Virus record (IMG/VR): IMGVR_UViG_3300010354_008387
Location: 1-26,317 of that record
From: a virus
Length of the DNA: 26,317 nt
Strand: one strand, 5' to 3'
Below the pieces are notes generated by a model. That model saw nothing but the letters and a program-made list of their open reading frames with translations. It did not search any database and had not been told where the DNA came from. The position numbers and the translations under genes were made by a program. Positions 1 through 26,317 of the stretch are shown here, piece by piece (within the stretch, counting starts at the first letter, position 1; each line of letters opens with the position of its first letter).

Positions 1-1
1 A

Positions 2-523
2 ATGGACCCAGAACTAGAAAGCATGCCTACAGATTACACCGCTGGATTGGATTTTACTGTTACCAAAACCAGTAAAGGTGGATATGCAGACTATTCCACT
101 AGTAAGTGGAGCAGAAAAGAAACCGCACTAACTGCACAAGAGCAAGCAGCAATTGATAGCTTTGGTTTATACAACTTGACCGATTTCTTGCCCAAGCGTC
201 CAGGCGAAGTCGAACTTAAGGTACTTAAAGAAATGTTTGAAGCTTCGGTAGATGGTCAAGCATACGATCCAGATCGTTGGAGTCAGTACTACAAACCAAG
301 CGGGTTCCAAGGAGCCAAAGGCAGTGACGATGTAGAAACTTCAACGCCTGCGGCGAAAACAGCACCTGCGATGGTACAAACTTCGAGTCCTTTTGTCGGT
401 GACGACAACGATGAAGACGATACTCCAGTAGCAAGTGCTCCAGTAAAAACTCCAGACGCCAAACCATCCAGTCAACGTGCCGAGGATATCTTGGCCATGA
501 TTAGAAATCGTAGTAAACAATAA
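2..523 (+). CDS. 32: gp32-like single-stranded DNA-binding protein, C-terminal part (5' end outside window)
   Basis: T4-type gp32 coats single-stranded DNA during replication, recombination and repair. The visible 173 residues match the C-terminal half of marine T4-like gp32: a GLDF...TKTSKGGYADYSTSKW stretch near residues 15-36, then FGLYNLTDFLPKRP, then FEASVDGQAYDPDRW. The end is a low-complexity tail rich in Ser, Pro, Ala and Asp (residues about 108-160, with a DDNDEDD run), as expected for the acidic tail through which gp32 recruits partner proteins. The first ATG at position 2 is almost certainly internal, because the DNA-binding OB core and its zinc-binding residues are missing; the gene should extend left of the window. 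UvsX and UvsY lie downstream, which supports the call. Confidence 0.88.
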   Translation: MDPELESMPTDYTAGLDFTVTKTSKGGYADYSTSKWSRKETALTAQEQAAIDSFGLYNLTDFLPKRPGEVELKVLKEMFEASVDGQAYDPDRWSQYYKPSGFQGAKGSDDVETSTPAAKTAPAMVQTSSPFVGDDNDEDDTPVASAPVKTPDAKPSSQRAEDILAMIRNRSKQ

Positions 524-531
524 GGTGTCTA

Positions 532-1140
532 ATGTTATCGCAATTAGATAACATTATTTTTCCAGATCGTTGTGATGTACTAGAAATAGTGCCATCACAA
601 CGATACGTCTATCCCATATACAAAAATGGTAGTTCCAGTTTGTTTAATTCTGGATATAGATTGCTGGAGCATGATGAACTAGAAAAGATATCATTGATAG
701 ACATTTATGTTCGTAATCCACATGATCGTTTTGTGACCGGAGTGAATAGTTTTTTAGAGCACAACAAATCTCTTGATCAAGATACTGTGTTACATTTTGT
801 GACCAATTATCTTTTTTTGAATAGGCACTTTTGCCCACAATTTTATTGGTTAGTGAATTTACAAAGATTTTCACGTGCAAAATTAAGAATAAATTCTATT
901 GATAAGCTGTCAGACATAACTACATTGACTTATAATCAAAGTAATAATATCTTGAAAGACAAAATCTTATCTACTGACAAAATACATTTTTATCTGAGCA
1001 TTGACAAAGTGTTGACTGAAGATTTATTAAATCAAACAGTATCGTTTAAACAGATATGTCAATGTATTAAATTCAAACATCCTGATGTTTATTTAGAACT
1101 GATACAACGGAGTGTGGATCTATGCAATGTCCTAGACTAA
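532..1140 (+). CDS. Sulfotransferase-family-like protein
   Basis: This 202-aa protein carries a short loop KNGSSSLF (residues 31-38) that resembles the 5'-phosphosulfate-binding loop of PAPS-dependent sulfotransferases. RNPHDRFVTG (residues 61-70) resembles their 3'-phosphate-binding segment. It is shorter than most cellular sulfotransferases, but compact members are seen in marine tailed phages. The acceptor cannot be deduced; a glycan or a modified small molecule is possible given the neighbours. Translation starts at ATG 532, eight bases after the gp32 stop, with AAGGTGT as ribosome-binding site. The 3' end overlaps the next gene by 19 nt, so the two are probably translated together. Homology to sulfotransferases is fairly likely; catalytic activity is an inference. 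Confidence 0.6.
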   Translation: MLSQLDNIIFPDRCDVLEIVPSQRYVYPIYKNGSSSLFNSGYRLLEHDELEKISLIDIYVRNPHDRFVTGVNSFLEHNKSLDQDTVLHFVTNYLFLNRHFCPQFYWLVNLQRFSRAKLRINSIDKLSDITTLTYNQSNNILKDKILSTDKIHFYLSIDKVLTEDLLNQTVSFKQICQCIKFKHPDVYLELIQRSVDLCNVLD

Positions 1141-2090
1141 CTCATTTTGTTAGATTCAATCCTAACGGTACAATAAGTCGTTGCGGACACATGGTCAACG
1201 CACCACAGTTTAATAATCTGCCTGAAATGAACAATAGCAGTTGGTTGCTAGGAATACGGGCACATTTAGAATACGGTAATTGGCCAATGGAATGTGTGCG
1301 CTGTCAGGAAACTGAAACGGTCAATAATACAAGTATTAGATTGAATTCAATTGAGTTTGACCAAAGACAAACAGTCGATGATTACCTTGTGGTTGGCGGT
1401 GTTTTGGATAATATTTGTAACAGCGGCTGCTTGACCTGTAATGAAATGCTTAGTACCAAGATTGGCAGTCTGTCGGGGAAATCGTATCCTATTGTCGACA
1501 ATTCAAATAAATTTTGGCAATTGCCAACTGACAAAATAGTGCATCTTGATATCAATGGTGGTGAACCCAGCGCCAGTAAAAATTATAAACATCTGTTAAA
1601 AAATTTGCCACCAAACGTTAAATCGGTTAGAATAAACACAAATTGTTCTTTGATCATTCATGAAATAGAAAATCTGATAGCCAATGGAATCGCTGTAACA
1701 ATCACTGTCAGTTTAGACGGTATAGAAAATGTTCATGACTATGTAAGATGGCCTATTAAATGGAACAGTTTTTTAACAAATTTGATGTACTATAAAAGTA
1801 TAGTTGGAATTAAATTAAATACCTGGACAACAGTGAGCGCATTAAATATTCATGATTTATTAAAAATCAAGCAGTTTACAGCAAATAATCAAATTGAACA
1901 TTCTTATGCTTTTTTGAGTGAGCCCGATGTCTTAAGTATCAAATACCAAAACTCATACACTTTGCCATTCAAACAACTTTTTCCACACTTGGTAGCAGTA
2001 GATAGAAATAATCAGACTGAAATAGATCAATATATTTTACAACAAAACAATTTACGAGGATTACATGAAGATAGCAATAACAGGGCATAG
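1122..2090 (+). CDS. Radical SAM protein with N-terminal cysteine (twitch-like) domain
   Basis: The 322-aa product has the radical SAM 4Fe-4S signature CNSGCLTC (CxxxCxxC, residues 99-106) and a glycine-rich SAM-binding GGEPS motif around residue 150. Ahead of the core is a cysteine-bearing segment (Cys3, Cys21, Cys58, Cys61) that resembles the auxiliary-cluster or twitch domain usually found at the C-terminus of SPASM enzymes; here it comes first. The protein at 2607 has the same arrangement, so the two are probably paralogues. The substrate is unknown. ATG 1122 is preceded by GGAG-type sequence and overlaps the sulfotransferase-like gene by 19 nt; the 3' end overlaps the dehydrogenase by 26 nt. 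Such a tight layout suggests one transcription unit whose products act in one pathway. Confidence 0.8.
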   Translation: MQCPRLTHFVRFNPNGTISRCGHMVNAPQFNNLPEMNNSSWLLGIRAHLEYGNWPMECVRCQETETVNNTSIRLNSIEFDQRQTVDDYLVVGGVLDNICNSGCLTCNEMLSTKIGSLSGKSYPIVDNSNKFWQLPTDKIVHLDINGGEPSASKNYKHLLKNLPPNVKSVRINTNCSLIIHEIENLIANGIAVTITVSLDGIENVHDYVRWPIKWNSFLTNLMYYKSIVGIKLNTWTTVSALNIHDLLKIKQFTANNQIEHSYAFLSEPDVLSIKYQNSYTLPFKQLFPHLVAVDRNNQTEIDQYILQQNNLRGLHEDSNNRA

Positions 2091-2610
2091 TGCAGGTATA
2101 GGACTAGCATTGTCAGAAGTCTATGCAAGTCAAGGACACGAAGTAATTGGATTAAGTCGTAGGAATGGGTTTAATATTAAATCTATACCTAAACTTGTAG
2201 AACAAATAAAAGATTGTGATGTCTTTATCAATAATGCTCAATCAGGTTTTGCTCAGACCGAATTACTGTTTGCTATGTACAAAGAATGGCAAGAGAAATA
2301 TGGAAAAAAAATTATAAACATCAGTACAATGCTAACTTGTGAACCAGTTAGTTTTCTACCAGGAATAGAAATGACTGAATATTATGTTCAAAAAATAGCA
2401 TTAGAAGAGGCTGTAAAACAATTGAGATATTTTAAAAATTGGCCAAAACTGATTATGATCAAACCTGGCGCAATTGCAACGCAACCTGGACAAGAGAGTC
2501 CTCGACCTTATGCAGACCCTCGTACTTGGGCTGAAAAGATTGTACAAACTCTAGATGCCGGTAACGATTTAGAATTTTATGAATTATCTTTAACTGTAAA
2601 TTACCATTGA
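2065..2610 (+). CDS. Short-chain dehydrogenase/reductase
   Basis: This is a compact 181-aa classical-type SDR. It has the nucleotide-binding TGHSAGIG motif (residues 6-13), the NNA motif (residues 56-58), a candidate catalytic Ser87 in an IST segment, and the Tyr106-xxx-Lys110 pair. It lacks much of the C-terminal substrate loop of full-length (about 250 aa) SDRs, so the substrate is likely small or protein-bound. Members of this size occur in T4-like marine phages. SD sequence ACGAGGA precedes ATG 2065. The gene sits between two radical SAM genes and overlaps both, so oxidation or reduction of the same product is a reasonable inference. The cofactor (NAD or NADP) cannot be fixed from sequence, although SRR at residues 31-33 after strand 2 would favour NADP. 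Confidence 0.8.
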   Translation: MKIAITGHSAGIGLALSEVYASQGHEVIGLSRRNGFNIKSIPKLVEQIKDCDVFINNAQSGFAQTELLFAMYKEWQEKYGKKIINISTMLTCEPVSFLPGIEMTEYYVQKIALEEAVKQLRYFKNWPKLIMIKPGAIATQPGQESPRPYADPRTWAEKIVQTLDAGNDLEFYELSLTVNYH

Positions 2611-3749
2611 AATCTAAAGATTATTTAACAAATAAAAATTTTTGTCCTATTCCCTGGACAGGTCTAATGTACAATTTTGACGGCAGCATAAAAAACTGTA
2701 TTAGAAGTGCTGGACCAATTGGCAATATTTGCAATAACCCAATTGAGGACATTGTAAATGATAAGCCTAACATAACTACAAAGCTCAATATGATAAGCAA
2801 TCGTCCAGGCGAGCGATGCTCTCCGTGTTACGATTTAGAAAAAGGAAAAAATAGCTTTGATATAATAAGTGATAGAGTTTATTACCTTAAAGAACTAAAA
2901 AAAATAAGTTTAGATACATACAACAATGAAACAAATTTTAATTTACAAGTTGTAGATATACGTTGGTCCAATTTATGTAATTTTGCATGTGTATATTGTG
3001 GACCAGACTTCAGCAGCAGATGGGAACAAGAAAGAAGTTTGAGCATTACAACACCAAATCAAAAACAACAAATTGAATTTACTAACTATGTTATGAGCAA
3101 GGCAAGTAATCTAAAGCATGTGTATTTGGCTGGTGGTGAGCCATTGCTCATGAAACAAAATTTAGATCTATTAGATAAATTATCATCGGACGTCAATTTG
3201 CGTATCAATACTAATCTCAGCAAAACAAATACACAAATTTTTGATAAAATATGTACATTTAAAAATGTTCATTGGATTGTAAGTGTGGAATCAATTGAGG
3301 AAGAATACGAATATATTAGATATGGAGGTTCGTGGAAGGAATTTTTAGAAAATTTAAATATAATTAAAAATCTTGGGCACAAAATTTCTTTCAATATGCT
3401 GCACTTTTCACTAAATTATTTAAGTATTTTTAGATGCGTTGATTTTTTCGTCAATATGGGATTTCATTACAATAGTTTTATAATTGGGCCTTTGTTAAAC
3501 CCAATGTCTCTAAATATTAGACATTTGCCTCAGGATATGTTACACTTGACTCAGTTAGAACTGCAAAGAAGAATAAGCAGCAAACCAGGTTTTTTATATG
3601 AAAATGGATTACAGAATATACTTGACTATTTGAAAACACCATTTGACAAAGATTTAACACAAGTTTTTGATTACCTACAAGTATTAGATCAAAGACGTAA
3701 CTTAGACAGCACTAAAATTTTTAAGGAACTTTACAATTATGGCAACTAA
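2607..3749 (+). CDS. Radical SAM protein with N-terminal cysteine (twitch-like) domain, TTG start
   Basis: This 380-aa protein has CNFACVYC (CxxxCxxC, residues 124-131) for the SAM-cleaving 4Fe-4S cluster and a GGEPL motif near residue 176. An N-terminal module with FCPIPW (Cys13), Cys31, Cys42 and CSPC (Cys71, Cys74) resembles an auxiliary cluster domain placed before the core, as in the gene at 1122. The start is TTG 2607, overlapping the previous stop (TTGA); the next in-frame ATG (about 2667) would remove the conserved FCPIPW segment. The gene is very AT-rich: a hand count over 3241-3300 gives about 27% GC, against about 47% over 4261-4320 in uvsX, which hints at separate origin. Substrate unknown. 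The 3' end overlaps uvsX by 11 nt. Confidence 0.82.
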   Translation: MKSKDYLTNKNFCPIPWTGLMYNFDGSIKNCIRSAGPIGNICNNPIEDIVNDKPNITTKLNMISNRPGERCSPCYDLEKGKNSFDIISDRVYYLKELKKISLDTYNNETNFNLQVVDIRWSNLCNFACVYCGPDFSSRWEQERSLSITTPNQKQQIEFTNYVMSKASNLKHVYLAGGEPLLMKQNLDLLDKLSSDVNLRINTNLSKTNTQIFDKICTFKNVHWIVSVESIEEEYEYIRYGGSWKEFLENLNIIKNLGHKISFNMLHFSLNYLSIFRCVDFFVNMGFHYNSFIIGPLLNPMSLNIRHLPQDMLHLTQLELQRRISSKPGFLYENGLQNILDYLKTPFDKDLTQVFDYLQVLDQRRNLDSTKIFKELYNYGN

Positions 3750-4806
3750 ACCATTTGATGTATCAAAATTTCGCAAAAGTATTACAAAAAGTATTGACGG
3801 TATCTCCGTCGGATTTAACGATCCCACAGACTGGATCTCAACAAACAACTACGCTCTTAACTACCTTATCAGTGGGGACTTTAATAAGGGTATTCCAATG
3901 GGTAAGGTTACTGTATTCGCTGGAGAATCTGGTGCGGGTAAATCCTTTATCTGCTCAGGAAATCTCGTCAAAAACGCTCAAGAACAAGGTATATATGTTA
4001 TTCTCATCGATACTGAAAACGCACTTGACGAAGCCTGGCTCCACGCACTTGGCGTCGATACTTCTGAAGACAAGCTTCTCAAACTCAATATGGCCATGAT
4101 TGATGACGTTGCTAAAATGATTACCGAGTTTGTGAAAGAATACAAAACGCTACCCGAAGATCAACGACCTAAAGTTCTAATTGTACTAGACAGTCTAGGT
4201 ATGTTACTGACACCAACAGATGTCAATCAATTTGAAGCCGGTGACCTAAAGGGTGACATGGGTCGTAAGCCCAAGGCACTGACAGCACTTGTTCGTAACT
4301 GTGTAAACATGTTTGGTAGTTTGAATATTGGGCTTGTTGCTACCAACCATACATATGCCAGCCAAGACATGTTTGATCCGGATGATAAGATCTCGGGCGG
4401 ACAGGGGTTTATCTATGCATCGAGTATTGTTGTTGCTATGCGTAAGCTAAAACTTAAAGAAGATGAAGATGGCAACAAGATTTCAGAAGTCAAAGGTATC
4501 CGTGCCGCATGCAAGATCATGAAAACACGCTACGCTAAACCGTTTGAAAGTGTACAGGTCAAGATTCCATATGAATCGGGCATGAATCCGTATTCTGGTT
4601 TGGTAGACATGTTTGAGGGCAAAGGTTTATTGCAGAAAGAAGGTAACAGTCTTAAATACACGCTAGCAGACGGCACTGTTATCAAGCAATTCCGTAAGGC
4701 ATGGGAACGAAATGATGACGGAAGTTTGGATAAAGTAATGGCAGATTACGCTGCTCACCCGCATCAACAATCTACCAATCAACTAGAGGAGGAAACAGTC
4801 GAATGA
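3739..4806 (+). CDS. uvsX: UvsX RecA-like recombinase
   Basis: UvsX forms filaments on single-stranded DNA and catalyses strand exchange, driving recombination-dependent replication in T4-type phages. The 355-aa product shows Walker A GESGAGKS (residues 62-69), a Walker B strand KVLIVLDSLG (about 145-154), and RecA-core features such as LIDTENALDEAW and the GLVATNHTY segment. Length fits the phage family (T4 UvsX is about 390 aa). ATG 3739 follows an AAGGAAC ribosome-binding site inside the end of the radical SAM gene. The downstream gene starts in a 4-nt overlap (ATGA). Gene order uvsX, small acidic ORF, uvsY supports the call; gp32, the third partner of the presynaptic filament, is at the left edge. 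Confidence 0.95.
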   Translation: MATKPFDVSKFRKSITKSIDGISVGFNDPTDWISTNNYALNYLISGDFNKGIPMGKVTVFAGESGAGKSFICSGNLVKNAQEQGIYVILIDTENALDEAWLHALGVDTSEDKLLKLNMAMIDDVAKMITEFVKEYKTLPEDQRPKVLIVLDSLGMLLTPTDVNQFEAGDLKGDMGRKPKALTALVRNCVNMFGSLNIGLVATNHTYASQDMFDPDDKISGGQGFIYASSIVVAMRKLKLKEDEDGNKISEVKGIRAACKIMKTRYAKPFESVQVKIPYESGMNPYSGLVDMFEGKGLLQKEGNSLKYTLADGTVIKQFRKAWERNDDGSLDKVMADYAAHPHQQSTNQLEEETVE

Positions 4807-5033
4807 GCATTGATACAGAGGTTTTAATTGAGACCTACACTATTCTAAAGGAATATATTCCGCCAAAAGAAAGACAGGCCGCATCAGATAATTTAATGAG
4901 TTTGCTTGCAGATTCATTGAGCGAAAAAGAACTTAAAGAGTTTGGGTCAACAGATGGGTACACTAAACGTAGTCTTGAAGAATATATCGTTGACGATGAA
5001 GATGAAGACGAAGAAGCCGATTATGAAAACTAA
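4803..5033 (+). CDS. Small acidic phage protein between uvsX and uvsY
   Basis: This 76-aa protein is probably helical in its first 50 residues and ends in a strongly acidic tail (VDDEDEDEEADYE, about 62-75). It contains a PPKERQAASDNLMSLLAD segment that I recall from small T4-like phage proteins in the same position, but I know no function for it. It starts in an ATGA overlap with uvsX, behind a strong GAGGAGG ribosome-binding site, and its stop overlaps the start of uvsY (TAATG). The position suggests a role with the recombination machinery; the acidic tail could mimic DNA or contact gp32/UvsX. Both are inferences. Confidence 0.75.
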   Translation: MSIDTEVLIETYTILKEYIPPKERQAASDNLMSLLADSLSEKELKEFGSTDGYTKRSLEEYIVDDEDEDEEADYEN

Positions 5034-5485
5034 TGTGGTATAATCGAATTGTTGCGGATCTTGGAGAGATTCCGGCCTTCATTGATTATTATGAAGGCGA
5101 ACTCGCTCAGGCAAAAACAGAAACATACATACGAGGTAATGTTGAAAAGTCCGCTGCGAATTTACCAGGTATTACAGAACAAAGATTTAACCAGTTACAA
5201 GAGATCGAAGCTGTACTTAACTATCTTAATATACAACTTCGCAAGATTAGACGAAAGCATTTTCAAAAATACCTGGAATCTTATGCCCGAGCTCTTACAA
5301 GTCGCGACGCAGAGAAATATACAGATGGCGAGGACGAAGTCATTGACTTTGAAACAATCATCAATGAAGTTGCTTTGCTTAGAAACAAGTGGCTTGGGAT
5401 TATGAAAGGACTCGAAAGCAAGAATTTCATGCTCGGACATGTTGTAAGGTTAAGAACAGCTGGTATGGAAGACATTGTGGTATAA
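5033..5485 (+). CDS. uvsY: UvsY-like recombination mediator
   Basis: UvsY loads UvsX onto gp32-coated single-stranded DNA. This 150-aa protein has the family size (T4 UvsY is 137 aa) and pattern: a basic middle with LNIQLRKIRRKHFQKYLESYARALTS-like helix (about 62-90), then a helical C-terminal part LRNKWLGIMKGLESKNFMLGHVVRLRTAG resembling the conserved 'L..W..I.......S..F.I......R' signature of T4-like UvsY. The start ATG 5033 overlaps the previous stop by one base (TAATG). Its place just after uvsX is strong support. Sequence identity to T4 looks low, as usual for this protein, so the call rests on pattern plus context. Confidence 0.8.
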   Translation: MWYNRIVADLGEIPAFIDYYEGELAQAKTETYIRGNVEKSAANLPGITEQRFNQLQEIEAVLNYLNIQLRKIRRKHFQKYLESYARALTSRDAEKYTDGEDEVIDFETIINEVALLRNKWLGIMKGLESKNFMLGHVVRLRTAGMEDIVV

Positions 5486-5737
5486 ATGGATACCAAGACT
5501 CATGCAGAAAATATTTTACGAGATTGGGCATTATGTTTGAATGCCCGACCAAAAAGTAATGCAATAAATATCCAAATTGATAAAGACACTTGTGGAAGAT
5601 GGGCAGTAAACTTGATTCACAATCTTAATTGGGGCAGTGAATTAGAAATAATTGAAGCCTGCTACCAACTTGAGTCAAGATTAAAACCTTTAAAAGAAAA
5701 AATAATTATCGAGGTGATACAACATGGTTCCGTTTAA
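5486..5737 (+). CDS. Small hypothetical protein (83 aa)
   Basis: I do not recognise this protein. It is 83 aa with an N-terminal helix-like stretch (HAENILRDWALCLNAR), one Cys near residue 36 in DKDTCGRWAVNLI, and a helical charged C-terminus (LKPLKEKIIIEVIQ). No signal peptide, membrane segment or known motif is visible. ATG 5486 starts directly after the uvsY stop, so it is translationally linked to the recombination genes. Its 3' end overlaps the methyltransferase gene by 14 nt, and that gene's AGGTG ribosome-binding site lies in its last codons. Codon use looks like its neighbours, so I consider it a real gene of unknown role. Confidence 0.65.
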   Translation: MDTKTHAENILRDWALCLNARPKSNAINIQIDKDTCGRWAVNLIHNLNWGSELEIIEACYQLESRLKPLKEKIIIEVIQHGSV

Positions 5738-6485
5738 AACTTACTTTGAAAGTCACGAACATAGTCTACAAACTCTTAACCTCTTATACAGTTATGACAG
5801 TTTTTTAGACAGTTTGGAATTTGTTGCTGATTTTGGATGCGGACACGGATTAGATACTAAATGGTGGGCTACATTAGAAACCAGAGATGATCCGCCAGAA
5901 CCTAGAAATTACAAAACATATGCTGTTGATATCAACACCGGATCATTGGATAAAGAAGTAAAAGATCTAGATAATGTGTTTGTAATCAACGAAGATTTTG
6001 ACAGTAATGACTGTCCTGTGCCCAGACCGATTGATTTAATTTGGTGTCATAATTCTTTTCAATATGTTACCAATCCGGTTTCTACTTTAAAAACTTGGAA
6101 TCAACAGTTGGTGGAAAACGGCATGATGATCCTAATCTTTCCTCAAAACACTCATTATGCCTATAATAGATTAGTCAACAATAGTTATAACGGCTGTTAC
6201 TATAATCACAATATCGTAAATCTTATGTATATGCTTGCGGTCAATGGATTTGATTGTAAAGATGCATACTTTTTAAAAGAAGAAAATAGTCCATGGCTAC
6301 ATGCAGCAGTTTACAAGAGTAATATTGCACCCATGGATCCAAAAAGAACTAGTTGGTATGACCTGGCTGATTTAAATCTAGTAAGCGATAGTGTTAAACA
6401 AAGCCTTAATAAATTTGGTTACGTTAAACAAGAAGAAATTCTAACAACCTGGTTAGATAAAGACTTTCATTTTGCCAAAGAATGA
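5724..6485 (+). CDS. Class I SAM-dependent methyltransferase-like protein
   Basis: The 253-aa product shows a Rossmann-type SAM-binding motif I, FVADFGCGHGLDTKWW (about residues 33-48). It is followed by a second-strand acidic residue in YAVDINTGSL, and by LIWCHNSFQYVTNPVSTLKTWNQ, which matches the motif around strand 4 of Methyltransf_11-type enzymes. The acceptor is not identifiable. The next gene begins in a 4-nt ATGA overlap and encodes a nucleotidyltransferase-cupin fusion for sugar or alditol activation. A small-molecule or sugar methylation step is therefore more likely than nucleic acid methylation, but this is inference. Start ATG 5724 has an AGGTG Shine-Dalgarno. Confidence 0.75.
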   Translation: MVPFKTYFESHEHSLQTLNLLYSYDSFLDSLEFVADFGCGHGLDTKWWATLETRDDPPEPRNYKTYAVDINTGSLDKEVKDLDNVFVINEDFDSNDCPVPRPIDLIWCHNSFQYVTNPVSTLKTWNQQLVENGMMILIFPQNTHYAYNRLVNNSYNGCYYNHNIVNLMYMLAVNGFDCKDAYFLKEENSPWLHAAVYKSNIAPMDPKRTSWYDLADLNLVSDSVKQSLNKFGYVKQEEILTTWLDKDFHFAKE

Positions 6486-7246
6486 AAATTATCTTAGTCA
6501 CCGGAGGATTTGATCCTGTACATTCAGGACATATCTCGTACCTAAATCATGCAGATCATTTGGGCGACTGGTTAGTGGTTGGTTTGAATTCAGACGCATG
6601 GCTTGCACGGAAAAAAGGACGAGCATTCATGTCATGGCACGAACGCATGACTGTACTGGACAATTTACATATGGTAGATAGAGTCATAGAATTTGATGAC
6701 AGCGACGGTACTGCTTGTGACGCTATTAGAAAAGTCAAAGACATGTTTCCAGGTGATGAGATTGTATTTGCCAACGGTGGCGACAGAACTCAGCACAACA
6801 TTCCTGAAATGATATTCGATGATGTTGAGTTTGTGTTTGGCGTGGGCGGAGCAGATAAAAAGAACAGCAGCAGCGATATTCTTAAGCGTTGGACCAGCGT
6901 AGAAGTCAAACGATCATGGGGAAGTTATACTGTGTTAAACGAGATTCCAGGCGCTAAAGTCAAAACTTTGCGAGTAGATCCCGGACAGACTTTAAGTATG
7001 CAGCGGCATCAATATCGAAGTGAGTATTGGATGGTGACCGAAGGAACATGTCTGATCAATATGGCCATGCCAGGAGATCTTACAAACCCACCTAAAATCT
7101 TAGGAAAATACGATGAATGGCGAGTACCTCAAAATGCCTGGCATCAATTGACTAATCCGTTTACCCGCCCTTGTACAATTGTAGAAATACAGTATGGCGA
7201 AAGATGTGATGAAGAGGATATTGAGCGATTAGATGCCAGCAGTTAA
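6482..7246 (+). CDS. Cytidylyltransferase-like domain fused to a mannose-6-phosphate-isomerase-type cupin
   Basis: Residues 1 to about 138 form a nucleotidyltransferase of the glycerol-3-phosphate cytidylyltransferase/RfaE2 type. The nucleotide-binding GGFDPVHSGH is at residues 8-17, with an SWHERM segment near 51-56 and SSSDILKRW (129-137) in place of the usual ISSTxxR signature. Residues about 142-245 match the C-terminal type II mannose-6-phosphate isomerase cupin of ManC-like enzymes: VKRSWGSYTVL, PGQTLSMQRHQYRSEYWMV, and VPQNAWHQLTNP. The protein could activate a sugar- or polyol-phosphate, with the cupin isomerising or binding it. Fusion of these two domains is unusual; ManC normally joins the cupin to a GT-A-fold pyrophosphorylase. 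Start ATG 6482 overlaps the methyltransferase stop (ATGA). Confidence 0.85.
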   Translation: MKIILVTGGFDPVHSGHISYLNHADHLGDWLVVGLNSDAWLARKKGRAFMSWHERMTVLDNLHMVDRVIEFDDSDGTACDAIRKVKDMFPGDEIVFANGGDRTQHNIPEMIFDDVEFVFGVGGADKKNSSSDILKRWTSVEVKRSWGSYTVLNEIPGAKVKTLRVDPGQTLSMQRHQYRSEYWMVTEGTCLINMAMPGDLTNPPKILGKYDEWRVPQNAWHQLTNPFTRPCTIVEIQYGERCDEEDIERLDASS

Positions 7247-7312
7247 ACAACGTAGGTACAAATCTGCTTGTCTTTGACGATATTCAATTATAGCTAGTAT
7301 AAATTTACGCAT
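7229..7312 (-). CDS. Possible tiny ORF (27 aa), minus strand
   Basis: A 27-codon ORF starts MRKFILAIIEYRQRQADLYL and ends at TAA 7229-7231. It overlaps the end of the 55-aa ORF upstream by 8 nt (start CAT at 7310-7312 read in reverse) and the 3' end of the plus-strand fusion gene by 18 nt. The peptide is an amphipathic, basic helix. I know no function. Its length alone gives little coding support; the case rests on its overlap with the preceding minus-strand ORF behind a late-type promoter. Confidence 0.3.
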   Translation of the reverse strand: MRKFILAIIEYRQRQADLYLRCLTAGI

Positions 7313-7472
7313 TTGGAAACCAATCTTGATTTTTGTTGTAAGTGTATTGCTGTAGCCAATGTTCAACATCTGCTGCATTTTTTGGTTCTTTTGATTCTAT
7401 ATAAATTTCTAAATCACTTTTTGATTTAGGAAACATTTGGTGTAAGCGTTCTACTAAATTACTGAAACTCAT
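7305..7472 (-). CDS. Small hypothetical protein (55 aa), minus strand
   Basis: This short ORF fills most of the 300-base gap between two plus-strand genes. It begins MSFSNLVERLHQMFPKSKSD and continues with an YIESKEPKNAADVEHWLQQY segment. That segment resembles short bacterial proteins with a 'yl....p.d.advE.l..' helix pattern, for example DUF3563-like ones; I hold that comparison loosely. It has a good ribosome-binding site (AAGGAG, about 7 nt before the ATG in reverse orientation) and an AATAAATA late-type promoter 18 bp upstream on the same strand (7491-7498). Those two signals together make it a likely real gene. It is transcribed against its neighbours. Confidence 0.62.
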   Translation of the reverse strand: MSFSNLVERLHQMFPKSKSDLEIYIESKEPKNAADVEHWLQQYTYNKNQDWFPNA

Positions 7473-7490
7473 TTTTTCTCCTTGTGCAAG

Positions 7491-7498
7491 TATTTATT
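7491..7498 (-). promoter_or_regulatory. T4-type late promoter motif (minus strand)
   Basis: AATAAATA in reverse orientation, 18 bp upstream of the 55-aa minus-strand ORF and followed by its AAGGAG site. T4-like phages use (T/n)ATAAATA as the -10-like late promoter recognised by gp55-bound RNA polymerase. It lies back-to-back with a similar motif on the other strand at 7532. Confidence 0.55.
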
Positions 7499-7531
7499 GC
7501 ATTGCAACATTAGTTATAGGAATACATAAAC

Positions 7532-7539
7532 CATAAATA
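7532..7539 (+). promoter_or_regulatory. T4-type late promoter motif
   Basis: CATAAATA lies 7 bp before the ATG of the 486-aa gene. It fits the nATAAATA late consensus of marine T4-like phages. With such short spacing the transcript would begin at or very near the start codon, so either the mRNA has almost no leader or the motif is fortuitous. Confidence 0.45.
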
Positions 7540-7546
7540 TGTAATC

Positions 7547-9007
7547 ATGCGCGATCTCATAAACATTATTCTTAACGAAGTCACTCTAAGCAAGTACGGC
7601 CCTGGGCAAAAATTCATTATTAGTAACAGTGCAGTCGGACAAGAACTATCTAGTCGATTGGCTGCTTTGGGTCTAACCATAGATGGCACTATTGAACTTA
7701 CAAATAAATCCAAGGGTCTTGAATCCTTGGTCAACAAAAGCGAGATAATGACACGATTTGGTAACGGAACAGATGTATATGAATTTCGTACCGAAGACGA
7801 TGTGTATTTTTATGTGTTTGGAACAACTGGCACGATTGAAACAGCATTAAATCACAGTAAAGAAAGTTCTATAAGCAATCGCGGCGAAGTCAGTGAAGGT
7901 ATTCTTGGTGCAGCTATGTTTGCTAAATTTACAAAAAGACAACCAGGCGAAGAAGTAGGAACGATCACTTCTGCTGACATCACTAACGTTTTAGATACTC
8001 TACAATCGCAAGGTAATGATACCTATAGCGTTACAGTGAATGATGCTGATAGCGAAATTGCCGATACGATAAGTTTTGTGTTAAGATTAAAAACAGCCCC
8101 TTATCAGGACTTGATGAATCCTTTAAAACGCAAGCTTATTACAAACGAACTCAACAGTGCCGCTGCGTATGTGAACAGTGCAATGGCCGAACGATACAGT
8201 AAGTATTTCTACTTGAACGGTCGCGCTGACGAAATAAACATTATGGCAGATGGTGCCGCCAGTGAAACAGAAAAAAAATCAGATGTATGGGTAGGCATAA
8301 GAGATAAAAATGGCGCTATGCGTACCCTGAAACTCAATGCCAGTTTAAAAGTTGGCGGTGTAGCACAGTTTGGACAAGTTGGCGGTAGCGATACGGAATC
8401 TATGACCAAGCTATTTGGATACTTTGGAATCAATGTTGAACCTTATGTTGCAAAATTTGAAAACCAATACAAAAAGGATCCAATCAAGGCTGTTGAATAT
8501 ATGTACAGACAAATCACAGAAGAGTTACAATCACGACTGACCGGTAATGATGATACCGAAGAAGCCAGATTTGTTGATCAAGTGGCACAAGCTGTTACGC
8601 ACTTTGCTACACTTGGCGATCCAAATGTTGAACTTGTTGACTTTGATAAAGGCGGTTTTAAAATTTTACGATTTAAGAATCTACAATACAAACTGCGTAA
8701 CATAGATTTGACTGCAAGTTATACAGGTAAGACTAGACCTGAAATTAGCATACACGATGTTGAAAATCCAAAAAAGGAACTGATTGCAATTCGCTGCAAA
8801 GTAGAAAATAAAAAATCTGGACCTTATGTTCGTAACTATATCGAAAAAGGATCTTTACTTGAAGAAATAACCAAGGTTCAAGATCGCAGTTTCAAAGAAC
8901 TAGAAACGCCTGACCCGGAATCGACCAGAGTAAAAATAAGACCGCGGGGTAGACAAGTTGAACCTCGTGACAAAGATACAACCCCACGTCAAAAACGCGA
9001 TAAGTAA
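7547..9007 (+). CDS. Phage protein of unknown function (486 aa), possibly nuclease-like
   Basis: I cannot assign this gene. It is soluble, without signal peptide or membrane segment. The N-terminus MRDLINIILNE is typical of many marine T4-like phage proteins. A central part (about 244-280) reads KKSDVWVGIRD...LNASLKVGGVAQFGQ, and a C-terminal part reads LIAIRCKVENKKSGPYVRNYIEKGSLL. An Asp followed about 20 residues later by SLK is loosely like the PD-(D/E)xK nuclease core, but the acidic catalytic residue before the lysine is absent or shifted. I treat that as a hint only. The last 30 residues are very basic and proline-rich, which suits nucleic-acid contact or packaging in the virion. A CATAAATA motif precedes it, so late expression is likely. 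Confidence 0.7.
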   Translation: MRDLINIILNEVTLSKYGPGQKFIISNSAVGQELSSRLAALGLTIDGTIELTNKSKGLESLVNKSEIMTRFGNGTDVYEFRTEDDVYFYVFGTTGTIETALNHSKESSISNRGEVSEGILGAAMFAKFTKRQPGEEVGTITSADITNVLDTLQSQGNDTYSVTVNDADSEIADTISFVLRLKTAPYQDLMNPLKRKLITNELNSAAAYVNSAMAERYSKYFYLNGRADEINIMADGAASETEKKSDVWVGIRDKNGAMRTLKLNASLKVGGVAQFGQVGGSDTESMTKLFGYFGINVEPYVAKFENQYKKDPIKAVEYMYRQITEELQSRLTGNDDTEEARFVDQVAQAVTHFATLGDPNVELVDFDKGGFKILRFKNLQYKLRNIDLTASYTGKTRPEISIHDVENPKKELIAIRCKVENKKSGPYVRNYIEKGSLLEEITKVQDRSFKELETPDPESTRVKIRPRGRQVEPRDKDTTPRQKRDK

Positions 9008-9011
9008 AAAC

Positions 9012-9860
9012 ATGCAAAGACCTACAATGGAAATCACAACCATGATTGGTTGTTCTCTTATGTGCAATTTTTGTCCGCAAGACAATTTAAGAGAAATGTA
9101 CGGAAACGATGTCAAATATATGACTCTAGAAACATTTCAAATTGCTCTTTCGAAAGTACCAAAGAATACCAGAATAGATTTTTCAGGTATGGCAGAAGCT
9201 TGGATAAATCCAGCTGCTACAGATATGCTGGAGCATACTCTAGTATCTGGTCATAATGTTGCTATATACACTACATTATACAATTGGACTATTGAAATCG
9301 CAGAGCGTGTGGTTAAATTGCTTTATAGATATCGTGGTCAAATTGAAGTTTTTAGTGTGCATTTTCCTGATGAATACGGCAATATGAAAGGATGGAAATA
9401 CAGCATCGAATGGGAAGCTGTGTTTCACATGGTCACTGCCGCGGTGCAAGATGCAAATATTAAACTCGAGGCAATGACCATGAGTGATCATGGTAAAGTT
9501 CATAAAGACTTACAACATCTTGGTATTCAACTATATAATTGGTTTGGACACGATCGTGCTGGTAGCCTAAACAAAGAACAAGTTAAGGAACAACCGGTTC
9601 ATTTTGTAACCAAACACGAACGCCCAGTTAGTTGCAGTAAAACAGTAAATTACGATCAACATGTATTATTACCCAATGGTGATGTAGTATTATGTTGTAT
9701 GGATTATGATTTAAAACATGTGATAGGTAATTTAGTTACCAATTCGTATCAAGAGTTATTTACTGGACCACAAATGGTAAATCTTATACGAGAAAATCAA
9801 AAATCTTGTTACAGTTCAAACAGTTTATGTAAGAGTTGTACTGATGCCAAAGTGCATTGA
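9012..9860 (+). CDS. Radical SAM/SPASM-type protein
   Basis: The 282-aa product has the radical SAM motif CSLMCNFC (CxxxCxxC, residues 14-21 from the chosen start). Its C-terminal SPASM-like cysteines are in CSKTVNYDQ, the VLLPNGDVVLCC segment, CYSSNSLC and CKSC at the end. SPASM enzymes hold auxiliary Fe-S clusters and often modify peptides or sugars. The canonical GGEP motif is replaced by FSGMAEAW. ATG 9012 lies 4 bp past the previous stop; a longer reading from TTG 8958 overlaps the upstream gene and is less likely, because the conserved core starts only at about residue 7. It differs from the radical SAM genes at 1122 and 2607 in having its extra cysteines after, not before, the core. 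Substrate unknown. Confidence 0.82.
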   Translation: MQRPTMEITTMIGCSLMCNFCPQDNLREMYGNDVKYMTLETFQIALSKVPKNTRIDFSGMAEAWINPAATDMLEHTLVSGHNVAIYTTLYNWTIEIAERVVKLLYRYRGQIEVFSVHFPDEYGNMKGWKYSIEWEAVFHMVTAAVQDANIKLEAMTMSDHGKVHKDLQHLGIQLYNWFGHDRAGSLNKEQVKEQPVHFVTKHERPVSCSKTVNYDQHVLLPNGDVVLCCMDYDLKHVIGNLVTNSYQELFTGPQMVNLIRENQKSCYSSNSLCKSCTDAKVH

Positions 9861-9885
9861 CTTATCAAATTAGATAGTATATAAT
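9857..9885 (+). promoter_or_regulatory. Consensus sigma70-type promoter
   Basis: TTGACT (9857-9862), a 17-bp spacer, and TATAAT (9880-9885), overlapping the end of the radical SAM gene. This is near-perfect for a host vegetative polymerase, as used by phage early genes. The ATG of the next ORF is only 6 bp beyond the -10, so the transcript may be leaderless. Confidence 0.75.
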
Positions 9886-9891
9886 ACAGCC

Positions 9892-10071
9892 ATGAATAAA
9901 ATTTATCTAGCAATGGCAGAAATGCCTGATGGTAATCGTATTTTTGAACGAGCTTATCGTTCGCGAATTAGTGCTGAACAGGCCTGTGAGGCGATGATAA
10001 AAGATATAGAAGAAAACACTGATTGGCAAGTTGTACCAGTGATTGAAGATTTGGAGCTGGTTGATGAATGA
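9892..10071 (+). CDS. Small hypothetical protein (59 aa)
   Basis: The ORF starts MNKIYLAMAEMPDGNRIFER and ends in an acidic stretch (VIEDLELVDE). A central helix (SAEQACEAMIKDIEE) and a TDWQVVPVIE strand suggest a small alpha/beta fold. I do not recognise the family. It directly follows a consensus sigma70-type promoter, with no Shine-Dalgarno visible. Its 3' end overlaps the start of the MazG-like gene by 8 nt. Early expression together with MazG is the likely pattern. It has few cysteines and no leader/core pattern, so I do not read it as a peptide substrate of the adjacent radical SAM enzyme. Confidence 0.65.
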   Translation: MNKIYLAMAEMPDGNRIFERAYRSRISAEQACEAMIKDIEENTDWQVVPVIEDLELVDE

Positions 10072-10336
10072 TAGAGTACAGGAAACTTTGGATATTTTAC
10101 AAGAAGAATGTGCCGAAGTAATTGTTGAAATCAGCAAATGCCGTAGATTTGGATTGGATTCTTTGCATTATCGTACTGGTATAAAACACAACAACATGCT
10201 TGAACAGGAAATAGGAGATGTTCTGGCCATGGTAGATATTCTTATAGATCAGGGTGTTGTTGAGCAGACTGCTTTAATTGAAGCCAAAATAAACAAAAAA
10301 CAAAAATTGCAACAATGGTCCAGTATCTTTAAATGA
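10064..10336 (+). CDS. MazG-like nucleoside triphosphate pyrophosphohydrolase
   Basis: MazG-family enzymes hydrolyse (d)NTPs or related nucleotides to monophosphates using Mg-binding acidic residues. This 90-aa protein has the EExxE motif EECAE (residues 14-18) and the second EIGD motif (49-52), followed by a VLAMVDILID helix. The length fits a single-domain all-alpha pyrophosphatase of the MazG/HisE type. Phage MazG proteins are commonly thought to affect nucleotide pools or the stringent response. I chose ATG 10064, which has GGAG about 10 bp upstream and overlaps the preceding stop; the longer reading from TTG 10043 would add seven unconserved residues. The next gene begins in a 4-nt overlap. 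Confidence 0.78.
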   Translation: MNDRVQETLDILQEECAEVIVEISKCRRFGLDSLHYRTGIKHNNMLEQEIGDVLAMVDILIDQGVVEQTALIEAKINKKQKLQQWSSIFK

Positions 10337-11157
10337 TAACTAGAATGATGATGGTAGGTGCAGGGCGCATATATGAAGCATCATGTGCCTTAAGCTTTGA
10401 TCACAATCTGTATCCACAAATTGACAAAACTATCGTGGTCAGTCCTTACAGTTTTGTGACTCTTAGACAAGAATTCCACAGTTTTAACATTGTGACAGAA
10501 AATTTTGAATTTTATCACGATAGTGATCTAATTGAAAAATTTAAATTGAAAACGTGGGCAACCAATCATTGGTATCTTCAACAAGGAATAAAATTAAGCT
10601 TGTTAGATAATACAGATAGCGATAAATTTCTAATTCAAGATTGTGACGTGTTTGCTATCAAGCCTTACAAGTTTTTCAACGATACAGTTCCTTGTTTCAG
10701 AGTAGAAGAACTCTGGAACGACTATCAACATGTCTATGCAGCAAAAGTAGAACATCTATTAGGGTTTAAGCGAAAGATACCTTATAGTTTTGTAACTGAA
10801 TTTATGCCTTACACCAAACAAGATTGGTTAAAGTGCAAACAAGATATAGAACAAAGATTCAACATGCCGTGGCAGCAGGCTATACCAAATATAGAAAAAT
10901 TTGACGAAACCAAATGGTTTAGTGAATACGAAATGCTCGGCATTTATAAAACCAACACTGATAGCAATTACAATTACGAATTTGATACACACCCAGAATT
11001 GCATACTTTAGCAGATTTAAAAAATACAAACTGGTCAAATATTAGTACAGTTAAATTCAAAGCTAAACCATTCAAGTATATGAACGAACATGATGCAAAT
11101 TTGATAAAAGATTTTTTTAAACAACTTGAGGAAAATAATGACGTTTATTGTAACTGA
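10333..11157 (+). CDS. Putative glycosyltransferase-like protein (DUF6492-like)
   Basis: The 274-aa product contains [17 protein letters not shown] (about residues 95-111). This DxD-type strand is typical of GT-A glycosyltransferases, where Asp residues bind the metal and nucleotide sugar. The N-terminal part [12 protein letters not shown] and a later [10 protein letters not shown] segment resemble the DUF6492 group of predicted sugar transferases, by memory rather than alignment. There is no signal peptide or membrane segment. ATG 10333 overlaps the MazG stop by 4 nt (ATGA), and the 3' end overlaps the ferredoxin gene by 20 nt. Donor and acceptor are unknown; with the many sugar genes in this window, glycan decoration is the simplest reading. 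Confidence 0.55.
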
Positions 11158-11470
11158 ATCATGCGTTAAATGTAAATTTACAGACTGTGTTAGTGTGTGT
11201 CCTGTAGATTGTTTTTACGAAGGACCTAACTTTATAGTAATCAATCCAGACGAATGTATCGACTGTGCAGTTTGTGTTCCAGAATGCCCTGTAGAGGCTA
11301 TTATTTCAGACTCAGAAACAGAAACAAAAGATTATGATTATTGGTTACAATTAAATAAAGATATGAGTAAAAAATGGCCAAATATATCAAAGAAAAAACT
11401 TCCACTTGATCGTGCTGATGAGTTCAGAACTGTCACAGAAAAAAAACAATTTTTAGACTTAGGTGAATAA
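11138..11470 (+). CDS. fdxA: 7Fe ferredoxin (FdxA type, 3Fe-4S plus 4Fe-4S)
   Basis: This 110-aa ferredoxin aligns residue for residue with Azotobacter FdI-type proteins at the cluster ligands, shifted by one. Cys9, Cys17 and Cys50 would bind the 3Fe-4S cluster; Cys21, Cys40, Cys43 and Cys46 the 4Fe-4S cluster; Cys12 and Cys25 are the usual free cysteines. The text [13 protein letters not shown] and the extra C-terminal 50 residues ([19 protein letters not shown]) look like betaproteobacterial FdxA. It transfers electrons at low potential in the cytoplasm. I chose ATG 11138 (TTGAGG upstream) rather than an earlier in-frame start at 11126, because family members begin at MTF/MTH. A plausible, unproved role is to feed the three radical SAM enzymes of this window. 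Confidence 0.9.
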
Positions 11471-11472
11471 AC

Positions 11473-11826
11473 ATGACAGAATTATATAGAGGACTATTGT
11501 ATGTTCTTACTACAAATTTTAACACACTAATAGAAGTACTGCGTGATCACATAAGATCATTTAAACGTAAAACTAATGATGAAGGAAATTTTTTAGATGT
11601 TGGAGTTTTAGGTTTTTGGAACTTGATACTTGAAGTGATATTCACACTTTTTGTTTTACTTTGTTTAGTAGCAGGAGTTTTACTAACCGTGTTCTTGGCT
11701 GTAGCTGCCTATCCTGTTGTTGCATTTTTAACCTATTCCAGCAATCTACTAGTCGGCACTAGAGGAAAACAAGACAAAGATTTACAAATTATTAAAATAA
11801 CCGATGAACAAATTGAAAAAAAGTAA
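11473..11826 (+). CDS. Small integral membrane protein
   Basis: The 117-aa product has a polar N-terminal half (RDHIRSFKRKTNDEG) and a long hydrophobic region, roughly residues 47-90. That is enough for two transmembrane helices forming a hairpin, and a polar C-terminal tail follows. No signal peptide or family motif is visible. It starts 2 bp after the ferredoxin stop with GGTGA upstream and overlaps the next gene by 23 nt. Its role is unknown; inner-membrane location is the only firm prediction. It is not holin-like in any decisive way, since the hydrophobic hairpin is in the middle of a longer protein and no lysis genes are adjacent. Confidence 0.7.
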   Translation: MTELYRGLLYVLTTNFNTLIEVLRDHIRSFKRKTNDEGNFLDVGVLGFWNLILEVIFTLFVLLCLVAGVLLTVFLAVAAYPVVAFLTYSSNLLVGTRGKQDKDLQIIKITDEQIEKK

Positions 11827-12310
11827 TCTAGCTAAAGGCAAAGACAGCTACGATGCAGAAATAGGCGGCGAACTGGTCGCCTTTTTTAATAAAAATATCA
11901 CACCCTACGCCACCGAAGTTGGCGGTCCCGCCTTTGATTTAATTCCTATAGAAAAACAAAAAGACATAATGGTCAATGTTGCTAGGATGCATGCCGAGCA
12001 AGAATACAATAGAATCATGGATGTGGTACGAGTACTACAGAAACAAGCCGACGAAATAAAACGTAGACTGTATATTACAGACGCAGTACATGCAGCCGAA
12101 TATCAATTTCAAATTTATCACGGTCAATCATACTGGTTATGTTTTGATACCAAAATAAATCGTACAAGACTTATTCATCACGGTCCAAACGAGTGGACTA
12201 CCGGAGCGCCCGAGAATTATCAGTATATCGCAAAAGTAAAATGGTTAGGTGATTATACTTGGCAAGAAGTTACCACACAAACGTCTGCTGATAGTAATCC
12301 ACAATCTTAA
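11804..12310 (+). CDS. DUF2452-like phage protein
   Basis: This 168-aa protein has a conserved-looking N-terminal half (FDLIPIEKQKDIM, then ARMHAEQEYNRIMD and a VLQKQADEIKRRL helix), consistent with a coiled or helical dimer. The C-terminal half contains YHGQSYWLCFD, LIHHGPNEWTTGAP and VKWLGDYTWQEV. I recall the same order in DUF2452-type proteins of unknown function, also found in T4-like phages. No catalytic motif is evident. The start ATG 11804 lies within the end of the membrane-protein gene. The last 41 nt overlap the 3' end of the minus-strand dehydratase gene, so the two genes share DNA at a convergent junction. Confidence 0.65.
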   Translation: MNKLKKSNLAKGKDSYDAEIGGELVAFFNKNITPYATEVGGPAFDLIPIEKQKDIMVNVARMHAEQEYNRIMDVVRVLQKQADEIKRRLYITDAVHAAEYQFQIYHGQSYWLCFDTKINRTRLIHHGPNEWTTGAPENYQYIAKVKWLGDYTWQEVTTQTSADSNPQS

Positions 12311-13223
12311 CAAGTTCAACTTCAAACACGGCTTGAGGCTTCCATCCCAAGGCTCGTAGTTTGGAATCGTTGATACTGTAGCGTACATCTTGTCCTGGTC
12401 TAGTTATACCTAAATCCATATGATTTGCCGGATCTTCGTGTGTTGGGAAAAACATTTCACAAATCTGCATGGCAATTACAATGTTTTGTTCTTCATGATT
12501 GCCACTAATATTATAGATTTCGTTTTGTACGCCTGATTCAATAATTGTAATAATAGCCGATGCTGTATCACTGACATGCAACCAAGTGCGTCGTGGAAGC
12601 CCGGCGTCATGCAATGCAATAGGTCTACCAAGTTTTAAATGTTTGATACTCTTGGGAATAAACTTTTCAGTGTACTGACCAATGCCATAATTGTTTGTGG
12701 GTCTAACAATCACATACGGCACGCAAAATGTACGTGCCCAAGCCAAAATCAGCTGATCTGCGGCTGCTTTGGTAGCCGAATACGGATTACTGGGTTTGAG
12801 TGTGTCTGTTTCAACATGTGAGCCTTCTACAATGTCACCGTACACCTCATCGGTACTAAAGTGTAGTAGAGTAGGCATCTTGAAACGATGCCGTTCTTTG
12901 ATCAAGTTTAGTAAATGATGCACGCCATTTACATTACTACGCAAGAACACATCTGAACTGACAATGCTGTTATCAACATGAGTTTCGGCTGCTGTGTTGA
13001 TAATATAATCACAGTCGTACAGCATGTCTAAGTCATTGATATCAGATTCAATGAATTTGAATTGATTTTTGTATTCCAATAACTCCGGAAGAAATTGTAC
13101 ATTGGCGGCATAGGTCTTTTTATCAACACCAATGACGTAGTATCCTTGCGCTAAACAACGTTTGGTTACATGATAACCAATAAAGCCTAAACAGCCTGTA
13201 ACATAAACTACTTTTGTGCTCAT
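12270..13223 (-). CDS. NAD-dependent nucleotide-sugar 4,6-dehydratase/epimerase (RmlB-like)
   Basis: The 317-aa extended SDR has the NAD-binding GCLGFIG motif (residues 10-16), STDEVYG (123-129) and the catalytic Tyr148-SAT-Lys152. The TDEVYG segment and the RPTNNYG loop are typical of dTDP-glucose 4,6-dehydratases (RmlB), which make 4-keto-6-deoxy sugars. Such enzymes use the Asp-Glu pair, present here (Asp125, Glu126). The exact nucleotide sugar cannot be told. It is the last gene of a six-gene minus-strand operon and overlaps the transketolase subunit gene by 4 nt. The gene's 3' end runs 41 nt into the plus-strand DUF2452-like gene. A second RmlB-like paralogue is at 22570. Confidence 0.85.
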   Translation of the reverse strand: MSTKVVYVTGCLGFIGYHVTKRCLAQGYYVIGVDKKTYAANVQFLPELLEYKNQFKFIESDINDLDMLYDCDYIINTAAETHVDNSIVSSDVFLRSNVNGVHHLLNLIKERHRFKMPTLLHFSTDEVYGDIVEGSHVETDTLKPSNPYSATKAAADQLILAWARTFCVPYVIVRPTNNYGIGQYTEKFIPKSIKHLKLGRPIALHDAGLPRRTWLHVSDTASAIITIIESGVQNEIYNISGNHEEQNIVIAMQICEMFFPTHEDPANHMDLGITRPGQDVRYSINDSKLRALGWKPQAVFEVELVKIVDYYQQTFVW

Positions 13224-13702
13224 ATTTTTCTTGTAAGGTTAAGGTATGCAGGCTCTTGGGAACTAATAAACACCGGCCAAATATCTTCTAATTCGGCTAT
13301 GCTCTGCGGTTTGTAAACTTTAATATTTGGTAATGCTGCCAGTACCTGTTCATCATCGTGTGCCCAATGACTGATACCGTCGTGGCTGTAATCTTGGTCT
13401 CTGCCGGACCCGATCAGTTTAACTGGAATATTTTCGTAGTTGACATAGTTACGTAAAAATTCAAAAGGACGATAGAGTAAAAAACTACTCATACTATAAC
13501 AAACAGGAACAATACCTTCATTGGACATACCAACGGCTGCACCAATCATCAATTGTTCAGCTGCACCAACATTGTAAAAACGTTCAGGAAATGCATTGCG
13601 TATTTGATCTAGTATACCAAATCCCAAATCAGCAGTGATAACACGAATATCATCATTACTGACCATACTTTCTAATAGTAGGCTGGCACATTCTTTTCTC
13701 AT
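13220..13702 (-). CDS. Transketolase-like subunit, pyrimidine-binding domain (short)
   Basis: This 160-aa protein matches the pyrimidine-binding (TPP PYR) domain of transketolase/DXS-type enzymes: ITADLGFGIL, then a FYNVGAAEQLMIGAAVGMS segment carrying the TPP-activating glutamate, then FLLYRPFEFLRNYV. It ends after the PYR domain (EPAYLNLTRKI), so the C-terminal transketolase_C domain found in normal second subunits of about 300 aa is missing. Together with the gene at 13699 it would form a two-subunit thiamine-diphosphate enzyme. The 4-nt overlaps on both sides imply coupled translation. The reaction is probably transfer of a two-carbon unit to or from a sugar in glycan synthesis; this is inferred from the operon. 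Confidence 0.8.
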   Translation of the reverse strand: MRKECASLLLESMVSNDDIRVITADLGFGILDQIRNAFPERFYNVGAAEQLMIGAAVGMSNEGIVPVCYSMSSFLLYRPFEFLRNYVNYENIPVKLIGSGRDQDYSHDGISHWAHDDEQVLAALPNIKVYKPQSIAELEDIWPVFISSQEPAYLNLTRKI

Positions 13703-14328
13703 TTGATGATCTCCTGGTAGTCTTGTTCTTTAAGCACATAATAGTGTGTGAGTAATTCTTTAGCAAACGACCATTCAGGTGGATAACTATATCGTATGTT
13801 GATTCTTGGCATAAATGCAACTAGTCTCTGACTTAGAGTTATACTGTCAATCATGTCATAAGCACCCATGCCATTTAAATTAGCATATACATGTAAATTT
13901 GTAATTTTGTTATCAGTGATGTATCGCAATGATTCCCAGATACTACCTTCGGCACATTCACCGTCGCTGATCATGCAGTAAACATTCTTATCTGGACGAG
14001 CCAGTGCATGCCCAACAGCGATAGGTAGCCCTGATCCTAAACTACCAGTGCTGCAATATAAATGATTTGGTAAATCTCTGCCAGGATGAATACCGTGTTT
14101 GTGCAATAACTCTATAGGATCAACATTGTAATATTTTTCTAATACTACGTACAATGCCAACCCAGCATGCCCGTTGCTCAAAATAAAAACTTCATCGTTT
14201 TGTCGTGTACGATATATTTCTTCAATGATTGGCAACGCACTTAATGTAGAACTCAGATGACTTAGGCGTTCATGATAAGTAATATCAATCAATCTACGTT
14301 CAGTGGGAGTCATATTATTTCCAAGCAA
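13699..14328 (-). CDS. Transketolase-like subunit, TPP-binding domain
   Basis: The 209-aa protein is the thiamine-diphosphate/Mg-binding half of a transketolase. It has FILSNGHAGLALYVVL (about 47-62), the GSLGSGLPIAVGHA motif, and the TPP signature SDGECAEGSIWESLRY followed by an asparagine (NLNG) at the expected distance. Length is somewhat shorter than usual N-terminal subunits (about 270 aa). The pyrimidine-binding partner is encoded immediately downstream, overlapping by 4 nt, so the active site would be formed by both proteins. Its own start overlaps the FkbM gene by 14 nt. Split transketolases occur in bacterial polysaccharide clusters, where they may build branched or rearranged sugars; the exact product is unknown. 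Confidence 0.85.
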   Translation of the reverse strand: MLGNNMTPTERRLIDITYHERLSHLSSTLSALPIIEEIYRTRQNDEVFILSNGHAGLALYVVLEKYYNVDPIELLHKHGIHPGRDLPNHLYCSTGSLGSGLPIAVGHALARPDKNVYCMISDGECAEGSIWESLRYITDNKITNLHVYANLNGMGAYDMIDSITLSQRLVAFMPRINIRYSYPPEWSFAKELLTHYYVLKEQDYQEIIK

Positions 14329-15022
14329 ACAATTGATCGTGAATTACCATATCTGTTTGGTATCCGTGACGTTGAAACAGTTCGGCCAACTGCTGTCTAT
14401 TAGATCCTAAGTTACCTGGCCAAGAATTTTCTTTGACATCTGTTTGATGCACTTCCACAAACCAAAAATCGACCTTGTCAGCAATTGGCCCAAGAGTTGC
14501 ATCAGTTAAGGCTTGCATTTCGGATCCTTCGATATCACATTTAATAAAATCCACATGATCTAATTTTTGCATATGCAATAGAGTTTCTAAGGTCATGCAT
14601 TGTACACGAGTTTCCTGCCCGTTACGATCCAACATACTGTTTGTGGTACTATTTTCATTGATGAAAAAACTGATCATTTCGTTGTGTGGGCCAACTGCCA
14701 ACTGTAATGGGACTATTTGCGTATGATCTTTAACTATTTCTTGTAATACATTATACGTTGTCGGAGTTGGTTCCACTGCAACAATTCTCGAGCAACTGTC
14801 TGCTGCATACAAACTGAAAAGCCCACAGTTAGCACCAAGATCAATCACAGTCATATTGGATCGGCCTGAAAAAATTGGATCATACATCCTGTCTTCGTTT
14901 ATCTGACGTAAAATAACATTAGTGTAATTTTCTGGATTACCAAACCAGGCTGTGACATCTGGATGTCTGCTTTGATAAATGTACTCGTTTTGTTTACTTG
15001 TTTTAATTGTGTGTTCGATCAT
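14315..15022 (-). CDS. FkbM-family methyltransferase
   Basis: The 235-aa product has the SAM-binding motif I VIDLGANCGLFSLYA (about residues 57-71), the acidic strand-2 end in IVAVEPTPTTYNVL, and the FkbM-type DFIKCDIEGSEMQAL segment (about 151-165). Family members are O-methyltransferases, commonly acting on sugars or polyketides. Here the gene is inside a sugar operon, overlapping neighbours by 20 and 14 nt, so O-methylation of a glycan is the best reading. Methyl groups on surface sugars can block recognition by receptors or enzymes; whether that is the purpose here is unknown. Confidence 0.85.
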   Translation of the reverse strand: MIEHTIKTSKQNEYIYQSRHPDVTAWFGNPENYTNVILRQINEDRMYDPIFSGRSNMTVIDLGANCGLFSLYAADSCSRIVAVEPTPTTYNVLQEIVKDHTQIVPLQLAVGPHNEMISFFINENSTTNSMLDRNGQETRVQCMTLETLLHMQKLDHVDFIKCDIEGSEMQALTDATLGPIADKVDFWFVEVHQTDVKENSWPGNLGSNRQQLAELFQRHGYQTDMVIHDQLFAWK

Positions 15023-15845
15023 ATTTTGCCTTTAATAAAAAATTGCTTATTCCTTGTTCTAAATCATATTCGCAATTGAATCCCAATGATGTAAGTTTGG
15101 AAATATCGCAAACCCAAATTTTAGTTTCAAACGCTTTTTGCATTTCTGCCACTCTAGCCACTGGAGCATCTGTTCTACCGGCCACTTTTGCCCATATTTC
15201 TAGTAATTCAAAATTGCTAGTTTGAGTACCACTGCCAAAATTTACGATATCACCTGCAGGCAGATCCCATTCTTGTAAAACTTGATCAATGCCGCGCACA
15301 AAATCGTTTATGTAAATAAAATCGTGATGGCCTTGGTACAGGGTCATTGATTCATTGTGTCTGAATGCTCTATATAATTTTGGAAACAGTCTGTGTGATC
15401 GTTCGCCAGGCCCATACACACTGTAAGGTCTCACTATCCATATAGGCAAGTTGTGCAGTCTAGCCCAGCCTTGGCACATCAAGGTTGCAGCACCTTTGGT
15501 AGCTTGGTAAAAATCTACAGGTTTGAGCAAGGTATCTTCACTTGTAGCATGATCAGTTGGGCCATATTCGCTGCTGGAACCAATTTGTATCAAACGACAC
15601 CATTGATCGCATTCACGAACATACTGCAAAATAGTTTGCACCATTAAAACATTTGGTTCAAACATGTTTTCGTAATTGTAAATTTCTGCCGCACAATTTA
15701 TAATGGCATCAGGCTTGAATTCGTTCAAGCACTCAGGTAGATGTTGGTCCCTACGAAAGCCAAAAACTTCATGACCGCGACTGGTATAATAGTCAACTAG
15801 ATTTTGGCCAACAAAACCTGTTGCACCTGTGATGAATATTTTCAT
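15003..15845 (-). CDS. NAD-dependent epimerase/dehydratase (extended SDR)
   Basis: The 280-aa protein starts MKIFITGATGFVGQNLV with the GxxGFxG NAD(P)-binding motif (residues 7-13). It shows IGSSSEYG and the catalytic YQATK (Tyr-xxx-Lys) motif around residue 135, followed by IVRPYSVYGPGE, which is typical of GDP-mannose/nucleotide-sugar dehydratases and reductases. It is shorter than RmlB-type enzymes and has SSSEYG rather than STDEVYG. A reductase or epimerase acting after the dehydratase at 12270 would therefore fit. The start overlaps the glycosyltransferase stop by 4 nt (ATGA read on the minus strand), and the 3' end overlaps FkbM by 20 nt. Confidence 0.8.
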   Translation of the reverse strand: MKIFITGATGFVGQNLVDYYTSRGHEVFGFRRDQHLPECLNEFKPDAIINCAAEIYNYENMFEPNVLMVQTILQYVRECDQWCRLIQIGSSSEYGPTDHATSEDTLLKPVDFYQATKGAATLMCQGWARLHNLPIWIVRPYSVYGPGERSHRLFPKLYRAFRHNESMTLYQGHHDFIYINDFVRGIDQVLQEWDLPAGDIVNFGSGTQTSNFELLEIWAKVAGRTDAPVARVAEMQKAFETKIWVCDISKLTSLGFNCEYDLEQGISNFLLKAKYDRTHN

Positions 15846-16483
15846 TTGATCAAGTTTGAAAGATGATAGTTAGCTCTGTTGATTCTAGTCGGTTTATAAG
15901 TACCAGGCCAATGTACAATCCAGTCGCCGGGTTCCCATGCTCCGCTGTTACCTAAGATATCAAATCTAGCATCACAGTAGTCATAAATTTCTGGTTCATA
16001 ACTGTTCATGTATTTTTGCGGAACAATTTTAACAATGTCCTGATACTGATCGATTGTGTCAATGATCACCTGTTGTTCAGCCCAAGGCACATCCTTGTAT
16101 GCCTCTTCGCTGTCTACAATCATTTGTAAGTATGCACGACCTTGTTCACTATTACGAGCTAAAAAATTGCCTGAATTGATATTGAGTCTATCTACCGGAA
16201 CAATAAAATGATAGTCATTGTCGATCTTGTCTTCAATCTTGATGTCAAGATTGGTAATCATGGCATCGCACTCGGAAAATAACAACCAGTCAATATCAGG
16301 ATTGCATTTAAAAATTTCTAATGTATAATGTATTTTGTTGAATCCTGTGATAGGGCTGTATTTGAGTTCGTCTAGAACAAAAAAACGGTATCCGTGTAGG
16401 TCGCAGTATTCTTGTTTTGGTTGGTCAGTTAGTTGAGCCAAATCTTTATAATTGGCATCATGTAGGCTAGCAACGGCGTGCAT
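15842..16483 (-). CDS. Glycosyltransferase (GT34-like, galactosyltransferase GMA12/MNN10 type)
   Basis: The 213-aa product resembles GT34-type enzymes: YCDLHGYRFFVLDE near the N-terminus (about 27-40), a substrate/metal strand WLLFSECDAMITN (about 85-97) in place of the classical DxD, NINSGNFLARNS (about 122-133), and a C-terminal HWPGTYKPTR. No membrane anchor is seen. It is the first gene of the minus-strand sugar operon. A good ribosome-binding site (AAGGAAC in reverse) and an AATAAATA late-type promoter about 29 bp upstream precede it. It would transfer the sugar made by the operon, but the acceptor (virion protein, tail fibre or host surface) is unknown. Confidence 0.75.
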   Translation of the reverse strand: MHAVASLHDANYKDLAQLTDQPKQEYCDLHGYRFFVLDELKYSPITGFNKIHYTLEIFKCNPDIDWLLFSECDAMITNLDIKIEDKIDNDYHFIVPVDRLNINSGNFLARNSEQGRAYLQMIVDSEEAYKDVPWAEQQVIIDTIDQYQDIVKIVPQKYMNSYEPEIYDYCDARFDILGNSGAWEPGDWIVHWPGTYKPTRINRANYHLSNLIK

Positions 16484-16511
16484 ATAGTTCCTTGAAAATC
16501 ATTGAGTAAGG

Positions 16512-16519
16512 TATTTATT
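16512..16519 (-). promoter_or_regulatory. T4-type late promoter motif for the minus-strand sugar operon
   Basis: AATAAATA in reverse orientation, 28 bp upstream of the first gene of the six-gene operon and followed by its AAGGAAC ribosome-binding site. Within the operon all junctions overlap, so this is the only evident promoter for it. Confidence 0.6.
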
Positions 16520-16534
16520 ATACTAAGTATTGAC

Positions 16535-17365
16535 ATGAAAATCTACGACTGTTTTACATTTTTTAATGAATTAGAACTACTTGAACTTCGATTTGCAGAA
16601 CTTTATGATCATGTAGATCATTTTGTCATAGTTGAGGCTAATCGAACATTTCAAAATAACCCAAAACCTTTCTATTTTATGGAAAACTTAAAAAGGTTTG
16701 AACCATATTTAGATAAAGTTATACATTACACAGTGGCAGACATGCCCGAAGATACCGATGCTTGGGGACGAGAAAGATATCAACGTGATGCGATAGTTCG
16801 TGCTGTGGTTGATGCCGAGCCAAATGATATTATTATAATCGGTGATGCAGATGAAATACCCAGACCGGAAACTGTTGAATATTTAAGGCAGAGTGATAGT
16901 GGTATCTGGGGATTCCGTATGCCCTTGTTCAATTTCCGGTATAATTATATGCTGATCAATCAAGACTGTTATTCAGTATGGAGTGGTGCTGTAAGGAAAA
17001 AACTCTTAGTCAGTGCAGAAGATTTTAGACGTATGCGGCATGTGTTGTCTGGTTTAGAATACAGTTACAAAGATAGTGTGATTGAAATTGTCGAACATGC
17101 TGGCTGGCATTTCACTTATCTTGGAAACGAAGAATTTGCTCGTACCAAGATCGAAAGTTTTGCACACGCCGAAACTAATAGACCAGATATAATTGAACAA
17201 CTAGATATACAATCTAGTATAATACGTGGTGCTGGCATAATTCAAACTGATTCAAGATACAAGTTTAGTCCTGTTGCAGTTGATACATATCTACCGTTGT
17301 CTATCAAAGATACCAATATTATTCATGGAATTTTTCCTTCAGCTAAAGAATTCTTGCCAAAATAG
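16535..17365 (+). CDS. Glycosyltransferase family 17
   Basis: The N-terminus MKIYDCFTFFNELELLELRF and the following VDHFVIVEANRTFQNNPKP match GT17 (beta-1,4-N-acetylglucosaminyltransferase-like), a family often carried by marine phages and bacteria. The acidic IIGDADEIPRPETVEYLR (about 103-120) is the expected metal/nucleotide-sugar site, and HAGWHFTYLG (about 188-197) is another family landmark. Length 276 aa is typical. I chose ATG 16535 over the upstream TTG 16502, because the added 11 residues are not family-like and would span the divergent promoter region. It is transcribed away from the minus-strand sugar operon. No terminator follows; the next feature is a Pho box. Confidence 0.88.
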   Translation: MKIYDCFTFFNELELLELRFAELYDHVDHFVIVEANRTFQNNPKPFYFMENLKRFEPYLDKVIHYTVADMPEDTDAWGRERYQRDAIVRAVVDAEPNDIIIIGDADEIPRPETVEYLRQSDSGIWGFRMPLFNFRYNYMLINQDCYSVWSGAVRKKLLVSAEDFRRMRHVLSGLEYSYKDSVIEIVEHAGWHFTYLGNEEFARTKIESFAHAETNRPDIIEQLDIQSSIIRGAGIIQTDSRYKFSPVAVDTYLPLSIKDTNIIHGIFPSAKEFLPK

Positions 17366-17370
17366 CGGTT

Positions 17371-17405
17371 TTGTAACACGCTTGTAATCTTTGTATGTTT
17401 AAATA
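17371..17405 (+). promoter_or_regulatory. Pho box and -10 for pstS (PhoB-type)
   Basis: TTGTAAC (17371-17377), four bases, TTGTAAT (17382-17388): 7-bp direct repeats with an 11-bp period, as in PhoB sites (consensus CTGTCAT-N4-CTGTCAT). A TAAATA -10-like element (17400-17405) follows 11 bp after the second repeat. The promoter at 19919 has the same geometry, which strengthens both. Confidence 0.78.
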
Positions 17406-17440
17406 TTATTGTGCGATGCACATAATATGGAGATTATACA

Positions 17441-18466
17441 ATGAAAAAACTATTAGCAGTTGTGTTTGCTGCCATGGCCTTTAGTACCAATGCAGCGGAA
17501 CTCACTGGAGCAGGAGCAACGTTTCCTTTCCCTATCTATGCCAAATGGGCAGAAGCTTACAAAGCTGCAACCGGCATTGGTTTGAATTATCAATCAATTG
17601 GATCTGGTGGTGGTATCAAACAGATAAAGGCAAAAACAGTAGACTTTGGTGCAAGTGACATGCCACTTAAACAAGAAGAACTTGACAAGGAAGGACTAAT
17701 TCAATTTCCGGCAGTGATCGGTGGTGTAGTGCCAGTATTTAATTTAGATGGTGTTGCACCAGGCCAATTAAAGTTGACACCAGAAATTATTGCAAATATT
17801 CATCTTGGTCGTATTACCAAGTGGAACGATAGAGCAATTGTAGAATTAAATGCTGGTGTGAATTTACCAGCACTCAATATTACAGTTGTACATCGTGCCG
17901 ATGGTTCGGGTACCACTTTTGTATGGACAAACTTTTTAGGTAAAGCCAATGCCGATTTTCAAAAGATTGTAGGTGAAGGCACAGCAGTAAAATGGCCAGT
18001 GGGTGTAGGCGGTAAAGGCAATGAAGGTGTGGCGGTACAAGTGCAGCGTATCAAAGGTGCCTTTGGTTATGTAGAATATGCATACGCAAAAAGAAATAAA
18101 ATCGCACATGCTCAATTACGAAATCGCGACGGTAATTTTGTACAGCCCAGCGATGACACATTCAAGGCCGCAGCAGCCAATGCAGATTGGGCCAATGCAC
18201 CAGGTATGTACTTGTTGCTGACTTGGCAAACTGGTAAAGATGCATGGCCAGCTACAGGTGCTAGTTTTATTTTAATGCACAAGCAGCAAGCCGACAGTCT
18301 GACTGGTAGGGCAGTTTTAAAATTCTTTGATTGGAGTTGGAAAAATGGTGCCAAGATGAGTGAAGAGCTGGAATACGTTCACTTACCACCAGCTGTAATT
18401 AAATTAAATCAAGACTCTTGGCGCAAAGAAATACGCGGCCCAGACGGTACTTCAATTTGGAAATAA
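17441..18466 (+). CDS. pstS: Periplasmic phosphate-binding protein PstS
   Basis: PstS captures inorganic phosphate in the periplasm for the PstCAB transporter of the host. The 341-aa product has a Sec signal peptide (MKKLLAVVFAAMAFSTNAA, cleavage about after residue 19). It also has the family landmarks GAGATFPFPIYAKW, SIGSGGGIKQI, VDFGASDMPL and RADGSGTTFVWTNFL, which contain the phosphate ligands. Wording such as GGKGNEGVAVQVQRIKGAFGYVEYAYAK is close to beta/gammaproteobacterial PstS. GGAG lies before ATG 17441, and a Pho box lies upstream, so PhoB-controlled expression during host P-starvation is expected. The porin gene follows after 9 bp in one operon. No pstCAB genes are present, so the phage protein must work with the host transporter. 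Confidence 0.96.
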   Translation: MKKLLAVVFAAMAFSTNAAELTGAGATFPFPIYAKWAEAYKAATGIGLNYQSIGSGGGIKQIKAKTVDFGASDMPLKQEELDKEGLIQFPAVIGGVVPVFNLDGVAPGQLKLTPEIIANIHLGRITKWNDRAIVELNAGVNLPALNITVVHRADGSGTTFVWTNFLGKANADFQKIVGEGTAVKWPVGVGGKGNEGVAVQVQRIKGAFGYVEYAYAKRNKIAHAQLRNRDGNFVQPSDDTFKAAAANADWANAPGMYLLLTWQTGKDAWPATGASFILMHKQQADSLTGRAVLKFFDWSWKNGAKMSEELEYVHLPPAVIKLNQDSWRKEIRGPDGTSIWK

Positions 18467-18475
18467 GGATTAGCA

Positions 18476-19882
18476 ATGAAAACATTTACAAAAATTGCAT
18501 TGGCCATTACGTTAGCTTTTAGTTTACCTGCATATGCAGACGAATATATTGATACGTTAAATATTCTACGTGATAAAGGTATTTTGACTCAACAAGAATA
18601 TGACAAAAAAATACAAGACTACGAAGAAAAAGCAGAAAATCGAAAGTTTGCCGAATCAAGAATTGATAAAGACGTCAGTGATAACAACAAGTATCGCATT
18701 GCGAGAGTCAATGACGGATCAGTCACAGAAAATGGAATCGGACTCAAAAGTAAAGATGGAAACAATACCATACAACTTACAGGTCGACTTCATATGGACT
18801 ATCGTCAGTACTCCCCGGATTACGGTACAGGTCAAACCACAGATTCGTATCAGAACCTAGCCGAAGCACGCCGTGCCAGATTTGGTGTACGTGGACAGTT
18901 TGCCAAAGACTTCAAGTATCAGCTGTTAGCCAACTTTGGTGCCAGTGACGGATTTAGTAGCACTTCAAGTACTGCCGACGAAATGTGGGTAAACTGGGCT
19001 GCTAATCCTGAAATGCAATTTCAATTTGGCCTGTTCAAAATGCCATTCAGTTTAGAACAAATGACCAGTTCAAACAATTTAGATTTCATGGAACGTAGTT
19101 TAATTGGTCAAAATGATACTGAATTTATTCCTGCAAAGGAAACTGGCTTTATGCTACACGGTGTGCCCAAACCTGGATTGACCTACGCATTAGCCCTGAG
19201 CAGAGGCAAATCAAATAAAGATGCTATCAATGATGGCTTTGATTATATTGGACGCATAACAACCAACATTGCTGAACTAACCGGAAGCAAAGCTTACACT
19301 GCTCACATAGGTGCAGCATACAGTGTAGGTGATATCAAAAGCGGAGTGATCCCTGCCAGTGGTAGAACCGAGGCTAGAACTCAGTCCGGATGGTTTACCG
19401 GATCTGCACTAAGTGGAATAACATCAAGAACACGTCAAGGACTAGAAGCTGCATTTGCTTACAATGCATTAAAAGTGCAGGCAGAACAGTTCAATTTTGT
19501 TTATGATCCTACCACAGGTTCAAATCAAGAAATTCGAGGTCATTATGTGCAAGCTGTATACAATCTAACCGGTGAAAGTCATGCTTACAAAGATGGCACA
19601 TTTGGTTGGATTAAGCCAGCCAACAGTGTAGACAAAGGTGGTCGTGGTGCCTGGCAAGTGGGTGTGCGTATGAGTGAGTTTGATGCTAGTGATATCACTG
19701 TGGCCACAGGCAAAGCCAATCGTGCCACTGCAATGACCTACGGCATCACTTGGTTTGCAACAGACAATCTACGCTTCATGCTCAACTACAGCGATACCAA
19801 GTTTGACAGCCTGGTAGGCAGCTCTGGCAGTAGAGTAAATGGTGAAAAAGCAGTGATGTTCAGAAGTCAATTAAGCTTCTAA
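18476..19882 (+). CDS. Phosphate-selective porin (OprP/OprO-like)
   Basis: The 468-aa product has a signal peptide ending AYA (cleavage about after residue 21). Next come a helical, coiled-coil-like start (YIDTLNILRDKGILTQQEYDKK), a long beta-rich region and a C-terminal phenylalanine (FRSQLSF), which is the outer-membrane-protein sorting signal. The segments IQLTGRLHMDYRQYSPD, RRARFGVRGQF, FGLFKMPFSLEQMTSSNNLDFMERS and VQAVYNLTGE are typical of the phosphate-selective porin O/P family. It would form a 16-strand channel letting phosphate into the periplasm, where PstS picks it up. It shares the Pho-box promoter with pstS (9-bp gap, AAGGA before the ATG) and ends with a strong terminator. An outer-membrane porin is a rare phage cargo. 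Confidence 0.9.
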   Translation: MKTFTKIALAITLAFSLPAYADEYIDTLNILRDKGILTQQEYDKKIQDYEEKAENRKFAESRIDKDVSDNNKYRIARVNDGSVTENGIGLKSKDGNNTIQLTGRLHMDYRQYSPDYGTGQTTDSYQNLAEARRARFGVRGQFAKDFKYQLLANFGASDGFSSTSSTADEMWVNWAANPEMQFQFGLFKMPFSLEQMTSSNNLDFMERSLIGQNDTEFIPAKETGFMLHGVPKPGLTYALALSRGKSNKDAINDGFDYIGRITTNIAELTGSKAYTAHIGAAYSVGDIKSGVIPASGRTEARTQSGWFTGSALSGITSRTRQGLEAAFAYNALKVQAEQFNFVYDPTTGSNQEIRGHYVQAVYNLTGESHAYKDGTFGWIKPANSVDKGGRGAWQVGVRMSEFDASDITVATGKANRATAMTYGITWFATDNLRFMLNYSDTKFDSLVGSSGSRVNGEKAVMFRSQLSF

Positions 19883-19890
19883 AAAAATAC

Positions 19891-19912
19891 AAGCCCCGAA
19901 AGGGGCTTTTTT
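19891..19912 (+). terminator. Rho-independent terminator after the porin gene
   Basis: AAGCCCC / GAAA tetraloop / GGGGCTT followed by a run of six T, 8 bp past the porin stop. It closes the pstS-porin operon. The next Pho box begins only 7 bp further on. Confidence 0.93.
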
Positions 19913-19918
19913 GTGGCC

Positions 19919-19953
19919 GTGTAATGGATTTGTAATCTTGCTGACATTAAATA
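19919..19953 (+). promoter_or_regulatory. Pho box (three repeats) and -10 for the PlcP-like gene
   Basis: GTGTAAT (19919-19925), TTGTAAT (19930-19936) and CTGACAT (19941-19947) repeat every 11 bp; the last is one base off the E. coli half-site CTGTCAT. TAAATA (19948-19953) follows 11 bp after the second repeat, exactly as upstream of pstS. The ATG at 19959 is then 5 bp from the -10, which would give a leaderless or very short-leader transcript. Confidence 0.78.
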
Positions 19954-19958
19954 ATTGT

Positions 19959-20747
19959 ATGACAAGAACATACCGTAGCATTTTTATCAGCGATGTTCAC
20001 CTAGGCACTAAAGATTGTAAAGCAGAAGCACTCAATAATTTTTTGAAACACAACACCTGTGAAACTCTTTATCTAGTAGGTGATATTATTGACGCTTGGA
20101 AGATTAAACAAAACAAGTGGCGCTGGAAGCAGAGTCACACCAATGTGGTGCGTAGAATCATGGGTCATGCCAAAAGAAAAACTAGAGTGATTTATGTGTT
20201 AGGCAATCATGATGAATTTTTAAGACCATATTTGCAGTACAATTTGAATTTTGGTATGATAGAGTTGCACAATCATTTTGAACATATTGGAGCAGATGGA
20301 CGCAGGTATCTTGTAGTACACGGAGACATGTTTGACGGTATTACTAGACTGGCACCCTGGTTAAACTTTTTGGGAGACAAGGCATACGATGCTATATTAT
20401 CAATCAATAGTAAGTTCAATTGGATCTTACATAGAGTGGGTATTGGCTATTTTAGTCTTAGTCGTTTCCTTAAGCACAAAGTGAAACGAGCAGTTGACTT
20501 TATTTTTCAATTTGAAAATAATCTCGCTGCCTATTGTAAAAAACGTGGCTTCGATGGTGTGATCTGCGGACACATCCATCACGCAGAAATCAAAGAGATT
20601 GATGGTATCATTTACATGAATGATGGTGATTGGGTGGAATCTCTTACAGCCCTGGTAGAACATTATGATGGCAAGTGGGAAATAGTGACATGGACACAGG
20701 ACAAAGATAATGTGGTTGATGATATTGATAGCTGTACACATCAATGA
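19959..20747 (+). CDS. PlcP-like metallophosphoesterase (candidate phospholipase C, lipid remodelling)
   Basis: The 262-aa calcineurin-like phosphoesterase has all metal-site motifs: SDVHLG (11-16), GDIIDAW (41-47), GNHDE (82-86), HGD (121-123) and GHIHH (204-208). It is usually annotated as UDP-2,3-diacylglucosamine pyrophosphatase (LpxH-like). However, the phrases LVGDIID, YVLGNHDEFLRP, VVHGDMFD, DGVICGHIHHAEI and GDWVES resemble PlcP, the phospholipase C that P-starved alphaproteobacteria and marine bacteria use to strip head groups from phospholipids. A Pho box directly upstream favours PlcP over LpxH, since lipid A synthesis is not P-induced. I chose ATG 19959; an in-frame TTG at 19911 would run through the Pho box and terminator. 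A small ORF and a glycosyltransferase follow in overlap. Confidence 0.85.
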   Translation: MTRTYRSIFISDVHLGTKDCKAEALNNFLKHNTCETLYLVGDIIDAWKIKQNKWRWKQSHTNVVRRIMGHAKRKTRVIYVLGNHDEFLRPYLQYNLNFGMIELHNHFEHIGADGRRYLVVHGDMFDGITRLAPWLNFLGDKAYDAILSINSKFNWILHRVGIGYFSLSRFLKHKVKRAVDFIFQFENNLAAYCKKRGFDGVICGHIHHAEIKEIDGIIYMNDGDWVESLTALVEHYDGKWEIVTWTQDKDNVVDDIDSCTHQ

Positions 20748-20883
20748 CACTCGAGACGTTCCAGGAAAAATAATCTTGGAGTTTACAGACCAAGCCACGT
20801 GTGAACAAAGTCTTTCCACATTGTCATATTGGCTGAAATTTAAAGACTTTCGCGTTGAAGGCAAGTGTGTTAAAAAAACATGA
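20710..20883 (+). CDS. Small hypothetical protein (57 aa) between PlcP-like and GT2 genes
   Basis: This short ORF starts MWLMILIAVHINDTRDVPGK and continues with ILEFTDQATCEQSLSTLSYW and a basic C-terminus. It overlaps the end of the PlcP-like gene by 38 nt and ends in an ATGA overlap with the glycosyltransferase start, so translation passes directly from one to the other. AGGA lies 8 bp before ATG 20710. The first nine residues are hydrophobic but too few for a membrane helix. Predicted fold: strand, strand, helix, strand. No family is recognised. Its tight placement suggests a partner or regulator of the lipid module, or a bridge that keeps the operon translated. Confidence 0.62.
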   Translation: MWLMILIAVHINDTRDVPGKIILEFTDQATCEQSLSTLSYWLKFKDFRVEGKCVKKT

Positions 20884-21593
20884 AAAAATTAAGTGAAAAA
20901 ATAACTATTGTGATTCCTTGTAAAAACGAGGAAAATTATATCGTACGACTGCTAGATAGTCTACGTAGACAAAGAATTGGTGATACAAGAATTATTATTG
21001 CTGATTGCAGCACAGACAATACTAGGCAGGTGATAAAGCAAAATCAAGCTTTTTTAAATGTGGAAATCATTGATGGTGGTCCGGTGGCAGCGGCCAGAAA
21101 TCGTGCAGCTCAAATGGTAGCGACTCCTTATATTTTGTTCATTGATGCCGATGTGATACTGTTTGATGATTACACTATTCGCGACGCTGTGGATGAATTA
21201 GAATTTTATAATCTTGATTTGGTTACAGCCAACATCAGATGCTACGACAACAATAAAAAAACTGCCACGGGCTTTGCAATTTTCAACCTAGTAAACAACA
21301 TCCTTAAGCATTTTTCTCCATTTGCTGTAGGTGCTTTCATGTTGACTCGTGCGGACAAGTTTAGAGAGTTTGGGTGTTTCAATGAAAAATACAGCACATC
21401 CGAAGACTATTTTTTGAGTAGAATGTACAGCCCCAAGAAGTTTAAAATAATTGATCATTATTTTGGCCAAGACTCGCGAAGATTCGTTAAAATGGGTTAT
21501 TTTGGTATGGCAGCATATCTGATTAAAAATTTCATCAATCGCAACAACAAGGCCTACTGGGACAGATTAGATCACAACAAATACTGGAGTTAA
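20880..21593 (+). CDS. Glycosyltransferase family 2, candidate lipid glycosyltransferase
   Basis: The 237-aa product is a GT-A-fold family 2 enzyme: IPCKNEE (12-18), a GGPVAAARNRAA segment (66-77), the metal-binding DAD (89-91), and SEDYFLSR (174-181) carrying the catalytic-base region. A hydrophobic stretch around residues 131-156 (FNLVNNILKHFSPFAVGAFML) could sit on the membrane surface. It is linked through overlaps to the PlcP-like gene behind a Pho box. In P-starved bacteria PlcP makes diacylglycerol, which a glycosyltransferase converts to glycolipid; this gene could be that partner. The pairing is inferred from context: known bacterial partners are not all GT2, and a glycan role remains possible. 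Confidence 0.82.
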   Translation: MKKLSEKITIVIPCKNEENYIVRLLDSLRRQRIGDTRIIIADCSTDNTRQVIKQNQAFLNVEIIDGGPVAAARNRAAQMVATPYILFIDADVILFDDYTIRDAVDELEFYNLDLVTANIRCYDNNKKTATGFAIFNLVNNILKHFSPFAVGAFMLTRADKFREFGCFNEKYSTSEDYFLSRMYSPKKFKIIDHYFGQDSRRFVKMGYFGMAAYLIKNFINRNNKAYWDRLDHNKYWS

Positions 21594-21597
21594 ATCG

Positions 21598-21635
21598 GGC
21601 ACAACGATAGAGTGCTGCCGGAACTCGTAACCGGC
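21598..21635 (+). other. Two tandem hairpins just before the terminator
   Basis: GCAC/GTGC with a 9-nt loop (21599-21615, plus one G-T pair), one unpaired T, then GCCGG/CCGGC with a 9-nt loop (21617-21635), followed one base later by the terminator hairpin. The block starts 5 bases after the glycosyltransferase stop. It could be a structured 3' end, a small RNA, or a decayed tRNA: spacing resembles D- and anticodon-arms, but there is no T-arm. Confidence 0.55.
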
Positions 21636-21636
21636 A

Positions 21637-21658
21637 AAGACCCTAGCGGGTCTTTTTT
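21637..21658 (+). terminator. Rho-independent terminator after the PlcP-GT2 operon
   Basis: AAGACCC / TAGC loop / GGGTCTT followed by a T run (to 21658), 43 bases after the glycosyltransferase stop. It ends the second Pho-controlled unit; a late-type promoter starts 6 bp further. Confidence 0.92.
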
Positions 21659-21663
21659 ATTCT

Positions 21664-21671
21664 AATAAATA
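21664..21671 (+). promoter_or_regulatory. T4-type late promoter motif
   Basis: AATAAATA between the terminator and the amidotransferase-like gene, 17 bp before its ATG. It matches the nATAAATA late consensus and is in an intergenic position. Confidence 0.6.
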
Positions 21672-21688
21672 GAGTATAGAATGTAAAA

Positions 21689-22333
21689 ATGACACTCCCT
21701 ACAATAGCCGTTTTTATTCATCAACCACGCTGTTCTGTGCAATGTGCAAACGGAATAATTCGGGCATTGTTGCCTTATTACAAATTCAAAATCTTTACCA
21801 AACACGAAATTGAAGAAGATTTTTTTGATGATGTAGATCTGGTAGTGTTTCCAGGAGGTGATGGTGCTAGCGATGATTATGATCATTTGCTGCGTAATCA
21901 TGCTCAACGAATACGTAATTATGTGGCCTCCGGCGGAAAATATCTAGGTATCTGTATGGGAGCATATTGGGCTGACACAGATTACTTTGGTTTACTTAAC
22001 AATGTTAGAGCAGTGCAGTATATCACACAACCTAATTCCTGTACACGCAGACCACATGCAAAAGCTATGCCTGTGACTTGGCTTGGTGAACAAATCAAAA
22101 TGTACTTTTATGATGGGTGTGCCTTGGTTGGAGATAAATCACAGTTTGAAACTTTGGCCACTTATTCAAACGGCGACCCAATGGCAATTATACAAGGTAA
22201 TGTTGGTCTAATAGGATGTCATCCCGAAGCGGAAGCAAATTGGTACACTGTGCATTCCTGGATGAAGAAAGAATGGCATGGCGGTCAGCATGATCTATTG
22301 CTCAATTTTGTCAACTATTTTATGAAGAAATAA
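21689..22333 (+). CDS. Class I glutamine-amidotransferase-like protein (BPL_N type)
   Basis: The 214-aa product has a flavodoxin-like/GATase fold pattern: VDLVVFPGGDGASDDY (about 51-66), RNYVASGGKYLGICMGAYWA with the nucleophile-elbow Cys (about 74-93), and a later GCHPEAEANW with the histidine-glutamate pair (about 174-183). This combination matches the domain fused to eukaryotic biotin protein ligases (BPL_N), of which stand-alone bacterial and phage forms exist. Its reaction is unknown; it lacks any synthetase partner here. No Shine-Dalgarno is evident at ATG 21689. It has its own late-type promoter and a sigma70-type promoter follows it, so it is likely a one-gene unit. Confidence 0.75.
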   Translation: MTLPTIAVFIHQPRCSVQCANGIIRALLPYYKFKIFTKHEIEEDFFDDVDLVVFPGGDGASDDYDHLLRNHAQRIRNYVASGGKYLGICMGAYWADTDYFGLLNNVRAVQYITQPNSCTRRPHAKAMPVTWLGEQIKMYFYDGCALVGDKSQFETLATYSNGDPMAIIQGNVGLIGCHPEAEANWYTVHSWMKKEWHGGQHDLLLNFVNYFMKK

Positions 22334-22362
22334 TTGACTTAGCAGCAACAATCAAGTAAAAT
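22334..22362 (+). promoter_or_regulatory. Sigma70-type promoter
   Basis: TTGACT (22334-22339), 17-bp spacer, TAAAAT (22357-22362). It has the same -35 and spacer length as the promoter at 9857. It stands 28 bp before the ATG of the 49-aa ORF, leaving room for a short leader with AAGGA. Confidence 0.68.
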
Positions 22363-22389
22363 AACATGTCAACTTAATCAAGGAATGAT

Positions 22390-22539
22390 ATGTTTGAATC
22401 AATCGAAATACGTAAAGTAGCCAATGGATTTGTAGTTACTGTAAACATGGAAGACGAAACTGTAGAATATGTATTTGATACAGCTCGTAAAGCCATGAGT
22501 CATATCAAGCAATTTATTGCACCAAAAGTAGGAGAATAA
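22390..22539 (+). CDS. Small hypothetical phage protein (49 aa)
   Basis: The ORF starts MFESIEIRKVANGFVVTVNM, followed by an acidic EDETVEYVFD strand and a helical C-terminus (TARKAMSHIKQFIAPK). The pattern strand-strand-strand-helix with alternating hydrophobics is that of a real small folded protein, and I recall very similar short proteins in marine T4-like phages, without function. AAGGAAT precedes ATG 22390, and a sigma70-type promoter lies upstream, so early expression is likely. A late-type motif overlaps its stop codon. Confidence 0.72.
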   Translation: MFESIEIRKVANGFVVTVNMEDETVEYVFDTARKAMSHIKQFIAPKVGE

Positions 22540-22542
22540 ATA
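22535..22542 (+). promoter_or_regulatory. T4-type late promoter motif
   Basis: AATAAATA overlapping the stop of the 49-aa ORF, 27 bp upstream of the dehydratase gene, which has TGAGGA as ribosome-binding site. It probably drives the second sugar cluster (22570 onwards). Confidence 0.58.
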
Positions 22543-22569
22543 GTTTTATTCAATAATCAATGAGGATTC

Positions 22570-23604
22570 ATGTCAAAAAGAGTACTAATTACCGGCGGCG
22601 CCGGTTTCATTGCCCATCACGTAATTGATTTAATTTTAAGTGTAACAGATTGGCATATTGTGTGTCTGGATAGATTAGATATATCCGGTAATTTAAACAG
22701 ATTACACGATATGCTACAAGATCACGATCCTAAAGATGTGGCAAAACGTCTACATATTGTGTTTCATGATCTCAAAGCAGAAATCAACAGCCAAATTGTT
22801 CATGATATCGGACCTATAGATATCATACTACACTTGGCAGCAGGCAGTCATGTAGATCGTTCAATCGCTTATCCCATGGAGTTTGTACAGGACAACGTTG
22901 TTGGCACTGTCAATATGCTAGATTATGCAAGAAAGAACTTACCACATCTGGAAAAGTTTGTATACTTTTCCACTGACGAGATATATGGGATTGCACCACC
23001 TGGTGTCGCCTATAAAGAATATGATCGTTACAACAGCACAAATCCCTATTCAGCGTCCAAGGCGGCAGCTGAAGAATTCTGCGTTGCTTATGAGAATACT
23101 TATAAAATGCCAATCATTGTCACACACACGATGAATGTGTTTGGCGAACGTCAGCATCCGGAAAAGTTTATCCCGGCTACAATACAAAAGGTAAGAGATG
23201 AAGAGACCGTTATTATACATAGTGACCCCACAAGGACTGTTGCCGGTTCAAGGATGTATATCCACGCTCGTGATGTTGCAGAAGGCCTTATGTTCATTCT
23301 TGGACTTGGAGATTATCGACACACAGGGGATTATGGTCACGCCCACTGCCCTAAGTTTAACCTTGTCGGTACTGAAGAAATTGACAACCTTACCCTGGCA
23401 CAAATGATCGCTAGTGCAGTCGGTAAGGAATTGAAGTACGAAATGACCGACTTCCATACCAGTAGACCTGGACATGACATGCGGTATGCACTAGATGGCG
23501 GCTTACTCAAATCATTGGGTTGGGAACCTAAAATTAAACTAAGTGAACGTATTAAAGAAGTTGTAGAGTGGACTCTTACTAACGAAAGATGGTTAAGAAA
23601 ATGA
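22570..23604 (+). CDS. NAD-dependent nucleotide-sugar 4,6-dehydratase (RmlB-like)
   Basis: The 344-aa extended SDR has ITGGAGFIAHHV (the third glycine of GxxGxxG is Ala), HLAAGSHVDRSI, FSTDEIYG with the Asp-Glu pair, and the catalytic YSASK motif, followed by MNVFGERQHPEKFIP and TSRPGHDMRYA. These are the landmarks of dTDP-glucose-type 4,6-dehydratases, and the length is close to RmlB (about 350 aa). It is a paralogue of the gene at 12270 but longer. The downstream C-methyltransferase (24316) normally acts on 4-keto sugars, so this enzyme may supply its substrate. Start ATG 22570 has TGAGGA upstream; the next gene overlaps by 4 nt. Confidence 0.88.
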   Translation: MSKRVLITGGAGFIAHHVIDLILSVTDWHIVCLDRLDISGNLNRLHDMLQDHDPKDVAKRLHIVFHDLKAEINSQIVHDIGPIDIILHLAAGSHVDRSIAYPMEFVQDNVVGTVNMLDYARKNLPHLEKFVYFSTDEIYGIAPPGVAYKEYDRYNSTNPYSASKAAAEEFCVAYENTYKMPIIVTHTMNVFGERQHPEKFIPATIQKVRDEETVIIHSDPTRTVAGSRMYIHARDVAEGLMFILGLGDYRHTGDYGHAHCPKFNLVGTEEIDNLTLAQMIASAVGKELKYEMTDFHTSRPGHDMRYALDGGLLKSLGWEPKIKLSERIKEVVEWTLTNERWLRK

Positions 23605-24314
23605 TCAAACATTGTTTTGTTGTTACTAGTGCTATCAATTCAAAGTTTGGTGTGTATACTCCAGCAGCAAGATTACAACAAACACTCATGACATTGGACA
23701 GTATTAAAACTCGTGCCCCGGGTAGTAAAATTGTGGTAATGGAATGTACTGGAACACCACTAACTGAGGCGCAAAGTCAACTGTTAGAGGAAAAGTGTGA
23801 TCTTTTGATAGATTTCAGTACTGATCAGGACGTACACGAAATCTATAACAGCACTGACAATTGGGATATAGTCAAAAACAGTACTGAAATAATGTGTTTT
23901 GGTAGAACATTGCGTATGTGTTTAGACGACGGTGATTTTGCAGATGTAGACAGAATTCACAAGATGTCGGGTCGTTACATATTAAATGACCAATTTGATC
24001 TTGATGTATATGAAAAACATCAAGATCGTATTATTATTGGACCCAAGAACAAGAGTCAATTTCCCTACGAAGTGACTGGAATTGAATTGCAATACATGGC
24101 AAGATTGTGGTCGTGGCCAGCCAGTCAAACCAACCGTGTGATTGAAACTTATACTGACAGTTTAAACTATATGGCGCAACGAGTTGCACAAGGTGGTTAC
24201 GCTGATATCGAGCATGTGCTGTACAAATTTTTACCAACAACAATGATTACAGAAATACCAATTCTTGGTGTCGAAGGCAGTATTGCGCCAAATGGTATTG
24301 CTATAAGGAATTAA
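23601..24314 (+). CDS. Hypothetical protein, possibly glycosyltransferase-like
   Basis: The 237-aa product begins MIKHCFVVTSAINSKFGVYT. It contains RLQQTLMTLDSIKTRAPGSKIVVMECTGTPLT (about 24-55), a layout seen at the start of GT-A-type sugar transferases, and later DVDRIHKMSGRYILNDQFDL and IIGPKNKSQFP. The K.SGRY..ND pattern is reminiscent of LPS-related WavE-like transferases, but this is only a resemblance. No clear DxD is seen. ATG 23601 gives a 4-nt ATGA overlap with the dehydratase stop; ATG 23589 would add four residues and is the alternative. It is followed 1 bp later by the C-methyltransferase gene, so it belongs to the sugar cluster. Confidence 0.6.
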   Translation: MIKHCFVVTSAINSKFGVYTPAARLQQTLMTLDSIKTRAPGSKIVVMECTGTPLTEAQSQLLEEKCDLLIDFSTDQDVHEIYNSTDNWDIVKNSTEIMCFGRTLRMCLDDGDFADVDRIHKMSGRYILNDQFDLDVYEKHQDRIIIGPKNKSQFPYEVTGIELQYMARLWSWPASQTNRVIETYTDSLNYMAQRVAQGGYADIEHVLYKFLPTTMITEIPILGVEGSIAPNGIAIRN

Positions 24315-24315
24315 A

Positions 24316-25524
24316 ATGAATTGTACAAAACTTGACCAATGTTTGGCATGCGGAAGTACAAATCTTGATCTTAGCTTGAATTTAGGAAGTCAGCCATTAG
24401 CAAATAATTTTGCATCACTTCCTGATCAAAATGAGTATTATCCATTAGCTGTAAATAGATGTACCAACTGTTTTCATTTACAACTTACACACGTTGTTGA
24501 TCCAGATATCATTTATCGAAACTATGCTTATGTAAGCGGAACCAGCCAGACATATTTGAATTATATGTGGTGGTTTGCAAAATGGTGTCGAGAGTATACA
24601 GATCAATGGCGAGGTACCGTGCTGGATATTGGATGCAACGACGGTAGCCAACTTGATTACTTCAAACAACTAGGTTATATGACCTACGGAGTAGATCCTG
24701 CAGAAAATTTATACAAAATCAGCACTGATAAAGGACACCAAGTTGTGTGTGGATTCTGGGATGAACAATCTATAGGGAATCTGGACAACAGGCAATTTGA
24801 TATAGTAGTGGCGCAAAACAGTTTTGCACACAACCCAGATCCACTCTCATATTTGAAATTGTTGTCGCCTTTACTAAAAAACAAAGGATTATTTTTTATT
24901 CAAACCAGTCAGGCTGACATGGTACGCAATGGAGAATTTGATACCATTTATCATGAACATGTAAATTTTTATAATATCAATTCAATGAATGAATTATGTA
25001 AACGAGCAGGAATGTTTTTGATAGATGTAATAAAAACTCCTATACACGGCACAAGTTATTTGTTTGTTGTATCTAATTCAAATCGTAGACCGGAACACAT
25101 AAAAAATTTGCTGGCATTAGAACAAGACCTATTAGACGCTCAAACATATACCAATTGGAGCAATCGAGCGCAAACATTAAGTAAAAAATTCCTTGATGTG
25201 TGCGAGATCTATAGAAACAATAATTTTAAATTGATTGGTTACGGTGCTGCTGCAAAAGGTAATACATTATTGAATTATGCAGGAGTTTCGCTTGATTACA
25301 TCATTGATGACAATCCATTGAAACAAAACACGTTCAGCCCCGGAAGAGATATTTCCGTGGTCAATTCTGACATACTTGACAATTTTACCACAAAGGAAAA
25401 AATACTTTTTATACCATTGGCCTGGAACGTTTATAATGAAATAAAAAATAAAATAAAAAAAATTAGAAATAATACAAACGATAAATTTCTAAAATATTTT
25501 CCAGAGGTTGAAATTGAAGATTGA
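24316..25524 (+). CDS. Sugar C-methyltransferase (TylC3/NovU-like)
   Basis: The 402-aa protein has the three-part layout of nucleotide-sugar C-methyltransferases. First is an N-terminal zinc-binding region with CLACGS and CTNC (about residues 9-54). The SAM domain follows, with VLDIGCNDGSQLDYF (about 97-111) and AQNSFAHNPDP. The C-terminal Methyltransf_14 part has YHEHVNFYN (about 213-221) and GYGAAAKGNTLLNYAG (about 309-324). The HEH segment matches the catalytic histidine-containing stretch of this family. It would add a methyl branch at C-3 (or C-5) of a 4-keto-6-deoxy sugar, consistent with the RmlB-like dehydratase two genes upstream. The downstream gene overlaps its end by 11 nt. Confidence 0.9.
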   Translation: MNCTKLDQCLACGSTNLDLSLNLGSQPLANNFASLPDQNEYYPLAVNRCTNCFHLQLTHVVDPDIIYRNYAYVSGTSQTYLNYMWWFAKWCREYTDQWRGTVLDIGCNDGSQLDYFKQLGYMTYGVDPAENLYKISTDKGHQVVCGFWDEQSIGNLDNRQFDIVVAQNSFAHNPDPLSYLKLLSPLLKNKGLFFIQTSQADMVRNGEFDTIYHEHVNFYNINSMNELCKRAGMFLIDVIKTPIHGTSYLFVVSNSNRRPEHIKNLLALEQDLLDAQTYTNWSNRAQTLSKKFLDVCEIYRNNNFKLIGYGAAAKGNTLLNYAGVSLDYIIDDNPLKQNTFSPGRDISVVNSDILDNFTTKEKILFIPLAWNVYNEIKNKIKKIRNNTNDKFLKYFPEVEIED

Positions 25525-26317
25525 AAAAGCCACACAGATACTTGTACGTAGACGTGCTGCGCTAGGTGATGTTATAATGAGTACTGGTGTAGTAAGAGAA
25601 CTTAAAAAACATTATATTTGTGATATTGACGTAGCAACGGAATTTCCTAACGTGTATGACAATAATCCTAATGTTAGAGCAATATATCATACAAACGCAA
25701 TGCCGGATCCTACTAACTATGATCTATATATAAATCTTGACGATGCGTATGAACAAAATCCGCTCAATCATTATCTTGACAGTTATTTTTACCGGGCATT
25801 CGGCGATACAACCATAGAAAACAAAGAACCAGAATTGTTTTCTAATACCAACGACACAGATGTAGTAAACGCATTTTTTGAGCAAAACAATATTGATGAA
25901 TATATTGTAGTTCATATACGGCAATGGTATTGGCCGTTAAAAAACATGAGTTGGAACACCTGGTATGAAGTGTTCGAACAACTATTTTCTAATAGAACTG
26001 ATTTTAAAATTATTTGTGTTGGTACAGCACAGGACGGCTTTGTTGATCACCCGTTATTTGTTGATGCACGAGATAAATTGAGCATACAGCAACAAAAACT
26101 AGTAATGGATCATGCAAAATGTTTTGTAGGTATAGACAGCGGCCCGTATCATATTGCTACGACCAGTCGTACGCATATTATAAGTTTACACACGCACCTG
26201 TTACCTGACCGCATAGTGCCAAGAAACAAACTAGTAACCACAATATTATCGTCAATAGATTGTGTGGGATGTAATGACAGTCAAGAGCGCCCAGTAAGAA
26301 ATGTAATTTGTAAACAC
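25514..26317 (+). CDS. Glycosyltransferase family 9-like protein (3' end outside window)
   Basis: From TTG 25514 an open frame runs 268 codons to the window end. It opens KIEKATQILVRRRAALGDVI followed by MSTGVVRELKK, the heptosyltransferase-like N-terminal loop (RxxxLGDV). Further landmarks are EYIVVHIRQWYWPLKNMSW and VGIDSGPYHIATTSRT, the GT9 sugar-nucleotide site with SGPYHIA. Heptosyltransferases use NDP-heptose for LPS core; here the donor may be the sugar made by the neighbouring genes. The TTG start has AGAGG 7 bp upstream and lies inside the end of the C-methyltransferase gene; a second TTG at 25508 sits on top of that site. The first ATG (25577) would delete the LGDV motif. Confidence 0.8.
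   Translation, partial: MKIEKATQILVRRRAALGDVIMSTGVVRELKKHYICDIDVATEFPNVYDNNPNVRAIYHTNAMPDPTNYDLYINLDDAYEQNPLNHYLDSYFYRAFGDTTIENKEPELFSNTNDTDVVNAFFEQNNIDEYIVVHIRQWYWPLKNMSWNTWYEVFEQLFSNRTDFKIICVGTAQDGFVDHPLFVDARDKLSIQQQKLVMDHAKCFVGIDSGPYHIATTSRTHIISLHTHLLPDRIVPRNKLVTTILSSIDCVGCNDSQERPVRNVICKH

Follow-up and report, generated by a model that had tools for sequence, protein, structure and literature searches.

A candidate class of composite promoters combining Pho boxes with a late-promoter core at phosphate genes of T4-like phages

Two similar promoter-like sites precede phosphate-related genes in an IMG/VR virus record, a 26,317-base fragment referred to here as the window. The question raised by this locus is which machinery reads these sites, that of the phosphate-starved host, the late transcription apparatus of the phage, or both. 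The window encodes a UvsX-type recombinase and groups with large T4-like phage contigs; the 137-kb contig G016, which carries orthologous promoters, is a close relative. The phosphate cluster, all on the plus strand, begins with pstS, encoding a phosphate-binding protein (17441–18466; PF12849, 6.5e-36; NF008171 equivalog, 418 bits against a cut-off of 339), and a phosphate-selective porin O/P-type gene that is part of the same transcription unit (18476–19882; PF07396, 1.4e-49). An intrinsic terminator (AAGCCCCGAAAGGGGCTT followed by a T tract, 19891–19914) closes this unit and is followed by the gene for a PlcP-like metallophosphatase (19959–20747; PF00149, 1.4e-12), a 57-aa ORF and a GT2-type glycosyltransferase gene (together 20710–21593, both in the plcP unit), a structured RNA element and a second terminator. 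The PlcP-like protein matched metallophosphatase fold families only and scored under the NCBIfam cut-offs for LpxH. An attempt to name the host from the relatives of these proteins was given up, as neither the PlcP-like protein (58–61% identity to uncharacterized proteins of Hyphomonadaceae and other alphaproteobacteria) nor the porin (29–33%) nor PstS (55–58%) points to one host.

Upstream of pstS, TTGTAAC (17371–17377) is separated by ACGC from TTGTAAT (17382–17388), which is followed by CTT, and TAAATA (17400–17405) begins 11 bp past the repeat. The site upstream of plcP consists of GTGTAAT (19919–19925), GGAT and TTGTAAT (19930–19936), again followed by CTT and, 11 bp past TTGTAAT, by TAAATA (19948–19953). 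Both sites thus contain two direct 7-bp repeats at the 11-bp spacing of a Pho box (17371–17388 and 19919–19936), and each box is retained in relatives of the gene that it precedes. The positions and the 11-bp register given in the initial annotation proved correct on direct reading, as did its view that the two sites share a single Pho-type architecture at phosphate genes. Its further proposal that CTGACAT (19941–19947) forms a third good repeat at the plcP promoter, conferring stronger or graded PhoB binding, did not survive comparison with relatives, which have GCAAACC, GTAAACC, AGAAACC or GATATTC at this place; a role as PhoB half-site was therefore rejected, and the heptamer is probably mere spacer. 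The pattern TGTAAY-N5-TGTAAY-N11-TAAATA matches the window twice, at the sites 5' of pstS and of the PlcP-like phosphatase gene, and the broader TGTMAY-N5-TGTMAY-N11-TAAATA also gives two matches, compared with none in 100 dinucleotide shuffles. When the box pair alone was searched with one mismatch allowed, five matches were found against 1.55 expected, so that much of the specificity comes from the N11-TAAATA part.

Upstream of ORFs in the long relatives, few hexamers are as strand-biased as TAAATA (31 vs 10 in G006, 31 vs 6 in G013 and 33 vs 4 in G016). Since in G016 it lies 5' of the genes for the major head protein (phrog_138, 3e-101) and the tail sheath (phrog_10581, 7e-210), of two tail tube genes and of several virion structural genes, we regard TAAATA as the late-promoter core of these phages, in agreement with the likeness to a phage late motif that the initial annotation had pointed out for the −10 elements of the two sites. 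The promoters of the G016 virion genes with TAAATA showed no conserved upstream element. A longer octamer, TATAAATA, was considered as a genome-wide late motif and dropped: in full it has no match in the window, and in relatives it showed no excess over a reversed control; TAAATA was kept as the working core. At several late genes, including virion genes, the start codon lies 5–7 nt past TAAATA (window 7534–7549; for G016, L248:8939, L252:7191 and L248:11170, all on the minus strand), so that late mRNAs without a leader may be widespread among phages of this group.

To place the two sites in a comparative setting, relatives of plcP, of pstS and of the porin gene, 80 for each, were fetched and dereplicated. 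TAAATA followed a strict box pair in 32 of the 72 plcP upstream regions and in 25 of the 53 pstS upstream regions, and 15 additional upstream regions carried the box pair and TAAATA with one or two mismatches; roughly one in two pstS upstream regions and one in three plcP upstream regions lack the architecture. Around 67 distinct strict boxes, TAAATA occurred at +11 (51 cases), +21 (8) or +22 (3), that is, in 62 of the 67; other offsets up to +47 gave none. The +21/22 sites all precede plcP, and judged by eye the gap is taken up there by an extra degenerate half-site (TGACAC/TAACAC-like). Across the strict Pho sites 5' of pstS or plcP, TAAATA is invariant. In 27 long phage contigs, the full motif gave 18 matches, compared with 0 for a reversed-pattern control.

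Because these loci had been picked by their pstS, plcP or porin genes, an unbiased scan of the entire IMG/VR collection, and thus of viral contigs only, was run with a spacing-shifted control in which N15 replaced N11. At least 120 stretches matched with N11, compared with 23 with N15. Among the matches listed, 114 distinct N11 sites could be told apart, of which 40 are located 5' of plcP and 39 5' of pstS (79 together), the others lying 5' of members of one uncharacterized gene family (MRFEDLAARL...; 7) or of the RNA element (2), at a contig end (1) or at other or unresolved places (25); none of the 16 distinct N15 sites lies 5' of plcP or pstS. Occurrence of the motif at chance frequency, which would have spoken against the initial annotation, is not what we observed, given the excess over shuffles and over the reversed-pattern and N15 controls. 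A conserved class of composite Pho/late promoters specific to phosphate genes is well supported by these sequence patterns. The targets are phosphate-starvation genes, namely pstS, plcP-like genes and a Na+/Pi cotransporter gene (PF02690, 2.3e-16), the last of which was found, together with a general porin gene (PF13609), among the 25 other N11 sites listed.

Several further observations concern the genes next to such sites. The composite promoter repeatedly precedes genes of an uncharacterized family (MRFEDLAARLVAVEAKLA...; L037, L040, L501, L508, L513, L523, L526 and L537), which had no match in a Pfam search. The membrane proteins encoded 3' of some sites (L516 type) resemble phosphate permeases by eye and had no Pfam match; we make no such claim for them. 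In a different group of phages (L004, L006, L008, L009, L013 and others of the G002 type), a TGTAAC-like box pair in reversed orientation (TGTGACGGTTCCGTTACA) is found upstream of pstS, and the RNA element lies 5' of plcP, where the composite promoter would be; long contigs of this type carry a T4-sized gp55.

The geometry of the sites bears on the identity of the polymerase. The T4 late 8-mer spans −13 to −6 and has no −35 element (PMC2988020), so TAAATA corresponds to −11 to −6, and by the same numbering the predicted +1 falls at about 17411 for pstS and at 19959 for plcP. Three bacterial genomes read for comparison have TGTCAT-N10-TATCTT (two genomes) or TGTCAC-N10-TATACT (one genome) in the promoter of pstS, with the −10 element beginning at −12; the bacterial N10-TATNNT and the phage N11-TAAATA thus place the Pho box equally far from +1. 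The phage boxes accordingly overlap the −35 region at a fixed distance from the −10 position (offset 11 or 21/22 only), as Pho boxes do, and, lying at about −40 to −23, they depart from T4-type late promoters, which have no upstream element. The −10 position itself is held by TAAATA rather than by the TATNNT of a sigma70-type promoter, and weak alternatives of the latter kind are confined to pstS.

At the plcP site, the ATG (19959) starts 5 bp after TAAATA (TAAATA-N5-ATG), a feature overlooked in the initial annotation, and among the matches listed the plcP ATG is 4–7 nt past TAAATA in 34 of 40 plcP sites. This spacing would put +1 on or beside the A of AUG, and the plcP mRNA is predicted to be leaderless. 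For the pstS mRNA, about 30 nt of leader are predicted, with a stem-loop (TGTGC-GAT-GCACA, 17410–17422) at or near its predicted 5' end, similar to a hairpin seen in many relatives, and GGAG (17429–17432) 3' of it.

As for the protein that binds the repeats, the PhoB-type output domain (PF00486), which 10 of 14 control genomes have, was absent from 13 phage contigs, and the targets are phosphate genes; host PhoB is therefore likely to bind the boxes. Predicted Pho boxes are known to have poorly foretold PhoB binding in a cyanophage (PMC10976474). A phage-encoded activator acting on the repeats in place of host PhoB might explain why TGTAAY is unlike the E. coli consensus CTGTCAT and why the sites are known here from viral contigs, the only ones scanned. 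We nevertheless consider such an activator very improbable, given that the targets are phosphate genes, that the 13 contigs lack the DNA-binding domain and that related 11-bp repeats occur in bacterial pstS and plcP promoters.

If host PhoB is the binder, the identity of its partner becomes the central issue. PhoB acts via region 4 of sigma70 at promoters without a −35 element (PMC4415409, PMC4496699), whereas gp55 has a region-2-like function only and the flap site is taken by gp33 (PMC2988020). Hence, either sigma70 reads a poor −10 element at these sites or PhoB acts in a new way on the late holoenzyme. Profile phrog_234 detected a gp55-type late sigma in 13 of 21 long contigs and phrog_12791 in 9 of 18, several of the latter being contigs that carry the motif; in G006, G013 and G016, the closest of the long relatives, two PHROG profiles and a custom HMM did not find one. 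In the motif-bearing contigs, the gp55-type late sigma takes a longer form of about 300 aa (L351–L359), extended at the N terminus in comparison with T4 gp55 (185 aa).

The first of these options, in which the sites are plain host sigma70-PhoB promoters like those of cyanophages and TAAATA is an AT-rich −10 element (TTAAAT, or TATTAT at pstS) with the late machinery uninvolved, draws on the canonical PhoB geometry and on the known action of PhoB through sigma70. At pstS it can also draw on a sigma70-like TTGTAA-N16-TATTAT (17382–17409) and on a T at −1, which produces the weak sigma70 −10 element TTAAAT, in 18 of 19 sites. Nonetheless, we find it rather unlikely: the plcP sites show no preference for the base at −1 that favors sigma70, elsewhere in these phages TAAATA serves as the late core, and the invariance of TAAATA at the strict pstS and plcP Pho sites differs from the TATNNT- or TATAAT-like −10 elements of the bacterial and cyanophage Pho promoters that we read. 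No conserved Pho site with a sigma70-only −10 element was found, which, together with this invariance, favors recognition by the late machinery.

The T at −1 leaves room, at pstS only, for dual use, whereby PhoB and sigma70 would act early, and the late factor with the clamp late, from the same or an adjacent +1, PhoB aiding only the early phase. The pstS sites indeed join a T at −1 to an intact TAAATA, and this base is found in 22 of 40 sites of the Pho set compared with 11 of 79 of the late set; however, the difference stems from homologous, non-independent pstS promoters and disappears at the plcP sites. The −1 base was therefore rejected as proof of dual sigma use, and we rate dual use as quite improbable.

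The cluster ends with a strongly covarying RNA element of two hairpins (97% of cells paired, double changes in 50 cells, 0 of 500 shuffles). The copy in the window (21591–21637; model R1, 67.7 bits, E 1.2e-15; fold z −3.3) ends the plcP unit just 5' of the second intrinsic terminator (AAAGACCCTAGCGGGTCTTT followed by a T tract, 21636–21658). Rfam searches gave no match for the element (five loci at a relaxed threshold, the window at the gathering threshold). Across 22 records, model R1 never matches a contig more than once, and at 62 of the 74 IMG/VR loci with the element, pstS, plcP or the porin gene lies within 6 kb; the element belongs to the phosphate cluster. Three placements of the element occur: at the 3' end of the cluster with a terminator after it, within the leader of plcP, and immediately 3' of a Pho-late promoter; the last of these, seen in L413 and L514, indicates that it can be a separate transcript. 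Additional copies are found at L134:10154, L084:8434 and L092:10490. In L500, L545, L558 and L582, an RNA-like stretch, AATCGCC...GTGGCG...ACTGGCGCTAAGG, followed by a terminator, lies directly 3' of the Pho-late promoter and looks like a structured RNA distinct from model R1.

Taken together, PhoB/late composite promoters at both sites appear to be the best explanation, one that we consider somewhat probable. Under low phosphate, the tandem Pho box would be occupied by PhoB~P of the starved host, which would recruit or stabilize the late, phage-modified RNA polymerase on the TAAATA core of the pstS-porin unit; at the second promoter, behind the terminator, PhoB~P would act likewise on plcP and the genes 3' of it, the plcP mRNA beginning at the A of AUG. 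The outcome would be more phosphate capture and, through the PlcP-like enzyme, salvage of phosphate from phospholipids, late in infection and only under phosphate shortage. The boxes, their spacing, the late core, the specificity for these genes and the leaderless geometry come from sequence comparison, whereas binding by PhoB, reading by the late holoenzyme, induction at low phosphate and lipid salvage by the enzyme are inferred. Our confidence in action of PhoB on the late polymerase as such is moderate. The more specific proposal, that PhoB directly activates a late holoenzyme without region 4, replacing or aiding the sliding-clamp activator, and that T4-like phages possess a Pho regulon of their own on composite promoters (pstS-porin, plcP, a small structured RNA and, in some of the phages, a Na+/Pi transporter), is put forward tentatively, as plausible but short of probable. 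The sites make it possible to test whether PhoB can act on a polymerase with a sigma that lacks region 4, and a large defined set of them in viral contigs, along with a phosphate-linked structured RNA, is available as a resource.

Several known systems share parts of this arrangement. Bacterial class II PhoB promoters likewise have two 11-bp repeats instead of a −35 element, in equal register to +1, but combine them with a TATNNT-like −10 element at N10, whereas the phage sites have TAAATA at N11 and TGTAAY half-sites. The late promoters of T4, which depend on gp55, gp33 and gp45, have at −13 to −6 an 8-bp TATA-type box that contains TAAATA, as found here 5' of head and tail genes; they have no upstream element (PMC2988020), whereas in the window sites the Pho box fills the −35 region. 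In T4 the sliding clamp ties late transcription to replication, so a nutrient-sensing box at this place would amount to a second, gene-specific input to late transcription. Pelagibacter phage Mosig likewise has a leaderless arrangement, ATAAATA-N5-ATG, 5' of its plcP-like gene, which lies next to pstS; this suggests that leaderless late plcP extends beyond the phage group of the window; the Mosig gene has TTAAC-like repeats rather than a TGTAAY box. Cyanophages (the P-SSM2 pstS region, S-SM1 and P-RSM1; S-PM2d by EMSA, PMC10976474) are likewise T4-like and have host-type Pho boxes at phosphate genes that are thought to answer host PhoB. In their case pstS lies behind a DUF680 gene, with the boxes upstream of the DUF680-pstS unit, and those of P-SSM2, S-SM1 and P-RSM1, read by eye, are CTTAAC-type cyanobacterial boxes with TATAAT or TATATT −10 elements and no TAAATA, so that the composite arrangement was not found in these three. 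Use of host PhoB by cyanophages, at ordinary-looking promoters, is thus already known; what appears to be new here is a Pho box joined at one fixed distance to the late-promoter core of the phage itself.

Follow-up and report, generated by a model that had tools for sequence, protein, structure and literature searches.

A candidate phospholipid-to-glycolipid operon behind a Pho-box-like site in a T4-like freshwater phage

Operons of plcP and agt have been described in several bacteria, including Sinorhizobium, Phaeobacter, Pelagibacter, Pseudomonas and Methylosinus (PMC4796936, PMC9239053, PMC8231724). The locus examined here shares with them a gene for a PlcP-type phosphoesterase followed by one for a glycosyltransferase, a putative Pho box and nearby phosphate genes, but it lies on a T4-like phage, a 237-aa GT2 enzyme replaces the ~334-aa GT4 enzyme Agt, and a conserved 57-aa ORF sits in between. 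It is a phage version of the bacterial system, whose own loci have not shown a glycosyltransferase of this type. Among phages, a related case is that of cyanophages, for which Zeng and Chisholm reportedly described PstS and other Pho-controlled auxiliary genes in 2012. Both cases appear to be phage phosphate genes under host PhoB-type control, but the cyanophage genes serve phosphate uptake, whereas the unit described here is predicted to draw phosphate from membrane lipid and to replace that lipid. Phage genes for phosphate uptake are already known; rebuilding the host membrane for its phosphorus would be a new form of host takeover. A search of the open-access literature, with most subscription journals and preprints outside its coverage, found no report of a phage plcP. 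A viral metatranscriptome from Lake Baikal includes one 'lpxH' among its auxiliary genes (PMC9611531), which is plausibly the phage plcP family under a database name.

The window, meaning the whole 26.3-kb stretch of DNA that was analyzed, and the features of the locus are given in Table 1. T4-type core genes in the window encode a UvsX-like recombinase (E 1e-69) and a gp32-type ssDNA-binding protein, and of the long related contigs, 14 in number, 7 have a Gp23 capsid match above cut-off, so that by gene content the virus is a T4-like phage, of freshwater. Since the best matches of its PstS (~55–67%) come from Burkholderiales and Methylophilaceae, the host is probably Gram-negative and betaproteobacterial, which is as fine a placement as PstS gave.

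Table 1. Source of the window and position of the features discussed in the text.
Feature	Position	Strand	Evidence or remark
IMG/VR virus record IMGVR_UViG_3300010354_008387, 26.3 kb (source)	1-26,317		
Two-unit Pho-box-like site TTGTAACACGCTTGTAAT upstream of pstS	17371..17388	+	score 13.3
PstS, phosphate-binding protein of high-affinity phosphate transporter	17441..18466	+	NF008171 equivalog 418 bits (cut-off 339); phrog_5385
Phosphate-selective porin O/P family outer-membrane protein	18476..19882	+	PF07396, E 1e-49
Terminator-like hairpin after porin gene	19891..19908	+	7-pair stem, T run
Three-unit Pho-box-like site GTGTAAT-GGAT-TTGTAAT-CTTG-CTGACAT	19919..19947	+	11 nt before plcP start codon
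PlcP-like metallophosphoesterase, 262 aa	19959..20747	+	PF00149, E 1e-12; trees, motif, context
Conserved 57-aa protein	20710..20883	+	relatives in 141 viral loci; pN/pS
GT2 glycosyltransferase, 237 aa, GT-A fold	20880..21593	+	PF00535, E 7e-23
Terminator-like hairpin closing plcP-GT2 unit	21636..21655	+	8-pair stem, T run

A first-pass annotation of this DNA had read the phosphoesterase as PlcP-like with intact metal motifs, and all eight metal-motif residues (D12, H14, D42, N83, H84, H121, H205 and H207) proved invariant across an alignment of 31 sequences. Structure prediction (pLDDT 78) gave a metallophosphoesterase fold capped by two helices, the cap itself being of low confidence, and the nearest PDB folds are those of LpxH at ~20% identity. 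An LpxH-type fold with a helical cap fits a lipid substrate. LpxH shares this fold, the cap and the metal motifs with the window protein, and public annotations of the relatives read 'UDP-2,3-diacylglucosamine hydrolase' or 'diphosphatase', both of which would suit a virus-encoded LpxH supplying lipid X to lipid A synthesis and thereby altering the host LPS. Grouping with LpxH is also what the first-pass annotation had named as the outcome that would speak against its own reading. The window protein, however, scores 46 bits on the LpxH equivalog model, about a third of the cut-off of 134, and contains GNHDE. GNHD was found in 80 of 80 viral and 80 of 80 bacterial relatives and GNRDF in 12 of 12 LpxH, the bacterial set having been retrieved by PlcP-type peptide patterns and thus pre-selected for likeness, and LpxH independently by the LpxH model. 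In the tree a branch with 100% SH-aLRT separates the 12 bona fide LpxH from every PlcP-like protein, and the split recurs when Rhizobiaceae and Pseudomonadaceae homologues are added, which are 45–59% identical to the window protein and fall on its side. A scan of bacterial genomes gave relatives 50–56% identical, mostly from Beta- and Alphaproteobacteria; true LpxH is a separate gene (219–315 bits) in 12 of the 18 genomes that hold such a relative, and the remaining six have no LpxH above the cut-off. Score, motif, tree and co-occurrence with true LpxH led us to reject LpxH identity, and we consider a viral LpxH very improbable. Membership in PlcP is supported by clade and context, the protein being placed beside families that contain characterized PlcPs (Rhizobiaceae and Pseudomonadaceae).

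The bacterial surroundings point the same way as the clade, as an Agt-like GT4 gene was present in 56 of 80 bacterial loci, nearly always directly downstream of the plcP-like gene, and in 8 of 10 Pseudomonadaceae loci. These bacterial GT4 proteins are clearly related to the GT4 of phages (mostly 34–46% identical) and match Agt, the SAR11 diacylglycerol glycosyltransferase, in length and motifs (PMC8231724), and the gene order agrees with that of the plcP-agt operons in the literature (PMC4796936, PMC9239053, PMC8231724). None of the 80 bacterial plcP-like genes had a window-type GT2 beside it. The window phosphoesterase is predicted to be a phospholipase C that cleaves phosphatidylethanolamine (PE) or phosphatidylglycerol (PG) to diacylglycerol. 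It could instead act on phosphatidic acid, glycerophosphodiesters or nucleotides in an operon for plain phosphate salvage, as the metallophosphoesterase superfamily is broad and PstS, porin and Pho box are all linked to phosphate. We regard this as improbable given the 45–59% identity to bacterial genes that often lie beside an Agt-like diacylglycerol glycosyltransferase, the LpxH-like helical cap, and the constant glycosyltransferase partner in phages.

The ORF positions and the coupling of phosphoesterase to GT2 by overlaps were confirmed as first described, with the coupling running through the 57-aa ORF, which overlaps the end of plcP by 38 nt and is itself overlapped by the GT2 start by 4 nt. 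Terminator-like hairpins flank the three-gene unit on both sides, though the region as a whole is not richer in such hairpins than chance predicts (5 against 4.0). Each gene is under purifying selection, with pN/pS of 0.11–0.17 for plcP, 0.22–0.30 for the 57-aa ORF and 0.19–0.25 for GT2. The 57-aa protein has a hydrophobic N-terminus (MWLMILIAVH) and two conserved cysteines, gave no match in Pfam, NCBIfam or PHROG, and is represented by 100 distinct sequences among its viral loci; it may be a partner protein for the operon or its membrane anchor.

The PhoB pattern consists of 7-mers separated by 4-nt gaps. Our scoring matrix was built by us around the known PhoB consensus, which makes absolute scores rough, and all controls were run on the same matrix. 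A Pho box before the phosphoesterase had been noticed earlier and was borne out, as the three-unit site scores 20.4, the highest of any three-unit site on either strand of the window, and the 95th percentile of shuffled-window maxima is 16.2. A chance origin of this site was rejected on the shuffled windows. The two-unit site before pstS falls within the whole-window chance range (null 95% 17.1) and is not significant by itself. A two-unit Pho-like site lies upstream of plcP in 31.5% of 222 phage genes and upstream of pstS in 68% of 28, compared with a rate of 1.2% in 741 other intergenic regions, and changing the gap upstream of plcP to 2, 3, 5, 6 or 7 nt gave 0–1.8% as opposed to 31.5% for 4 nt. 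The phage-borne porin lies directly after PstS and would pass phosphate through the outer membrane to it; the porin had no PHROG match, and no paper on such a phage-borne porin was found.

The GT2 model (pLDDT 75) has a GT-A fold; its nearest solved folds, TarP, TarS and WrtF among them, are those of generic GT2 enzymes. Its best NCBIfam match is an arsenosugar glycosyltransferase, far below cut-off, and family and fold searches gave no signal for a lipid acceptor. The possible membrane-facing hydrophobic patch that the first-pass annotation saw in this protein did not hold up: the 19-mer of highest hydrophobicity starts at residue 77 (mean KD 1.5), where it spans one of the core strands of the GT-A fold. 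With no transmembrane segment found, a membrane-anchored GT2 was rejected. Membership in the Agt family was likewise rejected, the protein being GT2 with a GT-A fold rather than GT4 with GT-B, and the Agt set of GT-B fold, GT4 domain, His104 and FPSxTDTFG was not found in it. No cellular relatives were detected at E 1e-20 in 120 genomes of Limnohabitans' order, a search run with no positive control. Since the GT2 is neither Agt nor of Agt's GT4 family, it is the genomic context that points to diacylglycerol as its predicted acceptor, namely the link to plcP and the mutual exclusivity with an Agt-like GT4.

The plcP-like gene occurs on at least 587 related IMG/VR contigs; the module is common in aquatic phages and hidden in databases as LpxH. 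In most phage loci plcP is followed by the 57-aa ORF and then by either GT2 or an Agt-like GT4. Four scans, anchored on two plcP genes, the GT2 and the GT4, together gave 238 distinct phage plcP genes; GT4 followed in 129, GT2 in 82, both in none and neither in 11, with 16 on contigs too short to tell; it is important to note that these counts come from the best 80 matches per scan and represent samples of close relatives, not a census. Among the best 80 matches with enough upstream sequence, 74 of 74 GT2 relatives and 76 of 76 GT4 relatives have plcP within 2.5 kb upstream. The tree built from 157 labelled plcP genes requires at least 36 changes between GT2 and GT4 (shuffled mean about 54), of which 9–10 are forced by well-supported branches. 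By position, then, GT2 and the Agt-like GT4 are alternatives for one slot, and the fact that they never occur together and have been swapped so often points to one shared role. With a looser threshold, Pho-like sites precede 40% of GT2 loci, 45% of GT4 loci and none of the loci with neither.

It is possible that the PlcP reading is right and that the GT2 nevertheless glycosylates another acceptor, such as a surface glycan of the host, an undecaprenyl-linked sugar or phage DNA, with co-transcription as the sole link between the two genes. The generic fold, the best structural matches that act on polymers, the viral protein that comes closest in fold (by annotation an undecaprenol-linked glucosyltransferase) and the several other sugar enzymes encoded in the window, which would fit a surface-glycan role, are all in line with this. 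We consider it rather unlikely, as it does not account for GT2 relatives that always lie behind plcP and never alongside an Agt-like GT4, or for the repeated swaps. In the phage GT4 copies the YHTKFPE region of Agt is retained, His104 included. At the position of Asp256, however, most of them carry Glu, and this same change cut the activity of SAR11 Agt by over 90% (PMC8231724), so that even the phage GT4 is no more than a candidate Agt.

Most loci with neither glycosyltransferase are of the type of Pelagibacter phage Mosig EXVC030M (MT647606), an isolated phage. Like the window, Mosig has a plcP-like gene (47% identical, annotated as UDP-2,3-diacylglucosamine hydrolase), but unlike the window it has no GT2 or Agt-like GT4 after it. 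SAR11 hosts have been reported to have agt (PMC8231724), and for this reason plcP alone may suffice in Mosig-type phages. The Mosig plcP relative (L082:7992-8910) overlaps a small ORF that contains a hydrophobic stretch but has no sequence kinship with the 57-aa ORF of the window. A divergent phosphate-transporter gene adjoins the Mosig plcP relative.

Taken together, we read the locus as a PhoB-controlled phage operon that would convert phospholipid to glycolipid, with GT2 standing in for Agt, and give this a probability of about 0.68; kinship of the phosphoesterase with PlcP, taken by itself, deserves a higher confidence. During infection of a phosphate-starved Gram-negative host, the host's PhoB would act at the Pho box and switch on the phage unit. 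The phage PlcP, predicted to be metal-dependent with a helical cap that holds lipid, would then cut PE or PG to diacylglycerol and a phospho-headgroup, and GT2 would use a nucleotide sugar to glycosylate the diacylglycerol; the resulting glycolipid, free of phosphorus, would keep the membrane intact. In sister phages an Agt-like GT4 takes the slot of GT2. The headgroup phosphate could feed phage DNA synthesis beside phosphate imported with the phage PstS and porin. Lipid remodelling by PlcP and a glycosyltransferase was the proposal of the first-pass annotation, and it is supported by the bacterial relatives beside an Agt-like gene, the sister phages with Agt-like GT4 and the recurring Pho box. 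Its suggestion of freed phosphate needs amending: PlcP would release the phospho-headgroup, so a further host phosphatase or use of glycerol-3-phosphate would be needed. Phospholipid makes up one of a small cell's larger reserves of phosphorus, so by a rough estimate the supply is of the right order for phage DNA.

As inversion is usual among GT2 enzymes, a beta-linked glycolipid could be expected from GT2 as opposed to an alpha-linked one from Agt. We give even odds to the further idea that the window GT2 defines a phage-specific family of enzymes that glycosylate diacylglycerol, have no kinship with Agt, repeatedly took its place in phage plcP operons and make a beta-linked glycolipid. If this is true, the sugar headgroups that the host membrane receives would differ from phage to phage. 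Lipid-swapping phages would also tie the glycolipids that have been measured in waters poor in phosphate to viral infection.

Other genes in the window were also observed. A BPL_N/glutamine-amidotransferase-like protein is encoded at 21689-22333, and many phage loci have a relative of it close to plcP. Two radical-SAM proteins (PHROG matches) and one SPASM protein lie at 1122-2090, 2607-3749 and 8958-9860 on this single 26-kb record. A transketolase-like enzyme is present as two adjacent genes at 13220-14328 on the minus strand, one for the TPP-binding half and one for the pyrimidine-binding half.
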